Shown here: one piece after another, positions 1 through 64,000 of the stretch
Position numbering within the stretch: the first letter of the stretch is position 1
Layout: the number at the start of each line of letters is the position of its first letter
Assembly (NCBI RefSeq): GCF_000417875.1
Contig: NW_006920869.1
Span: forward strand, 1,853,759-1,917,758
Length of the DNA: 64,000 bases
Source: Pseudozyma flocculosa PF-1
Taxonomy: Eukaryota; Basidiomycota; Ustilaginomycetes; Ustilaginales; Ustilaginaceae
Reading direction: 5' to 3'
Notes under the pieces: generated by a model
What the model was told of the DNA's origin: nothing
The model's database searches: none
What the model saw: only the letters and a program-made list of their open reading frames with translations
Program-made: the position numbers and the translations under genes

Positions 1-325
1 GAGCACCAGCAGCGAAATCGGGCCCAACTGGGGAGACAACGCTGCTGTCAGACCGGGGGCGACTCGATCAAGGACACGCACACAAAGGAGTACGGACGGG
101 GTGTTTAGAAGCAGTAACATTATGCCCGAAGAGAGGAGATCGTTGAGATCCGTCGTGACAAGACGAGAAGGAAGACTATCTAGCACCGCGTTATGGGGCT
201 ATCCCGTCGAAAGGCGTAAAGATCGACGGCTGATCATTTTGCGGGGATCAAGGGACAGGACAAGACGAGGGAAGGCGACAGTGGTATATGCGGGAGGGGG
301 GATGCGAAGGCCGCGCGGCAGTCGC
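1..325. other. 3' flank, no gene seen
   Basis: This stretch lies downstream of the minus-strand phosphate transporter. I see no coding pattern that looks like more than a chance open frame and no RNA gene. It probably holds the 3' untranslated region of the transporter. Confidence 0.5.
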
Positions 326-2100
326 TTAGAGGTTGCCAGCCTTGGCGGCGAGCTCCTGGCGGTCGATCTCGTCGGCGTCGAGTCCCTTGGTCTCGGGGAC
401 GAAGAGGAAGGTGACGACGGCGCCGAGGATGGAAACGCCGAAGAAGATCCAGAAAACGCCTGTCGTGCCGACCTTGGTATGGCTGGCCAGGTAGGAGAAG
501 AACAGCGACGACAGAATCGCGCCGAGCTTGCCGGAAGCGGCACAGAAGCCGTGCGCAGTGGCCCTAACCCTCGTCGGGAACACCTCTGCAGGCACGATGA
601 AGGTCGTCGAGTTCGGGCCCCAATTGAACGACAGCTGGAGGAAGACGAAGACGACGAAGAAGGGGCCGGTCTTGTGCTTGAGAGTGTCGAAGGTGCCGCC
701 GAGAATTCCAAGGAAAAGCGCGTTCGCCAGGAACCCGACGAGCTGGATCGGCTTGCGTCCGACCTTCTCGATCGTGGCCATGGTGAAGAAATAGCCTGGG
801 AAGAACCCTGCCATGGTAATCACTGCCGGATTCCGGGTGTTGAAGGGATTGCAAGGCCAAGACGAAAGAAGCGAAGAGGAGAAGGTAGAGGGTCAGATAT
901 CGGTCGGGTTGGCGGAGTGGCGAGTGGCGAGCAGACGCGTCGCGGAAAATTAAATCCAATCTGGGGTCGGATGTGGAGGTGTGCGGGGGAAATGAAAGCG
1001 TTGCCGCCCCACTTACCGAGGTTACCGGTGGCGGTCTTCATCAGCTTGCCCCAGGTGGAGCCGGTGGTGAAGCCGATGTTGGAGAGGATGTTGGACTGGT
1101 TGAGGTTGATGCCGTAGAAGGTGATGTCGACCAGGAACCACGACGCAGCGCAGCCGATGAGCGTCTTGAGGTGCCTCCACTCGGAGAAGTACTCGATGAA
1201 CTCGTTCTTGGGCCTGCCGACCGACTTGAAGCCGAGGCCGATGGCCTCGTTCTGCGGGGTCTCGACGCCGTCGACGTGCTTCTCCTTGATGTCCTCGTCC
1301 GAGGTGTCGGCCTTCTGGGCGACGCGGGCGAGGAGCTCGGGGTCGTCCTGGAGCTTGCGCGCCTGGGTGAAGCGCGTCGACTCGACGAGGGTGAGGCGGA
1401 AGTAGAGGGTGATGAAGGCCGGGATCAGGGTGAGGCCCTGGAGGATGCGCCAGGCGCCCGAGAGCTTGTGGACATCGCCGGCGTCGACGTGGCTGCGGTA
1501 GCCGGCGATGACGATGACGCTGAAGAGCGAGCCGACGACGTTGCCCCATCCCTGGTTCGAGAAGATCCACGAGAGCAGGAAGCCACGGTTGCCGATGTGC
1601 GCGCGGTCCGAGACGACCGAAGCCGACATCGGGTAATCACCGCCGATACCGATACCCATGATGAAGCGGAAGACGGCGAGCCAGATGGTGATGCCCTGGC
1701 CGCCGATCGAGTCGGGTGCGGCGATCTGGAGGATGACGGCGAAGATGACGATGATGAGCTCCTTGCCGTAGACGGCGGAGCGGCCGAAGAAGTCGCCGCA
1801 GAAGCCAAAGAAGAGCTGTCCGACGATGTTGCCGATGTTGGCGGAGGCCTTGAGGACACCGCCGTCGAGGCCCCAGTGGATGTTCTTGGTGCCCTTGGGG
1901 TAGTAGGCGACGAGGATGATGGCGTAGATCATGTTGATGATGAACAGATCCCAGGCGTCCATCAGGAAGCCGACACCGGCGATGGTGAGCAGCTTGGCCT
2001 CGCCCCACGAGACGCCGAGGAAGGTGCGGGCCTTCTTCCTCTCGACCAGGGCCAGGTCGCCGTTGCCGGCCCAGCCGTCCATGTCAGCACCGAAAGCCAT
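326..2100 (-). CDS. PHO84: Pho84-like inorganic phosphate transporter (MFS)
   Basis: Plasma-membrane proton-coupled phosphate permease of the major facilitator superfamily, phosphate:H+ symporter branch. Exons are 2100-1017 and 822-326, joined across a 194-nt GTAAGT...CAG intron, giving 526 residues. The protein shows 12 hydrophobic segments, the family signature GIGIGGDYPMSASV in helix 4, the motif LMDAWDLFIIN in helix 1 and a cytoplasmic loop between helices 6 and 7. The C-terminal part carries VPETKGLD, the usual MFS sugar/phosphate-type motif. The start ATG (MAFGADMDG) is the first in frame that gives the normal N-terminal length. PHO84 family identity is secure; high affinity and exact substrate are inferred. 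A CACGTT (2436-2441), resembling the weaker Pho4 site of yeast, lies about 340 nt upstream. Confidence 0.93.
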
Positions 2101-5100
2101 GATGGACGATCGCTGCGGGGGTGGTGAAGGGGGTGTCGGTGGTGGTGGTGGTGACAGACGAAGACGACCGGTGCAGGCCGTAGGAGGGTAGGAGGAGAGA
2201 AGCGGGTGGTTGCGTTGACGAGGAAAGACGAGTCGAGGATGGGGAGCGAGACCAGGTCGCTTCATATACGATGGCAACGCGGCCCCCCTACGCTCGCTCG
2301 CCCCCTGCTGTGTGCAGGCAGCGAGGACGGGCGACAGTTGTCTGCTGCCCATGGCAACGCCCGCGCTGAGGCCGGCGACGACCGGTGCGAATGGCCTTGC
2401 TTCTGGCCGGACCATTGAGAAGCTGCTGGATGGTCCACGTTTTCGCTTTCGGGCAGGTCGCCAGCAGGAGAGCCGACAGGACAGCATGGTGCAGTCGCCG
2501 CCACATCTGAAGCAGAGCACGGGCAAGCGAGCGGGCGACTGTGCAGAAATGGACGGGGCCCTTCGAGACAGCAAGCTGGCAGGCAGGCTGGCGGGCAGGC
2601 GGGCAGGCAGGCAGGCAGGCAGGCAAACAGGCCGGACAGAGCGACGGCGACCGAGCTGCCCTCTGGGGCCAGCTGGACCGCTTTGTTCCAGTTTGGCTCG
2701 AATCAGAGGCCAGAACCACAGGCCACGCGGATCGGCCTTTGTGCACCCAGCCAGACAGAGAGTCGACTCTTTGCGGTGGCAAGAAGAAACAGGCGGGCAG
2801 GAGGGCGGGCGGGCGGGCGAGAGTTTGGGTTGACCTCGAATCGGCGGAGCGGAGCAAACACGGGGGCGAATTTCCAAACCGACGTACTCGACCTTCGGGC
2901 CCGCCCAAGCCGCACCGCACCGCGGTCCGCCGACCGAGGTCTGGACGAGGCGGCGGCGGCGGCGGCGGTGGCGGCGGGCGGCATCAAGCGGCCGTACAAG
3001 GACTAGACTCTCTTGCCACCAGTCTCGTCTCGTGCCTGGGTGTCAAGGTGGGGCGCTCCATCCGGGTCACGATCCGCACTTGACTGTCCTCGCGAGGTGA
3101 GTCGACCACCACCTTCCCTTCTGGTCCTCGCTAGTGTAGGGCGCCGCCCGAAGCAATCAATCGTGACCCTTTCCGTTTGAAAGCCGTGGTCGCGGCCACC
3201 GACGATGGTCACAGGCAGCCTCGGAAGTGGTAGGCACCAGCCTTGATGAAAGTCGTACAGTAGAGCTCAGATTGGGTCGGAGTTGGCCAGAAACGAGATC
3301 GTCTGCCGTGGGTTGCTCCTGGGACGCGCTGTGAAAGAGAGCCAGCAAACATCCGTCGGCGAGCTTCAGATCGACCAAGCGCGGTTTCTTCTCTGCGAGC
3401 GCCGCAACCCCCGCCCGACGTTTTTCAAATAGCCGTGCCATCGACGACGACGACGACGATGGTGGGGGGCTCGGATCGAGATCCCGCAGCTCTCTGCTCA
3501 ACCTCGAACGGTAACTCTGCCCACGTCTTGGTCCCCACCGTCTGTTCCCATCGCAACAAAGCATCATCCAAGACAGACAGGCCATGCTCTCCGATCGATA
3601 TGATCATCTTCACACCACCATTACATCGCCACTATCGACGATGCAGCCAACAGCGATACGCTCACGCCCTGTGCGGAAGATCGCGGCGGTGGAGTGAGGC
3701 AGGTACGGGTGCAGCGCGGTGCGACGTGATGGGGGGAGGGGCCCTCCCTTGCATGAACAACGTGGCGACCCGGAAACAGCAGGCGAAGCCGGCTTCCGCC
3801 TTTCGATGCGCAGGATCTGATTTCCAAAGCGGCGGCAGAGTGGCACGTCCTGGCCGTTCAGCCAATCAGAGGGCCCCATTGGCAAAACGTGTCGACCAGG
3901 GCAAAGTCTTGGCAGCTGCACGTCCTGTCCACGTTCCTTCGCGCCTCGCATCGAGAAAAGGGCGGGAAAGGGGGACCTGCTTCCATTTTCGGCTTGGCCT
4001 GGCGGTGCCCCGGACTTTTGGGCTCGTCAACCTTGGCCCGAGCCACGCCTGCCGGCACCGCAGGCCTTTTTGGCGTCGTCGCGTGTCGTCCTCTCTACGC
4101 CATCCCCTGTCTCGTACGAGCTTCCCACTTGTTCCACACGCCCCCGTGCGCCCTCCGCCGACCGATGCAAGAGGTGAACGTGCTCATCCTCAAGCTCCCA
4201 TCACCCCGCCCTCAAGCCACACGACACCACAACTCAACCCTCTGGCCCGCATCCTGCTTCTTCTTGGCATGGCATGGCAAAACAGGCAGGCGTTGCGGCC
4301 CTCGAGGCTTCGGGCCCCAGGGTCCATACGAGGGCCACCGTCGCCGCAGCTGACCACACCGCCAGGAACCTGGATCGATCCTCCTTAGCTCGCACCTCGA
4401 GGCCCAAACATGCGATGCGTGAGCGTGACCCTCGGCTTTGGGTGGCTGCTTTGAGCCCGACCGCGGTCCAAGCCGGGCGGACCCACGGGACGGGGCGGCG
4501 AAAGTCGGCCCACCGTGGCGCCCAAAGTCTACGACTGCGCCGACGGCACTCATGCCATCCCGAAGGTCGAGCGGGATGCCGCCGCGGCACGGTATCGGCC
4601 CACCCACACGTTTCCTGGTCACTTGCCTGACGAGCGGGCAGGTCCGCCCGCGTCCAATCGGTTCAGCAACCTCACCACCGTGCCCGTCGCAGCCAAATCC
4701 TCATTCGCCTCTCTCACCGTCGGTCTTCTCCGTCCCGGGATGAAATCATGAACGCAGCCATGTAGGAACAGAGCTGCGGACAGTAGTGAGCCCATCCACA
4801 TGGTCGCCTGCAGCAGAGCTCGCGAGCGAGCGAACGTTGACTATCGCGACGTCAAGCTCCTCGCTGGGGAGCATTCGACGCCACGCGGCTCCACCTACCT
4901 TTGGCCTCTCCTCGTCAGGCAGCAGTCAAGTGACGATATCGCATGCTCCGAGCCAGAGCTGGAACGAGGCAGTGGCACGAGCCAACCTGGCGGTGTGGGC
5001 GTCGTGAACGTGAATTTGGCGAGCACGGATCTACGCCTCGACCAGCTCAAATCGCCGAAGGTCGAGTCGGCCCTGACGGCCTCTTGTTGGGCAGGGTGGC

Positions 5101-5675
5101 GAAGCAGGCCTGACGTCGAGGCCGACATTTGCTCGTTTATCCCAGCGAGAGCCCGTCTCGAAGTCTAGAATCGTCAAGACGGCGTGGGGAAAGTTGCGGG
5201 ACGCCATTCATGTCAGCCCTGCTGTACCGCAGCAAGTACCGACCCCGGGAACCGTGACCTCGCTCGTCGTGCACTCGCCTGAGATCCAAACCGAAACACA
5301 AAGCTTCCCGCGCTGCGCACGTTCACCATTCATTGGCCGAAGCAGAGCGATGGCGTCTCGTCGACGTCAAAGCCGGCGTCTCCTATTGTTCGGGAGAGAT
5401 GGCTCGGACACAACCTGTGCAACCGGGCGATGGAGGTGATCGCCTGTGAAGGCCTGCCTGTTTGTTGCGGCGAGGGGCATGAGGTGTGCTGAGTCATTGC
5501 TCGGTCGTCGAGTCGCGAAAATGGGCAACGCCGAACAATGGGGCTCGCCTCACCTGCCGAGCGAGTCTACGGCGCCCTTTTGCGCATCGGTTGCTGCGGT
5601 TCCCCCCGATGGCATGAGAATGGCATGCTCAGTTCGTATCGCTCGGTGGCGAACAGTGGTGGACACAGAAACCTG
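2101..5675. other. 3.6 kb gene-free region
   Basis: No convincing gene was found between the phosphate transporter start and the MTU1 stop. Open frames exist on both strands but are arginine/alanine/proline-rich shadows without recognisable domains or plausible splice structure. The part next to 2100 should hold the transporter promoter; the far end should hold the MTU1 3' untranslated region. A GGCAGG-type tract lies at 2577-2632. Confidence 0.5.
2577..2632. repeat. GGCAG/GGCGG short tandem tract
   Basis: Imperfect repeats of GGCAGGC and GGCGGGC run for about 55 nt about 480 nt upstream of the phosphate transporter start. Similar tracts occur near 63600 and 63820. Confidence 0.8.
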
Positions 5676-7598
5676 CTAGGCATCCTTGGCTTGCGCTTGT
5701 TCGACCTCGTACACCGTCTTGACGTCTCCGATCGTGCCGCTGCCCAGACACCAGTCATCCTTCCAAAGACCCAGCGTCTGGCCTGGTGCCACCGCCAAGA
5801 CCGGATCCCTGAAAGTCACCGCATAGCCTTGGCTTCCGGGGCTAGCGCCGGTTGTCAATGGCCGCGTCAGAAGCGTCGCATCTCAGGTCAGTCCGTGTGT
5901 GCTGAATCGACAAGACAAGACGCCGTCGTTGCTTCGACTCACGCTCGCTTGACCGTGCACTCGACTTCGATCTGCCGGTGGCGCACCTGGGCGAGCAACT
6001 TGGCTCCCTCTGGTCTGTCCACCTCTTCTGGGGGCTCGTCCCAGATCCAGTGCATGCTTGGAACGTTGAGCGAGTGGCAGAGCAGCATCGGATTGTCCCT
6101 GCGCGGCAGGGCAGAGGAGGATGACATTGGACGCAAGGATGAGCTCTCTGGGTGCACGGCATCACGACGACCAGCATGCTACTCACTTGCCCTGGACAAC
6201 GACAATCTGGTTCTTCGCCGTGTCCTTCTTCGCCACAAAGTACTTTTGCAGCGCGCCCGAGATCCTCGCGCCTTGCCCGAGCGTAAAGGTGTGGAGGCCG
6301 CCGTGCCGTCCGACCTTGTTGCCATCCCCGTCCACAATGTCGCCCGGGGAAGAGGTGATGTAGTCGTCTGTAATCGCACCAGAGGATGACGCGATCAGCC
6401 TTGAGTCGTTCTCCGCCTCGCGTCAGCGTCGAGGACTTTGCGCACTCACTGAGAAAGGTGCTGAAGCCGGCGCCACCTCTGCTCCTGTTTCCAACGAAAC
6501 AGATCCCCATGCTCTCCTTTCTCGCTGCGGTCGGTAGCTCGTGCCTGATGGCCAGCTGCCGCACCTCGGACTTGAGGTAGGGGGCCAGAGGGAAGTGGGC
6601 GTGCGCGAGTCGGTCCTCACGCACAGATGAGAGGTAGTAGGACTGGTCCTTGGTCCGATCCTTTGCCCGTAGCAGCATCGGCCGAGTGCTGTGATCGGCG
6701 TCCGCCTCGGGAGGCGACCACGCCACCTGAGCGTAATGGCCCGTCGCTAGCCAGGTCTTTTGAGGCGCAGAAAGTTGGCTGGAAGAAGACGGCCCAATGA
6801 CCCGGTCCATCAATGCGCCAAACTTGATCTCACTGCAGGCGGGAGCGTTCGCGATTGTCAGCGCGGCGTACGGCGTTGCTCTGCTCAAAGGCGGGCCCGT
6901 CGACTCACCGGTTGCAGTCAACGTCCGGGTTTGGCGTGGTGCCGCTCCCCCAGTCGCCGAGCGCCGGCTCGAAGACATGGATCCAGTACTCTCGCGAGAG
7001 GTCGATCTGGGTAGGATTAGCAGCGAGAGCAGTGTCAGTACCAGCCGCAATGATAGCGCTCGGCCCTCTTCTCCGCGCGGCGAGGCAACTCACCATCTCG
7101 ACCGGTATCCCTCCGAGGTGTCGGCAGACCTTCTGCACGTCGTTCCAGTCTTGCTGCCATTCGCATCCCGCTGCGCCTCCGCTGCCCGCTACGAAGCTGC
7201 CGAACTCGTCCATCGTGGACCAGTTCCGCATAAAGACGGCCCGGAGGTCGTAGTCTTGCTGTGCCATGAGCAGGGCGGTCACCGACGAGTCGACGCCACC
7301 GGACATTGCGACCACCACTGGCAGAGGAACAAGGCGGGGGTGGGTGGATCGTTAGCGCCAGGTCGTCTTGTTGGCGATCGCCGCGGCAATCAGATCCCAT
7401 GCGCTCACCCTTGTCTCCCTTGCTGGGTCCTCCAGCCCGTAGCGTGCCATGACGGTACGCAGTGGACGAGTAGCAACGGCCCTTTGCGGGTCGACCGCGC
7501 CTACGACAAGCGTGCAGGCCAGGTCCGGCGACCTGCAGCCGGCCCGATGTCGAGCAGCTAGCTGCATTCTGCCACCAGGCTTGTGTGTTCGGCCTCAT
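5676..7598 (-). CDS. SLM3: Mitochondrial tRNA-specific 2-thiouridylase (MnmA/MTU1/SLM3)
   Basis: Thiolates U34 of mitochondrial Lys, Glu and Gln tRNAs using ATP and persulfide sulfur. Seven exons: 7598-7409, 7317-7094, 7006-6909, 6832-6450, 6367-6187, 6098-5943, 5841-5676; 465 residues. The N-terminus (MRPNTQAWWQNAASC...) is rich in Arg, Ser and Ala and looks like a mitochondrial presequence. The PP-loop VAMSGGVDSS follows at about residues 66-75. The first catalytic Cys is in TPNPDVDCNREIKF (about residue 168) and the second is in KESMGICFVGN. The C-terminal beta-barrel ends with PGQTLGLWKDDWCLGSGTI. The last acceptor is an unusual GCGCTAG; nearer acceptors give stops or break the frame. Family is certain; the last splice junction is the weakest part. 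Confidence 0.9.
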
Positions 7599-8064
7599 AT
7601 CGGCTGCGCAGACGTCGGCCGTCTGTGGATCGTGACCAGGAGAGTGGCAAAGGATGTCTACGGTTGCCGGGTGGCGAAAGGCGAGAAGAAAGCCAGAGGA
7701 AAAGACGGTGAAAAGGTGGAGGTTGACGCCCGCCAGCTGATTTTTTTTGCAAAGGCTCGGATCTCGGAACATGAGCTCGCGCTGAGCCCGGAGTCCCTCT
7801 CGTCATCCACGAGACCGCACCTTCCCACAACGTCCAACGTCGGCGGAAGGGTAGATGACGAAGCGCAACATCATGTAGAGCGAAGAGCATGCTGGGCTTC
7901 TATTGATGATAATGAGGCACGATCCAGGGCAATGGGCGAAAGTGCAGGGATGCGGGCGGCCGTACAGAGCGGGTGATGACGGGCAGCAGGGTGCAGAGGG
8001 TGGCTGCCAAGCGGGATCCGACAGGCGGGCGCTGCTCGGGGCCGTGCAGAGCCACGAGGATGGG
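7599..8064. other. Intergenic, MTU1 promoter side
   Basis: This 466-nt gap separates the MTU1 start from the stop of the carrier gene, both on the minus strand. It must contain the 3' untranslated region of the carrier and the promoter of MTU1. No clear TATA box or other motif stands out. Confidence 0.5.
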
Positions 8065-10190
8065 TCACGCCTCCTCCGACTTGGCATCGGGCGTATAGTT
8101 GATGGGCCGGCCTGTCCGTTCCGAGATGCGCTGCGAGATGGTCTCGATGAGCATCCATGTCAGGCCGTGCCTGTAGACCGCGAAAGGACCCAAGAAAGGA
8201 ACGAGCCCGTTAGTCATGAAAGCCTTCCGCCAGGTCTGATACTGATTCTGAGGCGAGGGGATGGCAAAGCAAGCAGGACGGGGACTCACGAGATGAAGCT
8301 CCTCAGCACGCTGACGCCGAGGCCGCGGTAGAGGCGGAGGTACCGAAGCAGCAGCGTGTCTCTGCCGCCACCGGGAGTGCTTGCCCGTTCCGCCGCCGAC
8401 TTCTCGCGGATCATGTGGAGAAAGACCTGCCACCCGGTAAACTGGCGTTTGTTGCCCGCCAGAGCATCGCGCTGCACCTTGGTCTTGATCAGGTCGACGG
8501 GGTACACAATCAGCCACGACGCGATGCCCGCTGCGGAACCCGAGAGGAACGAGACGACGGGGCCCGGTAGCCCAAACAGCTGCGGCCCTGTGCGCGAGTC
8601 GCCCGTCGAGTGGCGAGACACGAGCTTCCGTATCGTGTCGTAGAAGCCAAAGTAGAGCGCTGTCGCAGGACGATCGAGGGAAGGAGGCGGGATGCCCGAT
8701 CGTCAGCCGCCGCAGATCATTGGCCTGCCGCAGAGCTTCGCAGCGTCGACATACCTGTTCCGAGCGTATCCCTCATCATATGTAGCGGGAACCCCATGTA
8801 GAAGCCCTTTGGCCCGCCGTGGTTCTTGAAGATGTTGGAGGCGGCTGCGAAGCCAGACTGCGGGACAAAGGTGCGACCGCCGTTGGGTCCGGCGCTGGCC
8901 ACCAGCCCCTTTTGGACGGCGATGAGGTATTCGAGCTGCCGTTGCACCTTGACCAGCTCAAATGGCGCCGAGCCGCAGCTGGCATTGGCAAGACAGGGAA
9001 GTAGGCGGCGACGGTCAGCTTCTTGTCCTTGCGCCTCGCCTCTCCTCCATCGCCGCGCCGGATCCCATCCTCACCTGATGATGACGCCGCTGGTCGCACC
9101 GCCCGCCATGCCGCCCAACGCCGTGTCGACAAGGCTGTTGCGGTTGTTGAGGTATCCCCTGTGATGCAGGTAGTTTTTGGTGTTGAAGTAGATGCTGAAA
9201 GAAGACGTCCTGACGAACGAGATGGTGATGAGCGGTATCGTGACGCCGCGGAAGAAGCCGCGCACGCCCTCTTCCCGCACCACCGACTTGGCGCACGCCC
9301 AGATGCTTGGGTAGTCTCGCACCTGAAGACGGCTCTTGACGCTGTCGAACTGCAGCGGTCAGGGCGGGGTGCGCAGACGAAACATGCAGCGGAGGTCGAG
9401 ATCAGCCAGGCTGTCGCGCGGACAGCGTCTTGATGTAGCGGTCCGCGACTCACGGGAAAGGAGGCGGCGGTCGACACCAGAGAGGCAGTCCCGGCCGTGA
9501 CCACTGTGCGGTAGTCTGTACAGACAATCGACGCCGACAGAGCAGGGGGCGAGGTGCGCAGCACGGTCAGTAAGCCGCAGCCGCTTCCGCAAAGCCCGAT
9601 CGGCCGGCCAGTCCCGTCAGGATGGTGCGTGCCTCGTGAAGGCCGCGCTGTCGGAAGAGCCGGCGATTCTCACCGTACAGAAACTCATCGACTTCCTCCT
9701 TTGTGAACGATCTCCGCTGATACCAGCGTTGCGCAGACTGGAATGGCTTCGACAGTGGGGTTGGCGGTAAGGACGCGGAAGGTGTTTGTGAGGTTTCTTG
9801 CCCCGAAGCGCTTGACGGGAAGAGCGATGCGGAGGTCAAGAGGCGTTCCGTTGACCTTGGTAGCAAGCAGGCGCCCAATAAAGAGGCAGTAGACGGACTG
9901 TTTCCGAGACTGAGGTAAGAGGCTCCCCGACCAAGCTCGAAGGCCGAGGCGAAAGCGTCGGAAGGCCCGCCGAGGGCGGCTGTGTGTGGCGGATTCGGCG
10001 GGTCCCGCAGCATCGGCGTAGTGTGTGCATGGCGTGACCCGAGGGACGAGCGAGAGGGCCCGGCCTGGCTGCTCGGGCGTGAAGCCGACGATGATGGATG
10101 CGAGCCGGAGTGTGCTGCTGGCAGATCGCAGCGTCTCATCGAACTTGGGCCGGGCTGCGCATCCGCCCGGTCATGGTGATGGATGTCCAT
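8065..10190 (-). CDS. Mitochondrial carrier family (SLC25) protein with N-terminal extension
   Basis: Solute carrier of the mitochondrial inner membrane; substrate not assignable. Six exons: 10190-9674, 9515-9454, 9349-9075, 8978-8755, 8659-8290, 8170-8065; 517 residues. Three carrier repeats are visible through PFDSVKSRLQ, PFELVKVQRQ and PVDLIKTKVQ, one per repeat, with glycine-rich helices such as GGMAGGATSGVI and FLSGSAAGIASW between them. About 172 Ser/Pro/Arg-rich residues precede the first repeat, longer than in most carriers of this family, which are about 300 residues. The first intron (158 nt) is longer than its neighbours. The start at 10190 is the ATG that keeps the extension moderate; the frame stays open upstream to about 11135, so the N-terminus is uncertain. 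Confidence 0.83.
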
Positions 10191-11267
10191 TCGAGGATCA
10201 AGACGCTGGCGCACGGATCGGCGCCCCTCTCTGACGAGGGCTGAGAGGAGTCGATGCAGTGGCTGTCGGAATCTTCGTAAGCCAGCCTTGGGACTGAAAG
10301 AGGTGACCTCTGCCGGCGAGTCGAATGCGAAGACCGGGGCGGGTGAGAGCGCTGGTGTGTCCTGGTGACTTTCGGATGAGCCGAACCTGTTTCGACAGAT
10401 GCAAATATAAGAGTACCGGCCGGCGCCAAGGGTGGCGCACCAAAGGCCGGGCGGGGAGAGGTATGTGTAAGGTAGGTAGGTAGATGGAGGGAGGCAATGT
10501 ACGTGGGATTCGCCATGACGGTGTGGCTCCAGATCCAACACGCCCGAGCGGCGTGACAGACCGGGCGAGCGAGCCAGCGACCGACGCACCGACCGGCCTT
10601 GGTCAGCCCCCAATTCAGGCCAGCCCGAGGCCAGCCAGCCCGCGAAAAAGAAAATCCGCTCCAGCCGGCCCCCACCGGGCTCTCCTCCACCTCGACGCCG
10701 ATCAATCCCCTGCTCGCTCTCTTGGCCTTCTTCTGCAGCCTCGACATCAAGATCGGAGCATAGCGACCCCCACGATAGACGGATGATCTCGCCAGGGCCA
10801 AGACCGGGACACGCGGCATGCACCAGGGTAGAGTCGAGCGATACAAAACTCTTCTTTGCGCGTCGGGGTTCTAGTAGTACAAAAGAGGGAGATGAGGGAG
10901 GGAAGGTGGCTGTAGTGGAGATGTTCGGCCACCGACGACGGAGACCGTGGCGCGATCGATAGAAAGACGAGGCGGAGGTGCTCTGGCGCGATATGCAAGT
11001 GAGCAAGGAGGAGCGTCGAAGGGGGACGCGGGAGAGACGGCTGGGAAGGAAGTGTGGGCGCGGGAAGATGGAGCTCGGAGCGAGAGTGACAGAGGGGACA
11101 AAGACCGGGGTATGGTGGGCTGGGACGATATGCAAAGAGCGTGGAGCATGCTATAAAGCCAGGAGACGAGGACGGCCAGGGGGGCAGCGGCGGCGACCGA
11201 GGTCGAGCGGGCCCCTTGCTGCTTTTGCGGCTGGACGGCGAAGGCGGCGTTTGCGGGGCCGCCCGGC
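10191..11267. promoter_or_regulatory. Carrier promoter region and DUF6534-gene 3' flank
   Basis: About 1.1 kb separates the carrier start from the stop of the upstream membrane-protein gene. An AT-rich TATATTT-like element on the minus strand (10402-10412) lies about 210 nt upstream of the proposed start and could be a TATA element. A frame continuous with carrier exon 1 stays open through this region, but its composition is not convincingly coding. Confidence 0.4.
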
Positions 11268-12585
11268 TCACATCGAGTCCTGCTCGCTGATGCGGGGCTT
11301 TTCGACGGTGCGGAACGACTCGCTGTGCGTGCTGTGGATGTAGGGGCGGGTCTGTTCGAGCTCGTGGCGCTCCTCGAACGTCTCCTCGACGGTGCGGATG
11401 TGGATGCCGGCGTCGTTGCCCTGGGCGGCAAAGTCGCGCATGTTCTCCTCGATGTCGTTGTTGGACGAGATGTGGCTCTTGAAGGCGGCGGGTCGCGAGG
11501 TGGCGCCCTTGTTGAAGACGCCGGAGCGCTTGGTGCGCTCGGCGCCGGTGGCGCGGTCGCTGTGCGAGCCCTCGAGCGTGTAGTGGGCGTTGGCGGGCGT
11601 CATCTTGACGCGCGCGTTGAGCGTCGAGAGGAGGGTGTTGACGTAGAGCTTGGCCAGCGGCAGGTTAAAGACGAGGTGCAAGCTGGTGCTCGAGGCCAGG
11701 AAGAGGATGATGTCGACCGTGGCAAAGAAGGTGGTGAGCATGCCCGTCTGGAGGGTGGTGCGGATGAGCTTGGTGATGATGTCGTCGGTGGCGGCGAAGC
11801 CGGTGCGCGCCTTGTTGAGCGTCCAGACGAGCGAGAGGGTGATGATGACGTCGGTGACGGCGGCGCCGACGAGCCAGATGATGACGATCACCTGGAACTT
11901 TTGGAAGTCGGCAAACTTGGGGTACATGGCGACGGCAATCGTCGTGCCGACACCGCCGAGGAACGAGATGAGCGCGCCGACGGCGATGATGGTGGGCATG
12001 TAGACGTTGTGCATCAGCTTGTACACCCTCCAGGCGAAGAAGAGCTGCGTCGCAAAGGCGATGATGCCCGTCATCACCGGGTCGGCGGTGAAGGCGGTGT
12101 TGGCGTACGAGGCGTAGTTGAGGTCGCCAAAGTAGCTGACGAGGTACTGGTAGAGGAAGGCGAGGTCGAAGCAGGCGTTGAGGGCGTCGGCCAGCACCAG
12201 GAAGAAGACAAACCACCTCATGAACCGCTTGTCGTTGGGGAAGTGGACATAGCTGCGGCGTGGCAAGTCGATACGAGCGAGCGGGAGAGGCCAGGTCAGC
12301 CTGCGAAGTCGAGGCGCTGCATTCGCGTCGCGCACGCGCGCTGAGGCGGGTCGTCGCACTCACTAGATGTAAGCCTGGACCAGGGAGAAGCCAAACAGCC
12401 AGACATTGAGCGAAACACCAATGAAAAGGCACCCGAGGCTGTGCGCGCGACGCGGATTGGAGGCGAGGGAGAGGGGTGGGAGCAGAGCTGCATCGGTCAG
12501 CGCGCCGGCTCCAAGTCTGCGTGCGCCTGTCGTCCAAAAGCGATGGCCGAGAAGCTCACGTGAGGTCAAAAGTTCCGGCGGCCAT
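11268..12585 (-). CDS. DUF6534-type seven-transmembrane protein
   Basis: Uncharacterised integral membrane protein of the kind common in basidiomycetes. Three exons: 12585-12560, 12438-12364, 12252-11268; 361 residues. A 26-nt first coding exon gives MAAGTFDL, and the second exon encodes LFIGVSLNVWLFGFSLVQAY, the first helix. The next helices run through RFMRWFVFFLVLADALNACF, the TADPVMTGIIAFATQLFFAW segment, ISFLGGVGTTIAVAM, FQVIVIIWLVGAAVTDVIIT and LTTFFATVDIILFLASS, for about seven in all. A hydrophilic tail of about 110 residues follows. The layout (YFPND-like loop, FFAWRVY motif, DVIIT helix) is that of the DUF6534 domain as I know it. No function is known to me. Confidence 0.75.
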
Positions 12586-13633
12586 CTTGGAGACGAAGCA
12601 GATTAGGTGGCGGTTGGCAGCGGGCTAACAGGACGTGCTCGGACCTCGGTCTAGTTCCAGGGACGAGCTCAGTCGGACTCGTCGAGGGGGGACAAGGGGA
12701 GACGATTGGGCCGAAAGGGGGCAAAGTCTGTGTGGCGCTAGGCGGTAGCTAGTGTGGGCGCACCGAAGACGACGACGGCGACGACGAGGGCGGATTGCGG
12801 GGAGAGGGAGGTGGAGCAACGAGGAACAGGGGACAAAGGGATCGAGAGGGAAGCTCTGACCGACAATGTTGGCCCTTTTGAAGGGACTGGCGTGGTCTCG
12901 ACGGCTCGAGGCGTGGCCGAGAGGAGGCCCTGGGAGCGAAGCCGGCGACGGGAAGAGGAAATGGGCTGGCCCGGGGCTGGCTCTCTGTCCTCGATCTGGT
13001 GGCCACGGCACGCGCACCATCCCCGGTCTCGCCATGGCCTGCCTCGCCTCGCCTGGCAGAGGGCAAAGTTCATTTTCGACTCGCCGCCGCTCGACGGAGA
13101 GAGGCAGGCAGGCTAGGCCGGGCGGGTGCCCAGCCGGCTCTCGACAAGGTTTGGGTACATCGACGAGCAGCCCCGTCCGTCCGCGTGTGCTGCCCTGCTA
13201 GCCTAGCCCCGCCTAGCCTCTACGCCGCCGCCAGGCAAGAAGTGTAGTGTTGCACGCTGGCTCCTTTCCCATGTCGGACAGATCGCCCCGCCCTCCGGGC
13301 CCTTACGCCCAGAGGCAGGCAGGCCGGCTCGCTTCGTCCGCCGACCTTCGAGCGAAGACCTAGCCTGCTGGTCTCGCCTCCAAGCACGGCAGCCAGCAGC
13401 TGCATGCATGTGTTGAGGGTGAGAGCGCGGGCATGCAGCTGAGGCCTGCATCTGCGCATTAACTCAAAAGGAGTAGGCAGGCGATGCGGCCCACTCTCCA
13501 GAGAGGGGGGCCGGCGTTGCTGCGTTTCCGAAGGCCGTTCGTCTGTCTGCCCGGCTGCCGGTCTGTCTGCACGCAAGCAGCACGCTGGACGAGGGTCTGG
13601 ACACCGGCCAGGCCGCACGCCAGCCGTCGAGCG

Positions 13634-13634
<1 letters not shown>

Positions 13635-13675
<41 letters not shown>
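13635..13675. repeat. (AAGC)n microsatellite
   Basis: About ten near-perfect copies of the tetranucleotide AAGC run through this stretch of the gene-free region. Confidence 0.9.
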
Positions 13676-15043
13676 GAAGCAGCCATGCCAGCAGCAGGTG
13701 CACGCAGGTCAGAGAGGAGCAGAAAAATGCGGCGGTTGCCCAGCGATGCTGGCTGCTTCGGCTCGCACAAAAGCCGACCTAAGCCCTTGCTGCTGGGCCG
13801 CAGACCAAGCCAAGCCTGACGCGCAGCTCCCAGATCGACGCACCCATCACCACCACCACCGACCCTAGCCTAGTCTTCCACTCTCCTGCAGCTCCTGGCC
13901 TGCCAGACCATCGAAGGTCCTCGTCGCCTTGGCCAAATGGGTACCGAGTACGCTGGCGTGTTGCACTCGACACGCTGACTTCGTTTCATATGCTTCAGGC
14001 TCGACCTCGGAGCCAGCGCCGTTGCCATGCAGGGCAACCCTTTCTCACGCTTGGCCCCTTCGCCCCGTACTAGCTCCTTGTGCCGCCCCGCGACCGACGG
14101 TCGAGCCGTGGCCGTTCGTTGCCTATGAAGGGGCACCTACTCGACTCGACCGGCGACGACGATGGAGGCCTGGCAGCATGCAACCGACCGCCAGCCAGCC
14201 CCGATCGCAATCTTAATGCTTCAGGGGTTGGAGCAAGCCTCCTTCCGCGACGAATGTTGGCCCAGAGCATGAGCGAAGGACGTCCTGTCGCGACGTTCTG
14301 CTTGCTTTCATGGACCTGCCCGATGTGGATCTGGTTGTCGCTGCACTACCTCTCCGTCGTTGCCTTGCCCTCTCGAGGCGGAATCATGGCATCTTGCACC
14401 TCACTCCGCGACCAGCGATCTGGTCGACTCGAGCGCCGCGCGTCGGACGACGCCACCGGCTAGCTGGATCTCGCCGGGCCCTACAGTACTGTACTCTGCC
14501 GTCCTACATGCTTGGAACCTTCATCGATCCTTGACCGCCGGTAGTCCACCTTCTTGCCTCGACGCTGTCGACGGCTTCGGGTATCTTTCTCTCGAACGCA
14601 GCGGTCGATTCCGAGTTGCACAACCTTTGGAGCCACGGAAGCGTGCGCCGAGGCTATGGACGTTCGGAGCATGGCCCAGCTGCTCGCTCCATTCGGGCTC
14701 CGATTCCAGCCCCGTCTTGTCGGGATCTCTGTTCACGACCGGAGCATGCCGCATGGTGGCAGCAACGGCCTGCGTCCTCTTTTTTTCGTTTGACGCCCAG
14801 ACACCGACTGCCGCCGCCGACCGCCCGTCTGGCGGTTCAATTACCGTACCTGCTGCACCGCGTTTGGCCCTGAGCGAGCAGCAGGCAGGCAACCAGCTCG
14901 GCGATGGCGGGTGCATGTGAGAGGGCGGCATGTTCCGCGCTCCACCGTCGCCTTCTCACAGCCCGTTCGGGCCGGCGCGGGGAGGTAGGCTGGTTGTCTC
15001 GATCTTCGGGAAGGATAGGGGTGTGGGAAGGGGAGGCCCGCTT

Positions 15044-15091
15044 GCTCCTCGCTCCTCGCTCCTCGCACTTCGCACCTCGCTCCTCGCACCT
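15044..15091. repeat. GCTCCTCGC-type tandem repeat
   Basis: Five to six imperfect copies of a unit close to GCTCCTCGC or GCACCTCGC follow each other here. Confidence 0.8.
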
Positions 15092-17749
15092 TGACCTTCC
15101 ATACAACCGGCCGCCCAGCGGAGCGGGTACTTGTTGAGTGATCTACGCCATTGCTCGGTAGAAGAGTCGGTTGCCTTCCCTTGGCATGAACCCTTCCCTT
15201 GCCTCAAGAAAAAATCTTCGGATCACCGTCCAGCTCCCGTCATGCTGGCTGCGGCAGAGAAGGCGTCCAGGTAGGCATTAACAAGCCTGACCTATTTCTT
15301 CCCGCACTACCGTGCCCTTTGCGAGAGAACGGCATGGCTTCAAGATGATCTAGAACTCGCCATATTGCCCGCTCACAGTCAGTAGCTTGACGAGGAGCGA
15401 CAGAAGAAGGCAAGCACATACAGCACTAGTATTCGTCACAGCAGGAGCGCCACAAAGTGGCACATGGATCGTAAACGCCTAAGCCTGGGACGAGCGGCTG
15501 ATGAGGCACCTAGTTGGTTTCTGGCGACCGAGGCAAGATCTGGACTGGCGGCCGAGCCGACGCGCTTACCCTGACGCGCCGCGCGCCGTTCCCCGCCCTT
15601 GCAGGCGCTACTGTCCGCCCGTCTATCGGCTTTTCCATTGCAGCATCGACCACGGTGCAGACGCGCTCTGACTGACGGGTCTCTCTGGGTCGGAGAAGCC
15701 CTCATTCAGGATTGTTCAGCTGGCGCGGCCAACTCTCAGCATGTTGTGTCAAGCTGGTAGAAAGGGGGGTAGCGATTCTCCATCGGACGAGCCGGCAGCG
15801 AAACGGTCTGGCCGGCGGAGCTTTTTCGTGAACCTCTCGCGGAGCGGTCTTGGCTACACGCTACTGGAGGCCTGTGTCGATGGTGGAGAAGCATCCTGGC
15901 CTCCTCGTTCGCGCTCCCACACTACCGACTCCTTCCGCGTGGGTGGCTGAGTCTAGTCGCCGCGGACTTTTGCACGGGCCAGATCAACGTGCAAAGAAGC
16001 ACCGTACCGTGCCTGGAGCAGCCGAACTGAAAGAGTGGCGTCCGCTCCGGCTCTCAGCCTTCATCCGAGTTCTTTGTCTCTTCGGAACTGCAAGTCACTC
16101 GACCGGCCAGGCTGTCACGCCGACCGAGTACGTACGAAGCTGCCTTTCGTCGGGGGATTTACAGTATTTTGTGGCGTCGTCCTGTTCGAAGCCGGACGGT
16201 TATCGGTAGTACGTACTTGGACGGCCCTCCCAAAGGCCAGCTGGAGCCAGGACGCGGTCACCAAGTCTCCGCGCTCGACCGACCAAGGGAAGCCGGGCTG
16301 CGCGATGCCGGGCTGCGCAGCACCTGCTGTACGCCGACTTGCGCGCAGTCAGTTCATAAGTAGGTAATGGACGCGAGTGCGACTCTCGCGGCAAGTCCGC
16401 GCGGCGCCAAAGTGAGCCGCAGCGTTGAGCACGCAAGGCCTCTTCCGCCATCGTACGGCCGATCTAGCAGCATACGGCAGCATCCGCCTAGACCAGACAT
16501 TTCTTTTATTGCCAAGGCCTCCTGCCTGTTATCACTGCTTCCTGTATGTAGCGTTGAACGATGGCCATCCCAGAGGCGGATGATGTGAAAGCCAGCGCAC
16601 GCATGTGTCCCTGGTGCTGCTCTGTACAGTAGGCGTCGAGCAGGAAGATCGGTATCACGGCACCTCTGTTTGGCTGTCTGTTTGCCCGTCTGCTTTGAGA
16701 AACCAGATCAGCATGCCCACACTCGCGGCAACCAAAGCAAGCCAACGCGCGCGCACGCGCGCCTGCCCGTGGTGCGGGCCAGGTTCGACATGCGGAGAGG
16801 CGAGAGGAAAATGAAGACCTGCCTGAACGGGCCCTTGTTCATGCCATCCTTTTGTGCCCGTGCCCCTCATGTGTGACCATTCAAGCATGAACGGACGCTA
16901 CCAAGGCCCGGGGGCGTGCCGCGGAGAGGCTTGTCCGGTGCTCCGCTGTCGTCTGAGGCTGACACACGGCGCCGCAGCACCGACGGTCATCCAGGCAGGC
17001 GCCGTGGGTGCCGTCCGGCCCGGACGGGCCAGTCCAACGGGTGACTGCGGCAGAGGTGGTCAGCCACGCACGAGCCATTTCCCTACAGACAAAACATTGC
17101 GAATGGTGGTCGACCTCGGCCGGGCCACGTTTGTACAGACTCGTTGCATCCGTACGGCAGCATTTGTCAAGTACAGCGAGGCAGCCCACCTTGACGCCAC
17201 AGACGCTATTGAACGTACAGAGCCGCATTGCGATCTGGCCTGCATAATGCAGCGCTCTGACCTCGATGGAAGCCTTGCAGCGCGAACGGGCCCTAGCTCA
17301 GGGCAGTGAGCATGGGTCGAGCCCATGGTGACGTTCCACCGAAGAAGAACAGAGAGAGGTGGTACGGTACAAGCTGTCAGGAGCGTGTATTCGATTCGGG
17401 AAGAGAAGAAGGGGCACTCGTCTGACGGCCGTAGAGCTTTTGTCTCGCGGTACCGAAGCCTGGCTGGGATCGCACAGTGTCCAGGTACATGTTCATCGCC
17501 CGTTCGGAACATGGCGCGGTATGTCTGCGTCGGCTCAGCGTGAACGCCACCGCATTGACCACAGGAATCGCGACGACGAAGGTCCGGGCGACGTCTGCCA
17601 GCGATTTCGAGGGCGCAGGTGCCTTGGCGTGATCACCGGGCTCGTGCTTTGACCTCGACGCCACTCCGTCGAGTCGGGGTGCCTCCCCACGGTTCCCCTG
17701 GGCGCTGGACCGGAACGCGCTTGACTGCGGCTCACCCTCAGCCGCTCCA

Positions 17750-17766
17750 GGGGGGGGGGGGGGGGG
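17750..17766. repeat. 17-nt G homopolymer
   Basis: An uninterrupted run of 17 G residues on the plus strand. Such runs can form G-quadruplexes and are prone to sequencing and replication slippage, so the exact length may be uncertain. Confidence 0.85.
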
Positions 17767-18349
17767 TCAGTGCGGGATCCAAGTGCGGCATCACGTCGGA
17801 AGCATGAAACCTTGAAGTACCGGTACCGTGAGTAGCAGCAGCGTTACCGAGAGACGGAGGAGGCTCGGGGGCTAACAACGCTCGCTTCTCACATGCCTCG
17901 CGACGACCGTGTTAAGTTGGGACCTCTCGGGCCGCACCCACACCGTACGTACGTATAAACTTGCGACCCGTTGGCCTCCTTGCATGGGCAGCAGATGGGT
18001 CCCTCGTCGTTCCTGCAACGTCTCACACCGCGAGTCTAGAGACCCTGGTTGGCTGCGGACCAGCCTGCCTGCCTCGCTCAGCTTTCTTCTCAACGCTTGC
18101 CGAAGGTCGGATCGAGAGTGGGCGTGCGTGCAGCATGGCGCTCGTTTCAGTCTCGCGTATGACGGCCCGGATCCGAGGCATGGCCGGGGATCTCAAGACG
18201 ATCTGGTGGGTCGGGCAATCTCTAGGCCATCGATTCACACCTTCTCGCGCGGGTGGACGGGCAACTCGGACAGCGGACAGGCGATGCTCGCCGGCGCGGA
18301 AGGCAGCAGATCTCATTGCCCAGCAGGCCAAAGCGTGTAGGGTCCGGTC

Positions 18350-19171
18350 TCAATGGAGGTAATCCGACTCTTCCATCTGGAGCTGCTGCGGCGTGACCTT
18401 CTCGATCGGAGTCCGTTTTGGCGGAAGGAGAGCGGCCGCCACCTTGCGACCCTCTTCGGCGAGCAGGTTAAACGTCGAACATGCGTTTCTCTGCTCGTCG
18501 GGCGGGGGGAGAGGTGCATAGGGGGGAGGATGAGCGAGGGGAAGACGAGATCAGTGGGGACGGGGGTTGCTTACCGTGTTCTGAACGTCGAGCTGGATGC
18601 CGAGGTCGTTGATCAGCTTGCGGACCGAGGCCGGAGGCGGCAGGACCGTCTTGCCCGTGCCAAAGAGGAGGATCTCTGCAGGTGCGAGTCCGGAGGGCAG
18701 CGGAAGAAGTCGGTTAGAGCCGCCACGGTGCCAGGTCGGGAGCGAGGACAGGGACCGCCACTCACCGGGACGATCATCGACCATCTTAAACACCCTCCAT
18801 ACGTCCTCCTCGGACCACTGATCCCACCCTAGACCACCAGGAGTGGCGCGCATGGGATCTAGGGGCGGAGCATTCCACATGAAGACCTGGTTGTTGAGCA
18901 GGACGATGGGCGTCGAGAGGACGAGACCGTCCTGCAGCGTGAACGTCTCGTCCGACGTGCTGTGTATGCTGAGCGAGGGTCTCAGCGACGAGTCGAGGAT
19001 GTTGTGGAAGTCGTCGTACACGGTGCGGTGGCTGCCGTCGTTGGGCTTCCCACCGGGATCCTGCGAGGGCCTTGCAAAGTAGGGCGTCGTGGACAGCGCG
19101 CGTGGCAGCGCGGGCACGCAGCGGGAGACGACCAGCGGCCGAGCTAGACTTGGTGCGAGGCGGCGCAGCAT
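18350..19171 (-). CDS. NDUFAF3-like complex I assembly factor (Mth938/DUF498 domain)
   Basis: Predicted mitochondrial protein related to NDUFAF3, which works with NDUFAF4 in assembling NADH dehydrogenase. Three exons: 19171-18766, 18675-18575, 18490-18350; 215 residues. The N-terminus MLRRLAPSLARPLVVSRC is a typical amphipathic presequence. The domain core reads PEILLFGTGKTVLPPPASVR, then a helix, LDVQNTRNACSTFNLLAEEG and KVAAALLPPK, matching the Mth938-like fold pattern (G-T-G then an N-A-x-x-T-F/Y-N-x-L stretch). Both introns (90 and 84 nt) have GTGAGT or GTAAGC donors and CAG acceptors. NDUFAF3 assignment rests on motif and targeting; other DUF498 proteins are possible. Confidence 0.8.
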
Positions 19172-19589
19172 TGTGGCGGGCGGAGGTCGGCGGTAGCTGG
19201 TGGTGGCGTTGGAGAATGGGATGGTTGGTGCTGAGCAGCGCGGCGACAGTCGGGCCACGACGGGGGCAGGCAGAAGGACGAAAGACGTGTGAGCGAGCAA
19301 GGGCGTGTGTGGAGGTTTGGACCCCGCCCGCCCTGACGGCTGTTGGTCAGCCGCGACTCGGTTCCGAAGTTGACCCAAGTCGGGCCTCGCCACCTCCCGC
19401 GTTCGGCTCAGCCCTCCAAACGGCCTCCTTACATGCACATCGCAGCAAAGGTGATCGCTTGCACGCCTGCGATTCCGCGAGGTTACGCTAGGGTATAGGG
19501 AAGGGCTAGAGGCAGCTTCGAAAACAGCTCGCCATTCCAATGACCTCGACGGCACAAGGCTCGCGCCGTCAGCGCCGCGTCGCGCCTCG
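19172..19589. other. Intergenic, NDUFAF3-like promoter and zinc-finger gene 3' flank
   Basis: This 418-nt gap separates two minus-strand genes. It should contain the promoter of the NDUFAF3-like gene and the 3' untranslated region of the zinc-finger gene. No motif stands out. Confidence 0.45.
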
Positions 19590-22361
19590 TTACTCGTCGC
19601 CGGCATCGTCCTCCTCGGCCTCCTCCGCGACCGAGCCCTGGGCCTCGCCACCGCTCATCTTGGCCCTCAACCGATCCCTCTTCCTCTGATGCGTCTTCTG
19701 GTGTCGCGACGCCTGGTCGGGCCGGCTGAACCTCTTGCCGCACTCGTCGCACTTGAACGGCTTCTCGCCGCTGTGCAGGCGCATGTGCTTGGTCAGGTTG
19801 CTCGACTCGGCGAAGGCCTTGTCGCAGCCAGGATGCTTGCAGACAAACGGCTTGGCCCCAGAGTGCGTCCGCTTGTGGATCGTCAGCGATCCCGACACGC
19901 TAAACGCCTTGCCGCAACCGGGATGGTCGCACACAAACGGCTTCTCCTGCGTGTGCGTCCGCACGTGCTGCGCCAGCGTGTTGGCCTCGCTGAACCGCCG
20001 CCCGCACAGCTCGCACTTGAACGGCCGGTCGCCGGTGTGCGTCTGGATGTGGCGCAGGACCTTCTGCTTCTGCGAAAACTGCCGTCCCTTGTGGAACCGC
20101 TCGCAGCCCACCCAGCGGCACTCGTAGACCGCTTTGCCCGAGCCGACGTGCACGTTTGTGATGTGCTCCGTGAGGCCCTGGTGGTCCGCAAAGACCTCGG
20201 AGCAGCCCTCCCAGCCGCAGACGTGACCGCTCTTGCCGTCGGCACCGATCCTCACATTGTCGCAGCACCGGTCCTCACCCTCGTCAGGAGGGGCCGAAGA
20301 GCGTGCCCTCTTGTCAGCACGGCCCAGTGTCGCCGGTCGCGCCAGGTCGAGCTCTGCCGGACCTTGTCTTCTCCGCTTGCCGGATCGTACAGCAGCCATC
20401 GGTGCCGCATTCTCGAGAAGGCCAGGCTGGCTGCCTTGCGTCGCATGGCCGAGATGCGCCGTCCATAGGTGCTGCAGCATGGCGGCCGTGGCCTTGTCGT
20501 TGATGGCGTCCGTGTCGCTTGGCCAGTCCATTCCGGCCTCCTTCAGCATGGCGATGACATCGTCGAGCTGCACGTCCTGTTCTGGACCCGACGTCGAACG
20601 ACAGTCGCTCCACATACAGGGCATAGCGGCAGCCGCCGAGGACGGAGGCATAGCCAAAGCGCTGTCGACACCGTGCCCGCCGTGTGCAGCGATAGAAAAG
20701 TCGGGCCAGCCGTGGGCAGATCTGATAGGGGCCGACGTCGCAGACGCCGATGGGGCGGGGTCGACCTGCTTCTTAGCGAGGTGCGCGTGGTTGACGTGTG
20801 CGACTAGCTCCTCGACCGTCCAGAAGCGATCCTTGCACCCGGCCCATTGGCAGCGCTGGAGTCTGGCGTCTTCCTGCGGCGGGGCACTGCGAGCAGGAGC
20901 GGCCTTCGCTTGGTCGTCGAGTGCGATGGGGGCCAAATTTTGAGAGTCGGGCTCCGGATACCAACGAGCATGGAAGTCGGAGGCTTCCTGAGAGTTGGGA
21001 CCGCCGGAGGTCCATGTGGGCGGCAAGCACCCGCCATTGAAGGCGTGGCCGTGCGGCTGCGTAAAGTGACATGCGCTGCTCACGCTCGAGCCGGAGCCGG
21101 CGGCAGGCTGGATCGCGGCGAATCCGTTATGCCAGTCATCGTGCGATGCCGATGAGAGGGACGAAGAGCGAAAATTTTGAAGCTGAAGCCCATCATGCTG
21201 TCCTGCAGGGCCAGCGGAGGGCGTCTTTTGGTGCGTGTGTTGACGGTTCGCGCCATATGTGGGAGTGTCGATGGTGGAGTCGGTCACCGATGGAGAGTAA
21301 GCTGGGGTATGGCCGACAGAGGTCCGTTGGGAGCCGCTGAGGGAAACGTAGGAGGGGGTGGGCGGCTGGGACAGCTGACGAGGCTGGCAGGATGAAGCGT
21401 CGGCTTGCTGATGGTGATGAGACGGGCCACCTGACAGATACGCTGTGCTTGGCGGCGGGACGCAAGGCTCGTGGGTCGTGCAGAGGTCGTGCGCGGAAGT
21501 GCCGTGAGCAGCTACATCCTCGACCAGCCTCTGGCGCGCTGATGCATCTTGGGGACGATCTTCCGACTCGGTCAAGGAGGAGCGACAGCAGCAGCAGTCG
21601 AGTAGCTCCTGGAAGCTGCCGTACATCGTTCCGGGGCCTCGACCTTGGGCGCCGAATGGAAGGTTGCAGTCGGGGCAGTCGACGGCGTGCGGTGCAGGCG
21701 AGCCATCCTTGAGCTCGGGGCAGTGGGGCTCGTCGCAGCATTCCACGGCGGCGGTGGAGCAAGCCTGGCTCTTGCCATCGCTGCAGTCGGGGAGATCGCA
21801 GCATGTGGCGACCGGCAGGGCGCAAACGGGCGATCCTGTGCAAGTCGAGTCGAAGCAGGCAGTGGCAGAGGAGTGGATGCCGTCGCAGACCTCTGCCGAT
21901 GAGGTGTCGCAGTCGGTCGAATCGCAGCAGGCCATGGCCGTGGAGACGTGCGAGGCCGACGGGCAGCCTTTGGAGTCGCACGTGGAGCCATTGGCGAGCG
22001 AGGAAGCGCAGGTCAGCGTCTGGCAGTCATCGCAGGAGGAGGCGGTGGCATGGTCCATGTCACAGCACACCCAGTCGGCCCAGACGTGTTGCTGCTCGGC
22101 GAAGGTGCTGCCGAGTTCATCGGAGAGGTGCAGCGGGTGGCGAGAACCTTGAGAGAGTCCTTTGCCATTGTCGATAATGGGCGGTAGGATAGGCGGAGTG
22201 AGCAGTTGATGGAGATGCTGATAGGACGGGTCGATGACCTTGGCCTTGTCCGGGCTACGCGGGGAGGGCGGTCTGCTGCTGGCCAGATGTTGTTGGGCCG
22301 CCTGAATGAGTTCGAGAAGGCTCGCACGGGTCGGCAAGGGCGGCGAAGGCGCTGCGGTCAT
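19590..22361 (-). CDS. Zap1-like C2H2 zinc-finger transcription factor with cysteine-rich region
   Basis: Probable nuclear regulator of zinc homeostasis. A single exon encodes 923 residues. Residues 99-259 contain 27 cysteines, with recurring C-C/F-D-x-x-x-C units (CCDSTDC, CCDLPDC, CCDEPHC, CFDSTC). A separate C2H2 finger of the CQWAGC type lies at about 504-526, and a degenerate CMWSDC finger with a long loop at about 582-636. A C-terminal array of six fingers covers about 715-891, with CGWEGC and CRWVGC first and linkers such as TGDRPF, TQEKPF, SGAKPF and SGEKPF. The split layout of tryptophan-type fingers plus a C-terminal DNA-binding array resembles yeast Zap1. Basic residues (QRKRDRLRAK) follow the array and an acidic tail ends the protein. 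The zinc-regulator role is inference; the zinc-finger factor call is certain. Confidence 0.75.
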   Translation of the reverse strand: MTAAPSPPLPTRASLLELIQAAQQHLASSRPPSPRSPDKAKVIDPSYQHLHQLLTPPILPPIIDNGKGLSQGSRHPLHLSDELGSTFAEQQHVWADWVCCDMDHATASSCDDCQTLTCASSLANGSTCDSKGCPSASHVSTAMACCDSTDCDTSSAEVCDGIHSSATACFDSTCTGSPVCALPVATCCDLPDCSDGKSQACSTAAVECCDEPHCPELKDGSPAPHAVDCPDCNLPFGAQGRGPGTMYGSFQELLDCCCCRSSLTESEDRPQDASARQRLVEDVAAHGTSAHDLCTTHEPCVPPPSTAYLSGGPSHHHQQADASSCQPRQLSQPPTPSYVSLSGSQRTSVGHTPAYSPSVTDSTIDTPTYGANRQHTHQKTPSAGPAGQHDGLQLQNFRSSSLSSASHDDWHNGFAAIQPAAGSGSSVSSACHFTQPHGHAFNGGCLPPTWTSGGPNSQEASDFHARWYPEPDSQNLAPIALDDQAKAAPARSAPPQEDARLQRCQWAGCKDRFWTVEELVAHVNHAHLAKKQVDPAPSASATSAPIRSAHGWPDFSIAAHGGHGVDSALAMPPSSAAAAMPCMWSDCRSTSGPEQDVQLDDVIAMLKEAGMDWPSDTDAINDKATAAMLQHLWTAHLGHATQGSQPGLLENAAPMAAVRSGKRRRQGPAELDLARPATLGRADKRARSSAPPDEGEDRCCDNVRIGADGKSGHVCGWEGCSEVFADHQGLTEHITNVHVGSGKAVYECRWVGCERFHKGRQFSQKQKVLRHIQTHTGDRPFKCELCGRRFSEANTLAQHVRTHTQEKPFVCDHPGCGKAFSVSGSLTIHKRTHSGAKPFVCKHPGCDKAFAESSNLTKHMRLHSGEKPFKCDECGKRFSRPDQASRHQKTHQRKRDRLRAKMSGGEAQGSVAEEAEEDDAGDE

Positions 22362-23403
22362 GGTGATGGCCGCCGAAGCTATCCGCCAAGAGTCGTGCCC
22401 GAATGTCTAGCGGTGCGAAACGGCACCTTTGAGCAGCATGGGGCGGTGCAGGCGCTAGTTATTGGGAGGGGTGAGGGCGGGAGGTGATATGATGTTACGT
22501 TGGGAGAAGAGCCGCGTCGACGACTGTCGTCCGAGGGTCGGGCGAAGAGATTCTCTTCGAGGTTGTCGAGCGTCGGCGTGGGGCAGCGTTGTGAGGTTGA
22601 TTGGCCAGCGCCCGACGTCGGTCGAGGTTGGCGGTTGAAGCCAAATCGATGAGAACCCTCGCGGTTATCATCTTCGACAGGGTCAGTGCCATCAGATCGG
22701 CATCGGGCGTTTTTTTTTTAGTTGATTTAAAATATCGGGCTACGGCCGAGTGGGCAGCCTGATTCCGCACTCCGGTGAGGCTGGGGCTGCGACGCCGGAT
22801 CGAGTGAAAGCCGGTGCAGGCCCAGCCTCACGTAATTGGCGGCCCGCCAGCCAGCCAGCGAGCGACCCGCGCGCCAGCACCCTGGCCTGCCTGCCTCAGT
22901 CTGCGGCCTTTTTGCATTCCGGCGACGACCGGCAAAGTGGCCCGGCCAAAAGGCCAAGCAAGGCAAAGCCAAAGCCCAGCCAGCTCAGCCAGGTCGGCCT
23001 CGCGGGGCCAGAGTCTGGAAGAAAGGCCGGCTGGCAGGCAGGCGGGCAGGGCTGCATGGATCGAAACGCGGCCACACCCACACAGAGGCAGGCAGAGGCA
23101 GAGGCAGAGGCTCGGCCCACCGGCTACGATGGGAGAGACCGTTTCGACACCCGTTCAGCCGGTCGATGCGGGGCACCGCCAAAGTCGTCTCACCATAAAG
23201 CAAACCTCGTGCCTCCCCTCGTTCGCCACCCTCCTCCTCCCAACCATCCTCGCAACCCTGCCGCTACCCTTCGCCACATAGCCTTGCCCGCCCCCGCATC
23301 TGACACCCCACGCTGCGGCATCGCTAGCTAGACGACTCCATCGACGCCACCCATCCATCGATCCCCCCCTCCCCTTTGCTCCCGTCGCTTCCACACGCCC
23401 ACC
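22362..23403. promoter_or_regulatory. Shared upstream region of the zinc-finger and acyl-CoA oxidase genes
   Basis: About 1.0 kb lies between two divergent genes. It includes an AT-rich patch at about 22716-22737 (an A/T run followed by GATTTAAAATATC) in otherwise GC-rich DNA, and several GCCAG/GGCAGG-like tracts near 22846-23050. The last 60 nt before the acyl-CoA oxidase start are pyrimidine-rich, as in strongly expressed fungal genes. No consensus zinc-response or oleate-response element was recognised. Confidence 0.45.
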
Positions 23404-25470
23404 ATGGCTCCGCCCGCTTTTGTCAAGATCCCCGAGGGCCTCAAGCCCGCCGGCGTGTCCGGCAGCCAGCTCCTCAAGATCGAGAGGCAAAAGGCCAGCT
23501 TCGACAGCAGGGAGATGGCCGAGTACATCCACGGCAAGGACTGGCTCGACATGCAGGCTCGCCTGCTCGAGATCCTCGAAAACGACCCCGTCTTTGACAA
23601 GTCGTCCGACTTCTACCTCAGCCGCACCGACAAGTTCCGCAGGGCTATGCTCAAGGACAAGCGCCTCGCCCAGCTCACCCACGAGCACAACTGGGGACAG
23701 ACCGAGGTCCAGGTCGCCGAAAAGCTCGCCGACCTCCCCGGTCCGTTTGGACTGCACAAGAGCATGTTCCTCACCACCCTCTACAACCAGGGCGACGACG
23801 AGCAGCGAAAGGCCTTCTGGGAGCCCGCAAAGAACTACGAGATCATCGGCTGCTACGCCCAGACCGAGCTCGGCCACGGATCCAACGTCCAGGGCATCGA
23901 GACCACCGCCACCTGGGTCCCCGAGACCCAGGAGTGGGAGGTTAACAGCCCAACGCTCACCTCGAGCAAGTGGTGGATTGGCGGTCTCGGCCGCACCGCC
24001 GACCACGCCGTCGTCATGGCACAGCTCATCATCCACGGCAAGAGCTACGGACCGCACCCGCTCGTCGTCCAGATCCGCGACGTCAAGACGCGAGAGCCGC
24101 TGCCCGGCCGCACCATCGGCGACATCGGCCCCAAGGCCGGCTACAACACCACCGACAACGGCTTCCTCCTCTTTGACCACGTCCGCGTGCCCCACTTCAA
24201 CCTGCTCGCCCGCTTCTCCAAGGTCGAGCCCGAGACTGGCAAGTACCTGCCGCCGCCGAACTCGAAGCTGGCCTACGGCACCCTCACCTGGGTCCGCGCC
24301 AACATCGTCCGCGACGCCTCGAGCGTGCTGATGCGCGCCGTCACCGTCGCCATCCGCTACTGCGCCATCCGCAGGCAGTTTGCCGACAAGGACGCGCCCA
24401 AGTTCGACGAGGGGGGACGCCCGCTCGAGACCCAGGTGCTCGACTACACCATGGTCCAGATCCGCCTCTTCCCCATCCTGGCCCAGGCCTTTGCGTTCCA
24501 CTATACCTCGCAGTTCATGTTTGACCTGTACACGCGCAACCAGGCCAACATCGAGTCTGGCGACCTCTCGCTCCTCGCCGACACCCACGCCTCGAGCTCC
24601 GGCCTCAAGTCGCTCACCACGCTCTACGCCTCGGACGCCATCGAGGTGTGCCGCAAGGCGTGCGGCGGCCACGGCTACAGCAAGAGCTCCGGCCTGCCCG
24701 ACTTCTTCGCCGACTACCTGCCGCAGGCGACGTGGGAGGGCGACTCGTACATGCTCTCGCAGCAGTGCACGCGCTACCTGTTCAAGACGATGCGCGAGCT
24801 CAAGAAGGACCCCAGCCGCGTCGACGACAACCTGACAAAGGACTACATGATGCGCTACCTCGACAACAGGGGCGAGAAGGCGTCGGTCAAGTTCAGCGGC
24901 GACCTCTACGACCCGCTCTTCTTCATGAAGGCCTTTGGGCATCGCGCCGCCTACCTGACCGAGCAGGCGCTTCACCTGCGCGACGACGCCAAGCGCTCGT
25001 GGAACTCGCTGCTCGTCGAGCTGTACAAGTGCTCGCGCGCCCACTCGCAGTACCTCATCGTCCGCAACTTTGGCATGGCCATCTACAAGGACGAGAAGCT
25101 CAACAGCAAGCCGGCGCTGCGCCAGATTGTGCAGAAGATCTTCCTCCTCTTCGCCTGCCACACCATGGAGCAGGAGGGCGCCGACTTCCTCGCCTCGGGC
25201 TACATCGACGGCGCCCAGTTCCACCTGCTCGGCAGCAAGGTGCAGGAGATCATGGCCGAGCTGCGTCCCAACGCCATCGCCCTCGTCGACTCGTTTGCCG
25301 TGCCCGACTACCTGCTCAACTCGAGCCTCGGCCGCTCCGACGGCAACGTCTACGAGGCGCTCTTCGACTTTGCCATCCGCGAGCCCCTCAACTCGGCCAA
25401 GTGGAACGTCGACATCAACGACATGCAGACGACCGACTTTGACTCGGACCTGCCCCGCTCCAAGCTCTGA
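23404..25470 (+). CDS. POX1: Peroxisomal acyl-CoA oxidase
   Basis: Catalyses the first, FAD-dependent step of peroxisomal fatty-acid beta-oxidation, passing electrons to oxygen to make hydrogen peroxide. An intronless frame encodes 688 residues, the usual family length. The N-terminal helical domain is followed by the FAD/acyl-binding motif CYAQTELGHGSNVQGIETTA. The catalytic glutamate is in the motif TWEGD (about Glu445), with KACGGHGYSKSSGLPD shortly before it. The protein ends in SKL, the canonical PTS1 peroxisomal targeting signal. The start ATG sits in an ACC ATGG context after a CT-rich leader. Chain-length preference cannot be read from the sequence. Confidence 0.96.
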   Translation: MAPPAFVKIPEGLKPAGVSGSQLLKIERQKASFDSREMAEYIHGKDWLDMQARLLEILENDPVFDKSSDFYLSRTDKFRRAMLKDKRLAQLTHEHNWGQTEVQVAEKLADLPGPFGLHKSMFLTTLYNQGDDEQRKAFWEPAKNYEIIGCYAQTELGHGSNVQGIETTATWVPETQEWEVNSPTLTSSKWWIGGLGRTADHAVVMAQLIIHGKSYGPHPLVVQIRDVKTREPLPGRTIGDIGPKAGYNTTDNGFLLFDHVRVPHFNLLARFSKVEPETGKYLPPPNSKLAYGTLTWVRANIVRDASSVLMRAVTVAIRYCAIRRQFADKDAPKFDEGGRPLETQVLDYTMVQIRLFPILAQAFAFHYTSQFMFDLYTRNQANIESGDLSLLADTHASSSGLKSLTTLYASDAIEVCRKACGGHGYSKSSGLPDFFADYLPQATWEGDSYMLSQQCTRYLFKTMRELKKDPSRVDDNLTKDYMMRYLDNRGEKASVKFSGDLYDPLFFMKAFGHRAAYLTEQALHLRDDAKRSWNSLLVELYKCSRAHSQYLIVRNFGMAIYKDEKLNSKPALRQIVQKIFLLFACHTMEQEGADFLASGYIDGAQFHLLGSKVQEIMAELRPNAIALVDSFAVPDYLLNSSLGRSDGNVYEALFDFAIREPLNSAKWNVDINDMQTTDFDSDLPRSKL

Positions 25471-25718
25471 GCCGCGCCGCCTCGCCGCCTCGATACGTGT
25501 TTCCATCCAGCGCCCGTCCCTAGACATCTCCGTTTTGTTGCTCAATCTTCGACTCTCTGTGACTGTCCCGCCGCGCCAACTGCCGCCGCTGCGATGCGAT
25601 GTAAAACCCCGGCGCCGTCCCACTCTCGTGTCATGGAAGAAAAGATGCATTCGTCTCTAGAGGCAGCGGTGACCTCGGCGCGTGGGTCAAGGGGGATCAG
25701 CATCGAGCTGGGCTCTCG

Positions 25719-26920
25719 TCAGAAGAGCGACCAGAGCGGGTCGTCGGATCGGATGCCGTCCTTGCGGGTGACGACCTTCTTGGGTGCCACGGGCGCAGGC
25801 TCCGGTGCCGGGGCTGGCGTGGGAGCAGGCCGGGTCTTGCGGGCCGCTGCCGATGCTGCGAGGCCGCCAATGATGAGCGAACGCAGCTCGGTGCCGGTCA
25901 GAGGCTGCAGGGAGGTCGGAGCGCAAAGGGGAAAGAAGGTGGAGGCGGGGAAGGAGTCGGAGAGGGGAGAGAGAGGTCGCAATTGCGGTTGCGGTTGCTC
26001 GTCTTTAGCTGCTTGCGCTCTAACCTATCGCTGCGGTCTAGCCGGAGGGCGACCAGGGACAACTGGACGAGACTTACCTCGCTAACCTTCTTGGCATCAC
26101 CCGACGAGGCCGCGTTGGCGCCGGATGCCTTCTTGGGGAAGGCCTGGCTGGGCCCGAGCACGGCGATGCCGCCCTTTGCCTCCTTGAAGGTGCCCGTGGG
26201 GCTCTTTGCCCTGCCGAGGAAGGCGAGGACGTCGCCCTTGGTGATCATGCCGCGGATGCCGGTGCCCTTGATCTTGGACTCGGCGTCCTGGATGTTGTTT
26301 TCGGCGATTAGCCGCTGCACCGAGGGGAACATGGGGCCCTTGGACTGGTGGTGCGACGTTGAGGACGAGGATCCGGGCGCGGCGCCGCCGGTGGATGCGC
26401 CAGTCTGCGTCGACGGATGCGGGCTGCTCTTTGCCTCCTGTCCGAACTGCTGCGAAGACGTGGGTCCTGAACTCGTCTCGGCGTCCTTCTCCTGCTGCTG
26501 CTGCTGCTGCGGCTGCGAAGCCTGCTCGTCCTCCTTTGGCACCTCGACGTTGGAGATATCGTCTCCCTCCTCCGCGAGGACGGCAATGACCTTGCCGACC
26601 TGGACGTCCTTCGCACCCTCCTGGACGACAATCTTGGCCATGATGCCGTCGTCCTGCGCTTCGACGTCCATGGTGGCCTTGTCGGTCTCGATCTCGAGGA
26701 GCACATCGCCGGCGCTAAACGACTCGCCCTCCTTGACCTTCCACGTCGCCACGCCGCCCGACGTCATCGTGGGCGACATGGCGGGCATGGTGAAGTTGGA
26801 GATGGCATGGCGCACGACGCTCGTGCTCATGCATCGGCGGGCGAAGCTGGTGTTGGGGACGGCCGAAGAGGTCGAGGCCAGGTTGCGGCCGAGCGTGGCG
26901 AGGACGTGTCGAGATGCCAT
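25719..26920 (-). CDS. PDX1: Pdx1-like E3-binding protein of the pyruvate dehydrogenase complex
   Basis: Mitochondrial matrix protein that anchors dihydrolipoamide dehydrogenase (E3) to the E2 core. Two exons: 26920-26078 and 25904-25719, separated by a 173-nt intron; 342 residues. A presequence (MASRHVLATLGRNLASTSS) precedes a lipoyl domain that begins NFTMPAMSPTMTSGGVATWK and holds the lipoylated Lys81 in ETDKATMDVEAQDDG. A Gln-rich and Ser/Thr/Pro-rich linker (about 135-188) leads to a peripheral subunit-binding domain around FPSVQRLIAENNIQDAESKI and GTGIRGMITKGDVLAFLGRA. The acetyltransferase core with its HxxxD motif is absent; an Ala/Pro-rich linker leads to a short tail ending DDPLWSLF. 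This is the expected build of Pdx1, not E2. Confidence 0.88.
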
Positions 26921-28011
26921 CTTTGCGATTCGGCGGGGTGGGATGGACCTTGGCAAAGGGTAGCGGCGGGGGAGAGGAGAACGGTGGCTCGACGAGTGAT
27001 GGTGGTGGACAGAGAGTGGGCCGGGAGCAGCAACGCGCACGCCTCTCGTCGCCGTCGAATGGGTACGGTCATCAGCGTGGGCCAGCAGGCAGGCAAGGGT
27101 GCAGCGAGGGCCAGGGCCAGGGCCAGGGCTAGTCTGGCTCGGCGCAGCGCGCCGCGGAGAAATCTTCTCGGCGAGCCAGGCCACGCGCAGGGCAGCAGCC
27201 AAAAGTTCCACCGCCGCCGCTGGATCTCCCCATGATGCCTGGCTCTTCGGAAAGCTCCACCCCAACTTTTTCTCGACTTCGCCTCGCCCACCCTCCACGC
27301 ACAGCGCACGGCAAAATCCAAATCGATTCAAGGTCGAAATCGACTCTTGTAGTCAGCCCCAACCTGGTCGATAACGACCGAATACAATTCAAATCCGAGG
27401 TGGACCCTGGCCGCCTTCAGCCAAAAAGGGTTCCCGCTCCCACCCGGCCCTTGAACGCTCTGGCGGGGGCGACGATCCTGGTCGCTTCCTTGCTGCGACG
27501 GCGGCAAATTCAGCTCAGCTGCCTTGGAGAGCGATTGTGCGACATAGGGCTCACTTCATTGCGGGTTACTAGGCCGGGCGATCGAGCCGGAAGGCGCACT
27601 CGCCGCCAGGCTTCTGGCATGCGGGCATGGCGCTTTGGCCAGCGGCAACGCCATGGTGACATGGCGAGCACTTGATGCCTCGTAGGAGCGGCTGCTTCGT
27701 GCACGATGCGGTGCGAGAGCCGGAAGATGTCCTGTACCGGCCCCTGTCTAGGGCGGCTTGCTGTGGTCGACGAGGATGAGCGAGGTCTTCAAGTGGCGGC
27801 GATCGTGGGCTGCCCAGATTTGTGCGAGAGTGGCTTCGGAGCGCGGATATGTCGAGATCGTGCGCTAATGCTAGTTGCCTTTCCCATCAACAGCAGGGAC
27901 CGCACGATGGTGCGAACCTTTGCTGTCGCCCGTCCCAGTGCTTGATCGATATCCCTTGGGCTTGTACTGCGATGAGCGAGGGGAAGACGTTGCGGTCATC
28001 TCACCGTCTCG
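26921..28011. other. 1.1 kb intergenic region
   Basis: It carries the PDX1 promoter on the left and the 3' flank of the small prefoldin-like gene on the right. A (GGGCCA)n tract lies at 27107-27129. An open frame of about 147 codons at 27232-27675 on the plus strand shows no domain and is probably chance. Nothing else was recognised. Confidence 0.45.
27107..27129. repeat. (AGGGCC)n short tandem repeat
   Basis: About four copies of AGGGCC stand about 190 nt upstream of the PDX1 start. Confidence 0.8.
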
Positions 28012-28605
28012 TCACTTTGCGATTGCCCGGTCCGCGTTGATCTGCTCGAGCGCCTGGTTGAGGTCTGCATTGGCGAGCTGCTTCTGACCTGCGGTGTCGA
28101 GGGTACGTCGAGACAGCGCAGGGGGGCACGTCAGCTTCCGGAATGCTTGGCAGCCCAGGCTCAAGGGACCCGCGAGATGCTCACGCTTCACGTCGTTGAG
28201 CGCGCCTTCCTTGCTCAGGCCGGGGAAGAGCGCCAGCTGACCATGGGAGTGCGCGATGCTCAGTTGGTCGGCTGAGGCGGTTGCCGTGTGGAAGATGCGC
28301 TGCGCAGAGGCGTCGGAAGGAGGTGCGAGGTGTCAGGCGCAGATATTGTGTGAGACTGTGCTGGGTGTGCGCCCAGCGACCGACTGTTGACTCACTGCGC
28401 CAGGCTTGAGAGACGCCAGCTCGCTCTCGAGTACGGTCAAGGTCTGTACCTGTGGGGAGCGGAGGGGTCCGGAGTCTGGACGTCAGCGAGGGTCCGGTGT
28501 GCGCTCGATGGGAAGGGGCCAACCTCCTGCGTCGCCATCTGTGCTCACCCTCTGCTGCAAGTGCAGGGTGGCGACGCGCGCCTGGAGGTGCTGGGGAGCT
28601 GCCAT
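28012..28605 (-). CDS. Small helical protein, possibly prefoldin-like
   Basis: Four small exons (28605-28549, 28449-28396, 28299-28185, 28088-28012) join in frame to give 100 residues; the introns are 96-99 nt with GTGAGC/GTGAGT donors. The chain begins MAAPQHLQARVATLHLQQRV, continues with a helix ending ESELASLKPGARIFHT, a central LALFPGLSKEGALND segment and a second helix with DLNQALEQINADRAIAK at the end. Two amphipathic helices around a short L-K-x-G/x-x-x-[IVY] turn and an LF motif are typical of beta-type prefoldin-like proteins, so I suggest a chaperone-complex subunit. That is inference by pattern only. It is divergent to SAC1, whose start is 502 nt away. Confidence 0.6.
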
Positions 28606-29107
28606 GTCGTCGGGCCCTGCGGGTTGGTGGTTGAGGGTTAGGGGAAGAGGAAGGTGGAGGAGCAAGGCCAAGTTGGGAAGCCAGGCTACGGAGCCGCTGC
28701 TCTCTGCCTTTGGCACTGTAGGCCTGGCCTGGCCTGGCCTGGCCTGGCCTGTCTGGTTTCTGAACCCCGAACCTGGCCCACGGGTGCACCGTGCGGGTTG
28801 CGGCCCACAACAGGCAGCCTGCGTGCCTTTCACGCTTTGGCCTTCCGACTGGCCTGGCCTCCGATAGCCGAAGTCCCAACGTGTGACGAAGACCTACCTC
28901 GCCTACTCCCCTGTCCTTCCCCTCCTCCCTCACCTTGCCCACCTCCTTCCGTCACCCTTCGATACCCAAACCCTCGCAGCGACGTCCATCTCCTCCACGC
29001 TCAATCTCCTCGATACCGCGCACAGGTCATCGCTCCCATCCTAGACGCAGATCACCCTGCAGCCACCCAACATTCAACCTCACCTCGACGCCGCAGCATC
29101 CATCGCA
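28606..29107. promoter_or_regulatory. Divergent promoter between prefoldin-like gene and SAC1
   Basis: The 502 nt between the two divergent starts must hold both promoters. A (GGCCT)n tract occupies 28721-28750 and a CT-rich leader precedes SAC1. No TATA box was seen. Confidence 0.5.
28721..28750. repeat. (GGCCT)n tandem repeat
   Basis: Six copies of the pentanucleotide GGCCT lie between two divergent starts. The same unit, on either strand, recurs at 37576-37598 and 37781-37810. Confidence 0.85.
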
Positions 29108-31230
29108 ATGGCCGCCAAGCCCCTCCTCTGGGAGGCCCTCCGCCTCTACATCAGCCAGGATGCCTACACGTTCGTCTCGACCGAGTCGCCCTCCGACTCC
29201 TTCACCGTCGACCGAGACCAGGGCGACATCCAGGTCGGCGTGCCCGGCGCAAAGGCCAACGCCACAAAGACCATGGATGTCCACGGCATCCTCGGTCTCA
29301 TCAAGCTCCACACCACCGAGTTCCTCATCGTCATCACCAGCCGCAAAAAGGTGGCTGAAGTCCTCGGAGCAGACATCTTCATGGCCACCGACTTCCGCGT
29401 CCTCCCTGTGAACCGGGAGGCGAACCCCTCGCTCCTCCGCCACCCCGTCGAGAAGACGCTCCTGGGCTTGCTCAAGTCGCACCTCTACAGCGCTCCCTTC
29501 TACTTTAGCTACCGCTACGACCTCACTAGCAGCCTGCAGAGGCAGAATGTCGTCGCCGACGCATCCCAGCCCCTCTGGAAGCGCGCCGACGACCGCTTCT
29601 TCTGGAACCGGTACCTCCAGACCCGTCTCATCGAGCACACCTCTGCCAACCCGTCGCAGGACCTCTCCCGCTTCATCCTGCCCTGCATCTTTGGCTTCCT
29701 CGAGGTCAAGTCGGCCACCATCAACAACCGCAACTTTGTCCTCGGCCTCATCGCCCGCAGGTCCCGCCACCGCGTCGGCACCCGCTACTTTTCCCGCGGC
29801 ATCGACAAGGAGGGCAACGTCTCCAACTTCAACGAGACCGAGCAGTTTGTCATTGTTGACCCGCCCAGCGAGGGCGGCGCCGGCGGCAAAGTCGAGGGCA
29901 AGGTTCGGATGAGCTACATCCAGACTCGAGGAAGCGTGCCGGTCTTTTGGGCCGAGATCAACAACCTGCGGTACAAGCCGGACCTGCAGATCATGGATAT
30001 GCCCGAGACGGTGAGTGCGCGATGGCCGGCAAGGCCCCGCTCGTCCGCCTCTCTTTGAGCCTTGCGCTGATGCGTTCGCAACGCCGTTTGCTCCCCTTGC
30101 TCCGCGTCTAGGCCGAGGCTACGCGGCGCCACTTCGAAGACCAGGTGGCGCGCTACGGCGACGTCTACCTCGTCAACCTGGTCAATCAGAAGGGATACGA
30201 GAAGCCGGTCAAGGAGGCCTACGAGCGAGCCGTCGACGGGCTCAACAACCCGCAGGTGCACTACACCTACTACGATTTCCACCACGAGTGCAAGGGGATG
30301 AAGTTTGAGCGCGTCATGGACCTCATTGACCGGCTCCACGCAAAGGGCCTCGAGAGCGACGACTACTTCCTCAACGATACAACACGGCAGGGCCAGCCGG
30401 TGGTCCGCCAGCAGAAGTCGGTGGTGCGCACCAACTGCATGGACTGCCTCGACCGCACCAACGTCGTCCAGGGCACGCTGGCGCGGTGGGTGCTCAACGA
30501 CCAGCTGCGCGCCGTCGGCGTGCTGTCCAAGGACGAAAAGGTCGAGACCCACGAGACCTTCATGCACATGTACCGCAACGTCTGGGCCGACCACGCCGAC
30601 GTCGTCTCCAAGGCCTACAGCGGCACGGGCGCGCTGAAGACCGACTTTACGCGGACGGGCAAGCGCTCCAAGGAGGGCGCGCTGCAGGACGGCCTCAACT
30701 CGATCACGCGCTACATCAAAAACAACTTCTACGACGGCGCGCGCCAGGACGCCTACGACCTCTTCACGGGCGCCTGGCAGCCGGCGCACGGCCTGCCGAA
30801 TCCGGACAAGCGCGCGCTCCTCGTCCGATCGATGCCGTGGGTCTTTTTGTTTGCCCTGACGATGATCTTTGCCAGCCTCATCCTGCCGCGCTCGTCGGCA
30901 GCGACGGTGGCGACGGTGGCGGGGACGTCGACCAACGAGGTGGCGCGACACGGCAGCGCCTTTCTGCTGCTGTGGTCTCTCGTGGCGGCGGCCAGCTTCC
31001 AGTACATGGTGGCGAGGGGGTTGGACTACGTCGCCTGGCCCACGCTCAACCGACCGGACGGGACCATTTTTTACGACGGTCCCGGGTTTTCATCGGGCAA
31101 GAGGGGCAGGTACGGTGTCATCAACCCGCTCGCGTCGCAGGGACAGGAGCAGCATGCGCAGAGGCAGGCTCCCGTGTCGAACGGCAGGAGGGGCCAGGCC
31201 TACAGCGTCGAGGGCAAGAAGCTGGCCTAG
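29108..31230 (+). CDS. SAC1: Phosphoinositide phosphatase SAC1
   Basis: Dephosphorylates PI4P (and PI3P) in the ER and Golgi membranes. Two exons: 29108-30010 and 30112-31230; 673 residues (yeast Sac1 has 623). The SAC domain fills about residues 1-530 and the CX5R(T) catalytic motif reads CMDCLDRT with the nucleophile at about Cys410. Two hydrophobic segments near residues 542-560 and 584-604 form the C-terminal membrane anchor, leaving a basic cytosolic tail of about 70 residues. The protein ends KKLA, which fits a KKxx dilysine ER-retrieval signal. Donor GTGAGTGCGC and acceptor CGTCTAG bound the single intron. The stop is 207 nt from that of the convergent UPF3. Confidence 0.95.
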
Positions 31231-31437
31231 CCCGTCGTCTTATCCCCATCTCTTCGCGCCGTGTCTCCGGCGTGTCCACCTCGTCCGTAGAACGACGATG
31301 GGGCGGCTGTTGTTGTATCGCTCCGGGCAGGACAGAAGTTAGAACAGGTCTGAAGTAGAAGGCGATGTTGTCTGGCCTGATTGCAAGTGCCCGCCGCGCG
31401 CCGTCGTCGAGATCTGGCGCTACAGCACCTCGGTCGC

Positions 31438-33700
31438 TCAGTCCCAGATGGCCTGGCCGGGCTGAGCCGAGGTCGCCGCCTTTTCCGGACCGGCAGCCTC
31501 GCCGCCTTTCGAGACGGGCCTCGTCCTCCTCCTCTTCCCCTTTTCCTTGTCCTTGTCCTTGTCACTGCTCTCCTTCTTCCTCTCCTTGTCCTTTTCCCTC
31601 GCTTCGCCGCCGGTTGCGCCCGACGATTCGACCGTAGCGGCCGCGCTGGTGGGTACAGAAGCAGTCTGTGCATCCCGCTTCAGGATCGTCATCTTGCCGC
31701 CGCCTCCTGCCGCCTCCTCGCCCTTGCCCGAGGCGGGACCGCTTGACCAGCCCGATTTCTTGTCGCGCCTCGACGACGACGACGCCGATGCAGCTTTCTT
31801 GTCCGCGGAGGGTGCCGTCGTTGGCGTCGCAGGCGCCGATGGAGCGGTGCTGCCGGCGCTTTCCGCCGTCGCCTCGCCCGCATCAGCCTTGGCAGCTGCG
31901 TTGCGACCGCGGTTTCGTCCCTGCCCCTTTGTCGATTCACCAGTGGCGCGACTGGCCTTCCCACTTGTCTCTGCCGCAGGCTCGACGTTGGCTCGGGTAG
32001 GAGGCGCCGACTTGGCACTGGTCGCTTTGCCGCTTTCGACGCCCCCTCCCTCTTCCGCCTTTTCCTTGCCTTTCCCGCCCGTCGCCTTGTTGGATCTGGC
32101 CGACGACGGGGCGGCCGATCCGAGTGCTCCCGAAAGCGCCGCTCCAAAGGCACGCCCGCTCGTCGCTGCCTTGGCCGCGCGCTTGCCCGCACCGGCGGCA
32201 GGCGCAGAGGCGGATGAGGCGGGCGTAGAAGCCGACTCGGCCGTCCTGGCTTCCTTGACAGCCTCTCCCTTCTTCGACGATCGCTTCGCCGGAGCTTCTC
32301 CCGCCTCTCCGGCCGCGGCCTTGCTGGATCTGCTCGACTTTTTCGAGGACGCGCTCTTCGACGACGACGACGGATGCGACTTTTCGTCGGGGTACTGGTA
32401 GGCGTACGGGTTCTTGTAGGACTTTGCAGCGGCGAGCGCAGAGGACTCGGCGCGTGCGGCCTTGAGTGTGCGAAGATGGTCCAGCAGCGGCGTCGACTTT
32501 TTCGTCGCCGATGGGTCCTTCACTTTTTCGGTGCTCTGCGCGAGGTGAGCTGCGAGGAGAGCAGGGCGCAAGCGGCGAAGGGTAGGCGTTAGCAAGAGCT
32601 GCAGCAGGCTGACCGGATGGCGTCTCCGGCATCACCTACCCATCAGCTCGGCATCGGTCTTGTTTTCAGTCCGTTCGGCCTGCTTGGCCTCGAGACTGAA
32701 GATAAAATTTTTGTACTCCTCATCTAGACCGATGGAAGGCGTGCGCACGACGCAGAGGACTCGATCAGCCTTTGCGCGGGTCCGCGTGCATGCTGGCAGG
32801 ATGTGCGACTCACCCGCCTCGATGGTGCCCTGCCTGGCATCCGGCTTCCGTCGTCGTTCGGTGGGCGTCTTCTGGTACGGGGCAAACTCGACGACGGCAA
32901 TGCTCTCGTTGCCCTTGCTGTCGCGGAAGATGTGTCCGTCAAAGTTCCTGTGGAACTCGACCAGCATGGCAGGGTCTAGGAAGCGGACATAGGCTCGCGA
33001 GCAGACATTCTCCTTGTTGGGACTGTGAGTTGACGCGAACGCAGAAGTCGTCAGCATACGGCGGAATCGAAAACCAGGTCGAGGTCCGCTCATGACGGCC
33101 GACTCACTCGGCTTTCAGCTTGCCCGGGATGAAGAGCTTGTAGTCGACAGTGGGCTCGAGGACCGTCGGCGCGGCCGAGGGCTGGCTGGAGGCGGCATCG
33201 TGGTTCTGTCGCGCTGCATCGCTGAGCGCCTTTGCCTGGGCGGCGTCGCGGACCCAGGTGGCTACGCTGTTCCAGAAGATGTGTTCGGGTACGTTGGGAG
33301 GCAGGCGGCGGATGACGACCTTGGTCTTTGCCTTTGTCTTTTGCTGCTTGGCCGATGCGCTCTTTTCCTTGTCCTTTTTGGATCGCGAACGGCGAGTGCT
33401 GGTGGGTTTGACCAAGGTGTTGGGATCGGCGGTGGTGGCGGCGGCCGCTGCTGAGGTGGAGCTGTTCTGCGCTGTCGCTGCTACTGAGGTGCTCGATGCT
33501 GCATCTGGCGCGGTAGCGGAGTGTGCAGATGTTTTCGCGGGCGCCTTTGTGTCGGTCTTGGCTCTGCGTGAGCGCGAGCGGGACGAGGAGGCGGCAGAAG
33601 GCGCAGGAGAGGCGGCGGCGGGAGAAGCTGCGGACTTGGTCGACTTTGTGGCGTTTGCTGGGCTGTCGGACGCTGCTGCTGGCTGAGCAGCCTGGGACAT
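31438..33700 (-). CDS. UPF3: UPF3, nonsense-mediated mRNA decay factor
   Basis: Links the exon-junction or 3'-UTR signal to UPF2 and UPF1 during nonsense-mediated decay; shuttles between nucleus and cytoplasm. Four exons: 33700-33108, 33022-32814, 32723-32640, 32549-31438; 665 residues. A Ser/Ala-rich N-terminus of about 125 residues precedes the Smg4/UPF3 RNP-like domain (about 126-290), with KVVIRRLPPNVPEHIFWNSV, DYKLFIPGKLKAE, SRAYVRFLDPAMLVEFHRNF and the end NESIAVVEFAPYQKTP. The next segment contains DEEYKNFIFSLE, a usual UPF3 motif. The C-terminal half is low-complexity Ser/Lys/Ala-rich and basic. The start is the first ATG in frame; upstream in-frame codons are not ATG. Family call is firm. 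Confidence 0.93.
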
Positions 33701-34195
33701 GGCTTTCGGGATGCCCGACGCGGAACCCAGTCGGGACACTGAGGTCGTTACGACGGGACCCAAACCGATCGAGACGGGAAATGGCCGATGGCGAAGCTCT
33801 CTGGCAGTATGAAGCAAGAGAGGCCGTGGATGTCACCTGTGAGGTGAGGTGAGGTGAGGTGAGGAACGGGGAGGGTAGCGAGAGGAAGGAGCAGGAGGTG
33901 GTGTCGCCTCGGTGGCATGAGAGGGTCAGGGCTGAGAGCCTTCGCCGGTTGGGTGGTGCCCAGAGCGCAGCTCAGAATCCCGGAACTCGGCCGACCGCGG
34001 ACAGAGAGGCGACACCGGGGCGCAAAGTGGAGCAGCTCTCTCACCCGCACCCAAACAGCAGCCATTCGATCACGCCCACTCGCCTTCACCACCACCACCA
34101 CCACCACCACCATCAGCCCCGGTCATTGCTGCTCAACTCACGCTTCCTCACAGACCCAGGCATCTCCGTAGCCCGTACAGAGCAACAAATCCATC
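33701..34195. promoter_or_regulatory. Divergent promoter between UPF3 and SYF2
   Basis: The 495 nt between two divergent RNA-processing genes must contain both promoters. A (GGTGA)n tract lies at 33841-33864 and a CAC-repeat run at about 34087-34112. No TATA box was recognised. Confidence 0.5.
33841..33864. repeat. (GGTGA)n tandem repeat
   Basis: About five copies of GGTGA lie 140 nt upstream of the UPF3 start. Confidence 0.85.
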
Positions 34196-35487
34196 ATGCC
34201 ACCCAGGAAAACAAGAGCATCCGCAAAGGCAGCCCAGCCGCCGCAGACACAAGATCCGCCGACCATGGCCGCCGACACCGAGGCGAACCCAGCACAGGCT
34301 CCAGCAGAGCAAGAAGTCGAACAACAGCCTAGCAGCAGCAAGTCAAAGGCAAAGGGGAGAGCCTCGAGACACCAGCCGCTAGTCGAAGAGCAAGAGCAAG
34401 ACCCATCCGCACCAGCCGATCCACCGGCAGAGACCACCACAGCGCCACCAGACGAGGAAGAGGAACAATCACCGCCCGCACCAGCATCCCTCGCGGAACC
34501 ATTAGCAGCATCACCATCAGCGTCGAAAATGAGCATGGACGAGCGCATGGCCAAGTTCTCCTCGCTCCGCAAAAAGATGGCCGACTCGAGCAAGGCCAAC
34601 CGCAAAGATATCCTCTCGGAGCAGGCCAAGGCCAGATCACAGGCGGGCAGAAAGGGGATGGCCCAGTCGCGCAAGATGGCGGAGGCAGAGAAGTTGCTCG
34701 AGGAGAGGGATCTCAAAGAATCTGGCGAGGACGTCGAACGCCACCGCAACTTTGGCTACAGCATCGAGGACAACGAGCGGTGGGAGGCCAAGCTGGCCGA
34801 CAAGGAGCAGAGAAAGGACAAGGGGTTGATGGGTGAGTTCGACGCCTCGCGGGGGCGCGCGCTGTTGCTTCAGAGACGGAACAGCGTCTGACGTTTGTGC
34901 CTCGTCGAACCGCAACTCACGCCCGCAGACTTCAAGGACATGGCGGAGCGCTCCTACCAGCGCCAGATTCGATCGATGAAGCCCGACCTCTCGAGCTACG
35001 AAGCGCAGCGAGCCGCCCTCGAGTCGCAGTCGGCCGGCGGCCCCGCTTCCAGCTCCTCTTCGGCGCTCACCGTGCGTTCCGGCTCGGGCACATCGGGCCA
35101 GGTGGTCCGGCGCGAGGACCTCTACCGCGACGCCTCGACCGTCTACTACGGCGACCACAAGCCGACCGACGAGGCCATCGACCGCGTTGTGGGCCACCTC
35201 AACCTCGAACAGGAGCAGATCAAGCGCAGGTCGCGCATCCGCAAGGACGACACCGACGGCGAGGTCGATTACATCAACAAGAAGAACCAGCACTTTAACA
35301 AGAAGCTCAAGAGGTACTACGACGAGTACACAAAGGAGATCCGCGAGAACTGTGAGTGTGCGCCATGGTCTCAGGGGCCAACGTGGGTCCAGCGGATGTG
35401 CTTTGCTGACCAGCGCGATCGTCGCTCACCACCTGCATCTCGGGGCTTCTCCTCGTCTGTGCCACAGTCGAACGCGGCACTGCGTGA
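34196..35487 (+). CDS. SYF2: Pre-mRNA-splicing factor SYF2
   Basis: Component of the NineTeen/Prp19-associated complex in the activated spliceosome. Three exons: 34196-34832, 34929-35351, 35468-35487; 359 residues. About 110 N-terminal residues are Pro/Ala/Glu-rich and poorly structured. The conserved core runs from DERMAKFSSLRKKMADSSKA through GYSIEDNERWEAKLADKEQR, DFKDMAERSYQRQIRSMKPD and INKKNQHFNKKLKRYYDEYT, and ends in ENFERGTA. The last coding exon has only 20 nt; it recovers the ERGTA ending of the family, which confirms the splice choice. Intron donors are GTGAGT. Divergent from UPF3. Confidence 0.93.
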
Positions 35488-35931
35488 GTGGATGGTGGTG
35501 GCGACAGTCTCCCGCAGGCTGGACCTTAGCTAACGCTCGGTCTCCCTTTTGTCTTCCTTGTCCTCATCACAGCCTCTGATGCCTCCCTCCGACTGTCGAT
35601 GTGCCCCGACCCTTGTACACTATCATGTCGCCCGACGCGCTCCGCTCCTTTGTCGGAATCGCACGAACACACACAACAGTCTGGACTGCCGAAGCTCGGC
35701 CAACGCGACCGTGATGGGGAGCACGATAGTCTGAATTCAGCTGGGGCGGTCGGAGGAAGAGAAGGACACGAGAGTGTTGGAGCGGGATCAGGTGCTGGCG
35801 ATGCAGCTGCGACGCTGCACCGTACGGATTTGACCCGCCGTTGCTGCAGTCCTTCGCTCTTGCTCGACGGGACCTTGTCGCTCCCCGAGGAGGAGGAGGA
35901 GCAGTTCAGTCCAAAGGTTGCATCGACCTTG

Positions 35932-35948
35932 CCCCCCCCCCCCCCCCC
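35932..35948. repeat. 17-nt C homopolymer
   Basis: An uninterrupted run of 17 C residues on the plus strand. Its length may be affected by sequencing. Confidence 0.85.
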
Positions 35949-37575
35949 GCCCGTTTCCCTCATCTCGACTTTGCAGGCATCACCAAGAAGACGACGATCC
36001 TCCACTCTGCATCGGGTTTGGAACATGTACTCGCAGGTCAGAGCCTCGTGTGCTCGCTGCACAGCTTTGTGGACCGCGATATCGTCCCTGCCTCCTTTCG
36101 ATGGGGCAACAAGCCGTTCAGCTTGTCCACCGTCAGGTCATGGCTTCAGCACTTGAAACGCAGAGAGCGAGAGGGGAGCAACTGTACTCGAACAGCGGCC
36201 GATGCTTCTGTACGACGACTCGACAATCTTGGCGGAAGAGAGAAGATGGTTGAAGTGAAGCAAAGAAGGTCTCTTCAACCACCGCAAATTGCGTTGGCAG
36301 CAGCAGTAGGCTCAGATGGGCCGAGGCGGCGGGGCCGGCCACCGGCAACAGCGGCAGCGCCTGCTTGAGCGACTGCAGCAGCAGCCGCTGTATTTTTGGA
36401 CCGGCGGGTACCGTGGCCGTCGCTCGGGTGTTCCGGGTTCCGACGCACGTCGTTGACTGCCGATGCCCGCAGGCACGGACGGAGCGGACCCTGCCTGGCC
36501 TGGCCGGCCTGGCCGCCGACCCGCTTCCACCAAAACGTCATGGCCGGAGGACCCGCTGAGATGCACATAGCACAGCCTCGCCCGCTTAGCTTGCTTGCCC
36601 CAACATCTCGATGCTTGTCTCGGTCGTGGAAGCGCGGTCAACGCACGGCCAGCTCGTCTCGGGTCCGCTCCGACGGCGAGGACCGCTTCCATGCCCGAGC
36701 CTGTCTCTCGTCGGTGTTTGCCTGCCCGCTTGCTGGCTCCGAAGCAAGCCCGCCCCAAGTGCCAGATCGACTTTCGCTCGGATGGTCCATCCCCGAGCAG
36801 GCAGGATGATGCATCCATGCTGGCATGCGCACGTAAGGCTCCTTGCTTGTTGACAACGACGCGGCCTGCACGATGAGCTCGAAGAAGTCCATCCGTCCGT
36901 GCGTGTGGATGCGGATGACGAGCGAGAGGGAGCGAGGATGCATGCTGCGCGGATACGCCACACGCTGCTCTGCGCAGCACGCACGCCCGCACGAAAGCAC
37001 GCACGGTGGCGAAGGTGGCGTCAAGGACGACGGCGAAGGCGACAGAAGACGCGGACCGAGGACAACGACGACGGCGATGATGATCGCCAGCCACTTTGGT
37101 TGCGGCGCGGCGGTATCGCATCCAGCAGCGAGAGCGCAAAGCAAGCCAGCAGCAAAGTCCAGCCGGGGAGGCAATCGGCCTGCGGAGCGTGACAAAGGCT
37201 TGCGCCGTTTTCGACAGCAGCGCATCCGGCCCCTGCCTCGCCTCGCCCCGCCTCGCCTGGCCCAAGCGCGGGACCCTGCCTGACCGCCTTCCCCGTCCCC
37301 AACGACGACGTCATTCCGGTGCGGGGTCAGGCTCTGCTGAGTGGCGGACAGGCCGCGGCCGGTGGATGCGGCGGCGGCTCCCCTCGAGCCTGGCCGCCCC
37401 TTGCACCCTGCCTGCCTGTACCATAGCCTGCCCGCCCGCTTGCTCCCCAACCCAGCCTGGCCAAGCCCGGCCTACCTAGCCCAACACCGAGCCAGACCCT
37501 GCCTGCGCTGCTTGCTTGCTTGACGTGGGTGGCCCCGGCCCTCGTCTGGTCGTCTGTCGGCTGGCCCCGAAACTG

Positions 37576-37598
37576 GACTGGCCTGGCCTGGCCTGGCT
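37576..37598. repeat. (GGCCT)n tandem repeat
   Basis: About four copies of the GGCCT unit also seen at 28721-28750. Confidence 0.8.
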
Positions 37599-37780
37599 GC
37601 CCGCTGAAAGCTGCCCTAGGTGGTGTTGGTTGCACCGCCACGCCAAGCTCGCCTGGCCTCGCCGGCTGGCCGCAGCGGCAAGCAAGCCTACGTCGTCGAC
37701 GTGGAAGCCAACCTGCCTGCCAAGCAAGCCCACCCCTCGTCACTCCGCTGCCGTGGCCTCCCGCCCCCTGCCTCTCGACC

Positions 37781-37810
37781 TGGCCAGGCCAGGCCAGGCC
37801 AGGCCAGGCC
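37781..37810. repeat. (CCAGG)n tandem repeat
   Basis: Six copies of CCAGG, the reverse complement of the GGCCT-type unit in another register, lie about 190-220 nt upstream of the HSP12-like start. Confidence 0.85.
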
Positions 37811-37878
37811 AATGCGCCTGCTCCTTGAGCCCTCCTCTCTCCCCCTCGCCCCCTCCCCCCCGAAGGCCTGGTCGAAGG

Positions 37879-37885
37879 TATATAA
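37879..37885 (+). promoter_or_regulatory. TATA box of HSP12-like gene
   Basis: The sequence TATATAA stands about 120 nt before the start ATG, in strongly GC-rich surroundings, followed by a CT-rich leader. This is the clearest TATA box in the window. Confidence 0.75.
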
Positions 37886-38001
37886 CCTGGCCCCCTGGCC
37901 CGTCCCAGCTTCCCTCTCTCTCCATCTCACCACCGCACAAACGCATCTCACAACTACTCTCTCTCTCACACACAACCAACCAACCAAACACTCTCGCAAA
38001 C

Positions 38002-38378
38002 ATGTCTGACACCGGTCGCCAGGGATTCGCTGACAAGGTGAGCATCCGCCCATCGCTGCCTCGATGCTTGCCGCCATCATCCATCCGCTTGCCTTTGTGC
38101 AACGAGGATCGACGAACCTTCCGACTGACCCTTACCTCTCCCTCTCCCCTCTTCCTCTCCAGGCTTCGTCGGCCATCAAGCCCGACTCGCAGAAGTCGAC
38201 TGGCGAGGTTGCTAAGGAGAAGCTCGACAACGCCGCCGCCACCCTGCAGCCCGACTCGACCAAGTCGACCTCCCAGCAGGCCGGTGACAAGCTCTCGGGC
38301 TCGGACAAGTCGGACGAGTCGCTCCTCGACAAGGCCAAGAACGCCGTCGGCCTCAACAACAACAACACCACCGCCTAA
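38002..38378 (+). CDS. HSP12-like small stress protein
   Basis: Small hydrophilic protein of the Hsp12/WH11 family, which in yeast is induced by stress and stabilises membranes. Two exons, 38002-38037 (12 codons) and 38163-38378, give 83 residues. The start MSDTGRQGFADKASSAIKPD matches the family N-terminus (MSD-x-GR-x-x-F-x-D-K), followed by helical Asp/Lys/Ser-rich segments (DSQKSTGEVAKEKLDNAA, DSTKSTSQQAGDKLSG) and an Asn-rich end. No membrane segment and no cysteine are present. The upstream TATA box, CT-rich leader and STRE-like cores suggest strong, inducible expression. Confidence 0.88.
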
Positions 38379-38903
38379 ATAGCGGCGACGTCGTCGTTGT
38401 CGTCGGCCGGGGATCAAGAGTAGCGATGATGGCGTCGTGATGCTCCTGCAGCAGCGGCCGTGGCCGTCGAGGCCACCTCGGGCAAGCATCCCAGCCCCCG
38501 ACTCCCCCTCACCCCGCCGCACCACGCGCTCCATTCTTCGCTGTCCCCCTCTATGCCATCTCCGTTCTCCGTCTCTTCCACACACACATACCACTCTGTT
38601 GCCCGCCCTGCCCTACTCGGACCGGCAGGTGCTCGCTCGTTGTCTTCTTGTGATCACCCCAAGCCACTGTAGCAATACAAATAGTAACCCAATGTCCAAC
38701 CATCGCCTTCCATGCCTCTCTCTCTTCACCGTGTGCTCCACCATCCGTGCTCGTCGACCGCCCGAATGTGCAAAGGTGCACCTCGCGACGTGCCTCCATT
38801 TCCATCCGACTTTCGGCGCTCTTTTCTACTCTCGACAACGGACAAGATGGACTGGCATGATGCTCTATGTTGGGTTCCTTCACAGATCGAGGTGACCTGG
38901 GGG
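38379..38903. other. Convergent 3' flanks
   Basis: This 525-nt gap lies between the stops of the HSP12-like gene and the convergent glutamate 5-kinase gene. It holds the two 3' untranslated regions; nothing else was recognised. Confidence 0.5.
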
Positions 38904-40611
38904 CTATTCGAGGGCAAAGGTATGTAGCGCCACCTGTTCGGTCACGTAGTCGCTGTCGGCGTAGCCCAGCACCGACGTGATCTGCGAGCTGGTGGCGTCA
39001 ATATCGGGCGAGGTGGAGCGGTCGGGGGGTCAGTGACGGCCTTGGCCGGGCATGCTAGGAAGACCGGGACGGATCGACTCACCTCTTGATGCCCTTGATC
39101 CTCTCGCTCTCTATCGACGTGTAGTTGGCCAGTGCCCGCCCGACCTCGACAAGTTTCCAGGTGGGCTGCTTCGCACCCTCTCCTGTCATCGTCATCGTCG
39201 TCGTCGTGGTCGCTGACCCCGCAGCATCCGTCGTCACATCGGGGCGGGTCTCGGCCTCGACGGCCTGTCGGACAACGAGGCGGACGGCCTGCATCCTCTC
39301 CCAGTTTCCCTCGACGCCAACGACGCCAGCGGGCAGCAGCCTTCCGCCCGAATCGGCCTTGGCGATGCGTCGGAACGCGCCCTCGTCGATGATGAGGGAG
39401 CCGGCGGGATGGAGGGCATGGAGGATGCTCCACTTGCGCGAGGGCAGCGGGTTGGCCTTGGGCAGGAAGAGGGTGTGGGGCGGCGCGTCGAGCGGCGGGT
39501 AGCCCACCTGCTCGGCCTCTTCGGGCGGCAGCAGCGACGACGTCGACGACGCCAGCGACGCCGGGACGCTCGCCTGCGACGCCAGGTCCGTCTCGATGAT
39601 GTCGAGGATGTTGGACGGGTGCGAGCCGTTGAGGATCACGGTCGATACCCCCGCGGCCGTCGCCAGCTCGGCGGCGATGAGCTTCGTCTGCATGCCCCCC
39701 GTCCCGAAGCTCGAGCCGGGCGTCGCGACCGAGACTGCGCGGAGGCCAGACGAGCAGGAGGAGAAAAGGGGAGCTCACGGCGGATCAGGTGTCAGCCATC
39801 ATCGATATCCTCTTGCTGACCCACCACGGTGGTGCGAGGACCGTGGAGTTCAGCTGACTCACCAGCCTTTCTGGCACTCAGGACGTCCTTGACGACGCCG
39901 AGTCTGCGTGCATTTGGGTCGGACCGCGGGTTGCCCGTATAGAGGCCGTCGACGTCGGTGCAAAGGAAGAGGTAGTCGGCGTCGACGAGGCCGGCCGTGA
40001 TGGCCGAGAGCGTGTCGTTGTCGCCGAAGCGCAGCTCCGACACGCTGACGGTGTCGTTCTCGTTGACAATGGGGATGGCGTTGAACGACGATAGCAGCGT
40101 GTGCAGCGTCGTTCGTGCGTTTTGGTATCTCGGTCGCTGCGGGGCGGCGCGGGGGTTGGGAGAAGGCGGAGGTGGTCAGAAGGGGAAGGTCGGGCATGGA
40201 GCTCGCCGGCCAGCCGCGCAGACTCACGTCGGCGATATCGTTCCTAGTGAGGAGGACCTGCGCGACGTCGATGCCGACATTGCCAAACAGACTGTCCCAT
40301 AGCGCAATCAGGCGGAGCTGGCCGAGGGCAGCGAGGGCCTGGCGCTCGCCGAGGCTCTTGGGCCGCTCGTTGACCTTCATGCGCAGCCTGCCCATTCCAA
40401 TGGCGCCGGAGCATACGATGACGACGCGGTGTCCCTTGACGCGCAGCGCATGGCAGGTCTCGACGAGCGAGGAGAGGATCGAGAGCTTGGGGTGCTGCGT
40501 CGTCTCTGAGAGGATCGACGAGGTGCCCAGCTTGATGACTATCGTCTTGGCATTTGGGTCCTTGTGGTGGTGGTGGTGGTGATGGTTGTTGTTGTTGTTG
40601 GAGGATGACAT
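38904..40611 (-). CDS. PRO1: Glutamate 5-kinase with PUA domain
   Basis: First step of proline synthesis: ATP-dependent phosphorylation of glutamate. Four exons: 40611-40228, 40136-39863, 39734-39083, 38988-38904; 464 residues (yeast Pro1 428). The amino-acid kinase domain begins [12 protein letters not shown] and includes [58 protein letters not shown] and [20 protein letters not shown] linker leads to the PUA domain (KPSRKW-like [43 protein letters not shown]), ending [20 protein letters not shown]. The N-terminus has five Asn and seven His in a row. The last intron was chosen to restore the family's SSxI-x-x-VLGY ending. Call is certain; the start is the only upstream ATG. Confidence 0.95.
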
Positions 40612-41044
40612 GACGAAGCCGGTGCGGTTCGCTGGCCAGCAAGAGCGAGGCGAATGGTGTCGTAGGGGGTTGGGCAGCTGCGGGACGAGAAGAAAGAGTA
40701 GCGAGCAAAGAGTCGCAGTCAAGAAGGCGAGGTGGGGGTCCGGGCAGCTGTGCCCAGGGACGGCTTGCCTGCTTGCTCCTGATTCTGACTCCACCTCGCC
40801 TCCCGCCCTCTCGCCGGGCCTCGGGCCACGCCCAAAATTCCTCTGGATTTGGCCGTTCAAACCTCCGGGGCCCGAACTACTGCCCTCAGTCGCGCTTCGA
40901 CACTCTGGCTGGAGCACACAAACTCGCCTAGCTGTCTGGGAGTCGCACCGCTCTCTTCGTCGTCGCTCTCCACCATGCTACTGTTGGCTACAAGTACAAT
41001 CTGGCCTCGTGGGGACGACGACCTACCCCGCCTTGCGCTGCTGC
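40612..41044. other. Intergenic, PRO1 promoter and RFC 3' flank
   Basis: This 433-nt gap between two minus-strand genes holds the PRO1 promoter and the 3' untranslated region of the RFC subunit. Nothing further was recognised. Confidence 0.45.
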
Positions 41045-42704
41045 TCACGCCTTGCCGTCCGTGGCGACCACGGCCTGGATCTTGAGGCAGAGGTTGAGCA
41101 GCTGCAGCTCCTCGTCGGCGCCGTCAATCAGGCTCTTGTCCATCTCGGCCATCTGCAGCGCGCTCTTGGCCTTGATCCTCGCGTTGAGCGTGGCGTGCCC
41201 GATGATGGCGTCGTGCAACTGGATCAGCAGCTGCGTAATCGAAAAGCCCTCGCGCGCAATCGACCGCACCGCGTCTCGGATCACCTGGAACGACGACGAC
41301 GACGATCCCCGCCCGCCCTTCTTCTGCACGCTCGTCATCTCGACGTCGCCGTCGGCGTCCGTCTCGGCCGGCTCGATGCCCATCGCCGTGCAGAGGCCCA
41401 TGATGACCGCCTGGGGCACCACGCCCGCGATCTCGACAATCGAGTCTGGTGCAATGGCCGTGCGTTCTGTGCCCTCGATGCTGTGGAGGCGCGATGCCGA
41501 CTGCAGGTAGGTGATGGCGCGCCGCAGGTCGCCGTCCGACGTCGTGATGAGCGTATCCAGCACGCCCTCCTCGAACTCGACGCCCTCGGCCTTGGCAATC
41601 GACTCGAGCCTCGTCTTTGTGCTCTCGGTGGCCAGCGATCGGAATCGGAACTTGCTGCACCGTGACGCCAGCGGCTCGATGATTCTGCGGTGCGGTGCCG
41701 TGCCAGGGGCGACGGCGACGAAGCGTTCATCAGTCGATCCGTCTAGTCACTGTGCCGTGCCAGCGCTCCACGGGCACCGCAGCATGCTCACCTCGTCACG
41801 TAGTTGCAGACCAGGCAGAAGCGGGTGATTTTGGAGTACTGCTCCATGATGCGGCGCAGCGCGCTCTGGGCATCCTGTGTCATGCTGTCGGCCTCGTCGA
41901 GGATGATGATCTTGAAAGGCGGACACGGGTAGTCGCTGCGTGACGGGGAATCATGCCGGGCAGGGGCATCCGGGTGGTCAGCAGGCAGATCAGGTAGGTA
42001 GGAGCATGGCGGCTAGTGCGTCGGCCACGCTCACATTTTGGGGTTGGTGACTGCGAGCTTGGCAAAGTTTTTGATCTTTTCGCGGACGACCGAGATGCCG
42101 CGCTCGTCGGAGGCGTTGAGCTCGAGCACCCTCGTCTTGATCAGCTCCGGTCTGCGGAAGGGTGGACGCGCATGGCGAGGTCAGAGAAGGGGCTGTGGCT
42201 TAGCTCGCAGTGCTTCAAGCCTGTGCCTCGATCTAGGCGCAACAGCAGGCGGTGGGGTCCTCACCCAAACAGCTGTCGTGCGAGCGCGAGGATGGTCGAC
42301 GTCTTTCCCGTCCCTGGCGGGCCGTAGAAGAGCATATGAGGCAGCTGGCGAGGGGGTAGTGCAGAGGATGACAGGACGAGGCGATGAGCGTGCGAGCGGG
42401 CGCACTTGATAAGACGGCCGAGATGCTCACGTTGCTCGACATTAGGGTTTTTTGTAGCACGGCGACGGTATGCTCCTGAGACGCCACCTCGTCAATCGTC
42501 TTTGGTCGGCTGGTGAGCGGGCAGAGGAGCGGCAGGGAGCAAGCGTCAGCCAAGCTGAGTAGCAACGTGGAGCAGCAGCGCAAGAGAGAGGTGAGCCACT
42601 CACTACTTTTCCACCCATGGGCGCATGGCGGCTCGCTGCTCTGCGATTTTCTTGTCCTGTGCGCTCTGGCCGGCGGCGGCCCTGGAGGATGGTTGGAGGA
42701 ACAT
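41045..42704 (-). CDS. Replication factor C subunit (yeast Rfc2 / human RFC4 type)
   Basis: Small subunit of the RFC clamp loader that opens PCNA during DNA replication. Six exons: 42704-42604, 42509-42431, 42344-42265, 42151-42035, 41935-41792, 41684-41045; 386 residues. The RFC boxes are in order: [15 protein letters not shown], Walker A GPPGTGKT (about 68-75), [20 protein letters not shown], Walker B ILDEAD (about 137-142), [10 protein letters not shown] and SRC (about 181-183), then [15 protein letters not shown]. It matches human RFC4 better than other subunits through PCPPFKI and [15 protein letters not shown]. An acidic/Ser/Gly-rich insertion (about 35 residues, 41290-41390) splits the C-terminal collar domain. 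Divergent from the CAF-1 gene. Confidence 0.93.
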
Positions 42705-43531
42705 GGCGGGCGAGCGGGCGGACGGGCTCACTGAGAGTGGCACAGAAGGGAAGAAGAAGGGATGGTGTCGGTGGTGGTGGCGTCGAGTGGGCAGGGCGAT
42801 GCTGTGAGGTCAGTGGGCCGTCGGTCTGTGCTGCGCTTGCTGCGCCTGCTGCGCCTGGTTGGTGGTGCTTCTGGCCTGGCTTGGCCTTGGGCAGGCTGGG
42901 CCATGGGTTGGGCTTGAGTGTTGCCTGGCCGGGCCCTTTTGCAAACTTCCTCCACAAGCCGGGCTGGGCGAGCCCTCAAGAGTCAGAGGTGCCGCTGGCG
43001 CTGGCGGGTCCACTTTAACTGCGCGTCGCGTCGACTACACACAGTCGAGCGGCGCTGGCGGGCAGACAGCAGGCCACTCCAACACCGAGGCTGCCTGGCC
43101 AGGAGACGCGCAGCCAGAGACAGAGAGAGCCTGCCTGCCTGCCCAGGCTGACCTGCAATTTCCCGACACGCCGCGCTCGCTCCCCTTTGTCGGCGCGCTG
43201 CGCTGGGCCAAGCCAAGCCAGCTCTGGGCTATGCCTGCCTATCGCTCTCGGCCTCCGCGCTGCTGCTGCTGTCACTGACTGCTGCTCCTCTGCCGCCACC
43301 ACCATCCCCTCGGTCCCCCACCACTCATCTGAAGCAGCTCCCCTCTCTGCTCCGACCCCAACCCCAACCCACACCCCGCAGCACCTCATCGCCCTTCCCC
43401 CAACCCTGTCTGTGCCGCCTCGTCGAATCGCCTCACTCCCAATTCAACACTCTACCTGTCACGACCACGACCAACGTTAGCCATTGCCTCGATCGCACCT
43501 CTCATCCATCGCCTCTTGCCTGCGCTCAGCC
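42705..43531. promoter_or_regulatory. Divergent promoter between RFC subunit and CAF-1 large subunit
   Basis: The 827 nt between two divergent replication-linked genes must contain both promoters. Two adjacent CGCGT cores (43022-43031) and one ACGCG (43106-43110) resemble the MluI cell-cycle box used by fungal MBF to drive G1/S genes. CGCG motifs are frequent in GC-rich DNA, so the functional reading is inference. Other parts are GGCAGG-like or pyrimidine-rich. Confidence 0.5.
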
Positions 43532-46500
43532 ATGAGCGTGCTTGCGCCGCCACCCTCGCCCACCCCTTCGCACCTCGACGTCGTCCTCTCCGACTCGGAC
43601 ATCAACCTCGACCACCGTCCCTACCACCAGCACCTCCAGAAGCAGCGCTTCGACATGCCCTCCAACGGTAACCCCCCCGCATCCCTCAAGCGCAAGCCGT
43701 CCCTACAGACCCCTCTCAGCGATGCAGAAAACCAGCAGCCAGAAACAACCCCCTCCAACGACTCAAAGCCCACCCCGACAAAGAGGGCAAAGACTGGTGA
43801 GCAGCCCACTCAGCAGCGCATCGCAACCGGGCCGCATCCTCACTGACCGCCGTCGTCTCCTTCCTCCCTTGCTGTGCTCCAACGCCTGCCCCGTCAGAGT
43901 CTCCGCTGGTCGACATCAAGAATGGCAAACTTCACTTCAAGCAGAAACCTTTCAATTGGTCCCTAACCATGCCAGTCATGCGGGGTGAGCGAGCGACCAC
44001 TGACCGCTGTTTCCCCCTTTTCAGCCTCGTGCAGACACTGATTCCGATGTCCCGTCCGCCACGCTCGCCGTTGCCCCACTCATCATCCCTCTCAGCAATC
44101 ATCGACTTCCAGACCTTCCTCTCGGGCGCCGGCAAGCTAGACGAGGTGCCCCAGGACCAGCTGCACGTCATCGCCAAGCTAGTCCAGGAGAGGTGAGTGT
44201 CCTCGACGAGGCCTGCAACGGCGGCGACGATAGCTTCCGCGACCACAGCGACAGCCTGCTGATGCGACCTCCCGCTCTCTGACCGAATCCGACCTGCAGC
44301 GACAAGACAATCAACGAGCTGGCCAAGCTGGTCCGCAACTCGCTGATGCCCGAGGCCGACCTATTTTCCGACGAGAGTCAGAACTCGGCATCCTCGACAA
44401 CGACCTCACCGAGGTCCAAGCTGACGCTCCCGCTCATCGTCAACGCGATCGAAAAGGTGGCTGAGCGACGCAACTACGGCCTCGACATTTCGCACATCTC
44501 TTCGGCCTCATCGGGCCTCGCATCCGACGACATCACCATCCCGGCCGGCCTGCAGCTCTGGCGCTGGGAGGTTCGGGACACTTCGCTCTTGCCAAAGGAG
44601 AACCTCGAAAAGATTGTCGCACGGAGAAAGGAGCGCGAGGCCGTGCGGGACCAGGCGGCTGCGCTCTTCGCCAGCCTGCCGGAGACAGAGCGACAGGCGC
44701 TGCTCAAGAGGCGAGCCAAGGCGGCCGGTGCGGCAGTCAAGGAGAGCGCAGCCGCAACCGCGACCGCGACGTCGAGCAGCCGGGCCATCGAGCCCATCGT
44801 CATCGACGACGATGGCTCTGAGGGCGACGTCGAGGCAGGCACGTCGAAGCAGCAGACGCCGTCACGGCCCCGCAAGCGCCAGACGTCCAAGGAGTCGTCT
44901 GGCCCTACGACGCCGGCCAGCAGCAACTCGTCTTCGCCGCGCAAAAAGGAAAAGGCGACGCCCAAAGCCGAGCTGTCGCCAGAGAAGCTGAGGGAGAAGG
45001 AGGAAAAGGAAGCGGCCAAGGCGGAAAAGCTCAAGCTCCAGCAGGCGCGCAAGGCAGAGAAGGACGCACGAGACGCCGAGGCGAAGCGGAAGAGGGAGGC
45101 AAGGGCGGCCGAAATCGAAAAGGAGCATAAGGTGAGCCAGTCGCCGTGCAAAGGTCGACGTCTCCCACGGGCCAGCTTGACTGACTTTCTGCGCTCGTCG
45201 ACTCCATTCATCTCGCCTTCCTTCGAAACAGCTTCAGCAGAAGCAGGCGAGCTTCCTCACCTCCTTTATGCAAAAGGCGCAGGCCAAGACTGCCAAGCGG
45301 CCCGTGCTGACCACGGTAGCATCGCCGGGCAAGAGCGACTTTGACCGCACGTTTTTGCCGTGCCAGTACAAGGATCTCGCGCCGATCAACCGCTTCCACA
45401 AGCCGCAGCAGGAGCTCGAGCTAGACCGCAGCGAGCTCACAAAGGACCAGATGCTGGCGGACCTCAAGCAGATGGGACGACGAGGCGCCCACCGTGCGCC
45501 ACGGCCCAAGGGCGTCCACCCACCGGTCTCTGTCCGCGAGATCAAGCGGATCGTGACTGAGTCGGACGTGCTCGGAGGCAACGCCGAGGAACTGGCACGA
45601 AAGGCGCTCGAGGACCTCAAGGACCGCAAAAAGGTCCCCATCAAGCTGCTGAGCTTCATCTCGGATCGCCGCCCCGGCTGGTACGGCACGTGGACCAAGT
45701 CGACGAACCTTATCGGCCCGCGCTGTCCGCTGTCGCAAGATCCCGTGGCGCTCGACTACAACCACGACAGCGACGCCGAGTGGGAGGAGCCCGGGCTGGT
45801 CGACGGCGACGACGTCGCGGACGGCGATGATCGCGAGGAGAGCGCCGTCGACTCGGACGAAGACTCGGAGATGGACGACTGGCTCGTCGATGACCTCGAG
45901 GTCGAGGAGGAGGACGACGCCATGGCCTTGGACGACGACGGCGACATTGTCGAGGTCGACGCCCAGGGTCGGCCCCTTCCGGCGTCGTCGAGGCAACCCC
46001 TGCTCGGACCGCGCGACTCGCCCTTTGCCAGCTCCACACCGGCATCGACGGCGGCATCGAGCGCCAACATCCTCAAGCCGAAGAAGAAGAAGGTCAAGCT
46101 TCTCGGCCGCCGCTTCGACAGCAAGCTCGTCCCCTTTGCCACCGGCCCGCACTGGGAGGCGGTGCTGGGCCAGCCCGAGTACGAGCACTTCCAGGGGTAC
46201 CAGATCGAGTTCCTTAACGGTGAGTGCGCCAATGCCTTGAGTCGCGGCCCAGAAAAGGCGTTCGGTCTCTGACCTCGCCACCTTTCCATCCGCTTCATCT
46301 CCCTCTGTCCATCCTTGCCACCGACATCAGACGCCTGCTTCGGACTGGATCCATTCACCTTCCACACTACCTCCGAAGAGGACAAGATTCCCGAGGCCAC
46401 GCTGCCCAGCACGTCGAGCGGACTGCTGAGCAGCCCGAGCAAGCCCTCTTCTTCGGGCTCGAGCTCAAAGCCACCGCTGGCGGGGGGCGTGCTGGCCTCA

Positions 46501-46815
46501 CTCTGGGGTGTCGCCAAGCCTGATGGCGCCGGCGCCGAGGCTGCCGCTGCTGCCACGTCGAGCCCGACTGCGCCGACGCTCAAGCAGAGCTTTCCTGAAT
46601 CCGAGGTGCCCAAGCTCCTGCGCGCCATCGAAGGGTCGACCAAGACGCGCCCGGGACTCGTCGACGATCTCAAGGAGCTCTTTGAGCCGCTGGGCAGGCT
46701 GGTTTCCAAGAACGCCCTCAACGAGCGTTTGCCGTTCTACGCGGCAAAGGAGGGCAAAAAGCAGGGCGCGGCGTGGAGGGTCAAGGAGGAGTATCGCAGT
46801 CTGGCGGGACTCTGA
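43532..46815 (+). CDS. Chromatin assembly factor 1 large subunit (CAF-1 p150 / Cac1 / Rlf2)
   Basis: Deposits H3-H4 on newly replicated DNA with PCNA. Six exons: 43532-43796, 43898-43984, 44096-44192, 44300-45131, 45232-46219, 46331-46815; 917 residues. A Ser/Pro-rich N-terminus and IDFQTFLSGAGKLDEV region are followed by the basic KER coiled coil (about 362-440; Lys/Glu/Arg-rich), a PCQYKDLAPINRF segment, the conserved DRRPGWYGTWTK motif (about 570-580) and a long acidic ED domain (about 608-670). A winged-helix domain with RAIEGSTKTRPGLVDDLKEL is at the C-terminus. Order and motifs match the CAF-1A family. The second intron (111 nt) is the least certain, because its sequence is also open in frame. 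Confidence 0.9.
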
Positions 46816-47110
46816 GAGGTTGGGAGCGTTGCAAGGAGGTGCGGAGGTCGCGCTCGGCTGGGGGCGGGAAGCACGAGCGGCGGCTGTACAGACTGGGCGG
46901 CAGCCGATCGTCGCTTGGCCCTCCCCGCCCAAGACGTCGACACTTTGCACCGGCTAGTCTGGTCGCTTGTCACGACCGTCCCACTCAGAGAAACACATGT
47001 ACATGCACCAGGATCACGAGAGGGAAAGGAGCGAGGATGTGACTGCTTCTCGCGGCCCAATCGGCTGTGGAGCGAGATTGATCGATTGAAGGATGATAGT
47101 GCGAAGTCGA

Positions 47111-50100
47111 CTACGTCTCTGGCTCCTCGCACCGCCGTCGACGACGACGGGGTGCATCGACCAGATCGCAGTCATCCTCGCTGCGTCGATGGTCGAGGAC
47201 CGCATCACGGGTGTTGTCGTCTTCGCCTTCGCCTTCGCCATCGCCCCGTTCTCGCGTCGCAACACAGGGAGGCGGCCACGACTCGGGCCGGATGGTCTGC
47301 TCGAACGGCAACATGACGGTGCTAACCACCGTCAGCTCCGCGTCTGCGATGCGGTCTGCGATGGCCTGAAACTCGTCGGTGACGCCGAGCCGATCTAGAC
47401 ATGCGTACGTCGAGCTGCCGCAGCCGCGGAGATGGAGGATCGTTGTCGAGTGCGCGATACCGTATCGTTGCTCGCAGCCGCTGTACACGATGGTCGCTGG
47501 TGCTCCGGGAGACGGGGACAGGTTGCTGCCACGTCTTCCGAGGTCCATCAGGATCGTCATGTGCGCCGACACCGCTTCACCCGGAACCTCGTAGCTGCTG
47601 GTACCCCCGCTCGTACCCCAGTCAGCTGAGGTCGGAGGTGCGACGATGATGGGCGGACCGTGTAGATGCCTTGCGAGAGTCTGGGCGCTCCGTCGGTGTG
47701 TGACCTGCCATCCAACATAACTCATATGACGCCAGAGGTCAGTCTCATCCTCGACGCTCGACTCGAGTGCTATCCTCCCTCCCAAAAACACGGGCAGCAG
47801 GCCGACGATGCCACCCTGCCGCCGACTGAACTGGATGGCAACTCCGCGTTTCCAGCATAGCCAGAGGTAGCCCTGGCTCACGCCGTCCACGACGTCGTCG
47901 AGCACCGTCATGTGCGTAAAATTGAGCCAGGCCGATTCGGCTTTGCCTCTGAGCTCAGTGGCGACGCTGCCCGTCAAGACGGGTTCGGCGACGAGCGAGG
48001 CGAGGAAGACGTCGAGGCGGATCGGCTCGACATGTGTCATCTCTCGCGCAAGGAGGTCGGGGTGGATCGGCTGCGCGGCGTCGCGGGCCAGGGTGAGCAG
48101 CAGTCTGCCAAGGAACTCGCCGTGACTGCCTCGCAAGTCGAGCTCGCGGCCGAGCGAGAGGAACCGTTCGAGGAGCGTCCTGAGGACCGTCTTCCATGCG
48201 TTGCGGTCTCGCTGGAGGATGTACCCGGCCGCAAGTGCGAGCATGGGCTCGCTTGCCGACGCAGTGACGCAGACGCCATCCCTCCTGAGGTCGCCGAGGA
48301 CGCGCATGTGTCGGCTGACGAGTTCGCGAGCGAGGTGGTTGCCCGCGCTGTCGCATCGCAGCGGGACTAGGTCAATGGCGCAGCGCTGTGAGAGCACCGC
48401 GGCAGCCGTTCGCGGACTGGTGAGGTCGGCGGCTGCTGTCCGGATGGCGGTGAGGCCGGCTTCGTCCCGGGGTGGAGCCAGCTTCGTCACAGCGACTTCG
48501 AGGACCGACGTGTCTCTGCACGCAGCCCACAGAGGTCGACCGTAGAACCGCAGACGGGCGATCTCGAGGGCCTGGATCGCAGCGAGGACGGGAGGAGCCT
48601 CGTCGACCAGTACGTCGAAGCCGAGATCGACCCAAATGGGAAAATGGTGCGGACACCTCGCTCGCGATGACGGACCCTCGTCGTGGGCCGGGAAGACCTC
48701 GAAAACCGCACTGCCGGCGTCGAGGAGCAGGAACCAGAACTGGAAGTGCTCGTTGCCGTGCATCTCCGACATCAACGCTAAGCAGCTGCGAAGGCTGGAC
48801 GACGGGAGGGGACCGCGAGGGGTGTGGGCCGAGTCGAGAAGGGCGAAATCGTCGATGGCCACGTACATGACCACAGGCCGCGTGGAGCCTGCGCGATCTA
48901 GCTGGGACCGCTTCTCCTGGACGGGAGCCGAGGCTCCGATGGTCTGCTCCAAGCGATCCATCGAGGGCTTGAGAAGCCGCATCATGATGCGTCGTAGATG
49001 ATCGGCGCGGCCTATGACGGGAACGGGTTGCTGGAAGTCAGCCTCAGACTCCCGCAGCAGGTTTGCCTGCTTGCAGACTTGTGCAAAGAGGGCTTCGCGT
49101 GTGCCGGGCCTGGCATCGCCAGCCTCGCGGTGCAAGGACCATGCGCCAAGCACCTTGTCCATCGATCTCGGCGGAGGTGTCGAGGGGCTCTTGAGCACGG
49201 CATCGACTTCGGTGAACCAGGCGACAAAGAAGGCGATGAAGGCGAGGTCGGGGCTCGAGAATGCCGCAAATGACTGTTGGAAGAAGTCAACGGTGCTGTG
49301 CTCGGCGACGGGGTAGCCTGATTCGGCTTCGTCTGCTTTGCTGCGCAGCGTTAGGATGAGCGTCGGCCAGAGGTGTCGAAGCTCGTGGACCATGCGGCTC
49401 TTGCCTGTCCCGCTCGATTGGACGATGGGCACGACACGGCCGTATGTGTATCCGGGCCTGTATCTCGGGATATAGTAGTTTGCGATGGCATCGTCGAAGC
49501 GGTGGTGTGCGCTGCCGCGGTAAGGGGCTGCGAACGCCGAGGCGAGCCGCTCCTGATTCTCTTCCCTGCGGTACGACAGCGATGTGGCATCGGTCCTTGT
49601 CAGTCCCGGGGCAATGGTGCGTCAGAGCGAGCGGAGCAAGCACATACCGTCGATCTTTTTCCTGTCCCTGGCTGCTATCTTGTCGAGCTGCGAACCAGCG
49701 AGACAAGAGGTCGACTGCGATCAGTGACCCATCGACGCATGGACGGCACTAGGATGCGGATCGTACTCACGCTGGAAAGCCCGCTCTGCTAGGTGCTCGA
49801 CGACCGAGAAGAGGTCGCGGCTGTGTGACTGTTCGAACATCTGATCGCATATCGACTCGAAACGGGCCTGAGCGACGAGCGGAGCGACGCAGTGCATCGC
49901 TCCGGGACATTGAGTCTCAGAGGCGTCACGGTCGGCACTGGAACGATAAGCCATCGCTCGAAACCAGACGGGGAAGTCGGCATCGTCGATTTGGGGCAGC
50001 ATATCGATACACAGTCCTTCGAGAAGGACCCTCAAGAGAAAGGCCCGACGTTTGGTGCTGCGCATCGCCAAGGCGTCCTGCAACTGTCCGTTGGGAAGAC

Positions 50101-50239
50101 AGATGGCGGGCCGCTGCTCACAGAAGCGACGGAGGGCCTCACCGCGCTGCTCCGGCGGATCACGCGGAGGCAGACCTTGTGTAGCAGAAGCCGTCACTGC
50201 CGACGCTGTTGGAAGCTCGGGAGGCGGCTGGCTGGCCAT
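47111..50239 (-). CDS. Uncharacterised P-loop NTPase with C-terminal nuclease-like region (paralogue A)
   Basis: Three exons: 50239-49771, 49687-49648, 49565-47111; 987 residues. The N-terminal helical part contains VLLEGLCIDMLPQIDDADFP and AMAYRSSADRDASETQ. The Walker A motif in VPIVQSSGTGKSRMVHELRH is at about 219-226, a Walker B-like VVMYVAIDDFALLD at about 391-400 and a sensor-like FQFWFLLLD after it. Later motifs are FPIWVDLGFDVLVDEAPPV, RFYGRPLW, ASEPMLALAAG and RGSHGEFLGRLLLTLARDAA. The last part has WKRGVAIQF, GIVGLLPVFLG and VGWQVTHRR, which sit where I recall related basidiomycete proteins having a GxD...P...QVKN nuclease-like pattern, with the acidic and lysine residues replaced here. 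An Arg6 tract near the end could be nuclear targeting. No signal peptide. Crinkler-like function is a hypothesis; the paralogue next door supports a real family. Confidence 0.7.
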
Positions 50240-51227
50240 GGTGGTGGTTGGAGGCCAGAATGGCCGGTCTCCAAGATCGGACCGCGAGGTCGATGGCGAG
50301 AAGCGACCCAGACGGCTTGTCGTGCAGGACGCGCGGGTGTGCTATTCGGGTTGTGCTGGTGACGCAGACGAGGACGGAGCGAAGATGGCGAGGAAAAGGA
50401 CAACGGATTCTGGCGGCCAGCAGCCAAGCAATGAATGGGGAGACGGAGGGCGGAAGCAAGAAGGGGGCTCGAGCGCACACACGCCTTTCAGATCTGCGGC
50501 AGCCAGGCCTGACCTCAATCGGCCAGTCGGTTGGGACCTGCATCACGGTTCTCGGCAGGCTCGGGCAAGCATGCCCAGTCAGGGGTCCATCGCACCAGAT
50601 CACGGTCACATTCACGTCAGATCAGCCCAGATCTGTCACCGATCACAGCCATACTGGCAGACAGATGAAACTGTCGGCCTTCGAAGCTTTTTCCAACGTG
50701 CACTACGTGTGCAACAAGGCTGATCGTCGAGGAACCGGAAGACGCGAGGAAATAGGTTGGGGGATCGGTATGCTGGGCCGCTGCTGCTTTTAGAAACGGG
50801 GACGTGTGGACACGGATCGACCTGACGGACGCGGGACGCCTTGCGGCGCTGGATGAGTCTGCGCCTGCTTGCTTTTCCTTTTGATGTTGACGATCGGATC
50901 GATGGGAGGCTTGTGCTATTTGCGTCGTGTGCCGCGATAGCCTCGTAGTTGGTGTTGGTGTTGCTGCTTGCTCCTGCTTGTCTGAGATGCAGGTGTCGCC
51001 TGCTTTGCTCGGTGGCGTGGTGCGAGCCGCTGGACGTCGTTGCTTGATCGATGGCCATGCAGGCCGGTCAAGGGCGGATTGCACTGGCGGCTCTCGAGCG
51101 TCGCTTCGCGTCGATGATGTACGTGTTGCTCTCTCTTGGGTGGTGTTGCTGGGCGAGGCGGATGATGCGAGCCTCGTGGCATTCGCCAGTGCTGGGGCTC
51201 GTCTTGAACGTGGACCGCGGAGCCGGC
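50240..51227. other. Intergenic between the NTPase paralogues
   Basis: This 988-nt gap holds the 3' flank of paralogue B and the promoter of paralogue A. I looked for the missing C-terminal half of B here on the minus strand and did not find similarity to the corresponding part of A. No transposon feature was seen. Confidence 0.5.
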
Positions 51228-52787
51228 TCAGGCCCACGAGACGCGGCGGGTTTCCTCGGCGGCTTGGAGGTCAGGGCCGATCAGCAGGAACCAGAACTGG
51301 ACTTCGTCCTCATCCCCGTATACGAACTCGGAGATGAGCTTCAGGACGCGGGAGAGGCGGCGGGAGGCGTCCGATCGGGGGTGCATGCTGTCGAGAAGCC
51401 TGTACCCGTCGATGCCCACGTAGACGACCGTCGGCCTGGATTTGCCCGCGCGGTCGAGCTTGGCCCGCTTAGCCTTGACCGGCTCCAGGCCTTGGATAGC
51501 ATGTGCCAGCTGGTTAATGAGCGGAAAGAGGTGGGACATGATGATGGTGCGGTAGAAGTCCTCAGATACCTCGCGCGATGCCTTCTTCTGGAAGTCGGGC
51601 TCCAAGAGGCGCAGGGTCTCGGCGTAGGTGTAGACCTCGGCGAAGAAGGCTTCGCGGATCTCTTTGTTGACTCCGAGGTCGTCCTCGATGGGCGCCCAGG
51701 GGGCGAAGATATCGCCCATCGACGTCGGCGCACAGGTCGTTCGGAGCACACTGGCGACCTTTTTGAACCACGCGACAAAGAAGGCGAGGAAGGCCAGCTC
51801 GGGACTGCCAAACTTGCGGCAGGAGTTGGTGAAAAAGTCGACGGTGCCCGCCTCGGCGACGGGGTAGCCGATGCTGGGGGTGTTGGCCTGCTCGCTCAGC
51901 GTCAGGATGATCGTCGGCCAGAGGTGTCGAAGCTCGTGGACCATGCGGCTCTTGCCCACTCCGCTCGACTGGACCACCGGCACGGCACGGCCGCAGGCCC
52001 GATTCGCCTCGAACATGGGCGCATAGGTCTTTGCGATCTCGCGGTCGAAGCGCTCATGTGCGCGGTCAAGGTACGGCCTGGTGAAGGCGGCCGCGCTTTG
52101 GTGGAAGCAGTCGCTGTGTTCGGATGGAAGTGGCGTCGCTATGGATCGTCAGTGCCAAATTACCGGGAGGGCGGAAATGGATTCCAAGGGCAAGCACCCA
52201 CCGCTCGTCCTGCGTCTGAAGCCGGATGCTGTTGGCGAAGGCTGTGTTCGTATGCCAGTGATGCTGAAGGTCAGCGGTCTGCCGCGCGATGCGGAACCAG
52301 CGGTATGCCCATGGGACAGTCACGCAGACTCATGCTCAAAGTACTTCCTGGAGAGGAACTCGATGGTGTCGAACAGGTCCGGGTTCGGCACCTCGCGGAG
52401 GAGGTCTTCACAGGCTCCCACGAAGGCGGATGGGTCGAGCAGAGGCGCAGGGCGAATGACGGCCTCAGGCGTACCGTCTGACGGGCTCGACCTGATGTGG
52501 CAGCGATAAGCCAGCGCGAGGAACCAAAGAGGAAAGCCGGGTTTGTCGAGGTGAGGCAGCATAGTGTAGCACATGTGATTGAGGATCCACCACAGCACCG
52601 AGGCTCGCTGCGCATGGCCGGGCATCTCCAACAGCACAGTCGATATGCGGGGCGGCATCAAGGTGGCGGGGTGCTGCAGGCAAAAGCGACGAAGGGCGTC
52701 GCTGCGCTGCTCGGGCAGGGTGAGTGTGCGTTGGGAGGCGGGAGCGGGGGTAGAAGCAGTCGCGTGAGAGGGCTGCTGGGTGGACAT
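51228..52787 (-). CDS. Truncated paralogue B of the P-loop NTPase
   Basis: Three exons: 52787-52324, 52228-52202, 52113-51228; 458 residues. It aligns with paralogue A over about the first 450 residues: ALRRFC motif, HLDKPGFPLWFLALAYR, Walker A in VPVVQSSGVGKSRMVHELRH (about 213-219), GYPVAEAGTVDFF, LAFLAFFVAWF and Walker B-like VVYVGIDGYRLLDS, then stops shortly after VQFWFLLIG. The C-terminal half of A, with the possible nuclease-like region, is missing. The first donor is GTGACT rather than GTGAGT; without that splice the product would end after 154 residues. It could be a working short form or a pseudogene. Exon 2 has only 27 nt. Confidence 0.6.
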
Positions 52788-53419
52788 GATGGTGAGTGGT
52801 GTCGGCAACGGCGGCCGTCGAAGGGGAAGTGGCGAGGAACGGGGCGAGTGGGCAGCTGTATGCGCTGTGAGCGGGTGCCAGCTAGGCTGAGGCGCGGAAG
52901 GACAGCAAGGCCAGCGACGGCGAGTGACTGTGCAGCGGTCGAGTGCGTCGGCTGGTGAGTGAAGGACTGGATATGGATGTCGATGCTCTGGAGAGGAGGG
53001 GCGGGCAAAGGAGGAAGAGGAGAAGAGGCAAGGAGGCAAGGAGCAGCGAAGGGCGGGGAGTGGGGGTCGGGCGCGCCTGCTCTCCACGCCTGGAAAATCG
53101 GGCGCGGGCAGCGGCGCGCAGGCCAGGCCGTCCGCCTCTCGTCTGGCCCTGCCCCGTCCGCGCCGAGCCAGAGCGCTGCGCTGCGCTCGCCAGCCCTTGC
53201 GCTAACGCTGGTCCACCCCCCTTTCCAGGGCGATGGCAGCAACGTTGGCGTGCACAAACGCGACGCTGGTCAGAGCAAGGTACACGGCGAGGGGGCAGCC
53301 ACCCGTGCGCAGTCAGTCGGCCTGGAGTATCAGAGCAGCACCTAGCATTCAGCGCGGCGGCGTGAGGTCGAGTCGCAGGGGGGGAGGGAATACATGGGTG
53401 CGGAGGCCGCGGCCAGCCT
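52788..53419. other. Intergenic, NTPase B promoter and RPF2 3' flank
   Basis: This 632-nt gap between two minus-strand genes must include the promoter of paralogue B and the 3' untranslated region of RPF2. The frame of paralogue B exon 1 stays open upstream to about 53087 but its composition is not coding-like. Nothing else was recognised. Confidence 0.45.
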
Positions 53420-54910
53420 TCATTGACGTTGCTTCTTGCGGTTGGACGCAGCCGGCGCCGCCTTGGCTTTCCTTGCTGGTGGCGGCGCCGGCGCGGCCTC
53501 CTTTTCGTCCTCATCATCCTCCTCCTCGTCCCCCTCGTCGTCATCGACAGGCATCGTCATGTCCTCCATCTCGAGCTCCTCGTCGCTCGCGTCCTCCTCG
53601 CCATACACCTCCTCATCGTCGTCATCCTCGTACCCGACCTGCTCGTCGTCATCGTCGTCACTCTCGCCTCCGGGCCCCGACTCGCCGTCATCTCCTGACC
53701 CCTGCGCGCCCTCGTCGTCGTCGTCGCCACCGCGCTTGAGACCCTTCATCTTTCTCGTCTGCAAGTCGCCCAGGTCCTGGCGGCCGACGTGGATCCTGCC
53801 CACCATGTCGCCCATGTCGTCGGTCTCGATGTTCTTCTTCTTGCCCTTGCCCTGCTTGTTGAGCTCCTCGGCCGTCTTGGGCCTGCGCAGCGCGGCCGTC
53901 ATCACGTCGAGCGGCGCCGGGCGGCGTCGTCGCATCGTCAGGTCGAGCGAGGGTCCGCACTCGGACAGCTCGATGCGCGGCAGCTTGGACCCGGACGCGA
54001 GCATCTGGATCGTGTAGATGCGGATGTGGACCAGGTTGTGCTCGGGCGAGGTGAGCGTCTGGGTCGAGGTGGCGAGCGAGGTGCCCTGGTTGGTGAGGCC
54101 GGCGGCCTTGTAGAGGGCCTCGAGCGTCGCGTCGCCGTTGGCGCCCTTGGCCGCATCGTCGCCCTTGACCGCCGACGAGATGGGAGCTGCGGTGACCGAG
54201 ATGAGGTGCTGGAGGCCCGAGAGGGCGATCTGGTTGTTCTTGAGCTCCTCTCCGCGGTAGAAGTCGAGGAGCATCGACTTGAGCTGCTGATAGGCGCCGG
54301 TCGGGTCGGCGTCGGTGCCATCGGAGCCGCACAGGGTCGATACGCTGGCGTCGTCGGGGGTGTGGAACTGCGGGCCAGAGAAGTGGAAGAGGGGTCGCAT
54401 GCCGAGACCAGGCTTGGGGCCCTGTGCGAGTCAAACGGAAGGACGGCGGGTCAGCAGGCTGTCGAGGGGGCGATGTGGGGAGCAATTCCCTCTGCGAGGA
54501 GGCAATGGAATGAATCGGCGACTCACCTTGAAGTCCTGCATGCTCTTGACTTCCACGACGCCGGTCTCGATCATGTCGAGGACCTTTCCGTCAAACATGC
54601 GGATCCAGGTGAGGTTGTCGGGGCGCTTTTTCTGGCTGTTGCCGACGAGAAAGAGGCTGGCGTCGTTCTTGGACGACCAGAAGTCGAAGGACGAAGTGTC
54701 TTCGAAGGGCTGGACCTCGTTCTTCTTGTTAAAGGGGATGACGTCGGGCTTTTTGAGCAGCGAGAGCTCCTGCATGGCGAGGTTGACCTTGGCCGAGGTG
54801 CGCGAGCCCTTGACAAAGACGGCCGTCTTTGCGGCCTCGAACTCGCGGGCCTCGCGCTTCTCGAGTGCGCGCTTGGAGCGGGCGTTCTTGGGCTTGACGG
54901 TGCGCAGCAT
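53420..54910 (-). CDS. RPF2: Ribosome production factor 2 (RPF2, Brix domain)
   Basis: With Rrs1 recruits the 5S RNP (5S rRNA, uL18, uL5) to the pre-60S particle in the nucleolus. Two exons: 54910-54527 and 54421-53420; 461 residues. The start MLRTVKPKNARSKRALEKRE and the Brix domain (about 30-270) contain KAFDMxxx-like SLLKKPDVIPFNKKNEVQPF, FDFWSSKNDASLFLVGNSQK, PDNLTWIRMFDGKVLDMIE, KPGLGMRPLFHFSG and SEHNLVHIRIYTIQML-like SPEHNLVHIRIYTIQ, ending IELSECGPSLDLTMRRRR. An acidic low-complexity stretch (about 350-435) and a basic end follow. The intron is GTGAGT...CAG (105 nt). Divergent to PWP1. Confidence 0.94.
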
Positions 54911-55426
54911 GACGAGGGATGGGCAGCTGCAGGGGTGGTCCGAGGAGGTGTTGGGTATAGAGAGAGAGAGGGAGGGTGGTGGCAGATGGCGAGCAGCGAG
55001 CAGCCGCCAGCCCCAGAGGCCAGCCCAGTCCAGCCCAGCAGCAGCAAGGCCGGCCTGCCTGAACCCCCGCGCGGCGGCCAAAGGGAAAAAAGTTTCTGGA
55101 TTCAAGATTCCTTCGCGGCCAGCGCGCTCGGCCCAAGAAAAATGGCTTATGTAAGCCAGCGGGGTCGCCGCTTCGGTGCTGCTGCTGCTCCACTCTGAGC
55201 CGCCTTCTCGGATGTCGGAAGCTGGGCCTGCACGCTCAGCCTGCCTCTGCAGAAAAAAATTCAAAGGGTCGGGGGGGCAGCCAACCGCGGACCTGGCTTC
55301 CAGAGTCCTGCTTGCTGCCTCTGGCACACCCGCACTCGCGCACACCCGCACACGCGCACACCCGCACACACCTTCGCTCGCACACCACCACCCTCCGACA
55401 GTCGACCCTCCCCACTCCCTCGCAAC
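54911..55426. promoter_or_regulatory. Divergent promoter of RPF2 and PWP1
   Basis: The 516 nt between these two ribosome-biogenesis genes must hold both promoters. A-rich runs at about 55085-55092 and 55250-55260 (AAAAAAATTC) recall the RRPE element of yeast ribosome-biogenesis genes but are not exact matches. A CA/CG-rich repeat (about 55325-55390) precedes PWP1. Confidence 0.5.
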
Positions 55427-57229
55427 ATGATCTCGGCAACCGCTTGGATCGCACGCGGGCGGTCTGCGCGCCACCCCAAGCGCTACGACCTCGACGACGC
55501 AGAGCTCGAGCGCGTCAGCCGCATGGCCAACGTCAACCTCGAGGACGCAAAGGCCCAGCTGCAAAAGGCCCAGGACGACATCGCACGCGGAAAGGACCCC
55601 TACGCCACCGGCAACGGCCCCGATGAGGAATGGCAGGACGATGACGATGACGAGAATGGCGACGACGACAACGACGACAACGAAGACGACGAGCAGATGG
55701 ACACGGCCGACGACGACAAGAAGCCAGAGGATCCAGACGACCTGTCCAAGTACAATCTCGACGAGTACGACGACGACGCGCCCGTCGGCACCGCCATGGG
55801 CGCCTTCAGCAACATCAAGGGTCTCCAGTTCTACCGTTCCAACGACGAGGACCCCTACATCACCGTAAAGGACGGCGCAGACGCAGAGGACCACGACGAC
55901 GACCGCCAGGAGCTCGAAGTCTACCCCTCCGACAACCTCGTCCTCACCGCCAAGACCGAGGACGACGTCTCGCAGCTCGAGGCCTACGTCTACGCCGCCA
56001 GCGACTCGAACCTCTACGTCCACCACGACCTCATGCTCCCCTCGTTCCCGCTCTGCCTCGAGTGGCTCGACTACACCCCGGCCCCCTTTGACGCCGACCA
56101 GAACGGCGCCGCACCGGCGGGCACGCTGGGCAGCTTCGTCGCCGTCGGCACCATGGACCCCGAGATTGAGATCTGGTCGATGGATACCGTCGAGGGCCTC
56201 TATCCGGACGCCATCCTGGGCCGCAAGGACCAGACGGCCGACCTGGGCCTGCCGCTGGGCACGGGCAAGAAGAAGAAGAAGCTCACCCGCTCGCGCATCG
56301 CCAACGCAGAGTACCACGTCGACGCCGTCCTCTCGCTCTCGTGGAACCCGCTGGCGCGCAATCTGCTCGCCTCGGCCTCGGCCGACACGACTGTCAAGCT
56401 GTGGGACCTCTCGCGGCCCAACACGGGAGAGGACTCGGTGGCGCTGCGCTCGTTTGACGCCCACACCGACAAGGTGCAGAGCGTGGCGTGGCACGCGGGA
56501 GCGCCCGGCGCCAGCGCGTGCGCCAACCCGGCCGTCCTGCTGACGGGCTCCTACGACAAGTCGATCCGCATCTTTGATACCCGCACGCCCGACGTGGCCG
56601 TGTCGTGCCGGATCGGCGCCGACGTCGAGGCGGTGCGCTGGAACGGCTGGGCGGAAAACGAGTTCATGGTCTCGATGGAGTCCGGCCTGGTGCAGGCGTT
56701 TGACGCGCGCGCGCTGCCCTCGTCGACGTCGAGCCTGGCCGAACAGGCAAATGCCCCCGCCCTCTTCACCCTCTCGGCCCACGATACGGCATGCACGTCG
56801 CTCGACATTTCGCCCCACATTCCCGGCTGCATCCTGACGGGCGGGAGCGACAAGACGGTCAAGATCTGGAACATTGAGAGCAGCGGCGGCAGCACAACGA
56901 CGGCGGGTGCGGGAGCGGGGGCCGCGGGTGGCAAGAGCATCAACCTGGTCACGTCGCGCGACCTGGGCGTGGGCAAGGTGTTTTCGGCCACCTTCTCGCC
57001 CGACGATCCCATGACGATCGCCGCGGCGGGCAGCGCGGGCAAGCTGCAGATCTGGAACGCGCTCAGCAACGTTGGCGTGCGCAAGACGTTTGGCGACCGG
57101 TTGCGCAGGCTGCAGGGGCAGTACAAGGTCGATATCGACGGCAACGAGCCGGCGCGCGGTGATGGCGTCGTGGGCGTCGTCGATGATGATGATGACGACG
57201 ATGACGAGGGCGAGGAGATGCAGGAGTGA
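55427..57229 (+). CDS. PWP1: Periodic tryptophan protein 1 (PWP1), WD-repeat ribosome biogenesis factor
   Basis: Nucleolar WD40 protein needed for 60S subunit production. An intronless frame encodes 600 residues. The start MISATAWIARGRSARHPKRY and an acidic stretch (about 65-115) fit the Pwp1 N-terminus, followed by MGAFSNIKGLQFYRSNDEDP and DNLVLTAKTEDDVSQLEAYV. WD repeats cover about residues 290-565, e.g. DAVLSLSWNPLARNLLASAS, DTTVKLWDLSRP, GSYDKSIRIFDTRTPDVAV, HDTACTSLDISPHIPGCILT and DKTVKIWNIESS. The acidic tail ends the protein. Its stop is 125 nt from that of the convergent S28 peptidase gene. Confidence 0.94.
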   Translation: MISATAWIARGRSARHPKRYDLDDAELERVSRMANVNLEDAKAQLQKAQDDIARGKDPYATGNGPDEEWQDDDDDENGDDDNDDNEDDEQMDTADDDKKPEDPDDLSKYNLDEYDDDAPVGTAMGAFSNIKGLQFYRSNDEDPYITVKDGADAEDHDDDRQELEVYPSDNLVLTAKTEDDVSQLEAYVYAASDSNLYVHHDLMLPSFPLCLEWLDYTPAPFDADQNGAAPAGTLGSFVAVGTMDPEIEIWSMDTVEGLYPDAILGRKDQTADLGLPLGTGKKKKKLTRSRIANAEYHVDAVLSLSWNPLARNLLASASADTTVKLWDLSRPNTGEDSVALRSFDAHTDKVQSVAWHAGAPGASACANPAVLLTGSYDKSIRIFDTRTPDVAVSCRIGADVEAVRWNGWAENEFMVSMESGLVQAFDARALPSSTSSLAEQANAPALFTLSAHDTACTSLDISPHIPGCILTGGSDKTVKIWNIESSGGSTTTAGAGAGAAGGKSINLVTSRDLGVGKVFSATFSPDDPMTIAAAGSAGKLQIWNALSNVGVRKTFGDRLRRLQGQYKVDIDGNEPARGDGVVGVVDDDDDDDDEGEEMQE

Positions 57230-57354
57230 TGCAGACGGAGCGGAACGCGATCTACCCGACCATGCACGGCAATGTTGTCATTGATCCCCCTTCGAAATAC
57301 CATCCACCCACCGTCGGTCTCTTCATGCCGTCGATTCCATCCTGGCCCACCGTC

Positions 57355-59651
57355 TCAATCCATCTTGAGCCACTCGCGCACGTAGCCGATCTGGGCATCG
57401 TGGATTTTCTGTACGCGCTTGGCCGTCTTGGCCGGGTCCCTGACGCCGTTCTCGTCGCAGTGGTGCCAGCAGTGCGGGATGAGCTGGAAGGGACGCAGGA
57501 CCGTATCGGGTCGCGCGCCGCCGTAGTTGAACTCCTCGCTGTGCAACGTGGCTGGACGCCACGGGTCGACTGTAGCAGCAGGATGAGGTGAAGACAGTTG
57601 GGATGGGGAGGGATTTGTCAGTCACCGTTTCAAAAGAGGTAGAGGACGAGAGGGCGTGCGACCAAGCCAAGCGAAGCGGGAAGGCGGTGGCGATGGCGAG
57701 CTCGGACGCGAGCGACTCACATTGACCATCGACGAAGGCCAGACGGTCCATCTGTATATCAAACCCGCCCAACTCGTTGACCTCGTCGACGCGGGGCCGT
57801 GGTGGCACCTCGTTGACCTCGCCCTTGGGGAAGCCGCGCACGCAGATGTCGTGTGCAAAGTCGTAGTCGACCAGCGTGCTGATCAGCTTGGGTCCCGAGG
57901 CAATCGGACGTCCCTCCTTGGTCCAGGCCGCAGCGACAGGAGGCGACGTCATGATGTAGCCCCACGTCGTGCAGTACTGGTAGGTCCACGCCTTGCCCGC
58001 CGTCAGCTTGGTGGCATTGACAAACGACGACAGGTCGCCGCTGCCGAAACAGGCGTCGGCCCGACTCTGCTCGCCCTCGGCGCCGGTGTGCGGCCGAGAC
58101 GCCAGCATGAGCGGGTTGCCGCCGTCATCGTCATCGTCGTCGCCGCCGCCGTGACCGTGGTCGCCGCGCAGGCAGGGCAGGACATAGTGCGACCGGATGA
58201 ACTTGGCGTAGGCGTGCACCTCGCGCGACACGGAGAGGCCCGAGGCGACCATCGAGGCCGATTTGGACATCGTGCCGTAGCCCTTTGTGCCGTAGTGGGT
58301 CAGCGTGTGGCAGAGATCGCCAAACTCGGTCGACGTGACGTTGGGGTCCCAGTTGAGGCTGTCAGAGGGGCGAGCGAGGCGCGCAGGGGTAGGACAGCAG
58401 GATGGACGAATCAATCAGCAGAGTGGCAGGCGGATCTCCCGCCTCTCGCCCCTATCAGCTGAGCTTCGCAACCCACCTCTGGAATGCTCCGAGCGGCGCT
58501 GCAAGCAGGTTGGCGAGGTCGGCCGGCTCGGTGAGCTCCTTGAGTCCGAACAGGTCGAGCAGCTGGCGAGCCTCGGTCTCGTTGCGCTTGACCTGCTTGG
58601 ACCCGGCGAGCGGGTCGGGCGCGAGGATCTCGTCGATGCCGGCAACGGCCGCCTGGATCGCCTGGCTGCACCGGGCATCGGCGCCGCGTGCGATGGGGTA
58701 AAAGTACTCTGGGAACTCGTCGATGGCGGCCACCACGGCCGAGCTTGCAATGGCGCCGTGGACGAGATCCGGGTAGAGGAGCCGCATGTGGGCCGATCGG
58801 ACGCCCGGGTAGCTGCCGCCGTAGTAGATGACCTTGCGCTTCTCGCCGTTTTCGGTGCCGTCGATGCGGAGGCGGCGGATAAACTGGGCGCTGTCCTCGA
58901 GAGCCTGCTTGTTGGTGAGCCAGCGCAGCTCGTCGGTGCCCCACGTCTCTCCTGGGCCCAGGGCGGTGCGGTTGGGCGTCGATGTGCCGTAGTAGCGGTG
59001 CTCGAGGACGATGCCGATGCCGCCGGTGGCCTTTGCGAGGATGTCGAGGATGCCGCTCTCGAGGAAGGGGAGGCGGGCCTCGACGGCTGCCTCGCCGCTG
59101 TCGAGGATAAAGACGGGCACGGCCTCGCCGTCGGGGCGCTGGCTGGCGGGGCGGTAGTGGCGGAGCGAGTAGTAGAACTTCTGCTCAAAGGTGGCCTGGG
59201 TCGTGTTGCCAAAGTGGTCGAGAGGCTGTGTGAGGTAGGCAGGCTGGTAGATGTTGTGGTCGCGGTCGATGGCGTCTGCTTCGGCGGTGCCGCCGAGCAG
59301 CTTCGCGGAGAGCTCTGCGAGGAAGTTGGAGGGCTGCTTGACGACGCTGCTGCGGTGGAGCATGTGGTTGCGTTGCGTCTGATGCTCGAGCTGCCTCTGG
59401 TGTTTGCGGGCGAGGCGGTTGTAGTAGCCGGGCATCAAGCGCGGCGTGAGGCGCGAGAGGCGCTGCGCGTCGACGGGGTAATCTACGGCGACGTCGTCAT
59501 GGCCGATGAGGGTGGCCAGGCGGGCGTCGTCTGCTGGCGCTGCGACGTTGATGGCAAAGGGGCGCTGGTACGTCGAGGGGACGGCGTGTACGCTGGCTGC
59601 GAGGGCCAGGTACGAGGCCAGGGCCAAGAGGCAGGTTTTGGCTGGCAGCAT
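57355..59651 (-). CDS. Secreted serine carboxypeptidase, family S28
   Basis: Secreted or vacuolar prolyl-type peptidase (lysosomal Pro-X carboxypeptidase / DPP7 group). Three exons: 59651-58477, 58358-57721, 57569-57355; 675 residues. A signal peptide (MLPAKTCLLALASYLALAAS, cut near residue 23) precedes an N-terminal propeptide-like region. The domain begins QPLDHFGNTTQATFEQKFYY, with EHRYYGTSTP and the nucleophile in GGSYPGVRS (Ser280). The acid and base are expected in FVDGQFDPWRP (Asp) and the conserved IPHCWHHCDENG (His) near the end. Several N-x-S/T sites are present. An Asp/His/Gly-rich low-complexity insert lies at 58119-58166. S28 family is certain; substrate is not. Confidence 0.92.
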
Positions 59652-60726
59652 GTCTACTGAGCTGAGCGCCGCGTTGGTTGCGGAGGACACGTCAGGGTGG
59701 GTTGTCGTTGACGGTGCCGATGGTGATGGTGATGGTGATGGTGGTGGTGATGGTGGGTGCGGGCGAGGCTGGGTGCGTCCAAGCTGGCTGACCCGACCCG
59801 CCTCGGCGTCCAGGCTGGCCAAGTTCTCCTGCACCGCCGCCGGCCGTCTGTGCGCCGAGAGGGGTCTACTCGCATCGGCCATCTTCGCTCCGCAGCTTCC
59901 CTCCACACGCCGCCCCGCCCGCATCCCCCCTTCTCTCGGTCGGCCCTGTTCCCTCCCTCCTCGTTTGCCCATCCTTTCGAGCCACCCTCGTCCATTCACG
60001 TCGTACCGGCCTTGGTCGTCGTCGAGCGCGTGTGTATATTCGTCAGAGGGGGAAATCAACAGACAGCCTGCCACGGAAGCAAAAGAGGAAAAGCGGGAGC
60101 GAGAAAAAGGGGGCGAGCGGCCAGCTGAGCCAGACGGCAAGGCCGGCATCGAGAAGGAAAGGTGGCGGAAAGGAAAGCGTAGCGTCAAAGATGGCAAAGG
60201 GGCAACAGAGGGAGGAAAAGGCGGCAAGTGGCGGGCACGGGACGGAGCGAGAATCGTGAAAAGCAACGCTGCAGGGCGAGCGTCCAGAGACCGCGGCAGC
60301 CGAGTCGGCCAGACGACGGGCGCGCGAGCCAGCGAAAAGAGCAAAGCGGGCTCCGTTGCCAGCCCCGCCCACCGAGATGCAATCAGCGAGCCAGGCCGGG
60401 GCGGCGGCACCTGGCCCACCAGCAACAGGTAGCGACGATGCCGATGATCCGCTGGGTCTCGACCGCCGTGCCTCGTGGCTCTGCAGAATGGAGCGCTTGC
60501 TCGAGGTCGGCACCCCGCGGCTTGCTGCGTCCCACGGCCTCGGCCTCGACGCGATCCAGGTGGTGGAGGGGGAGAGCGGGGTAACATGATCGCAGAGGCA
60601 AGAGGCACGGCAAGCCGGTTCAGCGACCGCGCGCCCTCCCAGCAGCAACGTGGGGTCGACGAGAGACCACCGCGCCCGACCAACGCGCTCTGCACAGGGG
60701 CGACCGCACGAAAGCGCCGAGTCGAT
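59652..60726. other. 1.1 kb region between CDC42 and S28 peptidase
   Basis: It contains the promoter of the S28 peptidase and the 3' untranslated region of CDC42, both on the minus strand. A run of GGT/GAT repeats lies at about 59716-59760. The peptidase frame continues open upstream but has no plausible coding content before the signal peptide. Nothing else was seen. Confidence 0.45.
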
Positions 60727-61943
<1,217 letters not shown>

Positions 61944-63121
61944 TCTGCCTGTCGAGGACTGCGAAAAGGAGATTCACGAGGGGCCGGGATACCGTCAGCG
62001 TCTGAAGCCATGATTCTAGATGAGGTGACGGTGCGGAAGGTCCACGATCAGAGAACCCTTCGCCAGCCCCTGCCTGTCCGCCCATCCCGCCATGCGTCGT
62101 CGAGTCGGCAGATGCGACCCTCTCGCTCTGACAACAGAGCAGAGAGTTGCCCCTGGCGTGGCGCTGATGCCGGGCCGAGCTCGAAGCTGGGACCGAGCCC
62201 ACAGCACCATAGCTCGAGCGGGCAGGAGATTGCCGCGACAGCGCTGTCAAGGTGCGACATTTCCCGTGTGGACCCGGACCATGGGGCGGGCAAAGTCGCA
62301 CGTAAGGGCTCAAACCGAAGAGGCATGGCCACGGATCGGCGCCGAAGGGATGCCCCGGGGCCCCCATGACGGTCAAGAGACCGCCGACCCTGTCGTTCGG
62401 TTCGCACGGCTGCTCTGCGTTGGCCGACGTAGGTTCACAGAATCGCCTGTGGTGTGCTGATAGAGGTGGCCTGCCTGTGCGTTGTTCGGGTAGGCCCCGA
62501 CCACCCGTCCGAGCGCTCGAGGATGCAGTGCTACGAGCGACTCCCAAGCCTTGAACCTGATCCATCTCGTCGACACCCAGCAGCTGTGCCTCGGGCCAGG
62601 CGGCGGTCTGAGACACCCGGCATCTCGTGGACGGGTGTCCTGATTGTGCCGCCTTCCATCCATGACGATGATGTTCCTTGGCGACGGCCCAGCATGCTTC
62701 CTGGCGAGTCCTTACCTTTTATCCGAAGGGGAAGAAGGGGAATTTATGGCACGTAGATGTCGGTGCGGAGAGAGGTGAAGCGATCGGGTTTTTGTGCTCC
62801 GTCGACCTGCGAGGAAGGGCGTGGCGGGATCTGCGATGGCAGGTGGCAAGGACCAAAGACGATGGTGGCGAGACTTTCGGAGTCTAGGTGGAGCGGTGCT
62901 AGGTCCGTCGGGAGCGTCGAGGCGGTCGGAGCGGGGCGAAAGGACGTCGGAGCGGCGATGCCTGAGCAGTCGATGAGGCAGGAAGGAGGAGCAGCGCTAC
63001 ACTGGCGGGATTGTGCTGATTGCCTGCGATAGGATCGGGCTAGGCAACCTGAAAAGTCTGGCCAGAGCTGACGACGAGCAACGAGGTGCGGAAAAGGCCT
63101 GGAGATCGAAGACGCTTCGAT

Positions 63122-63123
<2 letters not shown>

Positions 63124-63164
<41 letters not shown>
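63124..63164. repeat. (CTG)n trinucleotide repeat
   Basis: About 13 to 14 uninterrupted copies of CTG on the plus strand (CAG on the minus). It is not inside a supported gene. Confidence 0.9.
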
Positions 63165-63165
<1 letters not shown>

Positions 63166-63667
63166 TGGGGTGTGAGCGAGATGCGAACGAGAAGGCTCGC
63201 CGGCGTCGTGAGTTCAGAGACCTGCCGTATCAAGGGAGCCAGGCTCGTGCAGAGGATGGTACGGCGTGGAGGGCCGAGGAGGGGTAGTAGGTGGGTAGGG
63301 GAAGCTGGCAGGCGCACAGCAAGCTTTGTCGTCGTCGTCGTCGTCGAGGAAGAGCGGTAGGCGATGGGTTGGTAGAAGGACGTGTGGCAAAGCGAGGCAG
63401 GCAAGGTGCGGAGAGGATGCGGGGCGGAAGAGATGTCGGAGGCAGAGCGCGGGCAAGCAAGCAGGCACCCAGAGAGGTCGGCGTGGTTGAGAGGCACAGG
63501 CAGTCAGTCGTGCGCGGCGAGGCCAGGCGAGGCCACGCCAGGCGAGGGTTGCGTGGTTAGAGGGGGGGCGCTGGCCCGGCCGGCTGGCAGGCTGGCAGCA
63601 GGCAGGCAGGCAGCCCCCCAGCAGCAGGCGAGGCGGGCGTAGAGTTGGGCGGCGGCGCTTGCCTTGG

Positions 63668-63706
63668 CCTGGCTGGCTGGCTGGCTGGCTGGTTGGTTGG
63701 CTGGCT
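63668..63706. repeat. (CTGG)n tandem repeat
   Basis: About eight to nine near-perfect CTGG/TTGG units. Confidence 0.85.
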
Positions 63707-63812
63707 TGTTGCCTGCTGTCGCTGGCTCGCTGTTGCTCTGCTGCCTGCTGCCGTATTGCTGCGCTTCGGCCCTGCCCGTCTCCCTCCCTCTCGGTCAAAA
63801 AAAGAGGGGCCC

Positions 63813-63841
63813 AGCAGGCGGGCAGGCAGGCAGGCAGGCGA
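63813..63841. repeat. GGCAG-type tandem repeat
   Basis: GGCGGGCAGGCAGGCAGG-type tract similar to those near 2600 and 63600. Confidence 0.8.
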
Positions 63842-64000
63842 GGGGTTGGATGGGCGACTCGCACGCAGAGAGCCCAGCAGTGCACGCACGGCGAATCACA
63901 GCCAGCGCAACGCCAGCCAGCCAGCCAGATGGGCCGACCTCACCTGCCTCCCCTCTTGGCCCGCGCGCCTGCCCGCCCCGCCTCCCCGTCGCCTGCCTCT

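What the first reader, a model, noticed from the sequence alone, without database searches (positions are those of the whole stretch)
47111..52787. Tandem pair of P-loop NTPases, one missing its C-terminal half
Two adjacent, same-strand genes share a helical N-terminus, Walker A (VQSSGTGKSR / VQSSGVGKSR), a Walker B-like hhhhID(D/G) motif and a sensor-like FWFLL segment. Copy A continues for about 530 more residues; copy B stops. I know related proteins only as expanded, unnamed families in basidiomycetes. A locus with a full-length NTPase and a short partner could be a lineage-specific defence or conflict system, or simply a decaying duplicate.
Basis: partly seen in the sequence, partly recalled or inferred. 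Interest (0 to 1): 0.75.

Follow-up and report, generated by a model that had tools for sequence, protein, structure and literature searches.

The report
Two disarmed fungal NTPase-nuclease gene copies
In a biocontrol yeast related to smut fungi, two neighbouring genes belong to a large unnamed family of ATP-binding proteins that normally carry a DNA/RNA-cutting-type end; in one neighbour the predicted cutting residues are changed and in the other the whole cutting half is missing, so the pair looks like non-cutting relatives of genes whose predicted cutting site is intact elsewhere in the genome.

Summary
Observation confirmed. The window is Pseudozyma (Anthracocystis) flocculosa PF-1. Gene A (50239-47111, minus strand, about 1006 aa, PFL1_00655) and gene B (52787-51228, minus strand, 458 aa) are 41% identical over 444 residues; B stops just after the sensor-like strand. 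Both belong to a family without a Pfam model, expanded in smuts and present in mushrooms: helical header, STAND/AAA+-like P-loop NTPase and a C-terminal domain with a conserved D...(E/Q)xK signature, best read as a PD-(D/E)xK nuclease. PF-1 holds at least 17 loci. New: (1) of 55 members compared, 43 keep Asp and Lys; A is the only one with both replaced (D to V, K to T; two more have a gap and no Lys), yet most of its regions stay about as close to outgroups as intact copies do, so it looks like a retained pseudonuclease; (2) B lacks the GxP-type lid, helical region, nuclease and Walker-B acid, and looks relaxed; (3) contig 18 holds a second short+full tandem pair in the same order, its short copy broken, and the truncations look like separate events (AU p = 0.009). 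An active defence module at this locus is not supported; decay versus regulation is open for B. Nuclease fold and all functions are predictions.

The parts
47111..50239 (-). Gene A (PFL1_00655): exons 50239-49771, 49714-49648 (or 49687-49648), 49595-47111; 1006 (997) aa
   Evidence: intron models by splice-site reading, not by RNA
51228..52787 (-). Gene B: exons 52787-52324, 52228-52202, 52113-51228; 458 aa; the deposited model PSFLO_00022 (447 aa) joins exon 1 to exon 3 and is otherwise identical (first 152 and last 294 residues)
49394..49420 (-). A Walker A QSSGTGKSR
48848..48871 (-). A Walker B VMYVAIDD (Glu to Asp)
48719..48739 (-). A sensor-like strand FWFLLLD
48527..48544 (-). A GxP-type motif YGRPLW (GRP in 53 of 55 family rows)
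47315..47932 (-). A C-terminal PD-(D/E)xK-like domain (approximate limits)
47792..47815 (-). A GGIVGLLP: position of the conserved Asp is Val
47696..47713 (-). A GWQVTH: position of the conserved Lys of (E/Q)xK is Thr
51945..51971 (-). B Walker A QSSGVGKSR
51405..51428 (-). B Walker B VVYVGIDG (acid lost)
51228..51296 (-). B sensor-like strand FWFLLI, 16-residue tail and stop
50240..51227 (.). A-B intergenic stretch (988 nt): no recognisable remnant of the second half; no second copy found in the genome

Best explanation
A and B are diverged members of a basidiomycete family with the plan: helical header, STAND/AAA+-like NTPase switch with a GxP-type lid, helical region, PD-(D/E)xK-like nuclease. 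In an intact member I infer that nucleotide binding through Walker A drives oligomerisation or opening, which positions the C-terminal nuclease on nucleic acid. The window holds two disarmed versions in tandem: A, a full-length pseudonuclease whose scaffold is kept but whose signature Asp and Lys are replaced, and B, a header plus incomplete NTPase core with neither lid, nuclease nor Walker-B acid. A most likely acts as a non-cutting family member, for example a regulatory subunit or binder that can join the copies with intact signatures (C21, C18 full). B is most likely a relaxed by-product of family birth and death, possibly still making protein. Shown by computation: family membership, motif losses, truncation, second pair, constraint pattern. 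Inferred: nuclease chemistry, oligomerisation, regulation.
Confidence: 0.55

Rival explanations
1. Plain birth and death: both genes are by-products of a rapidly turning-over family and neither has a function; A has simply not yet collected stops.
For: PF-1 also holds clearly broken copies: the C18 short copy (Walker A GTGNI, frame change) and the C1:1622k fragment with stops; B shows pseudogene-like dN; A's nuclease domain is slightly faster than in intact copies against P0006.
Against: A has an 836-codon open stretch and evolves like intact copies in core and lid. B's 458-codon frame is open with GC3 0.83 against GC2 0.46; in simulation a neutral frame stays open with P 0.11-0.16 at 0.05 substitutions per site and 0.002 at 0.17, so B was hardly neutral over its whole branch, although it may be neutral since truncation.
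Confidence: 0.33
2. A and B are antagonists: they bind and silence active siblings (C21, C18 full) as dominant-negative subunits or decoys, B through its header and core, A through its full scaffold.
For: A conserved but with signature residues replaced; B keeps header and Walker A; two short copies, apparently of separate origin, each directly upstream of a full copy.
Against: No interaction or expression data; the C18 short copy has decayed; B lacks the last part of the NTPase core and may not fold.
Confidence: 0.2
3. Active two-gene defence or conflict module.
For: Tandem, same strand, related architecture; wider architecture resembles CR conflict proteins described in PMC5289972 (passages).
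Against: A's signature residues replaced, domain absent in B; no PADLOC match; no homologue found by the one pattern scan of bacterial and of viral contigs.
Confidence: 0.06
4. A still cuts, using displaced catalytic residues.
For: PD-(D/E)xK enzymes are known to relocate catalytic residues (recalled, no call).
Against: No other row of the 55 has both positions filled and both replaced.
Confidence: 0.1

Closest known systems
CR (Crinkler-RHS-type) proteins with NTPase + HTH + REase architecture (as described in the review PMC5289972, seen in passages; the primary paper is not held)
   Same: Order of a header, P-loop NTPase, REase-superfamily-like nuclease
   Different: No LxLFLAK motif in A or B, no Pfam match above cut-off in A or B, no sequence link shown; cannot be filed as a member
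STAND/AAA+ switch NTPases (ORC/Cdc6, Avs, RdrA, BrxC, NB-ARC)
   Different: No Pfam NTPase model reaches its cut-off in A or B; a nuclease-like domain at the C-terminus
PD-(D/E)xK restriction-type nucleases (MspJI, McrBC)
   Same: D...(E/Q)xK pattern across the family; top structural matches of the C-terminal model
   Different: Low Z (3.9 and 3.3); in gene A the signature Asp and Lys are replaced; in gene B the domain is absent
Deposited 'conserved hypothetical Ustilaginaceae-specific protein' family
   Same: Smut proteins deposited as related to it are homologues (P0030, P0034, P0036, P0044)
   Different: The label is too narrow: relatives exist in Thecaphora and in mushroom-forming fungi

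Membership tests
P-loop NTPase of STAND/AAA+ type | Walker A loop with GK[ST] | tested here: met
   QSSG[TV]GKS in A and B; Lys at this column in 54 of 55 members
P-loop NTPase of STAND/AAA+ type | Walker B hhhhDE | tested here: inconclusive
   Family: Asp in 54 of 55, Glu in 46 of 55. A has DD, B has DG
P-loop NTPase of STAND/AAA+ type | GxP-type motif in the lid after the core | tested here: met
   GRP in 53 of 55 members, A included; the other two read GRA and GKC. B ends before it. That it equals the STAND GxP motif is recalled, not computed
P-loop NTPase of STAND/AAA+ type | Core fold | tested here: inconclusive
PD-(D/E)xK nuclease | D...(E/Q)xK signature in the family | tested here: met
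   Asp 49 of 55, E/Q 41 of 55, Lys 46 of 55, Asp and Lys together 43 of 55
PD-(D/E)xK nuclease | D...(E/Q)xK signature in gene A | tested here: not met
   IVGLLP and QVTH: Asp to Val, Lys to Thr
PD-(D/E)xK nuclease | Fold of the C-terminal domain | tested here: inconclusive
CR (Crinkler-RHS) proteins | CR header (LxLFLAK) or Pfam match | tested here: not met
   No LxLFLAK in A or B by reading; no Pfam family above cut-off for A or B. The review says CR N-termini without LxLFLAK exist
CR (Crinkler-RHS) proteins | NTPase + HTH + REase order | tested here: inconclusive
   NTPase then nuclease-like domain present in the family; HTH not tested
CR (Crinkler-RHS) proteins | Sequence homology to CR NTPases or nucleases | not tested
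   No CR sequences were fetched; the primary paper is not held
Anti-phage defence NTPase families | PADLOC model match | tested here: not met
   0 matches up to E 0.1 for the 5 proteins given (P0001, P0002, P0029, P0030, L028)

The most novel reading that the evidence does not exclude
A fungal genome keeps a conserved pseudonuclease (A), next to a header-plus-core fragment (B), as in-house antagonists of its own family of STAND-like NTPase-nucleases; the second, independently truncated short+full pair on contig 18 would then be a repeated evolutionary route to such antagonists.
Probability: 0.18. Interest if true: 0.75.

Novelty: new variant of a known kind. Interest (0 to 1): 0.45.

Why it matters
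No Pfam, NCBIfam or PADLOC model that I scanned names the family, and some members are deposited under labels such as 'Ustilaginaceae-specific protein', although it spans smuts and mushrooms, forms at least 17 loci in one 23 Mb genome and has a readable NTPase-nuclease plan. If A is a retained pseudonuclease, it gives a simple entry point: siblings with intact signatures, an unarmed full-length sibling and natural truncations in one biocontrol yeast, in which regulation and turnover of such proteins could be tested directly.

Tried and rejected
Rejected: 'full-length partner with an intact nuclease signature'. Rejected: both short copies descend from one old short paralogue, suggested at first by the shared Walker-B Asp-Gly and the near-shared cut point; a B + C18-short clade is rejected (AU p 0.0087; the grouping was named before the tree but after pairwise identities were seen). 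A+B as sisters is neither shown nor rejected (p 0.53). Local gene conversion between A and B (15 identical codons at Walker A): weak, 843 of 20000 shuffles reach it. The A-B spacer as a repeat: one place in the genome (the tool skips simple repeats).

Led nowhere: Pfam, NCBIfam, PADLOC, PDB by sequence; bacterial and viral contigs by one short pattern (11 pattern matches, 0 confirmed; 0 matches); papers: in the held library no paper holds PFL1_00655 and none holds both 'flocculosa' and 'NTPase'; in the P. flocculosa transcriptome paper PMC6079639 none of four name forms sought (pf00655, PFL1_00655, PFL1_05755, PFL1_05114) occurs in the main text (passages only; supplements not available). PMC9815663 (passages), PMC9933313 (passages) and PMC5811872 (passages) gave nothing on these genes. 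The search with B found only its own deposit, but only 7996 candidates were scored and it did not list the C18 short copy, so it does not show that short forms are absent elsewhere. BLOSUM comparison of B's and C18-short's changes: not significant (p 0.32). B's dN/dS of 1.1-1.6 is unreliable because synonymous sites are near saturation and B's codon usage differs.
Full report
Check of the observation. The two genes are where the finding puts them. Gene A: exons 50239-49771, 49714-49648, 49595-47111; gene B: exons 52787-52324, 52228-52202, 52113-51228; minus strand. Introns were read from splice sites and frame only. A and B are 41% identical over 444 residues. B ends 16 residues after FWFLLI; A continues for 537 residues after FWFLLL.

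Source. A matches PFL1_00655 of Pseudozyma flocculosa PF-1 (98%; the deposited model starts later, 905 aa); the window lies at C1:1853759-1917758 of a 23.0 Mb, 33-contig assembly, and C1 has the same length as the contig of P0001. B is deposited as PSFLO_00022 of the same species; its first 152 and last 294 residues are identical to the window's and only the splice choice between them differs. The two records are therefore too close to measure selection between them.

Family. One protein search gave 28 proteins, the search with B one, a profile search 23, of which three were known: 49 different entries in all (P0001-P0049, B's own deposit included). Each search scored only about 8000 candidates, so these are lower bounds. 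They come from P. flocculosa, Thecaphora frezii, Ustilago and Sporisorium, mushroom-forming fungi (class recalled) and records without a given name. No Pfam model passes its cut-off in A or B, and none is shared by most members of A1, A4 or A5; the most frequent in A1 and A4, AAA_16, touches 4 of 23 and 4 of 21 members, best E 0.029. NCBIfam and PADLOC: 0 matches for 5 proteins each.

Anatomy. Walker A, Walker B, a sensor-like strand, and a GRP motif about 65 residues later (53 of 55 rows) are followed by a helical region and a C-terminal domain with the pattern D-x-(L/I)-(L/I)-P ... (E/Q)xK. Over 55 rows (47 proteins, A included as P0001, and 8 loci; B's deposit, the C18 short copy and its deposit and the C1:1622k fragment left out; L023 and L024 as joined pieces) the Asp is kept in 49 (4 gaps, 1 Glu, 1 Val), E or Q stands at the motif's first position in 41 (10 Arg, 2 gaps, 1 Asn, 1 Ser), the Lys is kept in 46, and Asp and Lys together in 43. 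Ustilago members show the ExK form (WEAKN). A is the only row with both positions filled and both replaced; P0015 and P0027 have a gap at the Asp and no Lys. Single losses occur elsewhere, for example C25:86k and P0040 (Lys).

The family in PF-1. Searches with P0002, B and the C18:178k protein give at least 17 loci: eight near A/B (C1 A, C1 B, C21:434-437k, C18:83-85k short, C18:85.6-88k full, C18:24-26k, C30:106-108k, C1:1622k fragment) and nine of a second branch (C18:178k, C18:154k, C4:23k, C4:52k, C25:86k, C10:545k, C29:10-12.6k, C10:801-804k, C16:633k). Searches with P0022, A's C-terminal piece and P0033 added no locus. The tool calls its counts lower bounds. C21 and C18-full keep DE, Asp and QVK.

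A second short+full pair. On C18 a short copy (deposited as PFL1_05114, P0048) lies directly upstream of a full copy, same strand and order as B then A. It stops matching just after the sensor strand and then carries a tail like that of C21 (0 of 500 shuffles score as high), which suggests an internal deletion; its Walker A is altered (GTGNI) and its frame changes within the core. The full copy beside it has no recognisable header in the 760 bases upstream (best E 0.59). B has no such tail. In a tree of 26 NTPase cores (300 columns), C18-short falls with C21 and C18-full (98/99) and a B + C18-short clade is rejected (p 0.0087); A+B is undecided (p 0.53). Two apparently separate truncations at about the same place, each upstream of a full copy, is the most curious fact here; I cannot tell function from a recombination habit.

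Constraint. On 281 core codons, crude three-point branch dN: A 0.21, C21 0.10-0.15, C18-full 0.17, B 0.27-0.31, C18-short 0.25-0.30; dN/dS about 0.29 for A, 0.29-0.33 for intact copies, 0.57-0.59 for C18-short, 1.1-1.6 for B, all with strong saturation and codon-bias caveats. Conserved columns kept: A 50 of 56, B 41 of 55, C18-short 40 of 56. A's identity to L023 is that of intact copies in core (32% v 30-31%), lid (32% v 32-34%) and nuclease N-part (47% v 45-46%), a little lower in the nuclease C-part (22% v 25-26%); to P0006 it is equal in core (31% v 30-32%) and lid (33% v 31-33%) and lower in the nuclease N-part (36% v 39-42%), C-part (20% v 26-28%) and header (13% v 16% for C21). B's frame was hardly neutral for its whole branch: P(no stop) is 0.11-0.16 at 0.05 and 0.002 at 0.17 neutral substitutions per site, indels not counted. 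So A reads as a retained non-cutting paralogue, perhaps with mild relaxation of the nuclease domain; B reads as relaxed, perhaps recently released.

Context. The pair sits between conserved housekeeping genes: chromatin assembly factor 1 subunit A on one side, a Brix-domain gene and a WD40 gene on the other. The spacer has no second copy in the genome.

Known things. The CR protein class is described in a review I saw in passages (PMC5289972): NTPase with REase makes up slightly more than a quarter of CR C-termini, and toxicity is attributed to the REase part. The architecture here works like that on paper; membership is not shown and the LxLFLAK header is not met, although the review says CR N-termini without it exist. 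The primary paper is not held.

Verdict. A real, well-described tandem pair in a fungal NTPase-nuclease family for which no curated model was found; the new points are the double signature replacement in a mostly constrained full-length copy, the independent truncations, and the breadth of the family. Function is untested.

Noticed in passing
G000:C18:83327-88072 (L022 2328-7088): Second tandem short+full pair of the same family, short copy upstream, apparently built by internal deletion and broken; the full copy has no recognisable header.
   Followed up: yes
G000:C4:22897-25386 and C4:51866-54340 (L028, L027); C18:153984-156593, C18:177563-180256 (L026, L031); C25, C10, C29, C16: A second branch of the family, nine loci, six with open frames of 847-1107 aa; the C29, C10:802k and C16 matches hold stops, which may be introns or breaks.
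   Followed up: partly
window 49343-49442 and 51894-51993: 88% DNA identity over 100 nt at Walker A between A and B, with 15 identical codons in a row; possible local gene conversion, weak support (843 of 20000 shuffles).
   Followed up: partly
G000 contigs C4, C18, C25, C29, C30, C1: Several loci lie within about 100 kb of a contig end; whether this is subtelomeric was not tested.
   Followed up: no
P0030, P0034, P0036, P0044: Smut homologues are deposited as related to 'Ustilaginaceae-specific' proteins although relatives occur in Thecaphora and mushroom-forming fungi.
   Followed up: yes
P0007, P0009, L024, L026, L030: Walker-B Glu is replaced by Asp, Gly or Ser in several full-length members that keep the nuclease Asp.
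   Followed up: partly
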